Of a stretch of DNA of 64,000 bases, positions 1-64,000 are shown one piece after another (the stretch's first letter is position 1; every line of letters begins with the position of its first letter). A program made the translations under genes and the position numbers. Source of the DNA: Cryoendolithus antarcticus (Eukaryota; Ascomycota; Dothideomycetes; Cladosporiales; Cladosporiaceae); NCBI GenBank assembly GCA_002077065.1, contig NAJO01000028.1, forward strand, positions 62,001 through 126,000. The letters run 5' to 3'. The notes below the pieces were generated by a model, which worked only from the letters and a program-made list of their open reading frames with translations, was not told the origin of the DNA and made no database searches.

Positions 1-305
1 AGAATAGCCGAGGGCGGCTGGGGCAATGAAGTCGCATTCATTGTAGGAATAGCATTCGTAAGCCATGATAACGCGTCTCGTCGTTGAGTATCAGCCTTAC
101 TAGCCAGAAGAGACAGATTGTGGTTGAAGATCGTTGGTGGATCGCGTCCAGATTCGCTCAAAGACTGTTGTTTGAGAACAATGGATTTCGCTGCGAAACT
201 CGTATCGGTAGCATTGGTATTTTTTGGTCGAGCCTTGCCGACCTTGAGCTTGGTTTTCTTGAAATCGGATTTCTTTTCGCGCTTCTTCTTCGCCGAGGAA
301 CCCAT
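1..305 (-). CDS. IPI1: Ipi1, pre-rRNA processing protein (N-terminal part, cut by window start)
   Basis: Ipi1 is a subunit of the Rix1 complex, which in the nucleus processes ITS2 and helps release pre-60S ribosomal particles. The start codon is the minus-strand ATG at 305. The protein opens MGSSAKKKREKKSDFKKTK and then carries KLKVGKARPKNTNATDTSF and KAKSIVL-like segments (here AAKSIVLKQQSLS), the lysine-rich opening and conserved block typical of fungal Ipi1. A further stretch, ending around TNAIPTMNATSLPQP, matches the start of the helical-repeat region. About 101 codons are present without an intron; the rest lies before base 1. Recognition is from memory of the family opening, which is distinctive. 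It is divergent from the roadblock gene at 710. Confidence 0.85.
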   Translation of the reverse strand, partial: MGSSAKKKREKKSDFKKTKLKVGKARPKNTNATDTSFAAKSIVLKQQSLSESGRDPPTIFNHNLSLLASKADTQRRDALSWLTNAIPTMNATSLPQPPSAI

Positions 306-709
306 GGTAGAAGTAGAGAGACACTACCTACTCTCTCCAAAGTGTACAGCTTTCTTGAGGTACTATAGGCTTAGCTGCAACTGCGGATTGCTGAGATTGA
401 TTTCCTGCGAGAGACTGAGATTTTCACCGCATTCGCGAGAGCTGGCTTCTCGAAGGGACGGCAAGTCGATCCTTTGACGATAGGAGTGTCGGGAGAGACG
501 CTCAGCTTGTTTCACAGACTGCCTGGAAAAAGTACAGTAATAATTATAAATTGGCTTGGCGAAGTCAGTGCAACTTCTTGCATGTGAAGCACGGAGTTCG
601 TGAACGCCGATTCTTCGGACGTTCGCGCTGTGACTGTCCACAATACTTGTCGCTGCCGCACACCATAGCTACCTAATTTGCATAGCAAACCGCACTGCAC
701 GCGAGCATC
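306..709. other. Intergenic, divergent promoter region
   Basis: This 404-bp stretch separates the divergently transcribed Ipi1 and roadblock genes and should hold both promoters. I see no convincing coding frame or specific binding site. Confidence 0.5.
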
Positions 710-1105
710 ATGCAGCAGACCACTCCATCAGAGGAGACCGCTGCGTTGCTCGCGCGTTTGGCCCAACGGCCCGGCGTACAGAGCACCCTCATCCTCTCAC
801 GCGATACCGGAGCCATTGTGCGATCAACAGGCTTGATCACCGCCGAAGATCTGGCAGAAGATGGCGAAGACGCGGTAAACGGTAGCAATGGCTCCGATAC
901 AGCGAAGAAAGGCACGCGAAAGGCAGATGAAGTCGCGCATTTGGTGTGGACATTCGTCAAGAATGCAGGCACTACAACGACAGGTTTGAATGGCGAGAGC
1001 GACGAGGTGAAGCTTCTCAGGCTACGGACAAAGAGGAATGAGCTCGTGATTGTGCCGGATTCGAAGTTCTTGCTGGTCGTGGTGCACGACACGCCGCCTG
1101 CTTGA
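710..1105 (+). CDS. Roadblock/LC7 domain protein (dynein light chain roadblock type)
   Basis: The 131-residue intronless protein has the roadblock/LC7 layout: an N-terminal helix (ETAALLARLAQRPGVQ), a first strand pair (STLILSRDTGAIVRSTG), a long central helix (KADEVAHLVWTFVKNAG) and the last strand pair (LRTKRNELVIVPDSKFLLVVV). Such proteins are cytoplasmic dynein light chains or Ragulator/MglB-like subunits. A low-complexity insert of about 20 residues rich in G, S, D and N sits between the first strands and the central helix. The ATG at 710 fits the family start directly before the first helix. The dynein role follows from fungal homologues; the sequence alone cannot separate dynein from Ragulator-type members. 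Confidence 0.85.
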   Translation: MQQTTPSEETAALLARLAQRPGVQSTLILSRDTGAIVRSTGLITAEDLAEDGEDAVNGSNGSDTAKKGTRKADEVAHLVWTFVKNAGTTTTGLNGESDEVKLLRLRTKRNELVIVPDSKFLLVVVHDTPPA

Positions 1106-1215
1106 ATATCTCGAGTATGAAGACACGCCCACTCCACACAGAAGGCAGATCTGGATACTCATCCGGACTTGAGGAGACCCTGCAGCACGGCAAGATACTT
1201 CTCTGAAGTTGCAGC

Positions 1216-1727
1216 TCACCAATGAGCCTCGCCAATCTCTACTTCGTTCACTTCCACACCATCAACGAACCACCTCTGGCCCTCCTCAATTTCGACATCG
1301 TTCCCGCTCATCTGCCGCTTCCGCATCCGACCGTCCTCAGCAAAGGTCCAGTCCTCTAGACCGTAGCAACGCTTCCACTTCATGCCATCATGAGAGTCTT
1401 GGTACTCATACCAAAACTGCACGGCGATCTTGTTGTCCGTGAATGCAAACAGCTCCTTACGCAAACGGTAGGACTTCTCCTTCTCCCACTTCGCTGTGAG
1501 GAAGCTGACGATCTGATCAGTGCCTTGCAGGAAGCTTGAGCGATTGCGCCAAATGCTGTCCTCGGTGTAGGCCTTGCCGATTGTCTTTGGGTCTCTGCTC
1601 GCCTGGTATCAGTGGCCGCGCTTGAGGGAACTTGACGCTAGAGAACCGACTGAGTGTTCCACAAGTCCTGGGCTTTCTTGACTTTCTTGGTGGCGGACTC
1701 CTTGGTGAAGGGCGGCACAAGCGACAT
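1216..1727 (-). CDS. DUF1348 / NTF2-like (SnoaL-type) protein
   Basis: Two exons, 1727-1651 and 1594-1216, give 151 residues. The product opens MSLVPPFTKESATKKVKKAQ, continues with DLWNTQDPKTIGKAYTEDS and WRNRSSFLQG, and contains KELFAFTDNKIAVQFWYEY and YGLEDWTFAEDGRMRKRQ. These are the signatures of the roughly 150-residue DUF1348 family with an NTF2-like cone fold; its substrate is unknown and it is often annotated as a nuclear transport factor 2 superfamily protein. The intron 1650-1595 starts with an unusual GTCGGT and ends GCAG. It was chosen because it alone restores the family NTQDPKT junction in frame. The gene is convergent with the roadblock gene and divergent from the peroxiredoxin gene. 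Confidence 0.8.
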
Positions 1728-2241
1728 ATTGTGCCTGCTGAACACCGAGCTAATGGAGTAGTCGGTGTCCGAGGTTCCAGACTGGCTGCAAATGCAAGAT
1801 GCAACCACACACAATCGACTGCTCCGCGTTGGACAGAGAATCAATGAGATGGAAGTGCGACCCTACTTTCTCCAAATAACTACTTCGATCTTTCCAAGTA
1901 CGAAGGCTGAGATGGACTGTGCCAGAATTCGCGATGACTCGTAGGCGTGCTGGAGTAGAACGCCCAACTACTGCATGCATACAGTTACCAACAGGGCTCC
2001 TCGATTGATTAACTTGTGCAACAAGATCCCCGTCGGCAAACTCGGGCTTCGGCTGTTCCTGCGTGTGAAACTGATGTGCAGCCCTACGTCAATGGTGGGG
2101 GTAGGTGGGGTTCAGTATTTGTCAATCCATCCATCAAATGTTGCCATAACCACTACACTTCGGAGTACCTTCCATCTTTCTCACTTCTCTCACATCAACA
2201 CATTTACCAAACCTCAAGAATTCAAAACAACAGCAGCAATC
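1728..2241. other. Intergenic, divergent promoter region
   Basis: The 514 bp lie between the DUF1348 gene and the peroxiredoxin gene. The last 60 bases before the peroxiredoxin ATG are A/C-rich (AACAACAGCAGCAATC just before the ATG), as is common in fungal 5' leaders. Nothing else recognised. Confidence 0.5.
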
Positions 2242-2859
2242 ATGCCTCTAAAAGTCGGCGACAAGTTCCCTGAAGGCGTCAAGTTCGAGTAGGCACCGCC
2301 ACACGTACGAGCCGAATACGATCACTAATCAATGCCAACCCAGCTTCGCCCCCATAACCGACCCCGATCCAACCTCCTGCGGCCGCCCCTCTGAATACGA
2401 TGCCTCCAAAGAATTCGCCAACAAGAAAATCGTCCTCGTCTCCGTCCCCGGCGCCTTCACCCCCGGCTGCCAAGCCTTCCACATCCCGCCCTACCTCCAG
2501 AACGCCTCTAAGCTCGCCGACAAGGGCGTCGACGAGATCGTGATCATCGCCTCGAACGATGCGTTCGTTATGAATGCGTGGGGCAAGGTCAATGGTGTTA
2601 GGGGGAACGATAAGGTGAAGTTCATGAGCGATACGAAGACGAAGTTTTCGGAGACGCATGGCTGGCAGGCGGGGATGGGAGATCGGAATGGCAGGTGGGC
2701 TATGGTGGTTGAGAAGGATGGGAAGATCTCTTATTCTGAGGTTGAGAAGAGTCCGGGTGAGGTCACTGTGAGTTCTTTCTCTGATGAGGCGGGTTGCAGT
2801 CCTCTGATACTGACTGCATGTAGGTCTCTGGCGCAGAGGCGGTTCTTAGCAAGTTGTAG
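2242..2859 (+). CDS. Peroxiredoxin, Ahp1/PMP20 (Prx5) family, with SKL ending
   Basis: Three exons (2242-2288, 2344-2767, 2824-2859) encode 168 residues, the usual size of fungal Ahp1/PMP20 thiol peroxidases, which reduce peroxides with a thioredoxin-type partner. The protein starts MPLKVGDKFPEGVKF; the peroxidatic cysteine is in VPGAFTPGCQAFHIPPYL; a further cysteine lies in DPTSCGRP; IIASNDAFVMNAW and GRWAMVVEKDGKISY are family blocks. Introns of 55 and 56 bp have GTAGGC/CAG and GTGAGT/TAG ends. The tiny last exon encodes VSGAEAVLSKL, so the protein ends in Ser-Lys-Leu, a canonical peroxisomal targeting signal 1. The family includes fungal allergens such as Asp f 3 (known), so orthology to that group is likely. 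Confidence 0.9.
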
Positions 2860-3256
2860 AGCGGGTCGGTTGAGCGATCAGCTGGAGGTTGGACGTGTGT
2901 GTATGGATGTGTATAAAACAGAGCTGTACGAGACATGCCACCCAGATCAGCCCGAATGGTTGTTGTGGTGACCGTTGCTGCAAAAGCTAGCGATGCTTGA
3001 TGGCACTGGTCATGGTCTTCAGACTCGAATTTACTATGCTATCCATGGCTCTATGGTGCGGTTGGCCATCCTCGCCAAGTCACTGCCCGTTTTGTATGAT
3101 CGTGCTCGCCCTTCTGCACATCCTATTGCCTGGCAACCTCACGCTTCCCTCCAAGAACGGCCTCGCTGCACCTAGAAGGCCCTGCGGCCATTGCCATCCG
3201 TCCCTGCGCCGCCTGGACTAATCTATGCCAACCAATCACGTCTGTCCATTCAGCTC
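2860..3256. other. Intergenic, convergent 3' regions
   Basis: This 397-bp stretch lies between the 3' ends of the peroxiredoxin gene and the SNF2 gene. No coding frame of interest seen. Confidence 0.5.
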
Positions 3257-6200
3257 TTACCTGAACAAATCCCTCAATTCCTCAATCTTCTTCTGACTCT
3301 CCTCTTTCTTGCTCAGCTTCTTCTCCATGCTCAGCTGCGCAAGCTTTACCTTCTTCTTTTGCAAGTCCTGAATGCTCTGCTCAATGCTCTTGCTCATGAC
3401 AAATCTCGTAATCTCCACATTCCTCTCCTGGCCCAAGCGGTGCACACGATCAATAGCCTGCTGCTCGACACCTGGGTTGAATTGAGGCTCCATCATGTAG
3501 ACCTTGTTGGCAGCTGTAAAGTTTAGACCCTGACCACCAGCGCGGATGGAGACGAGAAGGACAACGACCCGAGGATTGGTCTTGAAGACTCGCAGAACCT
3601 GGGCGCGCTTGGAGACAGAGAGGCTACCGTCGAGGCGGACGTAGCCGATGTCGCGATTGTACAGCGCGTGTTCGATAAGCTCGAGGTAGGAGGTCCACTC
3701 GGTGAACACCACGCTGCGGATGGGAGGCTCGCCAAACGGCAACTGCTCCGACTCGGCCCTGGACTTGTCGAGAGCGTCGAGCAGCGCGTTCACCTTGGTG
3801 TGAGGCCCGCTGTAGTTCTCCTCGTTCCATGTAACAACCTTGCCCTTCTTGCGGTTGTTGACGTGGTCGCGGAGGTATCCGGAGTAGCCACGGCGCGTGA
3901 GCTGGAAGAACTGGAATCGCACATAGGCTTCGCAAGATGGACAGTTGTGGTAGCCGTCTGTACGCAGCTGAGGTGCCACCTTACGCTTCAGCATCTCTCT
4001 GCAGTTGGGGCAGTAGAAGTGATAGCAGGGTGTCAAGCTTGCCATAACATCGTCCTCGTCGGGGTCGTCGTCCGACGATTCGGCATCGTCACTGTCCTGC
4101 TCTAGACGCTGCTCAGCACGGTTGTTCAAGATGTTCGCGCCACAATCGGCACACTGAGCCATCTCACTCTGCTGTGCCATGTGAAACATCTCGTATGCTT
4201 GCCGATCCGTGATGAATGTAGCTTCTTCGCCTTCCACTTCAGGCTCGTCGCCCAATTCGATCGCGTTGTGCTCGTCCATGCCTTCGAGGTCTTTGAGGTC
4301 TTCTGGGTTAAGCATCTCTTTACCATGACAGCAAAGCATTCGCATGCGTAGGATCGCCTTCAGGACGTGCGCGTAAGCTTTGCCGCGGAAACGCTGAGTG
4401 TTATTGTTGGTCATCGTGCGGATGTGGGCGTTCGACTGCCCAGCGAAGCGCTCGTAGAGTTTACGCTCATCTTCGCTCATCTCCAGCTCCACGAGGAATT
4501 CGTCCTTCTTGACAATGTCGATCTTGTCTTTTAGGCGACGGAGGGTGATACTGTCCACCAGAATACGTAGGTGCTGCAGCACATCAGTATTGCCAGTCCT
4601 GAATGGCGCCAAGATGTACTGAGCAAAAGCTCCAGGCTCATCAAATGGCTGGATACGCAAGAAGCGGATGAGAGCACCCAGGTCATCCAGCTTATTCTGC
4701 ACTGGAGTACCAGTGACTGCCCAGCGTCTCTGGGCGTTGATTGCACAAGCACCTTTGGCGACACTGGTGTTGCTGTTACGAATCATATGCGCCTCGTCCA
4801 GCACGACGCGGAACCACTGAATCGAGGCAAGTCCAGCTTTCTTGCGCAGGGTGTCCGCCATCTCTGTCGCAACAGTTCCATAGGTTGTAAGTACAATGTC
4901 GTACTGTGCCAGCACGTCCAGGTCTTGTATACGTCCAGTGCCGTGGTATGTATACACGCTGAGTGCGTCTTCGTGTATGTGAGATTGCAACTGATCGGAC
5001 CAGTTGGAAAGCACCGACTTAGGGCAGACGATGACTGTCGTCTTTGCGTTGCGCTGTACCGTTTCCATGTTCATTGGTGGATCCTCGTTGCCGAACGCTT
5101 CGGCAGCATCCACTGTAGCAGCAATAAGGGAGAGGATACTCAGAGTCTTACCCAGACCCATCATGTCAGCCAAGATGCCGCCGTACACAGGGTTGGGCTT
5201 ATCCGCGTTTCTCTGCCCAGTGATTACGTTATAGTAGGAGAGTCTGCCATTTGGCTCGATTCGCTCCTTCCACAACGTGTGGACGTCTTTGCTCATAGTC
5301 CTCTTGATCTCCTCATTCGCTGGCTCTTCATCCGCCTGCACAGGCTCACTGCTCTGTGTGGCGTCGTAACCCTCGTGGGCAGTCAAGAAGTGCAGTGCTT
5401 GCTTCTGATGCGGCATGAGCTCTGTCGCGACGATGCTCTTGTCCGCATCCTTTTCAGCAAGATCGTCGTTCTTCTGCATGTTTTCGAATAGCGCATTTGC
5501 ATCCTGGCGCATCTCCTCGGCTGTACGGGTGATTGCCGTAGTGGAAGCGCTGACGCGTGGTTTCGAGACACCGCCAATGCTCTTGATACGGACATCCGAC
5601 GGTACATGCGGGTTGTAGACCTCGACGCCGCTATCCACGCCCGTCATAGGGTTCGAGAGGAATAGATTCCGCTGCGAGAGGAATCTGCCCATGGAGTCGG
5701 CCTTGTTGCGGGGACAATACATGATGATTTGCACATTGATGACGTCCGACACAGACATCTTGGGTACTTCATCCGCCTTCCGCGGAGTCCTGCCGATGAA
5801 GATCTTGATGCGGAACCTGTTCAAGTTCTGAGCAGCAGGCTCGAGCAAGGAGCATAGAGCTGCAGCGGCTTGAGCAGTAATTCGAGCGAACCTTACCCCA
5901 GTCCTGTCCACCAAGTGGATGATCGAGTCCCTGGCACCGCCTTCGCGTTCGTATTTGCATCTCGTGGGAGGCCAAAAATCTTTGCCCAGTGTGCTCGACT
6001 CCGCGAAGGCCGGAATGCGAGTACGGTTGGCCTGACAGTGGAGCACACCCATGCAGACTTCGAAGTTGTAGTCCAGTCTGCGCTCGGTGCAGGACTCACA
6101 GACAGTCGCCTTCTCATCGGTAACCTCATTGCTGCATCCTTTCAGCTTACACAGCCTCTTAGAGCTGGTGATCTCAAGATCGTCGTCGTCGTCGTCAGCG

Positions 6201-7177
6201 ACCTCGATTGGGCTGATCCCTGGACCGTTGGAATCGCGTGCTTGCTTCTCGGCCATGCGCTTTCTCTCCTCTGCAAGATACGTGCCGAGACCTGCGTTCC
6301 CGACCCCAGAGAAGTGCGCACGACTCTTTGATCGATCAGAGTCGATGTCATCATCTTGTGTCTCCGCTTTGCGCTTCTGCATCTCCAATGGCGCATCACG
6401 GGCCTGGGTCCTCTGGCCAAAGAGAATGTCCCAACCAGGTGCGCGTTCGGGTGTGTTGGTAGCGTCGGTGCCAGATGTGTCCATGGCATCTATGTTATCG
6501 TCGTCCATCTTGTGAGCTCTTGCGCTGGACTTTGCCGCGCGTGGATCCAAGAGCAGCTTTGGATCGAATCGTGGGGTTGATGGCGAAGTTTTGATCGACG
6601 TTCCGTTCGTCGCCGACGGCTGCGGTTTGCGACTCTGTCTAGGGCCTGTGTCGATTAGTGCGGTTTCCTCGAAGCTGCTGGTTCGGCGGTGTGTTGGATT
6701 GGCTTGTGTGAGGTCCAGTGTTGGTATGTCAAACGTGGGATGCGCTTCACCTCACTGGCGGCACTGGAAGTGCGCTCAGGAGTGGCGCAACGCGCCTACT
6801 AAGGTAGCACAATGTGCGTGCAAGTGGTTGATGATCGAGGAGGGTGTGCGGGATGGTGTAGGGTGGTAGCATATGGTGATCGTCGAGTACCTTCAGGCCT
6901 AGGAACACATAGGACCAAGATGTATATTGATGTCGGGGTGGAGTGGTGGAGGAAGGTGCAAGGGAGAGGAATCTCTTAAATAGTCCAATGAGGATCAACA
7001 GAGCACGTGAGGCGTCAACCCTTTTAACGACTTGCATGTTCACGTGTAAAGAGCAGGTTCGCGAGTGATGATGAAACTCAACGTACCATAATTAGGAGTC
7101 CTCTTAGTTGCCTTCGCCTTCTCCTTCGCCTGCTCCTTGGCGAAAGCCTTTGGGTTGAGCAACAGCCTGGGATCCAT
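3257..7177 (-). CDS. SNF2-family DNA-dependent ATPase with internal RING finger (Rad5/HLTF-like)
   Basis: The model has a short exon 1 (7177-7087) and a large exon 2 (6750-3257), 1194 residues. The ATPase core is clear: MPHQKQALHFL near the start, Walker A in GGILADMMGLGKTLS (near 5150), the DEAH box (near 4795), VTGTPVQNKLDDLGAL, and the C-terminal lobe with GGQGLNFTAANKV and IDRVHRLGQ. A RING finger with C-x2-C, CYHFYCPNC and CPSC (about 3920-4160) interrupts the two lobes, as in Rad5/HLTF/Rad16 proteins, which combine ubiquitin ligase and translocase activity in DNA damage tolerance. Acidic runs and a small cysteine cluster (LCKLKGCSNEV) precede the core. Exon 2 alone is open from 6750. 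Exon 1 is less certain: its intron is 336 bp with GTACGT and AG ends, but it supplies an ATG and joins in frame. Confidence 0.85.
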
Positions 7178-7686
7178 GCTGGCAATATTGCGCCCTTTTC
7201 AGAGTCTTCCAGACCGTCCTCCGCCACCCTCCAGAGACACCACAAGTCCAGTATCGCGCCGCAGTATCATCGCTCGTAGTATGAGACCGAGTTCACTCGG
7301 ATGATAGCCTTCGTCACGTTGTGGAGAACATCGCTTCACACGAATACCAGTTTGCAGCCGAAATGCATAGAGGACCAGGTACAAACGCCGCGAAAGTAGG
7401 CTAGAAAAGTAAAGGAAGTATGAAATGAGAGTCATCTTCGCATCTTCACAGGGAGTTGATGGAGTGGCGAGACTGGCGCCGGTACGCTGCGGTTGATCCC
7501 GAACCTTATCGAGCTGGGAATACCTGGACCGCTATGGACATACCAAGGACAATGCGCATAGACTGGAACGAGTCCCGTGCCGTGTAGGCCGCTTCAGTTT
7601 CTACCATACACCAACTCGTGATCTTGATATCCTACAGATAGTACTGTGGCCGCATATTCATTCCATGCCGCCCATCAGATCTTCGC
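7178..7686. other. Intergenic
   Basis: The 509 bp lie between the SNF2 start and the stop of the PI 4-kinase gene, both on the minus strand. This should contain the SNF2 promoter and the kinase 3' end. No gene recognised. Confidence 0.45.
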
Positions 7687-9975
7687 TCAACACCAGCTGA
7701 AGACTGGCGGTTTCCCCTTAATCATCTCCAACCGCTCCACGATGACCTTCCGTCTGCTTCCCTCCTGCTCCCGTGCCGCCACAAAGCCCAGATCACCATC
7801 GCCATCGCTACCCTCACTCAGACCACTGCTACGCCGACCGAGACTAAAGCGCCGCCGCCGCTCAGACTGTGGCTGCCAGTGTCGACGAGATGCCTCTTGC
7901 GAGGTGCAATTATCACCTGTATGCGCTCGAGTAGTCGTTGGTCGCTTACGTGAAGGCGTAGGCGGGAGGTCGAACGTGATGGGCGCAGTTGTCGACAAGG
8001 GTTCAGTGCTGTCTTCAGACTGCGGCACGATTTCGGAGCTGTTGTGTCGCGAGTAATTGAAAGGATTCTGTGCGAACTCCCTCACTGGCGAGGAATTGAA
8101 GCCAAGAAGATCATGGTTCGGCTGCGGTGCTGAGCCCATTGCAGCGCTGATGTCCATCTCTCCTTGCTCGCTGCTGGAATGCACTTGTCTGATCTCGCGG
8201 GCTTGTTCTGCGCGCAGTCTGTGAGCGCTCCTACGCATCTCCTCAGACGGTCTACTCATGTGTACAGCCACAGGCACTTCGACCAGATCGTCCCATACAC
8301 ACGCTCGGTCTCGTCGCGTGAGCTCCAACGGGCCATGATCTGGCGTCTTCAGTGTCTCGACGACGTTCCACGCCTGCCCTTTCATGACCGCGATCTGCCG
8401 TGCAAACATACGTTCCTTGAAGTCGGCGTCGATCTCAAAGCACTGTCGCAACTTCACCTGGGTGTCACTCCACCAATCTTTGGATGTGAGCAGGGGCAAG
8501 AAGTGTGCGCGCGTCTTGGCACTGAATGGCCGGCCGATAAGAGAGACAGGGAGGAAGAGCCAGCCGAAGGGATAGCTGCGCCATGCATCCGGGTGTTTCC
8601 AAGGCCATGAGAGGGAGTTGTCGATTGCGCCGATACTCGGGACTGCTGTTGGACCATCGCCACCCGGCGTCGTGGACATGCTCTCCTGCCTGCGATGGTA
8701 AGGATCGGCGTTGCCGTTGAGCATGCTATCGTCTTTGGGTGGTTCCAGTACGACCTCAGCCGTCTGCTTCTGCTCATCAACCTTGATCATCCAGTTGTCA
8801 GTCCCCCTGTCTGTGTTGCGCATGATGTAGTCGAGTATGACAAGCTTTTCAAGCTGCTCTCGGAAGCTCTCTCGCAGCGCATCAGTCCAAAACTCCAGCC
8901 TTGCTCGGCTTTGAGCGCCTGTTGGTCCATCATCCTCCGCGTCACTGACATCACCTACAACGCTTGCTGGTCGACAATCTTCCGCCCATCTCCGTCTCTT
9001 CGTTCGTTTCGGCGCGTCTCGAAAGCCACCGTTATGATGATCTGGCCAGGGATGCTCCTGGAAGAACTCTGTCGCACCTTTGTACCCCTTCAAGAACACC
9101 TGGAACGATCCTTGCTTCTCTGGTAGAGGCTTGCCCTTCCGGTAGTGTTGCCTTCGATCCCAGTAGTCGTAGAAGAAGCTCTTACTTGACAGACTCACTA
9201 CCTCTGTATATGGCACCAAGTTTGTTCGCAGCTGGCAGTCCAGCACGTATGCCGCCGCTTCACTCACATACGACAGGTTGGGAATCAGGCATGCGCGCCC
9301 GAAGCCAAAGGGAAAGAGGTTGCGGTGGATCCACTTGGTCCATTTGGGATTCTTGCTGGCGTAAGGCTCCTCGTCCTTGGGCTTGAACACGCCGAGTACC
9401 CTCCCACTGCTGTTCCGTGCAAAGTAGCTGCCACTGCTCCCTTGAGCGATCAGGGTGGGATGCAGCCCAAGCTCAATTGCAGTCCTCACGCTCTCGACCA
9501 TTTCATCGAACTCAAGCTTGGACAATTTTTCTCCAGGCTCAGCATGGTCGGCCTCCAGCAGTTCCTTTGTCGCCGGTCGCACACCTTCTGGTGCTTGGAA
9601 GACCGACTGATAGATCTCGAGATGCTCATCCTGTGCACTCTTCCCTCTGACTTTGCGGATCGTGAACTTGTCTTTAATCTCGTCCGCCCATCGCTCGAGT
9701 CGCGCATTTATGGCCTTGATATCGACGCCACTGTTAGTCCGTCTCCGTCGGCCTGATCGTCTAGGTGAGTTGGAGCCCGAGGGTATGTGCATGCGCTCCC
9801 GACGCTTTGGTTGTATGGGACTGAAGTGGGTGTCGTCGGATGTCGAGAGTCTGAGAGGGTCCTGGAATGGCCCTTCGTCATGGTCGTAATTGTGTGGATC
9901 TTCTTCCTCTGCTTCCTCCGCTTGCACTATCCTCTCATACCCGGAGGTCCCTCCTTGGGGACGCGATCTGGGCAT
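7687..9975 (-). CDS. LSB6: Type II phosphatidylinositol 4-kinase (Lsb6-like)
   Basis: The enzyme phosphorylates phosphatidylinositol to PI4P on endosomal and plasma membranes. The 762-residue product starts MPRSRPQGGTSGYERIVQ at the ATG at 9975; the frame stays open a little upstream but without an ATG start that looks better. Kinase-type II motifs are present: GSSGSYFARNSSGRVLGVFK (glycine-rich loop), GVFKPKDEEPY (lysine), the catalytic segment LDYIMRNTDRGTDNWMIK, and IDNSLSWPWKHPDAWRSYPF. The C-terminal third after AIQ-like membrane segments is low-complexity and serine/arginine-rich. Fungal Lsb6 homologues are commonly 600-800 residues, so it is full length. No intron is seen. It is divergent from the AreB-like gene. 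Confidence 0.92.
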   Translation of the reverse strand: MPRSRPQGGTSGYERIVQAEEAEEEDPHNYDHDEGPFQDPLRLSTSDDTHFSPIQPKRRERMHIPSGSNSPRRSGRRRRTNSGVDIKAINARLERWADEIKDKFTIRKVRGKSAQDEHLEIYQSVFQAPEGVRPATKELLEADHAEPGEKLSKLEFDEMVESVRTAIELGLHPTLIAQGSSGSYFARNSSGRVLGVFKPKDEEPYASKNPKWTKWIHRNLFPFGFGRACLIPNLSYVSEAAAYVLDCQLRTNLVPYTEVVSLSSKSFFYDYWDRRQHYRKGKPLPEKQGSFQVFLKGYKGATEFFQEHPWPDHHNGGFRDAPKRTKRRRWAEDCRPASVVGDVSDAEDDGPTGAQSRARLEFWTDALRESFREQLEKLVILDYIMRNTDRGTDNWMIKVDEQKQTAEVVLEPPKDDSMLNGNADPYHRRQESMSTTPGGDGPTAVPSIGAIDNSLSWPWKHPDAWRSYPFGWLFLPVSLIGRPFSAKTRAHFLPLLTSKDWWSDTQVKLRQCFEIDADFKERMFARQIAVMKGQAWNVVETLKTPDHGPLELTRRDRACVWDDLVEVPVAVHMSRPSEEMRRSAHRLRAEQAREIRQVHSSSEQGEMDISAAMGSAPQPNHDLLGFNSSPVREFAQNPFNYSRHNSSEIVPQSEDSTEPLSTTAPITFDLPPTPSRKRPTTTRAHTGDNCTSQEASRRHWQPQSERRRRFSLGRRSSGLSEGSDGDGDLGFVAAREQEGSRRKVIVERLEMIKGKPPVFSWC

Positions 9976-10677
9976 TCTTGCTATGGCAAACGTCCATTCA
10001 TTGATTATGCTGTTTCTGTCCCATTCTGTACTGCAGGTGTGTCGATCGAATGAAGTCCAAATCGGAACCAATGAAGGTGTTCTCAAAGATCACACTCTAT
10101 ATCGCCAACGAATAGCGTATTCGGGAGAGGCCCGAACGGACACTGTTGCATAAAGCTCTGCGGGGGACGCCACGATCGTCTTCCGCGGATGCTTGTTTGT
10201 TGCATAACCAGGAACGGGTTCAGTTCGATTGATGAGAGATCATGTCAGAGTGAATGCATAGTCCCCTGATGAGATGTCAGTGAACTCATTCACAGCAGGG
10301 TTTTGTCGCTCGTCGCCGTGTTTTTAAAAGATGCTCCGTCCGCAGAATGGTTTACTGGAACACTTCAATGTATCGCGCCGGTCCAAGCTTCCATGGTCAG
10401 CGAGCTCCGATAGATCTTATCGGGCGCCCCTTGGAGATCTGTAGACGTGTACCACAGCTCGGACGCGGTTCATCAGCTCTCCAATGCCTCCTAAACAACA
10501 TCATAAACAATACTGCAATTCGTTCTGCCGCTGCCTTTGCGTCGTAGCTGTTCACTCGCTTCATCCATTTGACGACGAGCAGACTCTCCAGTACTGTACA
10601 GCTATCCAGCCAAGACGCGTGCCTCCGTACTCCGATCTCATACGATTCAGTTCTGGAAACCGCATTGACGCACTTCA
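9976..10677. other. Intergenic, divergent promoters of PI 4-kinase and AreB-like gene
   Basis: The 702 bp separate two divergent genes. The part nearer the GATA-factor gene holds an inverted pair of GATA sites, listed separately. No coding frame recognised. Confidence 0.5.
10409..10421. promoter_or_regulatory. Inverted pair of GATA-factor sites upstream of areB-like gene
   Basis: The 13-bp sequence GATAGATCTTATC contains one HGATAR site on each strand (CGATAG on plus, CGATAA on minus). It lies about 257 bp before the start codon of a GATA zinc-finger gene. Ascomycete nitrogen GATA factors bind HGATAR and often cross-regulate (known); regulation here is inferred. Confidence 0.35.
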
Positions 10678-12315
10678 ATGCTCAAGAATCCTCTGCGACC
10701 GGAGCAACCCAGCTTCGGACAACGACACGGGTTCCCTGACCCTCCTCAACGCCCACAAAGCAACCAGCCCGAATTCCGCTTCCGATTAGCCAGTCCTGCG
10801 CAGCCTGCGAAGCCGCTACATCCTACATATTCAAGTACACAGTTGCCCGGCTTGTCGGCATTGGCGGCGCTGGCCGCGAGTGCAGCGCCGCTAGTGGAGG
10901 ATCCTGAGAGGTGAGTCTAGAATCTGTACGGTCGCGAGAAACTCCCATATGGGTCGGACAAGAACGAGGAGGTGCATGGTCGACTTAAGCTTGAGCATGA
11001 GCATGCTGTAGTCGAAGTATGCTGTCGCGGAAGATTGCGAGCTACGGATCTACTACTTCGAAACTGGTCTTGTGGGATACACTGCTTCGATCATCACGAT
11101 TGCTCCTGGACTTCATGGGGCGCGCGTATGAGTGTCGTAGAAGTCACAAATTCGCGTGGCGGTTTTCTAGTGGCTCGAAGTGAAGCGTGTGTCGTCGGAT
11201 TAGACTACGAGCTCGCGAAGGAAAGTGCGATCGAGACATATGTTCGCCTCAGGCCCGCGCTATGCCCGATGAGTGCTGTAGAAGATCATGACTGACGATA
11301 CGAGTAACGCAGGACTTCGACATCATCGCCCGACAGCATGAACCAACAGTACGCGCCAGCAGCGACAGCAGGAGGTGGTGGCACTGGCATGAACGCGCCG
11401 GTAAGTCAAAACCACTCACGCACAATAACTCGGTCGCTTTGAGCTGTATCGATAAGAAATTGCTGACAGACTCTCTCGCAGCCGATATGTCAAAACTGTG
11501 GCACATCAACAACACCCCTCTGGCGTCGCGACGAGTCCGGCTCAGTACTTTGCAACGCCTGCGGACTCTTTCTCAAGCTCCACGGTCGTCCGCGACCTAT
11601 TTCGCTGAAGACGGACGTGATCAAATCTCGGAACCGCGTCAAGTCCACTCAACCGACAGCATCCCGCAAACGCGACTCGCAGGGCGACGGCGTCGATACT
11701 CCGCCTCAGCAGTACCAAGCAAGTTCCTCATTACCTTCACACCACCCGACAGCAGAACCCTCAAATGTGACCTACGCTCACCCACATCACCTTCCTCACG
11801 CTTCAGATCAGGGCCCAACGCCACCAGCCCCAAGCCGGACTGCGACGCCCAGCCAACACCACCAGACAAATCCCAACATCGCTCCCCAGCACCTCTTCGA
11901 CAACCTTTCGTTACCGAATGACTCCTTCGCCTCGCCGTCCTTGAATCCATACAATCCTCAGGCACGTCACCCGAGTCCAGCCGCTAGTCTGAACGGCTCA
12001 GCACCAGTGGTGACGTTGGAGGTCCCGCAGACCTTCGACACAGTCATCGCGCAGAACAGTGCTCTGCGAACCCGGGTCAGCGAGCTCGAGGTCATCAATG
12101 AGCTCTTCCGGGGACGCGTGAAGGAGCTTGAGTTGGCTGAGCTAAGCGCGAGGAGAGCGGCGGATGAAGCTACGGCAGAAGTCAGTAGGCTTAGAGCTGT
12201 GATCGAGAAGTCGAGAGGGGACCTTGGCAGCGATGACGGGAGGGAATCGAAGAGGGCGAGGGTTGAGGAGCCAGAGGAAGGTCCGTTCGCGGAGTTTACT
12301 AATGGCGGAAATTGA
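10678..12315 (+). CDS. areB: GATA zinc-finger factor of the AreB/Asd4 (Gzf3-Dal80) type
   Basis: Three exons (10678-10910, 11313-11400, 11482-12315) encode 384 residues. The finger is [20 protein letters not shown] followed by [20 protein letters not shown], then the basic tail [14 protein letters not shown]-x2-C-x17-18-C-x2-C with the TTPLWRR and [18 protein letters not shown] hallmarks of AreB/Asd4. The C-terminal region near residues 300-350 ([19 protein letters not shown] and following) is a coiled coil/leucine zipper, also an AreB trait. Such proteins antagonise AreA-type activators at nitrogen genes. Intron 2 is 81 bp with GTAAGT, TGCTGAC and GCAG; intron 1 is unusually long at 402 bp (GTGAGT, CTGAC, GCAG). 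The start at 10678 begins directly before a P/Q-rich segment; an upstream exon cannot be excluded. Confidence 0.85.
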
Positions 12316-12800
12316 GAAGTCGGTATGATTGAGACAATGAGGGAATGAGGTGGGGATGTACTTCTAGTTGTATACCCAAAAGTTGTCTGCCTGTACTATA
12401 TACTAGTAGCTCTACAAGGCTGCTGAACTCGAGTCATGATCGATATCTCACCTGTCTCCAAAGCATCCGAGTGAGTACTAATGCGACATAGCGCGACTCC
12501 AGAAGCTCTGCTGCTTAAATCTTCGCAACTGGGCCAAATCTGCGGCCAAGATCATTGGAATTGCCGCGATATGGCTGCTGTGAAGCAGCTTCACGCCTTT
12601 ATAGGCGCACGTGGAGTGTTCTCTGAGCTCAGCGTCGCCACACGGCTGACATGGTCACGTGGCATTATAGTCCGACCGCTGCGATGAGCTTCGTCGATGC
12701 GGTCGTGAACGATTATCCACGTGCCAGCGATCCATGTGCTTCCGCACTGGTTGGCTAGCTTATATTCCCTGACTTTAGTCACTCCAACTAATCCAGATGA
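12316..12800. other. Intergenic, convergent 3' regions
   Basis: The 485 bp lie between the 3' ends of the AreB-like gene and the Rab-GAP gene. No gene recognised. Confidence 0.5.
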
Positions 12801-14321
12801 TCAGATGACGGCGCGCAGGTAGGCCCATGCCTTGGCACGCAAGATGAGGAGCGGTCTGTTGAAAATGTCAATCGATGCACCCTCGCGACTTAAGTACAGA
12901 GCAAGGGCAGCAAAGACGAGTGTAGTCGTAGTAACGACCGCAGGTCGTCTATATCGTCTGACTAGAACCTTGGCCCTGGCGATGTTTTTCTTTCGACTGT
13001 CGTAGGCCAGGATCTCAGCAGCATGACATTTGAAGTACCTCTCGCCGTCAAGCAGTGTCTGTGACGCGAGCTTCGTGAGACTGGAGGTGGTCTTGAGGAC
13101 ACTGTTGCCAGAGATGCTGAACCACGTCCAGCTGCGGAGTCGAACCGGCGGGTAATCTTCGAATAGCTTCGCAGCCCTGCCAATAAGAAGGTCGAGGTCC
13201 AGTGGCTTCGGTAGCTTTGACAAGATACTGTGCAGCATGTCATGCTCGTCGGCTTCGAGCTCCAGCAGTTCTTTCTTTCGTGACACAACGATCTGTCACA
13301 TCTGTCAGTATGCGTTGTCGCAATGTCTTGTTGCGGTCAAGTGACGTACCACCGCATACAAGTAGATTGACACCACAGCCTCACTTGCCAGCAGAAAGTC
13401 AAACAGCCTCGCGATATCCCCATACTCCTGTATGTCATGCGCGTACAAGGTTAGCGTAGCGGGCAGCGCAAAGTAGAAAGGAGCCGTCTGGCTCAAGTGC
13501 TCGTATAATTCGGCGTCAGCTGCACGCAATATTGCTGGCAGAAGCTGCAAGTGTGACAAGGCGCCGCTCATAGTAGGTAGCATGAAGTCACGAATGCGCA
13601 GGAGCGACAAGCGCGCTGCGGCTGCGGCTGCTGCATTGGCGCCGAGAACCAACAGAAGCACCTGCACGATGTCGTGGTAGCCCTGGAAATAGCAGAGTAT
13701 TGGGTGGCGGCGGAGTGTGGCTTTTATTATGCGAGACAGCTCTGCTTTGCGCAGGTCTAGACGTGCGTCGGATTCTTCTACGCGTTGACATTAGGCGAGT
13801 GTGCATATGAGGCACGGGCGGGTGACATACCAACGGGGTAGTAGACGAAGGAGCGATTGACGTCAAGGTCGACTTGGCCTTCTTCGCGATGAGATTGAAG
13901 ATCCTCCCATGATTGTACAGATTCCTCATCGCCGCCACTCGGATCTTTGACACCAAGTAAGATTGGCCCTGGTGAACGATTAGTAACGATAATAGATATC
14001 AAGAGCATGGCTTAGCATAACGCCTCGCGGTTACGGTCACGTACAGGCGGTTCGACGGACCTCGTCCTCGATCAGACCGCCAGGAGAGACGGCTAAGCTG
14101 CGCAGTGCCAATAGATCGCGATCTCTGCATGCTTCGAGAATGGCCTGCACCTTGGCCTTCTCAGCCTCCGATAGTGGGGTCTTTCTCCAAGACTCTTCCA
14201 GAGGCGGAACGTCGATATCGACCGATGACTTCGGCTCGAGTTCTGCTCTCGAACGGTCGTCTCGTTCATCGCTTGAATTTGCCCGGGTACCAATACTTGA
14301 GTCATTGGCGATCGTGGCCAT
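12801..14321 (-). CDS. TBC-domain Rab GTPase-activating protein, Gyp10/TBC1D20 type
   Basis: Four exons (14321-14045, 13968-13831, 13777-13350, 13292-12801) give 444 residues. TBC proteins stimulate GTP hydrolysis by Rab GTPases; the Gyp10/TBC1D20 group acts on Ypt1/Rab1 at the ER-Golgi. Splicing joins EVRRTA to WPILLGVKDP, the family opening. The arginine finger is in LDVNRSFVYYP and the glutamine finger in CYFQGYHDIVQV, so both catalytic residues are kept. The C-terminus has a hydrophobic segment (VVTTTTLVFAALALYL), matching the membrane anchor of this group. Introns of 76, 53 and 57 bp have GT/AG ends. The last intron junction gives YAVIVVSRKKELLELEADEH, which fits a continuous helix. Confidence 0.88.
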
Positions 14322-15463
14322 TCAGCTGGCAGGAGGATGCAAATCAGGTTACGTGAGCTGCTTGCTCGGTTTCATGTCCAGCTTTACAGCTGCATGGCCC
14401 AGTCGGCTGTTGCTGAGTAGCTGCGGGCAAGCCCAGGTAAGGAGGTGCACGCTCACACGAGCTGCAGATGGGAGGCGTACGGGAATGGTGTGCAGGCTAC
14501 CGATCAACGAGTATGGCGATGACTTCGGCGGCTAGACGAGCAGTCGGACCTGGCTGGCTTAGCCGTGGTGATACATACGGATAGAGTGGACAGGACGCTG
14601 ATATCTCTGCCTGCGAAGCCTGCCGGAGGGACGGGATCGTCACTAGGAGCTGCACAGCCTGTCAGGCATAGACGGCTTGCATACGAATCCGGTCGTCCAA
14701 TGGCGTACTTCTGCAACGGTGAAGCAGTTGAGGCGATGCTATTGAGCATTCAGTCTGAAAATATTCCGCTCGGAATGCAGGTCAATGGAAGTCTGAAGTC
14801 GATGTGACAGGTCACTCTCTGTGCCACCTGTGGCTTCGTCTGTGGCGTGAAACCCGGCGAGGTGGTTTCGACTTCTAGGAGGCACACTGTGCATTTGCTT
14901 AGGGTAACATAGATTACTCAAGAGGCTAGCATGATGATCGCGGCCCATGCTCCGTTTGTCCATGAACTACAAGCGGAAGGTGTGGACTGCAGCCTCGAGA
15001 AACGGACGACACATGCACTGAGGCAAAGTGGAATGGCCGCGCTTGCTGTGTCATAGAAAACACGACACACTTCGTGGAACATCTGCCGGCCACACCACCT
15101 ATAGCGTCGATCCACACTGGCTCGATTACTTGAGGTTACATACAAGGTGACTGGACGTCGCCATACATGATCGGGTCCACAGATCGGAACGCCTGTATGA
15201 AGGTGAGACACCACATCGCGGGATTGCCACGCTGTCGATGGTACACAACAAGCAACCCTATCAACTCACAAAGGCTCCAATCGCAACAGCCGGAGCAGTG
15301 TTTCACATCACTCCCATTGCCGCAGAAAGATTCCTGGGCTGTACAGTAGTCATCCTGTGGACTGATACCGATCATGCCCACTCGATAACGCTTATCGTCA
15401 AGTTCGCCCGATTGCTGCTTTGCTTAATAGCGCTCCCCTAAGCGCGACACCTCCTGTGGATGA
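14322..15463. other. Long intergenic region, divergent promoters
   Basis: The 1142 bp between the Rab GAP and the DDB1-like gene hold only short open frames (for example plus 14565-14807) without a recognisable domain. I find no support for a gene. Confidence 0.4.
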
Positions 15464-18400
15464 ATGAGTGACGGCATGGGGGATCTCGCCAATGGCCACA
15501 GCAAGCGCTCCAGTCCCGGGTTCCTCACCAAGACGATCGTACCTAGTCCGGTCATACGATGGATCGTACATGCCCGCATCCGACAGTCGGATCTCAACGA
15601 TGTCGTCTTTGTCGGCGACGACTTCATCCACGTTAAACAGGTCAAGCGTGGCGGGCAGCTCGATCATGTCATCTCAAAATCAGATTTCAATGCGCACATT
15701 AAGGCAGCGAAAGTCTTCAGCATCGATCCCGATCCACCGGAAGACGATCTCCTCGACATGACAGATGAACACGGGGACTTGTATTCGGCGAAGAAGTCGC
15801 ACCCGCCACAGCTTCTAGCACTGACCCTGAGCACTGATGAATTGCTCTTCCTATACCTCGAGGAAGCATCGCCTGGCCAGCTTCGCTTTGTACATCAGGC
15901 AGCGCCTATCGCTTCGATGGATCGCATCTTGTTCCAGCCTGGCGGGCATCTTGCGATTGATCCTCTTTCGCGCGCAATTGCCGTCGCCGCAAATGAGCGT
16001 GAGGTGGTGCTCTACTCTGCGAAGGATATAGGCGACATCAAACAAGGCCTGTGTCTGAGGGAACGCACTTGGCATCCAATAAAGGCCCAAAGGCTCGTGT
16101 CCGTCGACGGTATGATACAGCACATGGATTTCCTGATCCCAGACGCCAAGGATCGTGACCATGTGGTCTTGCTGCTGATAGTCGTCGAGAAGCGGAAGAC
16201 GAAGGCAATCTGCATTGACTGGCATGGCAACTCTGATTTCGACCAAGCTCAGCTACAACCAAGTCAGGCAATCGAGATCGTCAAGACCGTTTCGAGCTTG
16301 TTGATTCCATTGATTTCAGCAGCATTCCTGCTCATCACAGGCGAACAGATCAAGCTCTACCGTAATCTGCTGTCAGGTCCTCCGAGTTCAACAAGCTTCA
16401 AACCGTCACCTGTAGAGACACCATACCCAGGCGATTCCCCTCTGCAGCCAGTATGGGTGGGCTGGTGCAAGCCGCGGCGTACTAGGTCAATACGACAAGA
16501 GCTGGATACAATCTATCTCATGCGCGAAGATGGTCTAGTCTTTATGCTAGCAGTAGCTTCAAATGGCACGATGGTCATGAGCAACGCGGGAGATGCCAAG
16601 TGTCATGCGGGTATGGCCTTTGCCTCACTCGGCGATGATCGAGACCCCGATATCCTAGCGTTCATTGGCGATATGAGCAACGGGTCCGTCGTTTCGATCG
16701 GACATTGGTCGACTCCAATCCGCATCACAGAGCTCAGTCGGCATGATACTATGGCCATGCAACCTATAGCTACACTTTCAAATTGGGCTTCATGCACAGA
16801 TCTGGTGGTGTCCAGTTTGCCGTACTCTTCGGGCAGATCTACAAGATCGCGAGACTCCATATTCGTGACTTCTGGCAGGCAACCATATGGCACGGTAACC
16901 GAGCTTCGACGAGGATTGGAAGCTCGCCTGTCAGCGTACATCGAGCTTGAGGACCTACGCGGGACGGTCGGGGCGTGGGTGCTGCCCAACATTACGACCG
17001 GGTCGGTATTGATACTTCTTACAACGCCAACAGCAACGCGACTATACGACTATGACCTCGAGACTGGAGTTGCGGAGCTCGACGATGAGAATGCGCGGAC
17101 CTTTGATCTCGCTCAACGGACACTTGCAGCGGACATGTTGCAAAACACACACTTACTACAAGTCACCCAAAACGGTGTGAACGCTGGGTCGACTGTGTCA
17201 CCAAGCTTCGAAGACAAGATATGCCACCGCTGCGAAGACGCCACTTCTTGCGCTGCAGCTGCCATAGAGCCGAGCCTCAACATGGTGTTCGTTGTCAGAG
17301 ATACGAAAGACCAACACAGCCTCGCTGCGTTCGTCCATCATGCTGAGAGCGGGACTAACAATACTGGCGAGCTACCTGAGGGCCTCCATCAAGTGGGTGA
17401 GCCGACTTTACTGGAGACTGAAGTGTTGTGTATGACAACCGCGGTGATCGGAGAATTGGCGTACGTCCTCGTGGCTGACGTCAATGCAATGATACAGTTG
17501 TTCATCTACGACGCAAAGGAGCCCAATTTGGAGCAGACGACAGAGAAATCCCATCGGTTCCATATACCTGGGACAGGAGATTCCGTATGCGACCATATCG
17601 CGCTCTTGCAACCCAACACACTGATGGGCGGCTTGCACTCGGAGAAGCTGCTCGCACTGTGTGGCATGAGAGGTGGCAGCATCATCGCGATCGAGATCAC
17701 GACCGGAAATCAGCCTACGTTTGGGACAAGCTTTACGTGGGTCCTCGGACTGAGCACCGTGCGATTGGCGAGAAACTCCAACGAACCCAGTATTGTATAT
17801 GCTATGACTGAGCAGGACCTCTGCGCTTTGACCTGGGATGGGGTCAGCCCACAGTCGCTCTCAATCAAGAGTGTTTGGGCTTCAGACAAAGCTCGACCTT
17901 ATCTTGCCCAGGGCGCCATCGCGGCCATCTCGAAGATGCCTTCTAGCACGTATATGACGAGCGCGGAATCAAGTGCTGATCTAGCAGACTCGCTTGTAAT
18001 GATCTCGCCAGAGGAAGTCTGGATTGCTCCTGTCGATCCGAATATTGCCACAGTGCCGAGACAGATCACTGTGAGTGGCTCGCCAACGCGACTAATCTAT
18101 GCTGAGCAGCACCGCGCTCTCGTATGTGCTTCGACCTGCACCAGCGTACGCGCATTCCCATCTGACATGCCGCATGGGAAGCCAGAGGTACGACGACAGA
18201 TCTGGCCTGCTATCGACTTCATCCCTGCTGATCGCAACACCTCGTCTTTCACATTCAAGATGCAGCCTGGCGAGCGCGTTTACGCCTTACTGGAGTGGAC
18301 AATGACGAAGGAGGACGGCAAACGGTACTCGTTCATCCTCGTCGGTGGCAGCTATACTAAACAAAGCGGCAGGGTGAAAGGGCGCATCGCCTTTCTGCAA

Positions 18401-19432
18401 CCTGCTATCAAGAATTGGGAAGTCGTCGACGTGCGCGAAGGCAAGTCATCTACCTTTGAAGAGCCAGTGCACGCCCTGGCATTATATGACCCCATGACAT
18501 ATATCGCCTGCACAGGATGCGAAGTCCTGGTGTTCACCTTCTCAGTCGAGGAAACGAAGTGGGACACCGCTGGCCCTTCACGTCTACTCGCCAGCCCGGG
18601 CACGAGTATTACCGTTGACAAAGATCTCGTGCACATTGCAACACTGCAAGACGCACTCGTCACTTTCCGCATGCGCAAAGATGCTGTCGGAAAGTACACA
18701 TTGACTCCCGAGCACCAGTCGCTACGCGTGGAGCAGTCGCTCGGGCACGTTATCGCCAGAAATGCTGCATCCAGCGAAGGTCACGCCCCTGTTTCTGTCA
18801 ACATCCTCTCCACGAAGGATCGCCGCATCGTTGGCACCAAACTAAACACAATGGAAAGCTCCACACCCCATGTCGTCTTCGACGCTAAACTTCCTGCCTC
18901 CCTTACCCGCATTCGCGTAGGCCGCACATGCCCTCGCTGGCAGCCGACACTCTCCGCGGGTGTCTCCGCAGACAGTGTAGTTGGCGTAGCGACCGATGGC
19001 AGTGTTGTGGGCATTACCATCATCGACTACACTCTCTGGCGCCAAATCTTTTGGCTCCAGCGACTGTGCGAGTGGAGCAATAAGCTGTCATCACACTCCT
19101 ACGATCGCACAGGCTACAGCGTGTCTAGCGAGGATTTCGATGGCAAGGATGTTTCATTGCCTGCTGGGCTCACCCAGGATGGCGAAGAGGAGCTAGTGCT
19201 CAGTGTAGCGAAAGAATTTAGCGGGAGCGAGAAGCATTCGCACATCGATGGTGACGTTTTGGCCAGAGTGCTTAGTCTCGGAGGAGTGCAAGGGATAACA
19301 GACTTGTTGCGCGAGACAGCGGCAAGGAATGACCGTGTTGGGCACTGGGTCACTAGCAATTTGGACAGGGAATTGGAGGCCGTGGAGGCACTGGTTGAAA
19401 AGCTGGAGCTACTGTTGAATGGCTGGCTGTAA
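15464..19432 (+). CDS. MMS1_N/CPSF_A beta-propeller protein (DDB1/Rse1/Cft1 superfamily)
   Basis: A single exon encodes 1322 residues, the size of the DDB1/Rse1/Cft1 superfamily. The N-terminal half (LTKTIVPSPVIRWIVHARIR; LLALTLSTDELLFLYLEE; HLAIDPLSRAIAVAANEREV) has the strand-rich blade pattern of the MMS1_N region, and the C-terminal third (PVHALALYDPMTYIACTGCE; DSVVGVATDGSVVGITIIDY; WRQIFWLQRLCEW) fits the CPSF_A region. Members are scaffolds for cullin ligases (DDB1), spliceosomal SF3b or cleavage/polyadenylation factors. Fungi encode an additional divergent group usually named after the MMS1 N-terminal domain; this sequence looks like that group, since it lacks the RNA- or DNA-binding signatures I would expect of Rse1 or Cft1. 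The exact subfamily remains open. Confidence 0.72.
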   Translation: MSDGMGDLANGHSKRSSPGFLTKTIVPSPVIRWIVHARIRQSDLNDVVFVGDDFIHVKQVKRGGQLDHVISKSDFNAHIKAAKVFSIDPDPPEDDLLDMTDEHGDLYSAKKSHPPQLLALTLSTDELLFLYLEEASPGQLRFVHQAAPIASMDRILFQPGGHLAIDPLSRAIAVAANEREVVLYSAKDIGDIKQGLCLRERTWHPIKAQRLVSVDGMIQHMDFLIPDAKDRDHVVLLLIVVEKRKTKAICIDWHGNSDFDQAQLQPSQAIEIVKTVSSLLIPLISAAFLLITGEQIKLYRNLLSGPPSSTSFKPSPVETPYPGDSPLQPVWVGWCKPRRTRSIRQELDTIYLMREDGLVFMLAVASNGTMVMSNAGDAKCHAGMAFASLGDDRDPDILAFIGDMSNGSVVSIGHWSTPIRITELSRHDTMAMQPIATLSNWASCTDLVVSSLPYSSGRSTRSRDSIFVTSGRQPYGTVTELRRGLEARLSAYIELEDLRGTVGAWVLPNITTGSVLILLTTPTATRLYDYDLETGVAELDDENARTFDLAQRTLAADMLQNTHLLQVTQNGVNAGSTVSPSFEDKICHRCEDATSCAAAAIEPSLNMVFVVRDTKDQHSLAAFVHHAESGTNNTGELPEGLHQVGEPTLLETEVLCMTTAVIGELAYVLVADVNAMIQLFIYDAKEPNLEQTTEKSHRFHIPGTGDSVCDHIALLQPNTLMGGLHSEKLLALCGMRGGSIIAIEITTGNQPTFGTSFTWVLGLSTVRLARNSNEPSIVYAMTEQDLCALTWDGVSPQSLSIKSVWASDKARPYLAQGAIAAISKMPSSTYMTSAESSADLADSLVMISPEEVWIAPVDPNIATVPRQITVSGSPTRLIYAEQHRALVCASTCTSVRAFPSDMPHGKPEVRRQIWPAIDFIPADRNTSSFTFKMQPGERVYALLEWTMTKEDGKRYSFILVGGSYTKQSGRVKGRIAFLQPAIKNWEVVDVREGKSSTFEEPVHALALYDPMTYIACTGCEVLVFTFSVEETKWDTAGPSRLLASPGTSITVDKDLVHIATLQDALVTFRMRKDAVGKYTLTPEHQSLRVEQSLGHVIARNAASSEGHAPVSVNILSTKDRRIVGTKLNTMESSTPHVVFDAKLPASLTRIRVGRTCPRWQPTLSAGVSADSVVGVATDGSVVGITIIDYTLWRQIFWLQRLCEWSNKLSSHSYDRTGYSVSSEDFDGKDVSLPAGLTQDGEEELVLSVAKEFSGSEKHSHIDGDVLARVLSLGGVQGITDLLRETAARNDRVGHWVTSNLDRELEAVEALVEKLELLLNGWL

Positions 19433-20141
19433 AGACCCATGGGAGGGACCGAATTCATGGGATAGCGGGATGTCTTTAAGGATGGGAGGATCGGGACCTG
19501 AGGCATAGCGATACCCAAGGGAGGATTGAGGGACATGGATGATGTGGTATGCTGCATGAATAACTCCATGAATCGATGCATTGGATTTGGGTTCCGCTAC
19601 AAAGCAGCAGTAGCGGGTGCCTACTACCTCCGCTTCTCTCGAAAAGCCGACTGGCGCCTGTGCTACCATCACGACACCCACAACAGCGGACTTCGATGCA
19701 ATACAGAGACGAGAGAGCCCACTTTCTGCTACCAGCTCGTGTAGATTTGAAGGTTCTCTCTGTTGCAATGGTTGATCGTTGTCACTATTGCAGCTGATGT
19801 GACAGGACCTTTGCCTGCATGTCGGATATTCGGAGAAGGGGAGGTGGAGCGATGCGAACTTCTCTTCATGGAATTACTGAATCGAATCGCCTGTATGTTC
19901 ACGGTAGTAAGGTCATCTATACCTGCCCGCGCGCGCACTCCGCAGCCTGCTCAGCACGAAGCATCTATGGACAGCGCAACCTCGCAGTCGCTCCCTTCCG
20001 CATGAGATGCATAAGCCATGTTCTCGTCTCGATCATGTACACATCCTCGCCATCGTGATCGTCATCCTGCGCATGCTCAGCATCCTAGTATCCACATCGC
20101 ACACCATACCCCTCGCAGTCAACCTCGCATCCTACTCCGTC
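19433..20141. other. Intergenic, convergent 3' regions
   Basis: The 709 bp lie between the stops of the DDB1-like gene and UBC12. Open frames here are short and in conflicting phases; no gene supported. Confidence 0.45.
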
Positions 20142-20747
20142 TTACTTCATAACCCTGTCGAACGTCTCCCTCCCCACCATCCCACCCCCCATACTACTCC
20201 TCACATTCCTCTTAAATCGATCCCGATCCCCCATTAAATCCGCCGCAGCCTCCTTATTCAACGGATCACTCGCATTCGGCTCCAGGAACAAGAACTGCAT
20301 CCCAACTATCACCGCGTTCAAGTTCAGCACCGGCTTCCAGTCTTCCCTCAGTATGTTCAAACACACATTCCCCTCGAGATCGATATTGGGATGGTAGATC
20401 TTCTGTTGACACTTGACTTTTGGAGGTTCGTGGGGGAAGTTTTGGGAGATGGCGAAGGTGAAGGTGAAGACGCCGGACTTGTAGAGGCCTTCGTCGGGGG
20501 TGAGGGTGAACGTGAAGTTTAGGATGTCGTCGGGGTTGGGGAAGTGGGTTTTCATCGTGGGGCCGAGGTTGAGTTCTGCGAGGTCTGTGGTGCTGGTGTT
20601 AGTAGGGGCACGTGAGTGAGAGGAAGGGTGGAGGGGATCTACCTTTCTGTACGCGTAATTGTGCGGCGGTGACCTTCTTCTTCTTAGTCTGCCCGGCCGC
20701 CGCTTCGTTCTTTGTTGCTGCTGCTTCATGCTCCATATCTTCAACAT
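20142..20747 (-). CDS. UBC12: NEDD8-conjugating enzyme Ubc12 (E2), exon 1 carries an apparent 1-nt frameshift
   Basis: Ubc12 transfers NEDD8/Rub1 to cullins. Exon 1 (20747-20643) begins MLKIWSMK, the conserved Ubc12 docking peptide for the NEDD8 E1 and Dcn1. Exon 2 (20584-20142) carries DLAELNLGPTMKTHFPNPDD, KVKCQQKIYHPNIDLEGNVC with the active-site cysteine, and NILREDWKPVLNLNAVIVG. The conserved link KKKKVTAAQLRVQK is also encoded in exon 1 but one nucleotide out of frame with MLKIWSMK; the shift lies in the CAG/CAA repeat at about 20712-20723. With one extra base the spliced product would be 182 residues, the normal size. The 58-bp intron has GTAGAT, CTAAC and CAG. Either an assembly error or a real mutation explains this. 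The E2 domain itself is intact. Confidence 0.85.
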   Translation of the reverse strand: MLKIWSMKQQQQRTKRRPGRLRRRRSPPHNYAYRKVDPLHPSSHSRAPTNTSTTDLAELNLGPTMKTHFPNPDDILNFTFTLTPDEGLYKSGVFTFTFAISQNFPHEPPKVKCQQKIYHPNIDLEGNVCLNILREDWKPVLNLNAVIVGMQFLFLEPNASDPLNKEAAADLMGDRDRFKRNVRSSMGGGMVGRETFDRVMK

Positions 20748-21088
20748 CGCGGCGGTGGCGAGCGCTCAGCGCTGGGTTCAGTGGAGGTGTGGCTGTGGGC
20801 GAGGTAGAATGATCAATGTATGTTTGGGCGATATAGGTTTCGAGTAACGCAGAATAAGTGCGATACTACAGCGCATACAATGATGTATTTGAGAGGGAAT
20901 GGAAGAGTATAATCGGGGTATAGAAGTACGTGGGACCAAAGTGAACACTCGAAGGTGAGTGAAGCCAAAGTGATATCAAGCTAGTACGCTTTGGGAAAGT
21001 ACTGCCTAGGTGAAGGTGAACGAAACTGAGTGCTATTGACATGACCTTGGCTATCTGAGCTGACGTACGCATCCCTCCAGTCTCTCCG
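20748..21088. other. Intergenic
   Basis: The 341 bp between the UBC12 start and the mARC-like stop should include the UBC12 promoter. Nothing else seen. Confidence 0.45.
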
Positions 21089-22531
21089 TCATAAGTCTTT
21101 GAACGCCCTCGTGTTGTACAAGTGCTTGTCCGTCGTCTCCAACACCTCCAGCGTCCCTCCGACAGCCACCTTCCCTTCGTTCTTCGGTACGCACATCATC
21201 CCGAAGCATGGCTTATACTTCGCCGGTCCACCTTGATCGACCCTTCGGAACTTCATCAACTCGTTCCAAGGCTGCTTCTCGTGCTTCGCAGCAGTGTCAG
21301 GGTTGACGTTCGGCACCTGACAACGCGCACAGCGTGCGACAACGTCCAGGTCGATAACATAGATAGCTTCCTCGTCTTCCAGGGTCGTGCTGATCCGAAT
21401 GCGCTTCCATGTGTCTTCTTCCCATGGATAGTCGTCTCGGCCTTTCACAATGATGTTGGGACGGAAGCGTTCGATAGTCAGCTGGTCTGCACCTGGGATA
21501 CTCTTGAGCCGCTTATTGAGATCCTTCATCGAAGCTTCAGACGCGACTTGCAGGCTCATGACATCCGCGAAATGGTGATTTTGAGCCTTGCCGTACAGGT
21601 CCTCGCGACCATTGATATTGATGTTGCGAGCCTGCGGACCCTTGTAGACCAATGCGACCTCCTGGCCAAAGAAGTCCGAGAAGATCTTGTTGATGTCATC
21701 GCCGTATTCGTAGGCGTCAGTCTCCTCCTCCCAGATCTCGACAGTGCTGAGCTTGGTGTTCGCATCCAGCCACTCCTTGCTGGGGAACGCCGGAATTACG
21801 ACACGGCCAGTAGTACCATGTACGCTCACCTCGAGCACCTGCTCACCCCCTTCTGTGATCACGGCTGTATCAATCAGGGTCATTGATGGATTCGACCTGA
21901 TCGTCATGAAGTTGCGATCAGACTTGGAGATGAACATCCAATTCCTGTCAAGCAATAGCCCAGTCTTCCTCAAGCGTGTAGCATCGACCTCGAAGCCGCG
22001 GCATGATTTGATGGGATAGATGCGTAGCGAGACTATCTCTGTGGGCGGCGGAATGGGCGGATCTCCCGGTCGGTGCACGACCTTGGACGCGTCCCCTATT
22101 GCTGCATTGACGACTCGGTCGGCGATCTTGCGATTATCGAAGAATTGGGCGTAGATCACCACAGTGGCAATGCCGGTGACCACAGCTCCGAGAATAAGTC
22201 CTGAGAGGTTCCGGAGATCGTTGATGTCCGTGAAGTTGAAATTCTGGAAGAAATCTAGCAGCCGCGCTGGGTTTACTGCTGCCAGGTTCGAACGGACTTG
22301 GTTCATCATGTCCATGATGGGCAAATTCGGGAGCTCGATGAACGCCAAACCAAAGAGTCCAATGGAAGGGCCAGACCGAGAGTGCCGTGAAAACGACCCT
22401 CCTGGCTCTCGCGAGGAAAGTTTCGACCGAAACCGAGACGGAGCCCTCAATATAGGATCTGACAACCTCGTCTCGTTCTCAACACGCGAAGACAGCACTC
22501 CCGATGTAGTGGAGAAAGGGCGAGATGACAT
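21089..22531 (-). CDS. MOSC-domain protein, mARC-like molybdenum cofactor sulfurase C-terminal family
   Basis: A single exon encodes up to 480 residues. After a hydrophobic anchor (LILGAVVTGIATVVIYAQFF, about residues 112-131) comes the MOSC N-terminal barrel (IVSLRIYPIKSCRGFEVDA; TGLLLDRNWMFISK; FMTIRSNPSMTLID) and then the MOSC domain with RFRPNIIVKG and the conserved cysteine block CARCQVPNVNPDTA, which in mARC enzymes contains the molybdenum ligand. mARC proteins are outer-mitochondrial-membrane amidoxime reductases that take electrons from cytochrome b5 and its reductase. The ATG at 22531 gives an S/R-rich, presequence-like extension; a second ATG at 22315 (MDMMNQVRSNLA) precedes the anchor directly and may be the real start. 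Divergent from the Shb17 gene. Confidence 0.82.
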   Translation of the reverse strand: MSSRPFSTTSGVLSSRVENETRLSDPILRAPSRFRSKLSSREPGGSFSRHSRSGPSIGLFGLAFIELPNLPIMDMMNQVRSNLAAVNPARLLDFFQNFNFTDINDLRNLSGLILGAVVTGIATVVIYAQFFDNRKIADRVVNAAIGDASKVVHRPGDPPIPPPTEIVSLRIYPIKSCRGFEVDATRLRKTGLLLDRNWMFISKSDRNFMTIRSNPSMTLIDTAVITEGGEQVLEVSVHGTTGRVVIPAFPSKEWLDANTKLSTVEIWEEETDAYEYGDDINKIFSDFFGQEVALVYKGPQARNININGREDLYGKAQNHHFADVMSLQVASEASMKDLNKRLKSIPGADQLTIERFRPNIIVKGRDDYPWEEDTWKRIRISTTLEDEEAIYVIDLDVVARCARCQVPNVNPDTAAKHEKQPWNELMKFRRVDQGGPAKYKPCFGMMCVPKNEGKVAVGGTLEVLETTDKHLYNTRAFKDL

Positions 22532-22882
22532 TGCGAGGCACTAACAACACAAACAAGCTTCGGATGAGTAAGCCGTCTCGAAAGGGAGGGGAGGTGGGGC
22601 CATCGGATGGAGGCCTAGAAGGCCATCTTCGTCACGACGGATGAGCATGTCAGAGTCCCCACGAATGTCGTATAAGGTTGCAGGTCGACGGTGCAAGCAG
22701 ACATGGCCATGTTGCCTGCACGAATTGCTGATGCTGATTCGCGACTGCAAGCATATTGGCGCAGAAACATGAATTCGAGACGAGGATCTAGCGTTGTCCG
22801 ACAAAAGTAGTATATTGCGTTTCTGTTTCTCTGCAGTGTTTATTTCCATTACCTTGGGGTATCCATCGCGGTATCTCTCACA
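22532..22882. other. Intergenic, divergent promoter region
   Basis: The 351 bp between the mARC-like and Shb17-like genes. No specific site recognised. Confidence 0.45.
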
Positions 22883-23677
22883 ATGCCAGACAAAGACGCC
22901 TCCACTCCTCGCATATTCATCCTTCGCCATGGCGAGACAGAATGGTCAAAATCGGGTCAATATACGGGTAAAACTGATATGCCATTGACACCTCACGGCG
23001 AAGCTCAAGTCAAGGGCACTGCCCAACAAGTCTACGGCTTGGGCAAATTGATCGACCCAGCGAAAGTAGCCAAGATCTGGCTCTCGCCTAGGAAGCGGGC
23101 GATCAAGACTTACGAGCTATTGTCTGGACGAAATGATGGTTACGAGATCAGTGAGAGCTTGGCGGAGTGGGATTATGGGTCTGTAGCATAGATGAGGCAC
23201 TGTTTGACCCGACGAGCTTTACTAACAGGTGCTACGTAGTGACTATGAAGGTCGTCTGACCAAGGACATCCGAGCCCTTCGCAAAGACCGCGGCCTCGAC
23301 AAGGAGCGGGAGTGGGACATCTGGTCAGATGGCTGTGAAGGCGGCGAGTACGTATAGTCCATGCATTCCCTGGAGATCGTCCCTGATCATATTATCTCAG
23401 ATCGTCTGCCGAGGTCACGGCCAGAATCGACACTTTGCTGAAGGAGATCCGAACCTTTCACGCAAATCGTATGCACAGCAGCGAGCCGAAGGATATCATC
23501 CTGGTCGCACATGGCCACCTGACGAGAGCGTTCGCCAAGCGCTTTCTGGGCTATGAGTTGTCGTTCCCTCTGTCTTTGATGATGGAGCCTGGTGGGGTCG
23601 GCATACTCAGCTACCAGCACCACAATATTGATGAGCCTGCCCTACTGATGGGAATTGGATTTCCGCTGCAGGAGTGA
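22883..23677 (+). CDS. SHB17: Sedoheptulose-1,7-bisphosphatase, histidine phosphatase superfamily (Shb17-like)
   Basis: Three exons (22883-23178, 23240-23347, 23401-23677) give 226 residues. The phosphohistidine motif is RHGETEW, followed by KSGQYTGKTDMPLTPHGEAQ; the second catalytic histidine is in VAHGHLTRAFA; GDYEGRLTKDIRALRKDRGL, WDIWSDGCEGGE and the C-terminal SYQHHNIDEPALLM are close to yeast Shb17, which hydrolyses sedoheptulose-1,7-bisphosphate in riboneogenesis. It is shorter than yeast Shb17 (about 271 residues), mainly in the segment between the second histidine and the C-terminal motif. Intron 1 (61 bp) starts GTCTGT; intron 2 (53 bp) starts GTACGT. Both junctions were set by the conserved WDYGDYEG and GGES blocks. 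Confidence 0.87.
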
Positions 23678-23861
23678 TTTCGATGTTGTGGATTGCGTCG
23701 CGTCGCCGACAGCTTATCGGGCCTACAAGCTGATAGAGACTGAGGCAATCGTGGATGTAGATAGATATGTATAGGGCCGCTATCCTCCGCTATGCCGCGA
23801 CCTTCATGCCACTGTCTGCCGTTTCGTCGTAAGATCTCTCGCTTCGAGATTATGCTCTGTC

Positions 23862-24504
23862 TCAGCGAGGCTCGGGTATCTCCTCATAGTCGTCCTCAGG
23901 AACCAACACGAAGGCAGCGGCTAGTATCCCAGTAGCGTCAATTAGTAGTGCGATCCAGCTGACGGTGCAGAGAATCCATGATTTGTCCAATTCCCAGCCA
24001 ACGAAGAAGCGATTGTCGTGGTCGTAGAGATATGCCTACACAAACATGTCAACGAAGCTCTGGCGACTTCAACGCACTTCCACGTAAACTCACCACAATA
24101 GCCATCGCAGTAAGCTGCGCCACTGCGATCAGCGCCAGCAAGGGCGACAGCACCTTCCAGCCCACTTCTCGCGCGCCACGACCACCCGCCAACACCACGA
24201 TGTAACACACGATCACAGCCAGCTCAATCACCACCGTAAAGTTCATGAGGAACGCGCTCGACCTCCACATGCTACAGAACGACTTGTTCGAGTTGACCTC
24301 GCATTCCTCGTCGCTTGGAAAAGGCGTACACTTCCCCGTGATGCTCGAACATCGGTTTTGTAGACCCAGTGTTACTCGTATCGGGTCGGTGTCGGTGGGA
24401 GAGGAGTAGGATATCCAGTTCGGGAGGGCGATGCTGGCGATCGTACAGCACATGGCAGCCACGAAGATCCATGCGCTTATACCGTAGACTATACGACGAG
24501 TCAT
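23862..24504 (-). CDS. Claudin/SUR7-like four-transmembrane protein
   Basis: Two exons (24504-24094, 24035-23862) encode 194 residues with four hydrophobic spans: IVYGISAWIFVAAMCCTIAS, NFTVVIELAVIVCYIVVLAG, SPLLALIAVAQLTAMAIVAY and ILCTVSWIALLIDATGILAA. The first extracellular loop carries NWISYSS and several cysteines (NRCSSITGKC, CEVNSNKSFC), a claudin/SUR7-like arrangement in fungal plasma-membrane proteins. The C-terminus is acidic (PEDDYEEIPEPR). The intron 24093-24036 (58 bp) joins MAIV to AYLYDHDNRFFVGWELD. An upstream in-frame ATG at 24732 would add 76 low-complexity residues; the start at 24504 directly before the first span is preferred. Function is unknown; a role in membrane organisation or calcium signalling is only a family-based guess. 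Confidence 0.72.
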
Positions 24505-24805
24505 CGTGGCGGTCGCTGCGCAGTCTCGGAAGGGGGTTGTAGGCCTTTGAGCGACGAAGCAAGGAAGACGTAGGGACTGAGGCAGCACCTTGAACAGCAG
24601 GAAGCTGCCTCGCTTAGACGAGGCTTGGCACTCGTTATCGTCTCGAACCGGCTCCACTACAGAGTTGCCGTCATAGTCGAGACGAATAGCACACGAAGGA
24701 TGGTGGTCCGAAGTATGTCCCTCCTTTGCCAATCACGTGCAGGCATAAGTAGACAGACGTACTTCTTTTTGCGTTCCTTGAATCGTTGCTGCGTTACACT
24801 TGATC
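24505..24805. other. Intergenic, divergent promoter region
   Basis: About 300 bp between the claudin-like gene and the PLP-dependent dehydratase gene. It contains an in-frame upstream ATG (24732) of the claudin-like gene. Nothing else seen. Confidence 0.4.
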
Positions 24806-26111
24806 ATGGCTGAAGTCTCGCAATGCCCTCCCTTAACGCGCCAGTCCGTCCAGGCTGCTCACAAGAGAATCAAGCAATACATCCATCGCACGCCGGTAGT
24901 CACTTGCGAGACAATCAACACGCTTGCCTCTACGCCGCAGTCGAAGCGGTGTCCCTCAAGCGGACCAAATTTGATGTCAGAGCCTGCTCCTCATGATCAG
25001 CACCCCGAAGAGAAAGCGACCAAATACAGTGCTGAGCCGACTGTGCGTTTGTTCTTCAAGTGTGAGAATCAGCAAAGGATCGGCGCGTTCAAGGCGAGAG
25101 GGGCATTTCATGCATTGGGTAGGCTGATCGGCGAGCAAGGCATTGATGAGGTAAGGCGGAAAGGCGTGGTAACCCATAGCTCAGGTACTCGATCCTTGAC
25201 ATTAATGATCTTACCTCCAAGCTGACGAAATTCAAGGCAACCATGCACAAGCACTAGCTCTAGCAGCACGAACACATGAAGTCCCTGCACATATTGTAAT
25301 GCCCACGATATCGACGCCATCCAAGATCTCTGGCACACAGGCTCAGGGCGCCAATGTGATATTCTCCGGTTCAACAAGTGACGAGCGGGAAGCCGTTGTC
25401 GTCGATGTCATCAAGAAGACCGGTGCAACTCTAGTGCCACCGTACGACCACCCAGATATCATCCTAGGGCAAGGCACGCAAGCCCTAGAGCTCGAGCAGC
25501 AAGTGGTCGATCTCCTTGCCGAGGACGCCAGCCTCGGAGTACCTGGCAAGCACCGACTAGACGCGGTGATTGCACCTATTGGCGGCGGCGGCATGCTGTC
25601 TGGCATATGCACCGCTCTTCAAGGCACCGGCATCAAGGTCTTCGGCGCAGAGCCTAATTTCGAGGGAGCCAATGATGCTGAGATTGGACTGAAGCAAAAC
25701 AAACGGATCGAGAAAGTGAAAACTTTGACCATCGCTGATGGTCTACGTACTCCAGTAGGTGAGATTCCTTGGTCGATCGTGACAGACAAGAGCAAGTTAG
25801 CCGGCATCTACAGTGTCAACGAGGACCAAATCAAGGCTGCACTGCGATTGGCTATGGAGCGGGCTAAGCTGTTCATCGAACCTTCAGCTGCTGTGCCTCT
25901 GGCTGTCATGCTATACAATGAGGACTTTCGGGAGCTCGTGCAGCGTGATGCTGGTCCTGGAGGCTGGAACGTGGGTATCATCCTCTCTGGCGGCAACACC
26001 ACCGTCGACGCTATCGCGGCTATCTTCGCACGGCCTGCCAAGGTGGAGCAGCGAGCACAGGCGACAGTCGGTATGAATGGAGAGAAGGTAGCTGAGAATG
26101 TAGCTGGATGA
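24806..26111 (+). CDS. PLP-dependent serine/threonine dehydratase or serine racemase
   Basis: Two exons (24806-25184, 25237-26111) encode 417 residues of the fold-type II PLP family. The lysine that binds PLP is in GAFKARGAFHALG; splicing across the 52-bp intron (25185-25236, GCTGAC branch site) joins THSSG to NHAQALALAA, the asparagine loop; the glycine-rich phosphate loop is PIGGGGMLSG; LSGGNTTVDAI is near the C-terminus. There is no ACT regulatory domain, which argues against biosynthetic Ilv1 and for the catabolic threonine dehydratase, 3-hydroxyaspartate dehydratase (yeast Sry1) or serine racemase group. A 45-residue insertion rich in P, S and K sits before the lysine motif. Substrate cannot be fixed from sequence. 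Confidence 0.85.
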
Positions 26112-26439
26112 GGCTATTGGACCTGCTTTGAATGTCCACTGGCCGAGAGATCCAGCATTCTACCGAGCCGTTTCTCGCTAGATCCGTACCGATTGGATTA
26201 CTGACTGCCGTCGGGAATGCGCACGCGATGGGCCGATCACAGAATACATTCCTCAAGTTGGCGGAAGTCCTCTCTTCCGTGCTGCATCTCTTTGCCGTAG
26301 CAACGAACACTGTTTTGGCCGCGGCCCGAATTGTTGAGTATACTTTGCCGACGATGCCGAGTAAGTGACACTGGGAGGCCGAGTAGACGCACAAATCTCC
26401 ATCTTGCATCCATACATTCGTTCCGTCTTCTTCTGCAAG
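26112..26439. other. Intergenic
   Basis: The 328 bp separate the dehydratase stop from the start of the collagen-like gene and should hold the promoter of the latter. No site recognised. Confidence 0.4.
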
Positions 26440-28918
26440 ATGCGTCTCGCAATCTCACATCACTTTGCTGCCATCGTGTCCAGTCTACTTCTTTCTCTGC
26501 CGATGCCGGTCCGAGCGCAGTCGGCATGCCGAATGGTCAGCTCAATGCAGCAGCAAGTCGTGTACGAGCAGGCTGTGTCAATTGATACACTCGTCACCTC
26601 GAACACGACATTCTTCCCGCTCGCGCAAGCAGGCGTGACAGTCACAAACGCGCCTACTAGCATCGACGGCATCACAACGTTACAATGGACCTCAGCGCCT
26701 GCATTGATCACCATGCAGAGCAGTATACTACCGACGAGCGCAACGCAGGTATCTCGATATTCGCCGTCACCTACGATGAATCCCGACGACGTCACTTTCG
26801 TGCTGCTCGTGCGGAATGATAAGGATCATCAGAAGAGGCAGAGCGGGAACTTTTACGTGTCGGGCAACGGGACAATCACGCAAGACTGCACCAACACTCC
26901 AGTCTATACGACCCGCAACGGCGTCTTGACTGCCACAGTCGGAGGGACAGTCTATACTTACTCGACTTCGCCGGGCGTCACCTTTCAGCAGTTCGTTCCG
27001 AGCACGATCCCGGGATCGATCACGACGACGTTCAGTATCCAGCGGGATGGGACATTGAGTTGGCTCAACGACACTTTCTTCAACGGCCAAGCCAATTTCT
27101 GCGCTTTGCGAAATGGGACTGTGTACTCTATATTTGTTGACGGTGGGGCACCGAGTGGATGTCTCTTTATTCAGCTGTCGCTGTTCTCGGTGGCATCGTG
27201 TCAGGCGGCAAGCTACAATACGGTGCCGGGTCCTTCAGATAAGTTCCTTATACCTGCGGTAATTATTGTGGACTTTACTGATTCGTATCCTACGTCCGAT
27301 CGGGCCGACGGGGTGAGTGTTTTGGCGCAACAGCGGTGTCGCTTCGGATGACTGACATCGCTGTTAGAGCTACCGGCAGCCAAGGGCTTCAGGGTACCCA
27401 AGGTATCCAAGGTATCCAAGGAATACAAGGTATTCAAGGTATTCAAGGCCAACAAGGCATCACGGTATGTGTAAACACGCTGGACATCCTGGAAGCACCA
27501 TCTTCACGGTACTAACACAAGTTATAGGGAGCCACCGGGTATGGTCCTAACATGATTTCCGGTGTCTAGCGCATCCCCTAACGGCTTCACCAGGACCGCA
27601 GGCCCAACAGGAACCCAAGGCATTGCAGGAAGCACTGGGTAATTATGTCCAATTATTGTGTCGTGGAAACCTAGCTCACTGGCGTTTCAGGCCGCAGGGA
27701 CCAACCGTAGGCCGCGTCTTTGTCGCGGGTACTTGGCGTCAGAGCTAACTCAAGGAAGGGAACACAAGGTAGTCAAGGGCCGAGTGGGCCAAGTGGCGCA
27801 ATGGGGTATGGTACTTGGACAATGCGCGAAGTGCGGAATATTCGCTAATTGCGTGCACAGTACAGCCGGACCATCAGGGTATGGCGTTATCGTTACAAGT
27901 CGTGTAACGTATATGCTAACCACTGCACAGACCATCAGGCCCAGCTGTTCGTGCCGCTTTCCACGGACTCCTTTCTCGTAGAGACTTACACAGCGTAGGG
28001 ACAACAAGGTTCTACAGGCATACAGGGGCCTTCTGTCAGTATCTCCACCGTCCAGGCTGTCAATATCAGCCGCTGACAGCACACAAGGGACCGCAAGGCG
28101 TGCAAGGAAGCCCCGGGGCGACGGGATCGACGGGGTAAGCTGTCATTCACGAGGTATCCATGGAGGCGTACTCCTGACCATTTGCTTGCATAGGCCAACT
28201 GGATCTGCTGATAAGTCTAACAACACCTCCCAAACATTGGTCGGCTACTGACACTGTTGGTCTACGCCCCTCTGGGCCCTCGGTTCGTCTACCTTTGTAT
28301 GGATCTGCTATACTTTCAACGCTTACACCGCGCAGGGACCACAGGGTAGTACGGGTGTCCAGGGGCCTTCTGGGTATGGATTTCGCGTTTCTCGAGAATG
28401 GCATGACGCTGACTAGACACTACTTAGGCCAAGTGGGCCGTCAGATAAGTCTCGGCATATCCCGGGGGCTGTCGATCCTGACTAATATGTTCCTTCCACG
28501 CGCTTCGGGTGTTCCAGGTCCAACAGCCACTCCGGCCACGTTGTATTCGTATCTCGGCTGCTATGTACAGACTGGTCAACCCTCAACGAACACTGGTCGG
28601 GCGCTAGCGGCCTACCAAAACACATACACGACACTCGGCGACAGCAAATGCAGCGCCACATGTGCATTGGGACAGTACATGTTCTACGGCAGTGTGAATA
28701 ATGGCACGGCTGCGGTGGACTGTTGGTGCGGAAACAGTATTACCTACGTGACTAGTAGCGTTGGGGTACTCGGAGTAGGAACCGTAGCCGGTGCGGCAGG
28801 TGAGCAGAATTGCTATCAGTGCAACGGTGGCGCTACGCCGGGCGGGATTCTAGGACCCTGTGGAAACTTCTCAGTCCAGACGATATCGATCTTCTCGAGA
28901 ACCTTCCTGAAAGGCTGA
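26440..28918 (+). CDS. Secreted collagen-like (Gly-X-Y) protein with C-terminal WSC domain, 16 exons
   Basis: Predicted exons: 26440-27238, 27294-27312, 27368-27464, 27528-27538, 27594-27638, 27691-27706, 27759-27805, 27861-27878, 27931-27946, 27999-28034, 28088-28134, 28194-28210, 28266-28282, 28336-28373, 28428-28444, 28500-28918; 552 residues. The start MRLAISHHFAAIVSSLLLSL is a signal peptide. A beta-rich secreted domain follows (GNFYVSGNGTITQDC; SITTTFSIQRDGTLSW), resembling a fungal domain I recall as DUF7908. Then come 53 uninterrupted Gly-X-Y triplets, rich in GPS, GIQ and GST. The end is a WSC-type domain (LYSYLGCYVQTG; DSKCSATC; DCWCGN; NCYQC) that may bind glycans. Introns 1, 12 and 15 are AT-AC and 55 nt each; the others are GT-AG. 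A cell-surface or matrix role is inferred. First and last exons are solid; mini-exons rest on repeat register. Confidence 0.75.
27239..27293 (+). other. Predicted AT-AC intron 1 of the collagen-like gene
   Basis: The intron begins ATAAGTTCC and ends ATCCTAC, with TTACTGAT as likely branch region, and is 55 nt. It splits a glycine codon in phase 1: GGT CCT TCA G before, GT CCG ATC GGG after. Removing it turns the otherwise out-of-register sequence into GPS-GPI-GPT-GAT and fixes the phase of the next, canonical GTGAGT...TTAG intron. The segment is also open if unspliced, so retention would give a non-collagenous product. Confidence 0.6.
28211..28265 (+). other. Predicted AT-AC intron 12 of the collagen-like gene
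   Basis: The intron starts ATAAGTCTAAC and ends TTGGTCTAC, 55 nt, with CTACTGAC as branch region. It splits a glycine codon in phase 1 between GGATCTGCTG and GCCCCTCTGGGC. No GT-AG alternative keeps the Gly-X-Y frame here. Confidence 0.6.
28445..28499 (+). other. Predicted AT-AC intron 15 of the collagen-like gene
   Basis: The intron starts ATAAGTCTCGG and ends TTCCTTCCAC, 55 nt, with CCTGACTAAT as branch region. It splits a glycine codon in phase 1 and joins GGGCCGTCAG to GCGCTTCGGGTGTTCCAGGT, leading directly into the WSC exon. A GT-AG alternative (GTGGGC at 28434 to CAG at 28515) also keeps the WSC frame but loses collagen triplets. Confidence 0.55.
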
Positions 28919-29562
28919 GCAACCTGCTGCACTTCAAATGTGTATACTCTAGTCATAGCTGCTTTCTGCCTGATCGTAGCGTCTAGTCGACCGCTGCTAT
29001 ACCTGCGACAGTGTCAACGACAAATATGGCACTCTGTTCTGGTCGAGGCGAGGCTTCGCCATCACGATTGGTTCGGTAGCAGCAATTGAGACTTCCAAAC
29101 TCTTGGAAACGCGAACATGGATGGTAATTGAATCTTGGGCATTCGAGCAAGGTGTACATACCATCGAACTATCACAGTGAACCGATAACCGCTTATGTAC
29201 CTATACCACCTCCCACTTCCCACCGGCTGCAGTCCGGCAATGTCTTGTTTCCGGATTGACCCTTGGACAGCTTGCCGAAGCTTCGGGATCACGACTCGTA
29301 ACGTGTCTCCACCTCCACCTCGTTGCATTGCAGTAGTCGACATCCAAGATAAGCCGAGATCTATGTAGTAATACCTATCTCTAGCTGGGCGGGGAATGTC
29401 GCGTGCCGAAGATGGCGGTCGCGTGGATTCTCTCAACAGCACGTCGTACGGCACCTTTGATGCTGTATGCTCCCTTACCTGTCAATCACTCGCCATCGCT
29501 GACTTTCACAGGCAGATATAGATGAGAGGCAGGACAATCAGATCTCGTCTTCAGCAGCCAAC
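28919..29562. other. Intergenic
   Basis: The 644 bp between the collagen-like gene and the sugar transporter gene contain no recognisable coding frame; they should include the transporter promoter. Confidence 0.45.
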
Positions 29563-31228
29563 ATGTCTACCCCAGGGATGGAAGATACAGAGCGCGACGT
29601 GAAGAACAAGATTGTCGTCGGAGCGATTGGCGGCGACGATGCACGACTGGCCACAGATCGCGAACATGACATGCCATTTCTTGAAGCGATCAGGCTCTAC
29701 CCTACGGCTGTAGGATGGTCCATCTTTTTCAGTCTCGGAGTGGTAAGTACATCAGCTTCAACCCGTCGACGCTCGCACTAATGCCGCGGCAGGTTATGAC
29801 AGCATTTGATCCCCAATTACTGGGAAACTTGTACGCTACTCCTGCCTTCCAGCGCGACTTCGGCTACAAATTCAACGATAGCTTTATCATATCTGCGGCC
29901 TGGCAAACCGGTCTGGGCATGGGCAATCCGATCGGTCAAGTCGTGGGCGCGTTCTTCGCAGCGTACCCGATGGAGTGGTATGGCCGCAAGAAGACGTTCG
30001 GCGTATGTGTGATCCTCACTGCTGCGTTCATCTTCATCCAATTCTTCGCGCGGTCCTTGCCTGTGCTGTTGGTGGGCGAGCTTCTCGGAGGACTAGTACT
30101 TGGCACCTACGTCGTGGTCGCGCCAGCCTACGCCTCAGAAGTTTGTCCAATCCCACTGAGAGGCGTGTTGACTTCTTGGGTCAATCTCAGCTTCGTGATG
30201 GGACAGCTCATCGCGAACGGGGTCATAGCCGGGACATCCAAGCTGGATAACCATTGGGCTTACAGTGCGCCATTTGCTGCCCAGTGGGTGTGGCCCGTTA
30301 TTATACTCATAGGCTGGCCTTTTGCACCCGAGTCACCATGGTGAGTTCTGAGCTTCCACGTCATTCACCATAGACCACGCTGATCACTTCCAGGTGGCTG
30401 GTCCGCAAGGAACGCTTCGCAGATGCAGAGCACTCCCTCCGCCGACTCGCGTCCGCGACCGTCGATGTCAAGCCCACGCTTGCGATGATCATCGAAACAG
30501 ACAGGCTTGAGCGCGAGATGAAGACAGGCACTACGTACCTCGATTGCTTCAAGCCGACCAATCTGCATCGTACCGAAATCAGCGTCGGCGTCTACACCAT
30601 TCAGGTCCTCTCAGGCATCTACCTTGTGGGGTATGCAGTCTACTTCTTCGAGCTTGCCGGCCTGCCGGTGGAAAAGGCGTTCAGTATGGGTGTAGGCTTT
30701 CTTGCTCTCGGCTTCGTCGGAACATGCTGCTCCTGGGTTCTGCTGATACATTACGGACGACGGCGCATCTATAACACTGGCTTAGCAGTACTTATCACTC
30801 TGCTGCTGATCATCGGGATTCTCGACTGTCTGCCGTCATACGAGTCCAACCACGGCATTGCGTGGGCGCAAGCCAGCTTGATGCTGATCTGGAACTTCGT
30901 GTATGATCTCAGTATCGGTCCAGTCTGCTTCGTGCTGCTCTGCGAGTGTAGTGCCACACGTGTACGCAGTAAGACGATCGCGCTGGCGACGGCTGTGCAG
31001 GCAGTAGTGGCCATTGCGATGACGGTGGCAATACCTTACATGTTCAATCCGGATGAGGGCAACGTGCGGGGGAAGATAGGGTTCTTCTTTGGAGGCTTGA
31101 GCATGGTTAGCCTCGTGTGGGCTTACTTCCGAGTACCAGAGACGAAGGGCAGGACGTATGAGGAACTTGATATCATGTTCTCGAAGGGCTTGAAGACTAG
31201 GGAGTTCGCTCAGTATTCAGTCGAGTAG
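29563..31228 (+). CDS. MFS sugar transporter (maltose/alpha-glucoside permease type)
   Basis: Three exons (29563-29742, 29793-30340, 30394-31228) give 520 residues, normal for fungal 12-TM sugar porters. Family signatures: GMGNPIGQVVGAFFAAYPME followed by WYGRKKTF (the loop 2-3 motif), ASEVCPIPLRGVLTSWVN, PFAPESPWWLVRKER spanning intron 2, and near the end FRVPETKGRTYEELDIMF, the PETKG motif. The PESPWWLVR form is typical of the yeast MAL/AGT-like permease branch, so an alpha-glucoside or other disaccharide is a reasonable substrate guess. Introns of 50 and 53 bp have GTAAGT and GTGAGT donors. Acts at the plasma membrane by proton symport (known for the family). Confidence 0.9.
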
Positions 31229-31546
31229 CGAAACGCACAAAGCTATGTAACTCACGTTCTTGCATGGCTGCTTGACGGCTTCACATCGATCTGCGCTCTG
31301 TTGGGCATTCGAGTTTCCTTACGCGAAGCTCGTCTTGTGCCTATCGTCTTGCAACTTAGATTGCCAAGGTTTTCCGGATTGCCCGAATGAGGTCGCCCGC
31401 CTCTCTCCAACTCCGATCTCCTTTCCTCAACTCAATTTCATGGCCCTCACTTCTGCCTCTTGTAGAGCACCATGCATGCTGGTCTTGTCAGGCGCATCGA
31501 CTCAATATTAGCATGGCGAGATGCAAGTCCCTGAAGCTTGCTCAAC
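31229..31546. other. Intergenic
   Basis: The 318 bp between the transporter stop and the deacetylase start are T/C-rich in the last half. No gene recognised. Confidence 0.4.
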
Positions 31547-32329
31547 ATGCCGCTCTTCTTGCGCCTTCCTCGGCCCTTCTCTCGACGTAAAGCAAAACGG
31601 ACCCGGATGGCTATTCAAATCGCAATCGCGGTGATTTGTCTACTCGTCGTCCTGCCAGCGTACATCATATATAAGCCTCCGCGCTTCGTGATATCATACT
31701 TTCAGGAGAGGTTCCCTTCAGTTCTCTTCCACGTTCAGACGACACGTAAGATCATTGCGTTGACCATCGATGATGCGCCTTCAGCTCATACGTTGGAGAT
31801 CCTGGAGGTGTTGAAGAAACACAACGCGACTGCGACATTCTTCGTCATTGGAGATCAGGTCAATGGTCGCGAGGGCATTCTGACGAACATTCTGCAGCAT
31901 GGCCATGAGCTTGGCAACCATGCCACGCACGACGAGCCATCAATATCTCTGCCGTCCGATGTCTTAGCTGAGCAGATCTCCTCCGTCGACTCGCTGCTGA
32001 GCGATGCATACATCACCGCTAATGTCACCCGACAATCTTTCTGGTTTCGTCCCGGCTCCGGCGTCTTCAGTCAGCGTGTTCTTGACATCGCCGAGAAAGC
32101 AGACTACAAGACCGTACTGGGTAGCATCTACCCTCACGACCCTTTTATCCGGTACTGGCGAGTCAACGCGTGGCATGTGCTTAGCATGGCTCGCCCAGGT
32201 GCTGTGATCATTTGTCATGACCGCAGGTCGTGGACCGCCCCGATGCTGAAGCGAGTGTTGACGGAGCTCCACAATCGTGGCTTCGAGGTAGTGTCGGTGA
32301 GTAAGCTGCTAGAGGCAACGAAAGGCTGA
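31547..32329 (+). CDS. Polysaccharide (chitin-type) deacetylase, NodB domain, membrane-anchored
   Basis: The intronless 260-residue protein starts at the ATG at 31547. It has a basic N-terminus and one membrane span (MAIQIAIAVICLLVVLPAYI), so it is likely a type II membrane or signal-anchor protein. The NodB motifs are present: TIDDAPSAHT (catalytic and metal-binding aspartates), LGNHATHDEP (metal-binding histidines), FRPGSGVFS (motif 3) and GAVIICHDRRS (late histidine motif). Such enzymes remove N- or O-acetyl groups from chitin, chito-oligosaccharides or related glycans. It lacks chitin-binding modules. It follows the collagen-WSC gene and the sugar transporter on the same strand, a possible surface-related neighbourhood. 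Confidence 0.88.
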   Translation: MPLFLRLPRPFSRRKAKRTRMAIQIAIAVICLLVVLPAYIIYKPPRFVISYFQERFPSVLFHVQTTRKIIALTIDDAPSAHTLEILEVLKKHNATATFFVIGDQVNGREGILTNILQHGHELGNHATHDEPSISLPSDVLAEQISSVDSLLSDAYITANVTRQSFWFRPGSGVFSQRVLDIAEKADYKTVLGSIYPHDPFIRYWRVNAWHVLSMARPGAVIICHDRRSWTAPMLKRVLTELHNRGFEVVSVSKLLEATKG

Positions 32330-33361
32330 ACGTATATTTCATTGGATCGTCGCCATCAGCGCGGCGAATCGACAGATTCCCGACTTGCGGTGTCACAACA
32401 CTACAGTAACAACTCGCAGCACACGGATCACGAGCTCGCTATCGACTTACACTGCCCTCGCGCAGCGTTCGTTGTGCTGTGCATGTTGCATACGGCGCAT
32501 CACCCGCACGTCGTATCACTCGCATGGCGCATCACTCGAACAGAGCATCACTCACACGGCGCACCACTCACACGGCGCACCACTCACACGGCGCACCACT
32601 CACACGGCGTATCACTTGCACGATGCACTGCTACCACGACGCATCGGAACGATATTGACCGCACAACACCAACGGAACCACCGTTCCACTTCAGTAATTA
32701 CGCAGATCACGCGATTTGAATCGTATTGTATCCGAATTTTGCTGCAGATCTCGCGATGATTAAGCTTGAGTCAGCGGATAGAGCTACACTCATTCACGCA
32801 ACGAAGACGGCGGAGAGGAATTGATCTTCGCAGCACTCTTTAGCGAGTGGTCGTTGTCGAAGCGCTTAAAGGCGCACACGTGGTAGTGCGCTTCGCACTC
32901 ACGCCAAACGCATTCATCAAGGTGTGTCTCGAAGAGTGTCGGATGGCGCCAGGCACGCGTCACGGAGAGTCAGTCTCGGGGATAAACAACGAGGTCTAAG
33001 CTCGACTGACCGACGATGACAAGCGCCATTTCTTTGAAGGCACCGACATTGCTTTGGACAGCGGCAGAATCATATACTTCGTCGAGCAATTCTCGGTTTT
33101 CGCTGAAGACGAGGGCCGCAAGCGCCAATACGATGTCAACGGCGCCAATCATCGACATAACCAACATCTACGAAAAGGATTTCGAAGAATTGAAGGCTCG
33201 GTTGAACAACGTACCAGACACTAAGCGTCGCGCGATGAAGAGACTGAAGGTTCGCGATCCGCACTAATCCCTGAACACAACCAGCACTGGTTCCTGCAAG
33301 GGACGCCCAAGAGAGGACTCGCGAACAGAGAGGAAGCCGGGGAAGCAGCCGCGGTGTAACA
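32330..33361. other. Gene-poor stretch with tandem repeat and coding-like fragment
   Basis: This region contains the 16-bp tandem repeat described separately and, at about 33012-33224, a protein-like plus-strand frame (DDDKRHFFEGTDIALDSGRI and on) that ends in TAA without a recognisable start. The latter is probably part of the decayed coding relic that follows. Confidence 0.4.
32501..32628. repeat. 16-bp tandem repeat, eight units
   Basis: Eight units of 16 bp follow each other in strict register. Units 4-6 (32549-32596) are identical, CACTCACACGGCGCAC; unit 7 differs at the end (GTAT), and units 1-3 and 8 are diverged. A further degenerate unit is visible on each side. It lies 170 bp after the deacetylase stop. 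There is no spacer structure, so it is a minisatellite and not a CRISPR. Confidence 0.85.
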
Positions 33362-34882
33362 ATGAGCAAGAGGAAGGCGACTTGACCTACGTTGAAGAAG
33401 GGTTTCAGCGAGGAGGACAGCGAAGATAAGAGCAGACCGCGCCGCCGCAGACCCATCATTAGTCAAGAGACACGCGGCCTTGAAGCCAAGCCCACTCGTT
33501 TTGAGCGCAGACTTGGTTTCACGTCAAGCCTCGAGCAGGTTCCAACTTGGCGCAACTCAGCTGAGCTCGTGTAGCACGGGCTCCTATACCGTTCCAACAT
33601 CTACGATACTCTCATCCGCCTCGCGTCACCCACTCTCTACAAGTCGATCGCACCGGAGCTACTTCGACTCACCAAGCGCTCCCAACGTCGAGACAATCCA
33701 CATCCTCTTTGACGCTCAGATCACTCCATATTCCGTAAGCTCCATCGGGAGTACTTGCGTGCTCCCGACCTCGACCACGCCGAAGAAGCTCGTCTTACGG
33801 CAGAGATCGAGCATTCCGCCCTCAGAATCAATGGCAGGTTGAAGAACTTCATGATCCTCGCGAATCGTGTGGAACAACCCGAGAGATTTGTCCAAGTACT
33901 CAACTCGAGTAGCCTAAGTCTTATATACGGCCGCTGTTACTCGCCCTACTGCATCCAGACGTGCTACTCGCGTGGTCCAACGGCTGGCTGTTTGCAAACT
34001 TAAAATGCTTCCGATCTCGCCGCAGGTTTGACGTACAGCGAAGCGCTCCTAAGACTTTACCACGTTCCAGGGTGATAATATCCTTCTATATTCTCGACCG
34101 GAAGACGCAATCATACCGATGGCGCAGAAACGTCAACTCGATGCGCGCGTCATCACGTTGCAGTATGACGCGAACCAGCCCACAAGCTCGTCTCGGAGTA
34201 CCACTGCCTTCACAAGGCTCCAGAACGAGGCCATGCCCATCCTTTCCTGCGCGCCGATAGAACCGCGTGGCATGTAGCTCATGACTACACCATGCCGTAT
34301 GGCAGGCCGTGGGCAGACTCGAAAGACTACAGCACAGATCAGCTGAAGTCTGGGGCGCTGCCGCTGTACGACGCTATAAATTCAATAAGCACGCGCGACG
34401 ACCTTCCCCCATCTCATGCCAAGCTATCAGATCAGCTCACATATATGATCCTGTACATGATCAACGAAACGAATGAGATTCTGCGCCGATGGGCTCATCG
34501 GCAATGGCCGGCTGGCATCCGGCTCAACGGATGGCCGATTTTGAACCGCGTGCCAGCTCGCGAGCCAGCAATATCCTGATCGCAGCAACATGGGAGATAC
34601 TGCCACCTCGCCGAGCGCGACGCATTTGCGTTCATTGGAGGTGTTCACTTCTTCGAGATGGCACAGGCAAATCCTGTACTGCAATTACACCTCAAGGTTC
34701 GGGTCCTGTGCCTCGGTAGAGCGGAGCACATCAACATTGCTGGCAACGAGGCGAAGAGGGATCCCTCTCATATGTGTGCAGCGCTTCGAGCACAAGCGCA
34801 TACGCCTCGCTGGAGGTATCACCCACAGCACACCGCATCTGCAAAACATCATGACTGTCCATCAGCACGTTTGAGCTCCTGA
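33362..34882 (+). pseudogene. Decayed protein-coding relic with C-to-T type stop codons
   Basis: From an ATG at 33362 (MSKRKAT) one frame runs for about 500 codons and reads like protein (IYDTLIRLASPTLYKSIAPE; GALPLYDAINSISTRDDL; MAQANPVLQLHLKVRVL), but is broken by TGA 33383, TAG 33572, TGA 33710, TAA 34001, TGA 34073, TAA 34076, TGA 34166, TGA 34577 and TGA 34880. Each can derive from CAG, CAA or CGA by a C-to-T change, as expected from RIP or cytosine deamination. I do not recognise the family. Introns could hide some stops, but not this many. Confidence 0.6.
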
Positions 34883-36869
34883 TACTGCAGTTTTCATCGT
34901 AACAACGGCACAACTGCCACAGCTCGATGCGCGCGGAATTCCCTCAAACTTCGTCATTGGCAGACCAGACAATTTAGTATCTCAGGCTTCGACTACATCA
35001 TTACGTCAACAAAAGCATGGGGTGCAAACCGCGTTGCGTCGTCGGAGAACCAAGATGGCCTACCAGGGTTAGTCTATGCTCGCATATGGGAGTCCATGAT
35101 CGTTAAAAGAGCAAAAGAATATGCGCACCATCGCCAATGCAGTGATTGTAGCTTGTGTGCTATTCACCATCTCATTGATATCGGCCGCGTACTTATCAGT
35201 GAGTCAGCAGTTGAGGGGAGGTAGGCGATCATCGCCAAGAGCTGATGTCTAGATATGGAATCGCGCAGTGGCGCCAGCCTGGTCTCCGTCGCAACCATCT
35301 TCCTAGGACTCTCATGATGCATGGCCTGACTTTGCTCGTCACGCTGGACTGGTAGGAGGCGTCCGCAGTTAGTCCGCAGACGCCTTGAACCATCTCGAAT
35401 AGTGGTGCAGGTTCTTAGGAGCGACTGAAGGCGTTACACAGCTGCCCGTTGACGAGTCGCGACTAGAGCTTTGGCTATCTAGTGTGAGTGATGCGACAAG
35501 TCGATTCATTCTCTCCTTCACAACGGCAGAATTCCTGCTGGTTCTGCTGAGCAAACTACGACAACGCATTGGCTCAGATAAAGGCACGCGGTCACATTGT
35601 AGCGCTCGCGGCGAAGCGCAAGGCGGCAGACGTCTTGCGTCGCGCAGATCACATTACCAAGCGCATGTTCGCCGACGAGTAGTATACAGTGTCTGCTTGC
35701 TCAGATTAGAACGAGATATTTGGCCAAGAGATGCTTTCTCATCACGTCGCCGACGTAGAGCAAGAAGAGAAGTGAATGTCGTTTTTGGAAAGTCCAGAGG
35801 GCAGCCGAAGACAACAACAGCGGTGAACTTCCCCGAGGAGCTCGCCATATATGACAGCAATCTCTCAGTCCTACTCAACACCTTTCCATACTCCGTCGAC
35901 GACGAGAGCCGGGATACTGTTGGGTCTGATACTTTCTTGCAGGCGGATCTTCTCGATCTTGCTCAGACACCAGACATTGGTGAGCTCGAACTGCAACCGT
36001 CCCCGAAAGTAAGGCGGCAGGCACCGAGCTCGTTACCGAACACAACGGAAGAAATTACCGACCGGAACGCCACGAGGGTCACACGACCTGAGGACGTTGC
36101 GCTGCCGTCAATTGAGCGGACCACCCAGCCTCAGCGCCTCGAAGACATTGTCAACCTCCCCGAACAAGTGGTTGCGCAAACGAGCACTACCGCACAGTCG
36201 GGTAACATACCGAGCGCTCAAGCAGCCAACGCGCTGTACGCACCCCAACTCAAACCACCCATCAATCGTGTGCTAGCACGCGCGGCTGCGAGCGATTCCG
36301 AAACACTGAAGACCACGGCCACTCCCAACGAGATCTAGTCGCACCTCAACGACGTCAACCAAGACGTCCGCTCCGTAGGACCAAGTGGTTGAGGAAGAAC
36401 GGCAAGCGCCAGAGACAGTCGAACGCGTGGTGACTTCTGATACACACGTGAACCTCGCCTACGACCAACGCGTACTGTGCGTTGAGGCAGGGGTGATGAC
36501 GAAGGCAGAAGAGCATTCTGCGCCTGCCAACGCACATCGCAATAACACTGCTACACATCGAGTCGCTGGTCGCCACGCCTAGGACGTCAAGGTTCCTCTT
36601 GACCATGAGACTGACCGTGCCGTGCGCCGAGCGAACGAGAGTGAAGCTGTAGATCTCGAAGCTTGGGCTGGGAGTTGGGCTCCTGTGTAGAATTATGTTA
36701 GAGCCAGTCGTTTCAAGCCCCAGCTATCACTGACTGAGAACAATCTCGAGAATGCAAGAGCGTTCTCGGACCTCTCACGGGCCTCGCGTGAGATCTGGGC
36801 CTTCTTCAGCTGTAATTACGAGCGCAGCATACTCGTCGGACGGCGAGCAATTGAATACAATACCTAGTT
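34883..36869 (+). pseudogene. Continuation of decayed coding relic, frames shifted
   Basis: Protein-like reading continues with frame changes. After 34886 a frame reads VFIVTTAQLPQLDARGIPSN and later MRTIANAVIVACVLFTISLI, a signal-peptide or membrane-like segment, with in-frame TAG codons before 35500. Near 35552-35810 another frame reads KAADVLRRADHITKRMFADE with TAG and TGA stops. From about 35820 to 36338 a frame is open for over 170 codons (EELAIYDSNLSVLLNTFPYS). A last part, 36385-36869, has two TAG codons. It may be one large gene or several. The family is not recognised. Confidence 0.45.
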
Positions 36870-38048
36870 ATTTGGTCTGCTTACAAGACGACTGCGGCGG
36901 CGATGATTAGTATGTTCTCATCCAGGCTTAACAATTGTGGGTTGCCCCACCCAACAACGGTCCAGCTCGGGGAGCCATCTTCGTTACTCGAAAACGGCAC
37001 GCCTCGTTCCAGGCAAGCTGCAGGAGTGTACACGTAGTGCGGTCCCGCGCATATACAGATACTCACAAAGGAGCACCCAACGATTCTCGCACAGACGACA
37101 GACCTAGACTGCCAGCCTCAGACGCAATGTCATCCGATCACATTGCAACCCAACACTCGCGCTCAAGGAGCAACCCATTCCCTCCTACAACGATGACAGC
37201 ATTACAGAGTACGTTACGTACGATGCAGAACTCGAAGTCCACTTGTACATCATCGCCTTTCCCACAGAAATCTGTGTCGACATGTAGGAGGTAGGGGCGG
37301 ACAGCCACGTGCGTCGAAAGCAGGGTTCGGGTCTCGTTCTGGAATCAATGTTCGTCCAGTCGTCGTGATCGTCGTCGTAGCCTTGTCCCAGCGCGACCGA
37401 GACGGCTCCGTGGCGAGCTTCTCTCCTTTCGTGTTCTCACTCTTCATCTACAGTTTGCTACTCCTGACTTACACTCTCGAGTCACTAGGAACGGACAGCA
37501 CTGATCCTCTTCACTGGCCCCTTATTACATCATCTTGACACACTTCGTCATCATTGATGGTTTGAAGTCTCCGTTCACTTCAATGTCATGCCACTGATGT
37601 TCTTCACTAATGCGTCTTCGTTTGTCCATCCCCTGACTTCTCGTCCTCTCGCTTAAACTCCATCGGCTCGATTCGATGCAGGACCTTGACGTCAATGATA
37701 CACTTTCCATCACTCTGAGTTCCTCCTTTCGCTGGCAATCATTCATTTCCGTTCACTGCGGTCCACTTCCATCATGTGCGACTTCATCAGCACCCTATCA
37801 CCCTCCAGCACGCGCATGTCAAGACAAAGCACTTCGAGACGCGGGTGGTGTATCGAGAGACGCACCAAGCTGACCCTTGCAGACACCTGGAAATCTCAGA
37901 GCTATCAGTTAGCTTACGAAGCTCGGCTCAATTGACACAAGTTTGTTGTCAGTGGGTGACATGAGACTCGGGAACAAGGTGCAGCGATGGTAGAAGTTGA
38001 TCCTACGGTACTACCCTCTAGACTCCTCACCCGGACACGTCTAACAAT
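36870..38048. other. Gene-poor intergenic region
   Basis: About 1.2 kb between the decayed relic and the MRC1 stop. Only short frames are seen (for example minus 37525-37746), none with a recognisable domain. Confidence 0.4.
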
Positions 38049-41000
38049 CTACTCCCACCCTCCACCAGACATCCTCGACATGGATGCCGAAGCTGCCCTC
38101 CTCAACGCGGCAACCTTCGCCGTAGCTTCTGCCTTCCTGACAGCACCAGCTTCGAGTACCGCCCTTCGCTCCTCAGCCCGAGCCTGTGCAGCGAACGAGC
38201 TCTTCCAACTTCCACTCCTCGTGCCAGCTCCCACAGTGACACCTCTATCACCACTAGCCCTGGCCCCGTGCCCGATGGTGACACCTCTCTCATTCGCCCC
38301 TGAAGCAGTCATATTCGTCGTCGCACGCCGCATGAGCGAAGGCGCCTTACCCGCAGCCGTAGCATTACCCCATGCCGACCTCGATCCCGTCGAAGAGCTA
38401 CTCGAGCTGTTCCCACGCTTGAGACTCAAGCGATCGAGCACCGCACCTGCAACAGGCTTCGCAGGCGTCCTACGCTGCAAAGCTGGCAGGCGGGGTGGAG
38501 GCATGAGTGCCGCGTCTTCCACTGCCTTCGGGTTCGGGGCAAAGCCTCCGCTATTCTGCCGGGCCAGCTCGGCGGCTTCATCTTCTTCAGCTTCATCTTC
38601 GTCGTCGCTGACGAGGTGGATACGACCGTCGGTCCTCAGTGGGCCATCGGCGTACTCGTCTTCGGAGTCAGAGCCGACATCATCAGGGTCAACGAAAGTG
38701 TTATTGGCTTGGCCAGGCTCATCGAGCAGGAAGCTGAGACTTTCGCGGACTTGGAGGAGGGAAGTTGGCCGGCTGAAGGCTGCGTCGTCGACCTTCAGTC
38801 GGCGCTCCTGTGGTCGTGGTCGGACTGGCTTCACCTCGATGTCGGCTTCTGCCCGTTGCGTGTTGCCACTGACTTCTTGAAGTGGCAAAGGTGCAGCCTC
38901 TATCTGCGATTGTTGACTCTCCTCTGCCAGTCCGGCATCATCTTCATCAGGCTCTTGATCGTCAAGATCGACAACGTCCTCAACCTCGGCGTCATCATCA
39001 GCGATCGCGCGCAAGAAAGCATCCTTCCCTTTCGTCTGCTTGCCCTTCTCCATCCAGTCTCGGACACCTTCGTCTTGCAACAGCAACCTTCTCTTCTTCG
39101 CTTCTTCTCTCTGCCGTATCTGTCGACGCCTCACTACGACATCATCCTCGTCTTCGTCCAGATCCCAGCCACCGCCTGCAGTCCGCCTTCGCAGAGCGCC
39201 TGTAGTCAAGTCCTTGTAGAGCTTCTTCGTCGCCTCCTCATCATCAGCACGCTGCCGGTCAGCAAAGTGTGCAGCGATGGCCCGCTCGTCAACCTCAACA
39301 TGAGATGAGTCGATCATGGCAGCGTCTTCTGCCGTCTCAGGAGCGATCATGTCGGTGTCATCGCCACCTAGCCCAGCATACTCGTCTTCGGACTCCTCGG
39401 CTTGGTCTTCCATCATACGCTTGAGCTCTAGCTCGGCCTCTGCACGATCAGCAGCACCCAGCGTCTCGATACGACGGCGCTTCATCTCTCGAAAGGCGTC
39501 CTTCTTATTAGGCTGCGGAACGTCCTCGTCACTGTCATCTGCGACAACAGGCTTGCGCTTTGTGAGGCGACCGCGCTTATGTGCTGCCGAGGGCATTGGA
39601 CTTTCACTGACACGGAGCTGGACTGTAGGCTGTGTCTCATTATCTTCTTCAAGCACTGAGTCGAGGGTAAGCTCCCGTTGCAGCTGGCCGCGACGCACTG
39701 CAGAGCAAGGAGAAACCATGCCAGCATCCTGAGTCGGCTCCCAACCTAGCGTCTCAACCAGTCCACTGTGTTGACGGGTCAGGCCGGGTACCGGTGTCTC
39801 CGGCAGCTGCGTCTCCCAGTTCAGCTGAACCTCCTGGGTTTCGACATCAGTCGGACGCTGCGTCTGGCTCTCATCTGCTGTAGCGTCGGCGTCAAATGAT
39901 TGGAAGGTAGGTGGCATCGACATTGTGCTCATGGGTGCGATGCGACCAAGCATATCAAAGCCGTCCATTTGGCTGTCCTCTTGCGTAGGGGTTTGCATCG
40001 TCGCGTTGAACGCTTGAGTTGGCGACATGATCTTGGGAGCTCCTGCACCTCCAAAGCCGAACGCCGCAAAGGGATCCTCGTAGGCGTCCTCCCGCGGCGC
40101 GGCGACTGTGGGACCGTCCTCATCTTCGTCGTCCTCCAGGATGGCACGAGACTTGCGCGACTTGCGCACCGGCAAGGGGTTCATCTCTAGACTGTCAGTC
40201 TGAGTGGCAGGGCGTTGAAGCTGACTGTTTGCGACAGGAAGTGATGGATCTTTGGCAACGTCGTCGTGAGGTCCTTCGGACGCTACCTCTGCGTCATCCT
40301 CATCGCCTTCTGCATCGCCTTCGTCCTCGGTCGACTCGTCCGCTGCATCGTCAACGAGCTCGTTCCCATCATTTCCGACTCCTTCACCTTCATCCTCACT
40401 ACCGCTCATGGCGTAGTCGCCATCTTCGCTCTCGTCGTCACTAGCATCCATAGCCACCTCCTCACCTGCCTCTTTCCTTGCAGCCTTCTCTGACTTTCTC
40501 AGATCCTCAGCCTCCTGCCTGGCTTTCTCTAGCAAGTTCTCGAAAGACTCTGATTCCCTCTCACGTTCTTCGGCATTCTGCACGATGATCCCCTTCGCCC
40601 GTAGCTCCTGCAATCGCTCAAGCTGAGCTTCATGTGCCTGTTCGCGAGCGCGTTTACGCAGTCGTGCCTCGAGAACTTGGGGGTGGACTGATGGCTTCAC
40701 GCTTCCGGGTTTGTTGGGCCTCGCATCGTTCTGGCCAATATGCGAGAGATGCTTGAGGATGTGAATGGCGTTCGAGTGACTTCCTGCCTTCTTTGCCGGC
40801 TGGACACGATCAAAGACCTGCAGGTGTCGCGGCATGGGCTGCAGTATCTCCAGGTCGTCATTATGATCATTAGGTTCAACCCTTCGTGACACTGATTTTT
40901 TCCCCCATCGAGCGAGATTGGACCCAGCTTCCTCGTGAACATGCTCTGTAGGAGCACTAACAACGTCCAGTGGCCGCTGCGAGGATCTAAGGAGTTCGTC

Positions 41001-42185
41001 GATGTCTGGCAGCTCCTCATCGTCCGCCACCATGCTATCAAGCGTGTCCTGTCTGATTGGCACCATCTTCGCCAAAGCTCCCGAATCGACTAGCATCTTC
41101 TGCTTGTCGAACGGAGTTGGTGGGCTAGAAGGTGGCGTAGACCTGAGCTCTCGACGCAGACTGCGCGCTGGCGAGGGATCTATCGGATCGCTGTTAGGTG
41201 CGGATGAAGAGTCCCGTGGCTGTGGCGAAGGAACAGGAGTCTGACGAAAGTTGAATTTGGCAAACAATTCAGTGGTGCTGAACTTCTTCTTGACCTTCAT
41301 CTGATGTGCTAGAGCCTGCTGGCGAGACATCCTCTGAGTCTCGCGTTCCATCTCAAGTAGTGCTCGCTTGCTGGCTTTCCGAGTAGGTCGCGCGGCGTCG
41401 GAGAGGATTCGATCCACCTCAGGGTTGGCGGCTACGTTCTCCTCAGCCTCAAAGATCTCGTCGGGTAGATCCAACGATGCATGCGCGGAGACTATCTGAT
41501 TGCTGTCCTCGGCGTGTGCAGCTTTAGCGGCTTCAAGAGCAAGTCGCTCCTCTCGCTTCTGAGCCACGAGTTGTGCAAGTCTTTGTTTCGAGGTGAGAGC
41601 CAATGGGTTTGCGGGCAGATCGTCTTCAGCGTCGTCCTGATTGCTCAGTAATGATTTCGCGGGACTAACAAACAAGCTGTTGCCGTGCGCTGCTGGACTT
41701 AGGGTGAGAGGCCGTGTCGAAGCTACGTTTAAATCACGTTTACGCTTGAGGCCTGAGGATTTGACAGGAGTCGCTGAGTACAGATCTTCGTCGCTGCCGT
41801 CGTGGTCCGAGTCCAGAGCAGGCCGCACCTGAGAAGTAGATGGCGAGGTAGCGTTTTGCAGCATGCTTCTTGCAGCTCTCCCAGCAGGGCGTCGCACCAG
41901 ATCGTCGTCAGCATCCTCGTCTATATCCGAAGAAGCCTTAGCATAACCAGCATCCGTGGTGCGTGCAATGGGCTGAGAGGAGACGTCGCCGTCATCTCCG
42001 TCGCTCTCGTCTAGGAATGGTGATGCTACTTTCGTGTTTGGCAAGGGCGCATGCCGTGCTGGAGGAGACGGTGTAGGTGCATCGTCAATATCAGCCAGCA
42101 TCTTAGCGATCTTCGTGCGAGGGCTGAGGAAGTCATCGGACATTGGGTCGGCCAGCCCATCGAAAGTCGAGCTTTGGGATGACAT
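38049..42185 (-). CDS. MRC1: Mrc1/claspin-like DNA replication checkpoint mediator
   Basis: A single exon encodes 1378 residues. Mrc1 travels with the replication fork and relays Mec1/ATR signals to Rad53/Chk2. The conserved block ASKRALLEMERETQRMSRQQ followed by KKKFSTTELFAKFNFRQTP (about residues 290-330) is diagnostic. The MRC1-like domain is in the C-terminal half (EESEDEYAGLGGDDTDMI; VDERAIAAHFADRQRADDEE; KDLTTGALRRRTAGGGWDLD). The tail NTFVDPDDVGSDSEDEYADG is also typical. Many S/T-Q sites (for example DSQMDG, ESQTQRP, ETQEVQ, ESQQSQ) could be Mec1/Tel1 targets. Very acidic, largely disordered composition fits the family. It is divergent from the PPR-like gene. Confidence 0.9.
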   Translation of the reverse strand: MSSQSSTFDGLADPMSDDFLSPRTKIAKMLADIDDAPTPSPPARHAPLPNTKVASPFLDESDGDDGDVSSQPIARTTDAGYAKASSDIDEDADDDLVRRPAGRAARSMLQNATSPSTSQVRPALDSDHDGSDEDLYSATPVKSSGLKRKRDLNVASTRPLTLSPAAHGNSLFVSPAKSLLSNQDDAEDDLPANPLALTSKQRLAQLVAQKREERLALEAAKAAHAEDSNQIVSAHASLDLPDEIFEAEENVAANPEVDRILSDAARPTRKASKRALLEMERETQRMSRQQALAHQMKVKKKFSTTELFAKFNFRQTPVPSPQPRDSSSAPNSDPIDPSPARSLRRELRSTPPSSPPTPFDKQKMLVDSGALAKMVPIRQDTLDSMVADDEELPDIDELLRSSQRPLDVVSAPTEHVHEEAGSNLARWGKKSVSRRVEPNDHNDDLEILQPMPRHLQVFDRVQPAKKAGSHSNAIHILKHLSHIGQNDARPNKPGSVKPSVHPQVLEARLRKRAREQAHEAQLERLQELRAKGIIVQNAEERERESESFENLLEKARQEAEDLRKSEKAARKEAGEEVAMDASDDESEDGDYAMSGSEDEGEGVGNDGNELVDDAADESTEDEGDAEGDEDDAEVASEGPHDDVAKDPSLPVANSQLQRPATQTDSLEMNPLPVRKSRKSRAILEDDEDEDGPTVAAPREDAYEDPFAAFGFGGAGAPKIMSPTQAFNATMQTPTQEDSQMDGFDMLGRIAPMSTMSMPPTFQSFDADATADESQTQRPTDVETQEVQLNWETQLPETPVPGLTRQHSGLVETLGWEPTQDAGMVSPCSAVRRGQLQRELTLDSVLEEDNETQPTVQLRVSESPMPSAAHKRGRLTKRKPVVADDSDEDVPQPNKKDAFREMKRRRIETLGAADRAEAELELKRMMEDQAEESEDEYAGLGGDDTDMIAPETAEDAAMIDSSHVEVDERAIAAHFADRQRADDEEATKKLYKDLTTGALRRRTAGGGWDLDEDEDDVVVRRRQIRQREEAKKRRLLLQDEGVRDWMEKGKQTKGKDAFLRAIADDDAEVEDVVDLDDQEPDEDDAGLAEESQQSQIEAAPLPLQEVSGNTQRAEADIEVKPVRPRPQERRLKVDDAAFSRPTSLLQVRESLSFLLDEPGQANNTFVDPDDVGSDSEDEYADGPLRTDGRIHLVSDDEDEAEEDEAAELARQNSGGFAPNPKAVEDAALMPPPRLPALQRRTPAKPVAGAVLDRLSLKRGNSSSSSSTGSRSAWGNATAAGKAPSLMRRATTNMTASGANERGVTIGHGARASGDRGVTVGAGTRSGSWKSSFAAQARAEERRAVLEAGAVRKAEATAKVAALRRAASASMSRMSGGGWE

Positions 42186-42569
42186 GGCGAAGTCTCCGAC
42201 GCGTGTACTGATGGCCAGATTCTGTGCAAAGGGTAGGGTTTCAGTACACTGAATGAGCTATGCGAAAGGCTGTCGACATGGCCAGATAGTCCGTGATGCA
42301 AGAATGTCAATGCGATGTTTGTCGAAAGCAGATGTAGGTGTTTGCTCATATGCTGAATGGTTCGTGAGACGCGCCGAGGATCTACGCGACGCGTTCTTTT
42401 ACGTATTGCGCAAAGCTACCAACGGCAGACGGTAGACTCCCGAACATCAAATTGTCAAAGGCCCTCCCCCATACAGAGAGCATGGAATCAATGCACTGTA
42501 CATATATAATGGCATGAATGTCCTCCAATGCTGTCGCTCTTCGACGCATTATCCGCTCGCTAGGCCACC
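42186..42569. other. Intergenic, divergent promoter region
   Basis: The 384 bp between MRC1 and the PPR-like gene. An ATG at 42518 opens the alternative frame discussed for the PPR-like gene. Nothing else seen. Confidence 0.4.
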
Positions 42570-45544
42570 ATGCCGCGCCGCGACCTCTCGTCACGGAGGA
42601 GCAAGACCGCAAAAGTGGCTATGGACGGGCTCACCCGATTGATGCGAGAGGAAACTCGTCGGGAGGAACTCAAGCAGCAAGCACGAGACGCCCGATCCCG
42701 AGAATCCAGCGATGGCGCGAGCTCAACGGATACAGACAGCGTGTCGATCTCATACCTGGAGGAGTCTCATCCCGACCTTATCAAAGCCATAGAGGATTTG
42801 CGTCGCTTAGCCCGGGGGTATCGCAAAGGCATGCCGAGTCCGTTCCGAACGACGGATATACACCGTGTGGAAGTGATGCAGGCAGCCTTAAAGACTGGAG
42901 ACATTCGAAAGTGGGACCGGAGTTACCTGGCAATCATGCTAGTGGCGACGGGGTGGAACGAAGTGGCGGAGTCCAACGAGATACGGCGTTACAAGCTCAG
43001 ACGGGAGCAAGCCGTGAGCGAACGTATCCTGAGAATGCGGGCGAGGCATCAGATACGGCTCAGGAAGCTGAGTTGCCAATCCGACGAGTGCTAGGCGGTA
43101 TAAAAACGCGACCCCCCGAGGAGCGCTCGCAAGATCATGAAAGTGCTGGTGCGACGCACGAGCAGGAGCAGGTCAAAACGACCGCTTTCGAGTCAGCAGT
43201 TGCTCAGGGTGCAACGCGAGATCGTGACGGTTCGGGGCAGGTTCGTGACGATGAGCCCGTGAAACGGCGATCCGCCCGAGCGGTCATCAGACCATTTCGA
43301 GCTATCTACTGGAAGAATCTAGCTTACCTCGATTCTGGCAAGAAGAAGGTTAGCGCGCAGCAGGCAAGGATCCAACGCGAGAGACATCCTATCAATGAAG
43401 GTCGAGCGTGGCTGGATATTCTACGGATTCTGTCAAACGACACCACAAGCGGTAGGAAAGCCCATGCTCGAGTCATGGAGACGATCATGCTACCGCCAGG
43501 CGTATCTGCGCGTTGGACCCGCGATCCGGGCGAGTCTCTCTTGGAGATAATGCAACATACTGGCAGTCACGTGCAGAGCTTGCCCTCGGAGCAGAATGCT
43601 GAAATGCCAGGCTTGACTCTGTACGGTACTCCTGCACAGAACGACGCCGCGACGCGCTATCTACGGTCATCAGACCTGCTGTCTGCCAGCAGCAAACTAT
43701 ATGACGACGTGTCACCTCTGTTATCGGCGCACGAATTGCATAAAGTCACACACGAGTCTAGTGGCGAAAATCATGGCGATGCTCGCCACGAGGCCGATGC
43801 GCCCATACCTGATGAAGAGCTTGACCTACTGAATAGCGTTCTCGACGCCACCTACATGGTACAGTCCGCGACGGCCGAACCTGGCCCAGTGCGTGCCGTG
43901 TGGCATCGTACGCAGCCCGATCTATATATTCCGCTGTCAACACTGCTACGGACGGAGCAGGACGCATATACAGCATCACCGACGAGTCGCCTGCCCTCGT
44001 TGCCTGAAGACTCGATATCGTTCACGGAACGCATTCTGACACTGACAGCATATCGGCCCAGGCTGCTGAAGTACAAAGGCAAAAACGAGACCCGCTCACC
44101 ATATCACGAAGACGTACAGGAGGAACTAGTCCGTCTCCTCAAATCCGGCTTTGACCAGAAGATCGTTACTTTAGAAGCCGTGGTCACTGCGCTGGACTGG
44201 CTTGGTCGGCATATGTACTTCCCAGCAGTACGCGCGATCGTCCTTGCTGCAGACACGGCTGAGTTCCATCTGAGTGCCGAAGTGTTCGACACGATGCTCA
44301 GGTTCGCAGCGATCTCGCCCAGCGTAGACACATTCCGCTATCTGGTCCGCTTCATGCATCGCGCTGGGGGCAAGGCTACTGCAGTCACGTGGCTGCACTT
44401 CGAATCATTGACCTGGCGCTTCCACCCGAGCAGAGTTGAAGAAGTGCGGGAAGCTATGCACGAGGCTGGAGTGCACTTTGACAAGGATGCCAAGTTGGAG
44501 CTTTTTAAGCAGGACGCGCCTCATTTGCTGACCCACTTCGTCAAGCGCCATCCCGACGCGAAGTTCGATGACTTCGTACGCGATATTGTGAGTCAGTACC
44601 CGGATATTGCGCGCATGGGCCGGCGTGCAGCGAACTCGCTCGTAGACGCTGCATTGTTGTTGGGCAGAAGCGACATTGCACTCGACGTCGTGCGCGAGCT
44701 AATCAGGCAAGGCGAGAGACCAAACACAACCACACTTGACCATTTCCTGCACTCCGCCCGGCGAAACCGGCACGTCGAGTCCGCGGTAGCCATTCTCTCC
44801 ATATTCACTCGATTGCCTTACAAACTCAACGAGAAGACCGAGACGCCACTAGTCTCCATCCACGACGACTATCACAACGCCCAATATGGCAACGTCCTGT
44901 TCGAACCATCCACTCGAGCCTTCTCCGTCATCCTCTCGGCTTCCTCATTTCGATGGCTCCTCTGGCTCGCCTGGGACCGCAGGATGTGGAACTGCTTCCG
45001 CGTCTTCTGGCGCTACGCCTGTATGGCCGGCCACGTAGACTATGGCTTCGTCGTCAAGATGAAAGCAAGTCTCCGCGCGGGGCAGACTGCCCGGTGGGAC
45101 CCCAAAAGACACTCGAACATGCCTTTACTCAAACGAGCGGGACCTGGGGTGCCAAATCACATTACGGGCCGCACTCGCGTGTGGGATGTTTGGGCTGCGC
45201 GGTTCGTGCTGGGGAACGCTGATGGGTTGGAGACTTGGGATGCAGCTGATAAGCCTGTCCGCCGAGGGCCAAGGGAGCGGCCTAAGCCAGATAGGATGAC
45301 CGACTGGTTTGAGCGGCTGGATCTCGACTTACGGGAGGTTCAGTCGCTCAAGCCTGTACGGCCGCTTGCGGAGCTTGCTGAGGAGGCTTATCAACTGGAC
45401 CTAGAGTGGAGGAAACTGAACTTCGGAACCACTAAGGGGTGCACTGAGGGCAAGTGGAAAGGTACGGAAATGCTGCAAGTGATGATGAAGGCAGGCATAC
45501 AGGTGCCGGTTGAGGTTGGCAGCGGTGTGGGTATGATGGTGTGA
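42570..45544 (+). CDS. Large helical-repeat (PPR-like) protein, probably mitochondrial
   Basis: The main frame (about 43095-45544) reads well: PFRAIYWKNLAYLDSGKKKV, VDTFRYLVRFMHRAGGKATA, LVDAALLLGRSDIALDVVRE and RPNTTTLDHFLHSARRNRHV look like pentatricopeptide-type helix pairs, as in fungal mitochondrial RNA or translation factors. The 5' end is ambiguous. One frame is open without introns from an ATG at 42518 but is shadow-like (G/S/R-rich) before 43000. Another frame from ATG 42570 (in a good GCCACC context) reads like protein (LEESHPDLIKAIEDLRRLAR; WDRSYLAIMLVATGWNEVAE) and stops at 43094. A 71-nt intron 43024-43094 (GTATCC...CTAG) would join them in frame to give 967 residues, and is my preferred model. 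Confidence 0.6.
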
Positions 45545-45970
45545 TCTGGATTCTGAGATCCAGATTGCCGGTACGGGTCTCGTATTGTAGTGCACAGATG
45601 AGGCAATGCCATTCAATGTATGTATATGTGTACATAGCTTACACTGCACGCACAGCACAGGACGGGAGTTTCCAAAGTCAAGGGAACATGTGTACCGATG
45701 CTAGCGCTTGATCTCTGCAGGCCAATCGGAAGTCTCGAATCTGGAGATCCGAGCTTATCTTAGTTTATCAGATCAAGAACTTTTCGAGCTTTCGCGGTAC
45801 CCCATGCGCGCATTGGGAACGCCATGAAATAAACTCGTTTATACTGCTCTCCGATCTATTCGTCTCACAAGCAATGCTGAACGTTAGCCTCGCCATTTGA
45901 GCGCGACCACAATTCTTTAATCGTATTTCGCCTTAGAGGTTTCTCCCACACACAATCACCACCCACAGCC
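45545..45970. other. Intergenic
   Basis: The 426 bp between the PPR-like gene and UTP15. The last part is C/A-rich leader sequence before the UTP15 ATG. No gene recognised. Confidence 0.45.
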
Positions 45971-47599
45971 ATGGCCGCCGAAGTCCAAGCCCTCCCTCCC
46001 CTCCGCCAAACCCCCGGGCCCGCCCCTCTAACACCCTCACAAACCTACTACCGCGCCTTCAAATCCCAGCTTCTCGTTCCCTCGCCTCACAACAGCGCTA
46101 TAACTTCCATCACCTCCCCTCCCTCAGCGGAAACTTTCGCGGTAACCTCCGGTGGACGATCACAGATTTACAATTCTCGGACGCGGAAAATCCTCAAGAC
46201 TATCACGCGATTTGGCGTTGACGATGTGGCGAGGAGTGGTGTTGTGCGGAGGGATGGGAGGATTTTGTTGGCTGGTGGGGATGGAGGCGTGGTGCAGGCG
46301 TTTGATACGGGGAGTCGCGCTGTGTTGCGGCAGTGGGGGAGAGAGGAGAAGAGGCGATTACCTGTGCACGTTGTGCGGTGGAGTCTTGGGACTGTCACAG
46401 AGTTCATGACGTGTGGGGATGATCGGACGGTGAGGGTGTGGGATTTGACGGAGGAAGAGCCGAAGTGGGTTGGTGTTGGGCATGAGGATTATGTGCGAGC
46501 GGGTTGTTGGTTACCGGGACAGGAGGGGATGGTCGTAAGTGGTGGGTACGATCAGACTGTCAGAGTTTGGGATACGAGGCAAGGTGGGCAGGGTGCGCCG
46601 GTGATGACGTTTCGGTTGCAGGGCGCTGTGGAGAATGTGTGTGCGTTAGGGAGCACTCTGGTGGCTGCGGCGGCGGGGAATGAGGTCTCAGTACTAAACC
46701 TGATTTCTGGGAAGCCCGAGGTGATACTGCGATCGCATCAGAAGGCTGTGTCTGCGCTTGCTCTGGCACAGGGCAGCACGCGACTGCTCACAGCTGGACT
46801 GGACGGGCACATCAAGATCCATTCCACCTCGACATGGGAAGTTGTCGCAAGCCTGAAGTACACCGCACCCATCCTCTCCCTTGCCGTCATACCCTCCCCA
46901 CAGAATTCCTCAGAAGACCGCCATCTCCTGGTGGGCCTACAATCGGGTCTCCTGAGTATCCGCACGCGCCTAGCAGGCGCCGAGAAAGCTAAGACGCGCG
47001 AGAGGGAGAAGAGGGATCAGGCGCTTATAGCAGGCACAGCAGACGAATACGAACGGCTCCAGCGGAAGAAAGACTTACGACAAGGCATTCTAGCACGAGA
47101 TCGAGGGAAGGACTTCCGTGGTGAAGGCGCGGACATCACGATCCAGGGCAATGATAGGACTGGTCGGCCAAAGCCACTGAAGCCTTGGCAGCAGGCGTTG
47201 CGGAGGGGAGAGTATAGCCGCGCACTCGATCTGGTCCTGGCGGATGAGAAATCTGGACCCGAAAACACGCTCACATTGATCACTGCTCTGCGAAGTCGAG
47301 GTGCGCTTCGGGCAACACTGCGAGATCGAAGTGATGAGAACTTAATACCTGTGCTGAGGTGGGTGCTGAACAACATTAACGCACCACGAACACTACATTT
47401 GACTGGCGATGTGACGGGAGCGATACTGGATATGTATGCTGGCAGAATGGGCGTGTGGCTCGAGCAAGGAGAGGGCGAAGTCGGGTGGACGTGTTTGAAG
47501 CTTGTTGAGAGGATTGGGAAGAGAGTGAGACGGACAGCTGAGCTGGCGCAGCAGGCGGAGGGATGTATTGGGGTTATGGACTTGCTTGCTATGGGCTGA
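45971..47599 (+). CDS. UTP15: Utp15, U3 snoRNP/t-UTP WD-repeat protein
   Basis: The intronless 542-residue product matches Utp15 in size and order. Utp15 is a t-UTP subunit of the SSU processome that links rDNA transcription to 18S rRNA processing in the nucleolus. The N-terminus has QTYYRAFKSQLLVPSPHNSA and FAVTSGGRSQIYNSRTRKIL; WD repeats include CGDDRTVRVWDL, VVSGGYDQTVRVWDTR and LLTAGLDGHIKIHSTSTWEV (about residues 45-300). The C-terminal Utp15 domain follows (KPWQQALRRGEYSRALDLVL; LRGALRATLRDRSDENLIPV-like block), about residues 390-530. The start is in a strong GCCATGGCC context. A basic linker lies between the propeller and the C-terminal helices. Confidence 0.92.
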   Translation: MAAEVQALPPLRQTPGPAPLTPSQTYYRAFKSQLLVPSPHNSAITSITSPPSAETFAVTSGGRSQIYNSRTRKILKTITRFGVDDVARSGVVRRDGRILLAGGDGGVVQAFDTGSRAVLRQWGREEKRRLPVHVVRWSLGTVTEFMTCGDDRTVRVWDLTEEEPKWVGVGHEDYVRAGCWLPGQEGMVVSGGYDQTVRVWDTRQGGQGAPVMTFRLQGAVENVCALGSTLVAAAAGNEVSVLNLISGKPEVILRSHQKAVSALALAQGSTRLLTAGLDGHIKIHSTSTWEVVASLKYTAPILSLAVIPSPQNSSEDRHLLVGLQSGLLSIRTRLAGAEKAKTREREKRDQALIAGTADEYERLQRKKDLRQGILARDRGKDFRGEGADITIQGNDRTGRPKPLKPWQQALRRGEYSRALDLVLADEKSGPENTLTLITALRSRGALRATLRDRSDENLIPVLRWVLNNINAPRTLHLTGDVTGAILDMYAGRMGVWLEQGEGEVGWTCLKLVERIGKRVRRTAELAQQAEGCIGVMDLLAMG

Positions 47600-48063
47600 T
47601 GCAAGGTGTGCGATCAGTCGGTAGCGAAACTTCCATCCTCGCCACAGCGCCTTGACACACGCGAACGCAGTGTCGCAGGGCCACATGGGTACTCCAGACG
47701 AGTGTACCGAATGCGTCGTCGAATTAATGCTTCTCCAAGGAAGATGATTGAAGTGGACGGCGCATATGGAGCGCCACGACTCAGCATGTACGAAGTAAGC
47801 CTATATCAGGCATATCAGCAATCTGCAACTTTCAAGGTTACGCTGCGCAGGGCATCTGCAGTAACGTGAAGCAGGGCCACATACCCTCGAATGCTTGATG
47901 ATAATGAGAAGAATCAAACTCATCGTGCTGCCTCTCCGGCATCCAAACCGTCACAAGGCTCGGCGCTTCTGTGCTGTATGGGCGCATACCTCGTGCTACA
48001 TTCACATAGTCGTAAGCTGTCTAGAGCGACAGTCCGGCCCTTCATCGCAGTTTCATGGCCGGG
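47600..48063. other. Intergenic
   Basis: The 464 bp after UTP15 lead into the small pseudogene on the other strand. No gene recognised. Confidence 0.4.
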
Positions 48064-48559
48064 TCATGAGTTCTGTGCATACGTCGCACTAAGCCTTTCT
48101 GCTATGCACTTTCTCATTATCGGTGATGACTTTCCCCCGATCTCTGCATCGTCTTTGAGCATGTTCCCGTGGTCAGGTAGCCACACGCCATAGGGGTAGG
48201 CGTTTTTGTGATACCCATTCTCGTAGAGTTCGTAGCCATAGAACTCAGCCTTCTTAAGTGCTCAACTGTCCCCGGAGGATGCGCCGCCCCGTGGCGTTGC
48301 GTGAAACGAGGATGCTGATCTTCCTGACTAAATGGTTGGCAAGCATGTCTGCCGCGCTATAGCCTGTAACCTGAACCCGGAACACATCCGTCACCAGTCG
48401 ATGATTCATGTTCGGGCAATATGCCATGCGCATATTAATTTCCAAGAACTCCAAGTGAATTAGCTTCGGGACGATGTTGTAGAAGACATTGCGCCAGTGC
48501 TGATGCATCGCGCTGATGGCAGCTTTATGGCCACCTAACTGGACCTTTCTACAGCACAT
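48064..48559 (-). pseudogene. Frameshifted fragment of an unrecognised fungal protein
   Basis: On the minus strand a frame from 48559 (VPKLIHLEFLEINMRMAYCP and SAADMLANHLVRKISILVSR) stops at 48254. Shifting by one nucleotide near 48262 continues as KKAEFYGYELYENGYHKNAY, PYGVWLPDHGNMLKDDAEIG and ends at TGA 48064. Both parts read like one protein, but an N-terminal domain is missing because the Atos-like gene ends at 48569. A short intron is not apparent. It is probably a truncated, frameshifted gene copy; family not recognised. Confidence 0.45.
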
Positions 48560-48568
48560 CACACATCG

Positions 48569-50926
48569 CTAATCCAACGCTCGACCTGTCTCGCTAACAG
48601 CCAATCCCCTCAGCTTCCTACTTAGCAGACTCTCGCTCCTACCCTCACCCATCCTGCACTCTCGGCTGTGATCTCTCCCAAAGACGAACGGATCGTCCAT
48701 ACTCTCCAGTCCATCCATCTGCTCTCGAGACACTACTGGCGAAAGCGTGCCCAATGGCGATACGGGCGATAGCGTGCCCCGTGTTGCTTCTGATTGTTGA
48801 GAATCAAAGTCCATGACCTCACTCGTGAACGTCTGTCGGCTGCCAGGCCGAGACTCGAGAGTAGGCAAAGCGGCTGGGAAGTGGAATGCTTTCGCCGGCA
48901 TGCTGTGAGCTGGGCCATGGTAGTCGGATGTAGGCATCGACTGTGTAGCATATGTTCGAGATCGGGGCCACGGCGTATCTGTGGTATCCGTCGGCGGGTC
49001 TACCGCACTGCTACGGCGTCGATGAGCAGATGTCAATGTGCTAGATGACAGGCCAGCTGTCGAGTCACGACCTGGCTTGTACGCGCTGTACCTTGGCTCT
49101 GGAAGCTGGATCTCGTTCCGAAGCTTCTCCTTGCCGTCTGGTACGCGATTGGCGAAGACGACTCGTACACTTTTGTAGAGGAAGAAGCGACCTTTCGAAG
49201 GACAGCATATATGCAGGTGGATGAGGTAGCGCAGCGTCGGCTTATCGTTCGGATCGTCGGATGCCGACAACGAAGCTTCCGGTCTGTCAGTGCCCAAGTT
49301 CTTGCGTGATGTCAAGGGCATGTCGATGATTGGTCCGGCTGAGTAGCTTCGTTGGCGTATGAACGTCTTCTGACCCGGCTCCATGTCGGACAGGTCATAC
49401 GGGATCAGGAAAAGTTTCACTGCAGACTTATTTGGATTCTTGAGTACGATTTGCAACTGACCTTGCTGCGGTATCCGATAACTGCCTCCAGGCGGTGCTT
49501 TGGGCGAGCTGGATCGATGCTTGTGTTTGCGCTGCCGCCTTCGCTTAGCGTGGCTATCTGCTGCGGAGCCATCCTCGCGGCTTGACGAGCCTGCTCGACT
49601 GTCCGCGCAGCTGGCTACAGCTTGTAAACGGTCTTCAAGTCGCTGTCGACGCTTCTCGGGAGACGGCTCTGCGGAAGGCAGACTATTCTCCAGATCGATA
49701 AGACCAACATACGGACTTGGCTGGTCGAGTGGCTCGTTCGTCTTGCTGCCATAGCTGTAAAACACGGCAGGAAAGGCTATGATGGCATGAGGCGGGCATT
49801 TCAATTTCGAAGAACATTGTCCCTTGCCAAGTACGCCGATCTGCGCAACAAAGTTGAGTGGCTTCGACGGCGTAGTTGACATTCGACCTCGCAGTATTGA
49901 CTCTTCGTATGAGCCGACCATGGGTGCATGCTGCAGTGGTGACTCTGAAATGGCAGGCCTTCGAGTGCCAGGACCAGATGCCAGTGGGAGACTGTTGAAC
50001 GAGTGGAGAGAGCGCCGAGGCTGGTGAGCTTGGTAAGGAAACGTCGCTTCCTTACGAAGCGAAGCCGGTGTGACATTTGAGGGTCTGCGGGCTGATGCTG
50101 GATAGTCCAACGTAGAAAGGGTGCGTAGCGCCTGCGGCGAGAATGTGTGCCTTCTCGACTTGTCCGGGCTTCGAGATCTGTCCCTCTGTCCTGGCTCGGG
50201 TGTGTCGGGTCGGGACTGGCGTGCGAGTGGGCTTGTGGGTGCCTGATAACAGAATCCGTGGAGTAGGGATGCGTTCGACACAGCTCGATGCCTCGCCGCA
50301 GGTCTGATGCCCGTCATGTCATCTTGCGGAGGAGGTGACTTCCGCCTCTCCGTCCAAGCCTGGCGGAATGCAGCAGCAGGAAAGCTTGGATGCCAGGGAG
50401 CCACCATAGATGTAGATAGAGATGGTGCAGTATCAATTGCTGCGGCCTCCTCTGCAAGTGGAACCGCATGGGTTCTTGTCTCTCGCTGCCTGAAGTCTCC
50501 AGAATGCAATGCAGATCTTGGCCGCTCAATCTCTAGCCCAGCAGCATACAGATGCTGATCGCCAAGCGGTGACTGTGGTCGTTGATCCGACACGTTCCGT
50601 GACGGCGATCTTGTTAGACGTCTCGCGAGACCGACCGGCCGCTCTAGCTCAGGCGAGATCGATCTTGAAGCACTGTCTCTGCCCTTGATCTTCCTGATGA
50701 TCGACTGTCTGTCGATCGAAACATGTTTGCTCGCACTCTGCGGTGTCCGTGGTCTGCCAGTGAAGTATGGGTTGTAAATATGCCCAGGAAGTCCCGAGAG
50801 GCTTTGTCCTTCTCGACTGGTCGGTCTCGAGATCGCTGCTATACCCTCTTGCGTCTTGTCTTCCGCCCCGCCGCCCTCGGGCTGTCGTGGTCCGCCTTCT
50901 TCCAGCCAAGCATTGGAGATCGGCAT
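48569..50926 (-). CDS. Atos-family protein (DUF4210 and chromosome-segregation-in-meiosis regions)
   Basis: The 785-residue intronless product has a long disordered N-terminus, then the Atos conserved regions: YEESILRGRMSTTPSKPLNF and FVAQIGVLGKGQCSSKLKCP followed by SPYVGLIDLENSLP (DUF4210, about residues 345-440); then GSYRIPQQGQLQIVLKNPNK, LFLIPYDLSDMEPGQKTFIR and CCPSKGRFFLYKSVRVVFAN (second region, about 505-650). These match animal FAM214/Atos proteins and the fission-yeast meiotic chromosome segregation homologue; Atos proteins are thought to be transcription regulators. The two regions are separated by a basic K/R-rich stretch. The ATG at 50926 is the first in the frame after upstream stops or shifts; a further 5' exon is possible. 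Confidence 0.8.
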   Translation of the reverse strand: MPISNAWLEEGGPRQPEGGGAEDKTQEGIAAISRPTSREGQSLSGLPGHIYNPYFTGRPRTPQSASKHVSIDRQSIIRKIKGRDSASRSISPELERPVGLARRLTRSPSRNVSDQRPQSPLGDQHLYAAGLEIERPRSALHSGDFRQRETRTHAVPLAEEAAAIDTAPSLSTSMVAPWHPSFPAAAFRQAWTERRKSPPPQDDMTGIRPAARHRAVSNASLLHGFCYQAPTSPLARQSRPDTPEPGQRDRSRSPDKSRRHTFSPQALRTLSTLDYPASARRPSNVTPASLRKEATFPYQAHQPRRSLHSFNSLPLASGPGTRRPAISESPLQHAPMVGSYEESILRGRMSTTPSKPLNFVAQIGVLGKGQCSSKLKCPPHAIIAFPAVFYSYGSKTNEPLDQPSPYVGLIDLENSLPSAEPSPEKRRQRLEDRLQAVASCADSRAGSSSREDGSAADSHAKRRRQRKHKHRSSSPKAPPGGSYRIPQQGQLQIVLKNPNKSAVKLFLIPYDLSDMEPGQKTFIRQRSYSAGPIIDMPLTSRKNLGTDRPEASLSASDDPNDKPTLRYLIHLHICCPSKGRFFLYKSVRVVFANRVPDGKEKLRNEIQLPEPRYSAYKPGRDSTAGLSSSTLTSAHRRRSSAVDPPTDTTDTPWPRSRTYATQSMPTSDYHGPAHSMPAKAFHFPAALPTLESRPGSRQTFTSEVMDFDSQQSEATRGTLSPVSPLGTLSPVVSREQMDGLESMDDPFVFGRDHSRECRMGEGRSESLLSRKLRGLAVSETGRALD

Positions 50927-51144
50927 TGCTGGTACTATTGCCGGAGCTTGACTCGATATCTGGGCTCCGACTATGGCACGTCATGGTAGCTTCGGCTCGC
51001 GATGAGGTGGTGGAGTCAGATGCACCGGAAAGTTCGCCCGAGAAAGAGCCGTTCTCACCTGTCACGTACGGAACGTGACCTATCGGTAATTTCCCTGCAC
51101 TTGTGCAATTATGCCATGCTGACGTGAGTTGTTGAGTGTCCAGC

Positions 51145-51927
51145 ATGCCGCAGGCATCGCTGATGACATGGCTGAGCAAGTCGTCTGCTGTCAGTGTGCC
51201 TCCGCCTGCTTTCGTGAGACCGAAGCGGCATGAAGCCTTGCCAACGCCACCATCGTCGAGTCGTGAGAGCGCGAAGGAGTCAGGGAATCTTGGGAAGGGC
51301 GACGAGCATGTCATATCCCTCTTTTTGAAAGCACCTGCAAGATCCTGTCTCGCGAATGTGACGCTTCGAGCTCCAACAAAGGCCGATCTCCCAGCCTTCA
51401 AGCACATGAACAGCCTGCTACTGCCGATTCCCTATCCGGAAAGCTTCTACAAGGAGACCATCTCGGATGAATTGACGCGAAACATCACACTACTGGCTTT
51501 CTGGCACGACTCCCCACAGAAGCGAGGTTCCATCCCAGACTCTCCTCTTGAGAAAGGACATCTCGTTGGAGCGATCCGCTGCCGTCTCTTCGCCCACCCC
51601 TTGGGCTCTTCTCCCCAAGTGTCTGGTACTTCTGAAAAGCCCATGCTCTACCTCTCCACCCTCGTTGTCCTGGCGCCCTACCGCGGTCATGGCATCGCGG
51701 CTCACTTACTCGAGACGCTGCTTCTGCGAGCTGTGAAGGACTACGGCATCGGGAGTGTAGGTGCGCACGTTTGGGAGGCGAATGCAGAGGGAATGGAGTG
51801 GTACCGCAAGCGCGGATTCAGGGAAGTGGGAAGCGAGAAGGGGTATTACCGGAAGCTGAAGCCGGATGGGGCGGTGGTTGTGAGGAGGGAGGTGGGTGTG
51901 ATGGACTTGGCTGGAAGGGAGGAGTGA
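51145..51927 (+). CDS. GNAT N-acetyltransferase, Naa50/San-like
   Basis: The 260-residue product has a GNAT fold: NVTLRAPTKADLPAFKHMNS (first strand and helix), IPYPESFYKETISDE (as in Naa50), MLYLSTLVVLAPYRGHGIAA with the acetyl-CoA loop RGHGIA, and VGAHVWEANAEGMEWYRKRG with FREVGSEKGYYRKL. This resembles Naa50, which acetylates protein N-termini starting with methionine. A 70-residue P/S-rich extension precedes the domain. The ATG at 51145 is used; the frame has no other methionine close upstream. The C-terminal VVRREVGVMDLAGREE tail is not conserved. It is divergent from the Atos-like gene, with about 220 bp between the starts. Confidence 0.82.
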   Translation: MPQASLMTWLSKSSAVSVPPPAFVRPKRHEALPTPPSSSRESAKESGNLGKGDEHVISLFLKAPARSCLANVTLRAPTKADLPAFKHMNSLLLPIPYPESFYKETISDELTRNITLLAFWHDSPQKRGSIPDSPLEKGHLVGAIRCRLFAHPLGSSPQVSGTSEKPMLYLSTLVVLAPYRGHGIAAHLLETLLLRAVKDYGIGSVGAHVWEANAEGMEWYRKRGFREVGSEKGYYRKLKPDGAVVVRREVGVMDLAGREE

Positions 51928-52342
51928 TGTTAGCCGCTTTAGATCACTTCATGTTGAGAGAAGGTCGACTCTCGTAGCCGACGAAATGCTCAGAAGTCCG
52001 CGTTCAGCAGGACTCTGTATCGCCGACAACGCCGTCGGCCACGATCGGAACGAGTGCTACAGGATAGCATCGCGACGTTTCTGGCCGTTAAAACGATTCG
52101 CTGGGGTTTCGAATCTTGCATGGCGCCGGCTATGTACAAATGCCACCCTTGATCCTCATCCATATCATCACCTTACTTTTCCGACATTTCCAATCCTCGT
52201 CTCTACACCATAACCCTCAAATTGCGATTCAGCGCCGACCACAAACTGCCCAAGAACCCCTCAACGCCGCCAGCTGGTCTTGTCACATCGCCTGTATCTC
52301 GTTAGCGATCTCATCTCACGAGTTTAGGCACGGGGACGCACA
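51928..52342. other. Intergenic, convergent 3' regions
   Basis: The 415 bp lie between the stops of the acetyltransferase gene and the glucokinase gene. No gene recognised. Confidence 0.45.
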
Positions 52343-53872
52343 TCACGTACCCTTCATCGCCTTATCAGCCACCAACGCAATCAACGCAGCCCCAACTCCA
52401 CTTCCATCCTTCGCAATGCCAATCCGGATCCTCTTCTCGCCTTGTGCCCCGATCTCTGGGATCTCCCGTAAAGCTTCGCGAATGTACTCTTCGAAGTTGG
52501 GGTAGAACTCTACCAAGCTGCCGTCCACACCGATATCGACCACGTCGTCCTCGTTGACCTCCGTGGTGGAAGTCGTAGCGATATTTTGCGGGTCGCCGAG
52601 CTTGCCCGTGCTGATCACTACAGCTGCAATGGCTACAGCAGACAGACGAGCAGCGCGCTTGCCGATTGCCGCGGCGATAAGTCGCACGGCTTCGGCGTCT
52701 TCAGCACTGGCAGCAGAGATGCCATAGTCGTTGTCGAGAGTCTGACGTGTGACTTTAAGTCCTGCACTGCTGTCTCCACTAGTAATTGAGAGGAAGCTGG
52801 TATCAAGACCCCACTGCTTCCTCAGCGGCGAGTCACTGTCAATGTTGGTAGTGCTGTGCACATCATTCTGATTACTATGCTCGTCGCTGAACAGTGGCAC
52901 GCTCTTATCGTCCACAAGGCTCATCAGTGCTCGGCGTAGAATCTCACCGAGGAACATGCCAGAAATGCGCTTCTCGAACATCTGTATGCCGGGGTTGTTG
53001 GATTCTGCATCTAAGCTGTGGTCGTATGGTGTGTCTGGGAGCACGGAAAGGTGATTGTCGAAGCTACCCCATTCGCTGTTGATGATCATCTCGCCTGTGC
53101 TGTGGTCGACATCGGCGCCTTTTCCGAGTTTGGTCACTTTGTCGAGCTTCTCGACGTAGGCTCCATTCGTGCCTGTGCCGAAAATGGCGCCGAGAAGTGT
53201 GCCGGTCTTGCCGGGGCTCGTGTAAGAGCGAGCCATAAGCGTTCCGACAGTGTCGTTCACCAGCGCCGCGACGCGGACAGGTAGACCCAATCGATCGATC
53301 TCAGTTTGCAGCAGGGCGCAAACGTCTTTCCCAATCGTGTCATGAATGTCAAAGCCCTTCGTCCACCGAATCAATGTCCCCTTGTTGATCCCAGACTGCT
53401 GCACCGGAAAGCTGAACGTGAAGCCCAGACTGAAAATTTGCTCATCATGTGGCGGCCCAAACACCGAAGCCCTTCGCTCCACATGCGCGTTGTAGTGCTC
53501 CCCATGATGCTGCTGCAAGAATTGCTGAATCTGCTTCGCCAAGAAAGCAAACAACTCTCTACTAGTCTTCGCAACCATCAACTCCTTCGGTATCGCGACC
53601 TTGCTCTGCGTCAAGCTGAATGTGCTGTTCCCATGCAATTGAATTGAGCAAACTCGAAAGTTCGTCCCGCCCAGATCCACAGCCATGTACAGTCCCTTCT
53701 CCGTACCGTTCGGCACAGCAGTGACATATGTCGGGATCTGGCTCATCGTGGCGCCTTGCTTTGACAGCCCTTCGTCCATCTCCCGAATGAATTCGTACAC
53801 GCCTCGGTTGACATCCTGAGCTGAATACTCGAATTCGAGCGCTACGCGCTGAGCTGCCGCTGCGAGAGCCAT
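52343..53872 (-). CDS. glkA: Glucokinase (hexokinase family)
   Basis: The enzyme phosphorylates glucose with ATP in the cytosol. From ATG 53872 the product is 509 residues and starts MALAAAAQRVALEFEYSAQD, followed by YEFIREMDEGLSKQG, the usual fungal glucokinase opening. Motifs: LYMAVDLGGTNFRVCSIQL (phosphate 1), FTFSFPVQQSGINKGTLIRW (sugar loop), VAALVNDTVGTLMA (with catalytic aspartate), GAIFGTGTNGAYVE, IINSEWGSFDN, RISGMFLGEILRR and VDGSLVEFYPNFEEY. An insert of about 15 residues after VPLFS (NQNDVHSTTNIDSD) is probably a species-specific loop. The same frame stays open about 180 codons upstream without any ATG. It is divergent from MIC19. Confidence 0.92.
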   Translation of the reverse strand: MALAAAAQRVALEFEYSAQDVNRGVYEFIREMDEGLSKQGATMSQIPTYVTAVPNGTEKGLYMAVDLGGTNFRVCSIQLHGNSTFSLTQSKVAIPKELMVAKTSRELFAFLAKQIQQFLQQHHGEHYNAHVERRASVFGPPHDEQIFSLGFTFSFPVQQSGINKGTLIRWTKGFDIHDTIGKDVCALLQTEIDRLGLPVRVAALVNDTVGTLMARSYTSPGKTGTLLGAIFGTGTNGAYVEKLDKVTKLGKGADVDHSTGEMIINSEWGSFDNHLSVLPDTPYDHSLDAESNNPGIQMFEKRISGMFLGEILRRALMSLVDDKSVPLFSDEHSNQNDVHSTTNIDSDSPLRKQWGLDTSFLSITSGDSSAGLKVTRQTLDNDYGISAASAEDAEAVRLIAAAIGKRAARLSAVAIAAVVISTGKLGDPQNIATTSTTEVNEDDVVDIGVDGSLVEFYPNFEEYIREALREIPEIGAQGEKRIRIGIAKDGSGVGAALIALVADKAMKGT

Positions 53873-54491
53873 GCTGCGGGGAGACTTGTTGTAGATGCTG
53901 CTTGGCTTGTAGACCGGTACGCGACAGTACAGATCCTGGATGAAAGGGTTGTAGGTCGGTGCTGGAGGGCAGCTGAGTGGAGCTGGCTTCGGGTAGCTGC
54001 GGAGGAAGAGTTCTCGGTAGGGGAGTGGGAGCTGGGGGAGGAGGAATTGTACAGCCAATACAATGAGTAGGAGGAACCCTAGGAGGGCTGTGGTCGGGGA
54101 GGGGAGGTCGACAGTGAAGGGAAGCCTTCGCTGACTTTTGTGCAGCTCGCGCAAGAAAGGTAGCTCCTCGGCTTGGCCGGTGGGTCTAGTGGGTGAAGGC
54201 TGCCGCGACAGGGACGGAAGAGAGTGTGAGCGATGGTGACGGACTGCCAGCTTGGAGAGAGGAGCAGTCAAGGTGCTAATGCACGAGACCTTGGCCAGTT
54301 GCTGCACCAGCAAGAGGCGGGGTTCTGGTGTGATCTTCACGGAGTTCGGCGAAGTGGAGAAGTCCTGTGTACCTATATCAGGTTGGCCCGACTGTATAAG
54401 GACCGTGCCGCCCCGCAACCGCGATCGCAGCTTTGCGACTCCAACGCCACATGCTGTGAGAAAGCCGCATTGAGGCTACACGGCAATCGCA
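53873..54491. other. Divergent promoter region with long open frame toward glucokinase
   Basis: The 619 bp separate glucokinase and MIC19. On the minus strand the glucokinase frame is open back to about 54418, without a methionine codon, and includes a strongly hydrophobic segment near 54030-54105 (ALLGFLLLIVLAVQFLLPQ). It could be 5' leader or part of a longer isoform. Confidence 0.4.
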
Positions 54492-55207
54492 ATGGGTAGT
54501 GGAAGCTCGAAGCCGGAAGAGCATACCTTCAATGCGTGAGTACAGTCGTCTGATCAAGGCTCTTCCCATGTTGCCCGTACTAAAACCTCTCCAGCGACAG
54601 CCCGGTCCGATTCAGCCAAAGCGTGATCGATTCGCTACAGAAGACCCCGGAGGTACGATGATGTTTTCCCAAGAGTCGCCCAGATCTATCACTAACGCCC
54701 CTCAAGTCCGACCGCACCCGCGCCCAAAACATCGAGCTCAAGATCCAATCCCGTGTCAACGAAGAGCTGACCCGCATCCGCGACGCCGGCGCAAGGAAAC
54801 TCTCCGACTACACCTCCTCTCTCACAACCAACCCTCCCGCTCCCGGCAGCGCAGCCCCAATAAACCCCACCGCATCCCACGATCCCAACTCCCTAGCCGC
54901 CCACCTTTCCTCGCCCTTCTACCAAGATCACAGCGACGGCAAGCCCGCAGCCCTGGAGCCGGAGAAGATCGACTCCGGTCGAAGTCACGACAGCGTGCAA
55001 GGCCAGATCATGGATCTGCGGAAAAAGCTAGAGGCACGGAAGAAAGTCGAGAAGAGCGCGCCGGAAGTTGACCGTGCGAGGGAGAAGCTGGTGCAGTGTT
55101 TGAGGGTCAATGATCGGCGGCCGCTGGACTGCTGGGAGGAGGTTGAGGAGTTCAAGGCGCAGGTCGGAAGGCTGGAGAAGAAGTTCGTGGCTGGTGTCGG
55201 TCGGTAG
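54492..55207 (+). CDS. MIC19: MICOS complex subunit Mic19 (CHCH-type)
   Basis: Three exons (54492-54535, 54595-54652, 54707-55207) give 200 residues. The protein starts MGSGSSKPEEHTFNADSPVR, with a glycine after methionine that suits N-myristoylation, followed by RFSQSVIDSLQKTPESDRTR, a central coiled coil (RVNEELTRIRDAGARKLSDY), and the C-terminal CHCH-like part REKLVQCLRVNDRRPLDCWE with EEFKAQVGRLEKKFV. Only C-x9-C (QCLRVNDRRPLDC) is seen, as in many fungal Mic19 proteins. Mic19 sits at the inner mitochondrial membrane, bridges Mic60 to the MICOS core and supports crista junctions. Introns of 59 and 54 bp have GTGAGT/CAG and GTACGA/AAG ends. Divergent from glucokinase. Confidence 0.88.
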
Positions 55208-55562
55208 GACGTTCATGGAGCCCTGACAGAGGCCCGCACGGCAATCTGAAAGCGGCACGACCTATGTACAGTAGCAGGTGTGTAAAGTACTGCAAAGTCC
55301 GGCCAAACGCTCCATACTAACCAGTGAGCTCTTGATGTGAAGCAGCGAGAAACTATGAGTTATCGAATGTTGCACCTCATCCATCTTGTTGACACGCCAG
55401 ATATACATATCTAGGCTATATACACATACCGTTATTACGCGCCCTGTATACTGCCACAACGCCGAGAACCGCATGCCGCTCCGAAAATGACTGTCATGAT
55501 ACCAGATGCTTCTCAAGCTTCGCCACAGTACTGCGGCCAGCGCAGGTGGCCAACCACTGGAC
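55208..55562. other. Intergenic, convergent 3' regions
   Basis: The 355 bp lie between the MIC19 stop and the stop of the small orphan gene. No gene recognised. Confidence 0.45.
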
Positions 55563-56296
55563 TCATCGGATCGGCGCCGTCTCCCAATACCGCAACATAC
55601 CTCTCAGTGCCGTCGTCCACTCATCCACGAAAGCATCTCTCAGCTGCTTCACCTCTTCAGCTCTCACCTTTCGTCCACCCCACATCTCGCTCCTCGACGC
55701 CTGCGCCGTCGCAAAGCTTGGTATCAGATTGTCGGTGTGTATCTTCGCTAATGTGAGCCAGCAGTAATTCCAGCTGCGATTCGAGGACGGATCTGTATGG
55801 ACGCGTGACCGTGCTTCGGTTAAGAGCTCTGACGAGAAGGGATAGTCTGGAGTGAGGCGGCGGAGCTCGGTGAGAAGGGAGTTCGAGGTCACGTAGTACA
55901 TCCCTACTTTGTGTCAGCTTCTGTGATTCCATCTAACACACGCGATAGCGTTTGGCATGCGAAGACTTGCACGCTGTCGTCATAGGCTGTGTGAGGTCTG
56001 GCGAGCCGATGGCTGCGAAGATGCGCTCGATGCGGCGGAGCTCTCCGACGGTATTGATGCGGTGTTCATTAAGAGCGACGATCAGGGCCTGCTTCTGCGC
56101 CTGCGAAGGTCAGTACGGTCAGTAAATGCCGTCGCAGCTATGCGGTCCGCTGATACAATCGTGATACTGGAGGAGAATTTTTCTTTTCTCGTGTAAAGGA
56201 AGTGTGTAAGATAGGAGAGATGGTGGTGGGAGGGAAGAGCTAGCAGAGGGAGAGAACTTGTATACCTACTTCAGTGAGTGTGGAAGCATCCGCCAT
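55563..56296 (-). CDS. Small conserved-looking protein of unknown function, three exons
   Basis: Exons 56296-56270, 56100-55971 and 55903-55563 encode 165 residues: MADASTLTEAQKQALIVALN, ELRRIERIFAAIGSPDLTQP, MYYVTSNSLLTELRRLTPDY, SSNRSWNYCWLTLAKIHTDN, LRDAFVDEWTTALRGMLRYW. It is mostly alpha-helical with tryptophans and no membrane span or signal peptide. Intron 1 is 169 bp (GTAGGT...CGCAG). Intron 2 (55970-55904) appears to be a GC-AG intron with donor GCAAGT: only this choice joins TTA to WMYYVTSN in frame. I do not recognise the family. Confidence 0.6.
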
Positions 56297-57677
56297 TATC
56301 GACGATCTTGTTAAGGCTAGACATCTGATCAGTTGAGCGCGATTGTGTCTGGTATGTATACTAATCACGCCGACTGCAGACCATCGTCGACTCGGCCCCC
56401 TCGCTCCGTCATTCCTGAACAGACATGTTTACCTCGCTATAGTCAGTGCGTCACTAGCGACGACACCGCAGTCGATGAATCAGCGACCAGCCAATGTGCA
56501 CTGTGAAGAGCGTCATAAGCGTCTGAATAAGCTTGAGGCCCGCGGCCGGTGATCTACGAGTGCCAATTGATCCGCGATCATGCGGGAGTAGGTACTCCGC
56601 GTCAGGCCTTGGGAATAAGCGCCGCAGCCGCGAGTGCCATAGCCACATTGCGAGCAGCACTAGACTGGACGGAGCCATACAATAGCGAGCGAGGACGTGC
56701 TCAGTGCCAGACGTAAGTGGCAGCTGCGGCGCGGTCACGAGGAGCATGCTGCAGGTGCTGGTGAGTGGAGGCTCATGCAAGAAAGTGGGACCTGCGATCT
56801 ACGCACCTTAGCACTTCTACGAGTACATGATGCTCGGATCACCATGCTGTGAATTGGCGTAGGTGCGGCTCCCAGCGATCGTTGCTCGGACGTCAGACCG
56901 GATCCAAGGCTTCAGGGCCAACTAGCTGCATTTTCCAGGTGAGAGCATGCAGCCGCGATCTGCCGCCAGGACGTGCCGATGGAAAAGTCGTCCTTTTTCG
57001 GGGAAACCAGGAGACTGCTGAGGTTGTTTGGTCAACATCGCATAAGCACACTCTGTCAGCGCCGCAGCCATGACCTTCGTCCCCGACATGATCCCAGCTA
57101 CCCGGGAATGTTAGCCGCAGCGGCGCATCATCCTTATGCTGACACTGACTCGACGTGGCGAAGCAGATCTGAGTTAGTGGTGAAAATGTAGTATGATGGA
57201 AAGATGAGATGATGTTGGTGGCTGCGAAAGCTGAGACGTGAGGTTGGACCTGCATAGGAGTCTTGGCGCGATCGTATGCAGGTACCACGTGCTGACGGCA
57301 TGGCTAACAATCCCGGCGAGAGCGACAATGTGTACGTAGTATGGCTGAGCATTTGACAAGATAGGGCGCGGGTATTGGATGCGGCTGAGAGAGCGCTGCC
57401 TACTTGCGGTGTAGCGTTCCGTGAAAGTCAAACAAAGTGCATTGGAGTACCCGAGGTTCTCATTATCCTTGACTCGCAGCCCTACTGCTCGATAGGATGA
57501 GCAGAGAATCGTATTGAAAAGGGTATCTATCGTAGCTGTCGTTGATCCATGCTATATCCGTGCACCGTCCTGACCGAGGATCTCATACGCTCATCGTTGC
57601 TGCCAGCTCGGACTCTTGCCCCATCTACACTTCAAGTCAGCCCAGAGAATCAGCATGTTTCCCAGGTAGTGGAAGAC
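56297..57677. other. Long intergenic region
   Basis: About 1.4 kb between the orphan gene and the stop of the Zn2Cys6 gene. A minus-strand frame at 56454-56780 has two hydrophobic stretches (SSLVLLAMWLW and LIQTLMTLFTVHIGWSLI) but no other support. An alternative last exon of the Zn2Cys6 gene may lie at 57624-57591. Confidence 0.4.
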
Positions 57678-60416
57678 TTACAGTCCACCAGAGCCATAAT
57701 CTCGTATGTCCAAATCCACGCTCTGCATATCTTCCCATCGCAGATCCAGCTCATTAAATCCGTTCGATGCGTTCATTCCATTCTCCACAAAGGACAACGC
57801 ATTGGTGCCATCCGGTACAATGCCATTGCTGTACCCATTCGCCATGCTACTATACGCCGAAGACTGACCAGCAAAAGCATCAGCTCCGCGTCCAGTGTTG
57901 ACCGGAGCATCAGTCCGCATCACCGTATCATCCCAGTGGTCCCAGTCCATGTTCACTGGCAGATCAAGCATGTCGCCGATATTGGAGTAGTCGATCGGTA
58001 TGTTAGCACCATCGGAAGCATCGATGCTCAGGTTGGCAGTAACGTAAGACGTATCGGTACCTTGTGTGTAGTCGCCAGTGCTCGGTCCAGTGAACGCACC
58101 ATTCGTAGGCAAATCTCCAGACCAATCCACATTCGACACCAGACCTTGAAAGGCATTCTCGGCCGGCATCGCCCAACTGTGCTCTGACGCAGCACCAGAA
58201 CTGGAAGCCGCCACCCCAGCCTGGGCAGCATCAACGCACGCCTTCGAAACCACAGGATCCGCCAACGGCTGCGCCTCGAAGTGCGCCTTGACTCTTTCAA
58301 GCATGACAGCCATAGCCTTCGCCGCCTTCTCCGTCTCACTAAACATCCTCTCACTCTTCGAATAAACATCCGCGACCCCCAACGCGCCCCCAGAAGCCGC
58401 CACATGCCGCGGCGCAGCGCCAGACCAGATCTTCTGGCTCTGCTCGAGACTGTTAATCATATCCTGGCGACGCGGACACATCTGGCCGTTTGAAAGGAAG
58501 ATCATGCGGTCCTCGCGCATTTGCTGCGAGAGCTCGAGGCAGATGACCATGGCTGCCAGGAGGAAATCGTGCGTGCTTATAGAGCCCATATACCACTTCA
58601 CACTATCGAGCTGGCCGCCGGCTTGGGATGCGGCATAGATGGTGTGGTGGTGTTTGAGGACTTTGATGGAGCTGTTGACGCAGAGGAGACGACTGTGGCC
58701 GATACCGCGCGTTTGTTCTTCGATGCTGAGTTCGTGGAGGGGGACGAGCATGTAGCGTCGATGTAGCACAATCTTAGTCTTGAGGTATAGGAGTTCGAGA
58801 TTGAAGCGGCACATGAGCTGCTCGGCGGGATCGGTGACGAGTTCGTGAAACTCGGGCATCTGTAGTAGAGGCGGAATCGCGGCTTTGGCAGCTTCGAGAC
58901 CTCCATCCAATTGCATGACCTCGTCATGACTGACCAGAGCCGTTGCATGACTGAGCTCAGTGGCCTGCGCGAAGATGTGGACCAATCCAACCTTCGCTCT
59001 CGTGTATGAGCTAGGTGTCAGCTCCTCAATAGGTCGTCCAGGTGGCAACACCTTCGTGTCTTTCCCAAAATCTCGATCAAGGAGGTTCCGCGGCGGCTCA
59101 GTGTCCGCCGCCAAAGTTCTTACCAGCGACGGAAGCCCAAGCTGAAACGAGATCAACACATCGATCATACTGATCAGACTCCACACCCTCCTCCGCATCT
59201 CTCCCTGGAAAGGCGTGATGTTCCCATACGCCGAAGCATCCCTATGATACCCCATCCTCAGCGCCAGTCGCAAGATCAGCCCGATCATCAACCACACGTT
59301 CAAGAACGCGTTGCTACTTCTCATCCCCGCGCCATACACTACCAAGCACTCCAGCGTATACTGCTTCGGCTTCGTAAAGTCCCCTAGCACAGCCGCAGAA
59401 GCAGCCATGGAGTGATACCGCGTTGCTCGCGCAGCGCAGGCAGCTGACTTGGGATCATCTGGCGCTCCTCCACGGAGTCCGAAACTCTCGGCTATGCTCA
59501 GGATTCCAAAGAGCAGGCCGAGCCACATGACCGGCGCGTCGGAAGGGTTCTGCCAGAAGCGGCGGTACTCGTTCTGGAACGTCGGGGCGTGGATGCAGGG
59601 TTTGAAAGGGTCGGGGGAGTTGAACCACATGCTCAGTAATCGATCTGCGACTCGTTTCTCGGGGACTGCTTTCAGCAATTCTTCCTTGCTGTTCGCAGCA
59701 CCAGGATTATGTCCCAGCATGAAGCCTAGACCTGATGTAGGACCCGGCATGACCGGCTTACTATTCGCTCCCCAGTACGACTCGGGCGATCGGTCGTCCT
59801 CGTCAACATCTGCTGCCTCTTCCTCGTCCCCGAGATCTCGCCGTAAATCCGAGATACTGTTTAGTATAGTCTGCCAGTGACTCGCGCCATGATAGCTAAT
59901 CTCATCTTTGCTGACCTTCATCTGTCCGAAGGGCCTCTCGACCCCAAGTTCCGGTAGGTTGTCTGCCTTCTGCGACTCCTCGCTTCCCTGTGGACTCTCC
60001 TCCAGATCACTCGGCGGCGTTGGCTGATCATTAACCGCTGCCCCACTCCCACTTCTCCCTCCACCACTACTGCCTCGCCCCGTACTCGTCCCCTCTGCAC
60101 TTGGACCAGTGCTTTTCTGCTGGTTCATCAAGTCCACCACCAGCGTCTCCAACTGCCTGATCCGTCCCTTCACATTTTGGGTGGGCTTGTTTCGCGGTGG
60201 CGGCGGAATGAATATACATTGCGTTTCCCGGGACCGCTTGATACACTGGTCGCAGTGCGGATGCTGGCGATTACATTTCAGCTTCCCAGTCCGACAGGGA
60301 GTGCATGAGAGCTGGCTCCGGGCGCGCTTCTGGCGGAGATGGACCTGCGCTTGGGTCGATGTATTAGAGGAGGGTGCTTTCAGATCGGCACTCGTGTTGG
60401 CAGTGTCGTCGGCCAT
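57678..60416 (-). CDS. Zn2Cys6 transcription factor with fungal-specific regulatory domain
   Basis: The product from ATG 60416 is 912 residues. The binuclear zinc cluster near residues 35-65 is CTPCRTGKLKCNRQHPHC followed by DQCIKRSRETQC, spacing C-x2-C-x6-C-x6-C-x2-C-x8-C. A linker NVKGRIRQLETLVVDLMNQQ forms a short coiled coil, suggesting a dimer. The middle homology region is clear (LSMWFNSPDPFKPCIHAPTF; VMWLGLLFGILSIAESFGLR; GMGYHRDASAYGN-type block; RRRVWSLISMIDVLISFQLG). The acidic, N/G/S-rich C-terminus is a likely activation region. The TAA stop at 57680-57678 overlaps a consensus GTAAGT donor; splicing to 57624 would replace the last residue by 11 others. Targets are unknown. Confidence 0.88.
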   Translation of the reverse strand: MADDTANTSADLKAPSSNTSTQAQVHLRQKRARSQLSCTPCRTGKLKCNRQHPHCDQCIKRSRETQCIFIPPPPRNKPTQNVKGRIRQLETLVVDLMNQQKSTGPSAEGTSTGRGSSGGGRSGSGAAVNDQPTPPSDLEESPQGSEESQKADNLPELGVERPFGQMKVSKDEISYHGASHWQTILNSISDLRRDLGDEEEAADVDEDDRSPESYWGANSKPVMPGPTSGLGFMLGHNPGAANSKEELLKAVPEKRVADRLLSMWFNSPDPFKPCIHAPTFQNEYRRFWQNPSDAPVMWLGLLFGILSIAESFGLRGGAPDDPKSAACAARATRYHSMAASAAVLGDFTKPKQYTLECLVVYGAGMRSSNAFLNVWLMIGLILRLALRMGYHRDASAYGNITPFQGEMRRRVWSLISMIDVLISFQLGLPSLVRTLAADTEPPRNLLDRDFGKDTKVLPPGRPIEELTPSSYTRAKVGLVHIFAQATELSHATALVSHDEVMQLDGGLEAAKAAIPPLLQMPEFHELVTDPAEQLMCRFNLELLYLKTKIVLHRRYMLVPLHELSIEEQTRGIGHSRLLCVNSSIKVLKHHHTIYAASQAGGQLDSVKWYMGSISTHDFLLAAMVICLELSQQMREDRMIFLSNGQMCPRRQDMINSLEQSQKIWSGAAPRHVAASGGALGVADVYSKSERMFSETEKAAKAMAVMLERVKAHFEAQPLADPVVSKACVDAAQAGVAASSSGAASEHSWAMPAENAFQGLVSNVDWSGDLPTNGAFTGPSTGDYTQGTDTSYVTANLSIDASDGANIPIDYSNIGDMLDLPVNMDWDHWDDTVMRTDAPVNTGRGADAFAGQSSAYSSMANGYSNGIVPDGTNALSFVENGMNASNGFNELDLRWEDMQSVDLDIRDYGSGGL

Positions 60417-60950
60417 GGTGCTATGGGCAAGGCCAGGCACCTATATTAGGAAATAGAGCAGAACGAGAGGAATGGGAGGGTACAGGAAAGATGCTTGGAC
60501 TTGACTTGATTAGCTTCAGAACGTGACCTTCAGGCGCAGCAGTAGCCAAGTGCTCGCATTCCCCGGCCAAGACAAGAGGATGATCAAGTGCGGTTCGCCT
60601 GCAGCGTGGTGCTGGAGCTCCCAGGCGCGCCAGGGTAGGGCTGCAACACAGCTGTCTCCCGAGAGAGGACTGATTCATGACCGCTTTGTCAGCTCCTCCA
60701 AGGGGAGGACTTCGGAATCAGCTACTTCCGTGATGTCCGATCCTCTGAAGCACGTGTTTAGAGCATGAGGCGTTTGTAACGCGACAATTGAGAGTCTTGC
60801 TTCTATCCACACCCTCCCCACTAAACGACTAAAGATCCCCACCCCCTCGAGCATATCGCTCTCTCGCGCCTCAACACCCTAACGCCTCGCAAAGCTCATC
60901 ACCCCATACGGACCCAAAGAAATCCCCTTTCCCACACTATACACAACCCC
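60417..60950. other. Intergenic
   Basis: The 534 bp between the start of the Zn2Cys6 gene and the stop of the flippase gene, both minus strand. No gene recognised. Confidence 0.45.
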
Positions 60951-63900
60951 TCATCTCAACCCATCACTAATATCATGCCGGCTCTTACTAGCCCCATGCC
61001 CCTGTCTCCCCTCGCCCGTACTCTGACTACTCTCGACCCGCGCCAAAAGTGCCGCGCTCGTGAAATCCCGACTCTGCTCGAAGCTACTCCGCGTGCGATC
61101 CATACTACTCCTCAAGCGATCGAAACTCGGCCTCGGCCTGTCAAAGCTAGGTCGCGGGCGCTCGAAACTTTCTCGTGGAGTATGCAATGGCTCTGTGATG
61201 GCCGGGGTGAGCGGCGTTCCGGCGTGGGTTGTTGAGGACACGGGCGGGAAGGCGCGGTCAATGCGGTCGAGGCTGTCGTTGCGGTGGTTCGTGTAGTCTG
61301 TTCCATCGCTGCCGTTGTTCGAGCGCGGGTTGTGGGTTGTGGCTGTAGCTGCTACGGAAGGGGGGTAGATGGGCCGCATGTCTTCGCTCATGGTCTGTAC
61401 ATGCAAGTCACGCTTCTGCTTCTCCTTGTTGGCGTCTTTGGGAAGCGGTTTGGAGACCTCGGAAGACGATGTGGACTCGGCCTTAGGCACTATGCTGGTA
61501 GCGGAGACTTTTGTCGGGTCGACGTCTCGAAGGTAGTCGAATTTGCCTTGTCGAATCTGTTCGCGAACGATGTCGACGTCGCGGGGGAAGTAGATCTTTT
61601 GGATTGCTTTGCTGGCGAAGCGAGGGAGGAGGCAGAGGATGATGATGAGAAAGGTTGCGGCCCAAAATGAGAGTGAGCCGAGGACTTGGTTGCCAGTGCC
61701 GTAGAAGGTGAAACTGGCCGTGAACGATGTGTAGACACCAGTCCAGAAGAACACCAACAGCATGGAGATAGTGCTGATCAACACCATGAACCAGTCCCAT
61801 CGGTATGTGTTCAACAGGATGTATGCATTGACGACAACCACGGCTGGACATGCGATGTACGTGCCCACACGCTTGTAATCGTTGACTTGCCGTCCATTCT
61901 CGGTATTGAAAGTCGCCGGCTCGAAAAGCAAGTACACGAAGAAGAAGCAGAGCAAGCTCTGGTACAGTCCATCGACCATGTACGTCCAGAACTTGATCTG
62001 TGTCCACTCCTTTCGCTCGATACCACGGCGGTAGAGTTGCGGCACTGCGACGGAGACCTTGTCGTCCACGTCCTGATCCAGGATACCCATGAAGATGATG
62101 GGTAGCGAAGTGAAGGCCAGGTTGTACAAGAGAATGTAGCTGTAGTCGAAGGCGTACGAGCAATCAAAGTTAGTGAAGATCTGGTACCAGAAGAGAGCGA
62201 ATGTCCAGACGATGTTCTGTGTCGCAGAGTCAGCATCATCCAACAAGGCATCACTCTATCGGCACAACTCACCTTGTAAAAGAAGTTGGCGATAGTCTCC
62301 GCCAATCTCCTATAACTCCACCGTCCATGCACAAGCACCAGCCGTGTCAAGAATCGGAACTGCCCAATGGCATAATCTGAGCTCATCACAGCCTGTCGCC
62401 CCTCCTCACCAGCAATACCCACGCCTACATGCGCCTCTTGAATCATGGCCACGTCGTTCGCTCCGTCACCGATAGCAAGCGTCATGACATTCAAGCTGTT
62501 CTTCACAAGCCGTACCACGGCAGCCTTCTGCGCAGGCGAGACACGACAGCACAGCACTGATCTGCACTCCTTGCATAGCAACAAGAACTTCTGTCGTATC
62601 CGGTCGTCGAGGCACAACTTGAGCGAGTCGCCATCCACGACGAGGGCGTGCGTAGGATCTGGTGGTTCGTGGTTCTTCTTGGCAGCCTTTAGCTCTGCGT
62701 CAGAGCCAGTCTTGTTGAAGACAGCAAGATGGCGGTCTAGTTCTCGCTCTGCTGCATCGACGCTCTCCTCCTCGATCTGCAGAAGAATGAGGTCCATGTC
62801 GTTGTCAAGAAGGTTGCACGAGAATCCGATGTTGATGGCAGTCTCGACTTTGTCACCTGTAAGCACCCAGAGCTTGATGCCAGCTTGTGCCAGCAGCGCA
62901 ATGGCGTCCGGTACGCCGTCTTGCAATCTGTCTTCGATGGCGGTGCCGCCGAGTAGTGTCAGCTCCCGCTCGATGGCGTCGGACACAACCTCGAGTTTCT
63001 CCTCACGATCCTGCACCGCAGCGGCCGCAAGATCATGGTCAATGTTCCACTTCTGGTATTCTTCCTCGCCGAGTTCACGCTGCGCAATACACAGTGTTCG
63101 TAGACCTTCTCGCGCGAACATCTCAAGATGCTCAGCAGTCGACCTCCGCAGATCCAATTGCTCGCCTCGCTTGAGACGCGAGTAGATGATGCTGTCGGCG
63201 CCTTTGCAGAAGAGGACGATCTTGCCGTCGGGCATTCGTAGGATGGCACTCATACGCTTGCGTGTGGAGTTGAACTCGAGAGTGTTCAGAACGGTGTACT
63301 CGCGCTCGACACCGAGGTAGTTGATGATAATGCCCTCGTTGGATCGGCCGATGACAGTGAAGCCCACGTCTCTTGCAGTCGCAACAAGTGCAGCCTCGTC
63401 AGGCGATTGTGCCTTGAACTCGATTCGGGGAGGGTCACCGGGCGTCCGCTCTGTTATAACAGTATGACACAGCGCGAGGGCGAGCATGAACCTCTCATTC
63501 GCCGCCTTCTGCTCCTCACCAGACTCCCCAGAGATGTCGCGGACGAAGTCAGGTGCTACAAAGGTAAGCTCGTCGTCTCGGAGGTAAGGATTGTCATAAA
63601 TCTGCCGAATACTCTTTAGCATCTCCACACGGTCGTGAGCGATCTGCTCCCTCGCACGGGCACCCTCGACTTCGACATCAACACCCTGCCGCTTCTGCAT
63701 GCCGGCTTGCGCCTCTGTGTATGCTTCACCATAGGGTATGCCGTTGATGGTACACTTCTTGAACTCCATGACGTTCTGCGTCAGCGTACCAGTCTTGTCG
63801 GAAAAGATGTACTCAATCTGGCCAACGTCGTCGGAAATATTCCAAGACTTCGGTGTGCAAGGGTAGTCCAGCTTCTCGTAGTACATGAAAGTGTCGCTGT

Positions 63901-64000
63901 AGATGAAGAAAGCCTGCGCTGTCCGAATGATCTCCAACGAGATGTAGAGTGAGATGGGCACCAAGTTCTGGAACAAAATGACAGCGGCCCAGAATGTGAT
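60951..64000 (-). CDS. P4-ATPase phospholipid flippase, Dnf1/Dnf2-like (C-terminal part, cut by window end)
   Basis: Exons 64000-62273 (continuing beyond the window) and 62216-60951 encode about 998 residues of the C-terminal part. P4-ATPases flip phospholipids to the cytosolic leaflet. The phosphorylated aspartate is in IFSDKTGTLTQNVMEFKK; nucleotide-binding and hinge motifs are KGADSIIYSRL, LWVLTGDKVETAINIGFSC and LAIGDGANDVAMIQEAHVGV; GIAGEEGRQAVMSSDYAIGQ and NFFYKNIVWTFALFWYQ follow, the latter across the 56-bp intron (62272-62217). The remaining membrane helices (LLYNLAFTSLPIIFMGILDQ and on) are complete. The cytosolic tail holds five 7-residue repeats of the form SFDRPRP. NVMEFKK and the long tail favour the Dnf1/Dnf2 plasma-membrane/endosomal branch over Neo1. 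Confidence 0.9.

What the first reader, a model, noticed from the sequence alone, without database searches (positions are those of the whole stretch)
27239..28499. Three AT-AC introns, each exactly 55 nt, in one collagen-like gene
At 27239-27293, 28211-28265 and 28445-28499 the coding frame is interrupted by sequences that start ATAAGT and end AC (CCTAC, TCTAC, CCAC). Each follows a G and splits a glycine codon in phase 1. Removing exactly these three segments, together with twelve ordinary GT-AG introns, gives 53 uninterrupted Gly-X-Y triplets; with GT-AG choices the register breaks. The first one also solves an otherwise incompatible phase at the strong GTGAGT donor at 27313. The branch regions look U2-type (CTGAC, CTGACTAAT), not the U12 TCCTTRAC. 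AT-AC introns are very rare in ascomycetes (known), and three in one gene would be remarkable.
Basis: partly seen in the sequence, partly recalled or inferred. Interest (0 to 1): 0.88.

Follow-up and report, generated by a model that had tools for sequence, protein, structure and literature searches.

The report
Repeated AT-AC introns in fungal collagen-like gene
A collagen-like gene of what is probably an Antarctic rock fungus appears to contain three introns with the rare AT...AC ends instead of the usual GT...AG; its duplicate gene and several related fungi seem to carry such introns too, which matters because they are very rare in this group of fungi and gene finders can miss them.

Summary
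Excising them with twelve GT-AG introns gives 53 unbroken Gly-X-Y triplets; the best-scoring GT-AG-only model has 7 breaks. AT-AC ranks first of 255 terminal-dinucleotide pairs tried, with and without splice-site weights. Independent support: (1) a syntenic duplicate gene in the same genome needs three AT-AC introns of its own for 54 unbroken triplets; one is orthologous, two are different, with ATAGGT donors. (2) Nine of 87 scorable homologous proteins read DKS, DKY, DK or DES where Gly is due, as an unspliced G|ATAAGT or G|ATGAGT would. (3) In the two modelled collagen parts all six AT-AC introns lie one base into a Gly codon and none of the other 24 does. Donor and branch sites are U2-like; searches for U12 and U6atac genes found none. 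Best explanation: U2-spliceosome AT-AC (type II) introns, inherited from an old founder and multiplied as the repeat grew by duplicating exon-intron units. Splicing itself is inferred: no RNA was available. The genome is very probably Cryoendolithus antarcticus, whose public model of the duplicate gene reads through the first such intron.

The parts
26440..28918 (+). Collagen-like gene, 16 exons and 15 introns, 552 aa: DUF7908 domain, 53 Gly-X-Y triplets, WSC-like C-terminal domain
   Evidence: Spliced frame open from ATG 26440 to stop 28918; Pfam DUF7908 E 1.3e-35, Collagen 3.9e-22, WSC 1e-5, the last just below its cut-off
27239..27293 (+). AT-AC intron 1 (55 nt, ATAAGT...CTGAT...CCTAC), phase 1 in the Gly codon of triplet 2
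   Evidence: orthologous AT-AC intron of 55 nt in the duplicate gene
28211..28265 (+). AT-AC intron 2 (55 nt, ATAAGT...CTGAC...TCTAC), phase 1
28445..28499 (+). AT-AC intron 3 (55 nt, ATAAGT...CTGACTAAT...TCCAC), phase 1; the last intron of the duplicate's collagen part is GT-AG, phase 2
27313..27367 (+). GT-AG intron (GTGAGT); its counterpart in the duplicate gene is modelled as GC-AG
27465..27527 (+). GT-AG intron, just before a Gly codon
27539..27593 (+). GT-AG intron
27639..27690 (+). GT-AG intron
27707..27758 (+). GT-AG intron, just before a Gly codon
27806..27860 (+). GT-AG intron
27879..27930 (+). GT-AG intron
27947..27998 (+). GT-AG intron, just before a Gly codon
28035..28087 (+). GT-AG intron, just before a Gly codon
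28135..28193 (+). GT-AG intron
28283..28335 (+). GT-AG intron, just before a Gly codon
28374..28427 (+). GT-AG intron

Best explanation
The three segments are real spliceosomal introns of the AT-AC type II (U2-dependent) kind. The major spliceosome recognises the U2-type donor (ATAAGT; ATAGGT in the duplicate) and a CTGAC/CTGAT branch site. The A at the first and C at the last intron position replace the usual G and G together, so that their contact in the second step is kept (inferred, from recalled knowledge). Removing them keeps the Gly-X-Y register. An old founder, the AT-AC intron at the start of the collagen domain, has been inherited, and the others arose when the repeat domain grew by duplicating exon-intron units. 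The AT-AC reading is strongly supported by sequence; use of the U2 spliceosome and the duplication history are inferred.
For: AT-AC is first of 255 dinucleotide pairs in the window gene, with 53 triplets and 0 breaks. The duplicate gene on G000:C57 gives 54 triplets and 0 breaks with three AT-AC introns of 55, 51 and 50 nt, and AT-AC is first of 254 pairs. Intron 1 is 78.2% identical between the duplicates (12 differences in 55), with none in its donor, branch or acceptor motif. Substitutions between the duplicates favour third codon positions: 83 of 103 over 724 of the 799 nt of exon 1, 12 of 18 in exon 3, 61 of 91 over 333 nt of the last exon; exons 2 and 5 have only 2 of 3 and 3 of 6, exon 4 none. 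Nine of 87 scorable homologs (of 105 found) read DKS, DKY, DK or DES at the Gly slot. In P0003 the letters allow a YAC acceptor at exactly 55 nt with six Gly in a row, counting the split one; the next best acceptors give five (YTG) and four (YAG, YCG). Donors match TAAGT at 4-5 of 5 positions and all six introns have CTRAY. U12 and U6atac searches gave no hit, U6 gave two above cut-off. In the two collagen parts all 30 modelled introns lie at a Gly codon; AT-AC only at offset 1 (6 of 6), the others never (0 of 24). Same-offset introns are more alike inside than label shuffles give (4-7 of 2000 as high with all seven same-site pairs dropped, AT-AC alone 24-33 of 2000).
Against: No RNA or cDNA was available. 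The exons are short and repetitive, and the models were chosen by the register itself. The two later AT-AC introns of the window gene show no clear interior likeness to each other, several of the most alike non-orthologous pairs are of different offset, and AT-AC likeness weakens to 47-95 of 2000 when orthologous sites are counted once, so copying from one founder is only modestly supported. In homologs P0013 and P0046 an AG or CG acceptor 9 nt further on fits as well as AC, and the homolog evidence is protein letters, not DNA. In other relatives GT donors at offset 1 seem to exist (GK or GE read-through in 12 of 87, my count from the list), so offset 1 is not bound to AT-AC in the family. The snRNA searches scored only part of their candidates (42 of 415 for U12, 46 of 1314 for U6atac).
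Confidence: 0.83

Rival explanations
1. Only GT-AG introns are spliced; the collagen part is interrupted or the gene is decayed, and the AT...AC segments are exon sequence or are retained.
For: GT-AG makes up nearly all fungal introns; the public model of the duplicate gene (P0092, 294 aa) reads straight through the first AT-AC segment.
Against: GT-AG alone leaves 7 of 44 triplets broken, and 4 of 38 in the duplicate, 2 of 44 with GC-AG added. Segments 2 and 3 hold in-frame stops and all three are 55 nt, which shifts the frame. Third-position bias suggests that both copies are kept by selection. The public model has no Gly-X-Y run.
Confidence: 0.08
2. They are U12-type introns removed by a minor spliceosome.
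For: AT-AC ends are common among U12 introns.
Against: Donors match RTATCCTT at only 3-5 of 8 positions and the best TCCTTRAY match is 5-6 of 8. No U12 or U6atac hit at E 1 or below, though only part of the candidates was scored; U11 and U4atac were not searched. Ascomycota are reported to lack minor introns (PMC10639083 and PMC2846911, passages read).
Confidence: 0.02
3. The AT-AC introns arose by separate GT-AG to AT-AC changes in a lineage whose spliceosome tolerates them, rather than by copying one founder.
For: The last intron of the collagen part is AT-AC in the window gene and GT-AG in the duplicate. AT donors fall in separate parts of the family tree (4 changes needed). Donors differ (ATAAGT, ATAGGT, and ATGAGT inferred in P0065).
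Against: The strict offset-1 position and the modest interior likeness favour copying. Two coordinated changes are needed for each switch. No U1 with a matching 5' end (ACTTATC) was seen in 12 U1-like loci.
Confidence: 0.2

Closest known systems
AT-AC type II (U2-dependent) introns, such as intron 21 of human SCN4A (PMC2831892, passages read)
   Same: AT...AC ends, with a U2-like donor and branch site
   Different: Three in one gene and six in a duplicate pair, all at the same place in a repeat unit, in an ascomycete; not shown by transcript
AT-AC introns of species thought to lack the minor spliceosome: C. elegans (PMC3033335, passages read) and the 'other AT-AC' column for Monosiga (PMC2846911, passages read)
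   Same: AT-AC introns without a known minor spliceosome
   Different: Those were found from transcript data across genomes; here they are concentrated in one gene family and inferred from frame
Introner-like elements of Dothideomycetes (recalled, not read)
   Same: Intron multiplication in this fungal class
   Different: Here the spread is inside one repeat gene, the interiors are hardly alike, and copies elsewhere in the genome were not searched for

Membership tests
AT-AC type II (U2-type) introns | AT at the 5' end and AC at the 3' end of the excised segment | tested here: met
   First of 255 and of 254 dinucleotide pairs in two genes; inferred from frame, not from RNA
AT-AC type II (U2-type) introns | U2-type donor after position +1 and U2-type branch site | tested here: met
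   TAAGT 5 of 5 in four introns and 4 of 5 in two; CTRAY with its A 10-18 nt before the last base in all six; 9 of 12 GT-AG introns of the window gene have a YTRAY match
AT-AC type II (U2-type) introns | Splicing depends on the major spliceosome | not testable with these tools
   No RNA or genetics
U12-type introns | RTATCCTT donor and TCCTTRAY branch site | tested here: not met
   3-5 of 8 and 5-6 of 8 positions
U12-type introns | U12 and U6atac snRNA genes in the genome | tested here: inconclusive
   0 hits each, but only 42 of 415 and 46 of 1314 candidates were scored; U6 gave 2 hits above cut-off, while even U1 stayed below its cut-off
U12-type introns | U11 and U4atac snRNA genes in the genome | not tested
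   Searches not run
Introner-like elements | Near-identical intron copies at many genes | tested here: inconclusive
   Within the two genes interiors are only weakly alike apart from orthologous pairs; other genes not tested
Collagen-like proteins | Long uninterrupted Gly-X-Y run | tested here: met
   53 triplets; Pfam Collagen E 3.9e-22

The most novel reading that the evidence does not exclude
In this lineage of Dothideomycetes the major spliceosome treats AT-AC as an ordinary splice-site subtype: AT-AC introns arise, spread and swap with GT-AG and GC-AG at matching positions, without any minor spliceosome, and standard annotation has hidden them.
Probability: 0.2. Interest if true: 0.82.

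Novelty: new member of a known kind. Interest (0 to 1): 0.64.

Why it matters
One published view is that U2-type AT-AC introns come from U12 introns and are then trapped, because the first and last base must change together (PMC2831892, passages read). Here they sit in a fungal phylum reported to lack U12 introns, in several copies within one fast-changing gene, and beside GT-AG and GC-AG introns at matching places in a duplicate gene. The Gly-X-Y register acts as a built-in frame check that exposes such introns without RNA. That makes the gene family a natural test of how introns move between GT-AG and AT-AC, and a warning that gene models of such genes may be wrong.

Tried and rejected
Models without AT-AC. 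A first run ended in the wrong register: it gave 5 breaks in 43 triplets for GT-AG, 3 in 40 for GT-AG plus GC-AG, and with AT-AC chose GT-AG sites at 28355 and 28433 in place of the third AT-AC intron. With the end corrected, GT-AG alone gives 7 breaks in 44. GT-AG plus GC-AG was tried only as one of the 255 pairs and is not among its 15 printed.

Variant U1 snRNA fitting ATAAGT: 12 U1-like loci, all below Rfam's cut-off (best 63.9 of 69.5 bits; 41 of 915 candidates scored), 7 with the usual ATACTTACCTT, none with ACTTATC in the match and its flanks.

Other collagen genes in the genome: six PF01391 hits, all below cut-off. Two are this gene and its duplicate. The four others (three places; L031 and L033 overlap) are short runs that look like simple repeats. 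The search is weak for short exons, so other collagen genes are not excluded.

A coding-potential survey of the 64-kb window for other AT-AC introns found 0, but had no power, since GT-AG itself did not stand out (one search stopped on a script error after printing the synteny result). A genome-wide survey was not possible. The Rfam scan of the window found nothing at gathering scores. A homolog search with the C-terminal part gave 3 proteins; in P0107 the letters before the last exon (R at the Gly slot after another R) suit a phase 2 AG acceptor, as in the duplicate gene (my reading, no script).

Paper searches. I saw listings (titles and starts of abstracts, not all papers that matched), and passages of five papers. 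No listed title or abstract start speaks of several AT-AC introns in one fungal gene.

Full report
What is there. The window is G000:C71:62001-126000 of a 46.97-Mb, 149-contig assembly. The genome is very probably that of Cryoendolithus antarcticus (Dothideomycetes, Cladosporiaceae; an Antarctic rock fungus, recalled): protein P0092, named B0A48_07726 of that species, lies on a contig of 983,114 bases, exactly the length of G000:C57, and its letters agree by eye with the C57 duplicate of our gene. The gene at 26440-28918 encodes a 552-aa protein with a DUF7908 domain, 53 Gly-X-Y triplets and a WSC-like domain that scores just under Pfam's cut-off.

Test of the claim. I wrote a dynamic-programming model that keeps the reading frame, rewards Gly in the first slot of each triplet and allows introns of chosen terminal dinucleotides. 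GT-AG alone scores -36.5 with 7 breaks in 44 triplets. GT-AG plus AT-AC scores 80.2 with 53 triplets and no break, and chooses exactly the three reported segments. All 255 pairs other than GT-AG were tried as the second kind; AT-AC was first and the next best, AT-GG, reached 63.4. With all splice-site weights removed AT-AC was still first (16 against 6). The pattern GATAAGTN{38,52}YACG hits the window three times, all here, against 0.45 expected; ATAAGT alone is not enriched.

The duplicate gene. The genome holds a second copy on C57, inside a stretch syntenic with the window (84.7% identical over 22977-27660, 88.1% over 29222-32373). With GT-AG and GC-AG alone its best model has 2 breaks in 44 triplets; adding AT-AC gives 54 triplets and no break, and AT-AC is first of 254 pairs (also first in the flat test). 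It has three AT-AC introns. The first is the partner of our intron 1: both 55 nt, 78.2% identical, with no difference in ATAAGT, the CTGAT branch site or CCTAC. The other two (ATAGGT...CCTAC, 51 nt; ATAGGT...CTATAC, 50 nt) have no clear partner, because the middle of the collagen part cannot be aligned between the copies. The partner of the GTGAGT intron is modelled as GC-AG; the flat test used a fourth AT-AC intron there instead, so that one site is ambiguous. Substitutions favour third codon positions in the three larger exons compared (83 of 103, 12 of 18, 61 of 91), so both copies look functional.

Relatives. Two searches gave 105 homologous protein clusters (in one search only the 7998 candidates sharing most words were scored); many look like single-exon predictions that read through the first intron. 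I could anchor the start of the Gly-X-Y run in 87; 18 were dropped for want of the anchor, among them P0092, this genome's own duplicate, which also reads D-K-F. In 10 of 87 the first lost Gly is an Asp, and in nine of these it is followed by K or E: DKS, DKY, DK or DES, the read-through of G|ATAAGT or G|ATGAGT. They are clusters, not counted species, and some are close kin. For P0003 the letters allow a YAC acceptor at exactly 55 nt with six Gly in a row, against five for YTG and four for YAG and YCG; for P0013 and P0046 AC at 49 nt and AG or CG at 58 nt fit equally well; the other six are too short to test. On a quick tree of 89 rows the AT label needs 4 changes against 10.5 on average for shuffled labels, and the AT rows lie in three separate places. 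I had no DNA for these relatives.

A rule in the positions. The 30 modelled introns of the two collagen parts all lie at a Gly codon: 11 just before it, 13 after its second base, 6 after its first base. The six at offset 1 are exactly the six AT-AC introns. If all were independent the chance of that split would be 1.7e-6; counting orthologous sites once leaves 24 introns, 5 of them AT-AC, and 2.4e-5; copying within the gene would weaken it further. Inside the introns, pairs of the same offset are more alike than label shuffles give (4-7 of 2000 with seven same-site pairs dropped; 6-7 of 2000 with orthologous sites counted once). AT-AC pairs alone reach 24-33 and 47-95 of 2000, and the offset-0 class shows nothing (the first version had kept one orthologous pair). 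The simplest reading is that the introns belong to lineages copied with their exons as the repeat grew, AT-AC being one of them. Against a strict rule: in 12 of 87 relatives the read-through is GK or GE, as a GT donor at offset 1 would give (my count).

How it would work. The donors fit U1 except at the first base, the branch sites fit U2, and the U12 motifs do not fit. U12 and U6atac searches were empty, with U6 as a positive control, but only part of the candidates was scored. Seven of 12 U1-like loci have the usual 5' end and none has a compensating change. So the major spliceosome most likely does the work. That a first A can pair in function with a last C is recalled knowledge; PMC2831892 (passages) names SCN4A intron 21 as an AT-AC intron that needs the major spliceosome, and describes such introns as trapped by the tight link between first and last base.

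What is known. PMC7072748 (passages) treats AT-AC as a minor non-canonical class in fungi. PMC10639083 and PMC2846911 (passages) find no convincing minor introns in Ascomycota. Three searches aimed at AT-AC introns in fungi listed no title or abstract start on several AT-AC introns in one fungal gene, in a library that lacks most subscription journals.

Verdict. Ordinary in kind, unusual in number and placing. I put 0.83 on these being U2-type AT-AC introns; the copying history is less sure. A genome-wide count and a transcript are what is missing.

Noticed in passing
window 22977-32373 and G000:C57:722000-731500 (L015): The window stretch has a syntenic second copy at 85-88% DNA identity, suggesting a large duplication or a hybrid/duplicated genome; the middle of the collagen repeat cannot be aligned between the copies.
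   Followed up: partly
L024, L025 (U1-like loci on C46 and C73): Two U1-like loci share a changed 5' end (CATCACAGCTT in place of ATACTTACCTT) with an otherwise U1-like body; possible variant U1 genes or pseudogenes. L023 has also lost the usual 5' end.
   Followed up: no
P0092 (public model B0A48_07726): The public model of the duplicate gene reads through the first AT-AC intron, then reads collagen sequence out of frame and ends before the other two AT-AC introns, so it has no Gly-X-Y domain.
   Followed up: yes
P0002, P0015, P0023, P0025, P0040: Several public models of this DUF7908-collagen family (Cladosporium, Saxophila, Friedmanniomyces, Elasticomyces, Hortaea) lose the Gly-X-Y register partway and look mis-annotated; others, such as P0020, P0031 and P0032 with 78-90 triplets, are unbroken.
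   Followed up: partly
L015 reverse strand 4347-4401: GC-AG intron (GCGAGT) modelled where the window copy has GTGAGT: a GT/GC difference between duplicate genes.
   Followed up: partly
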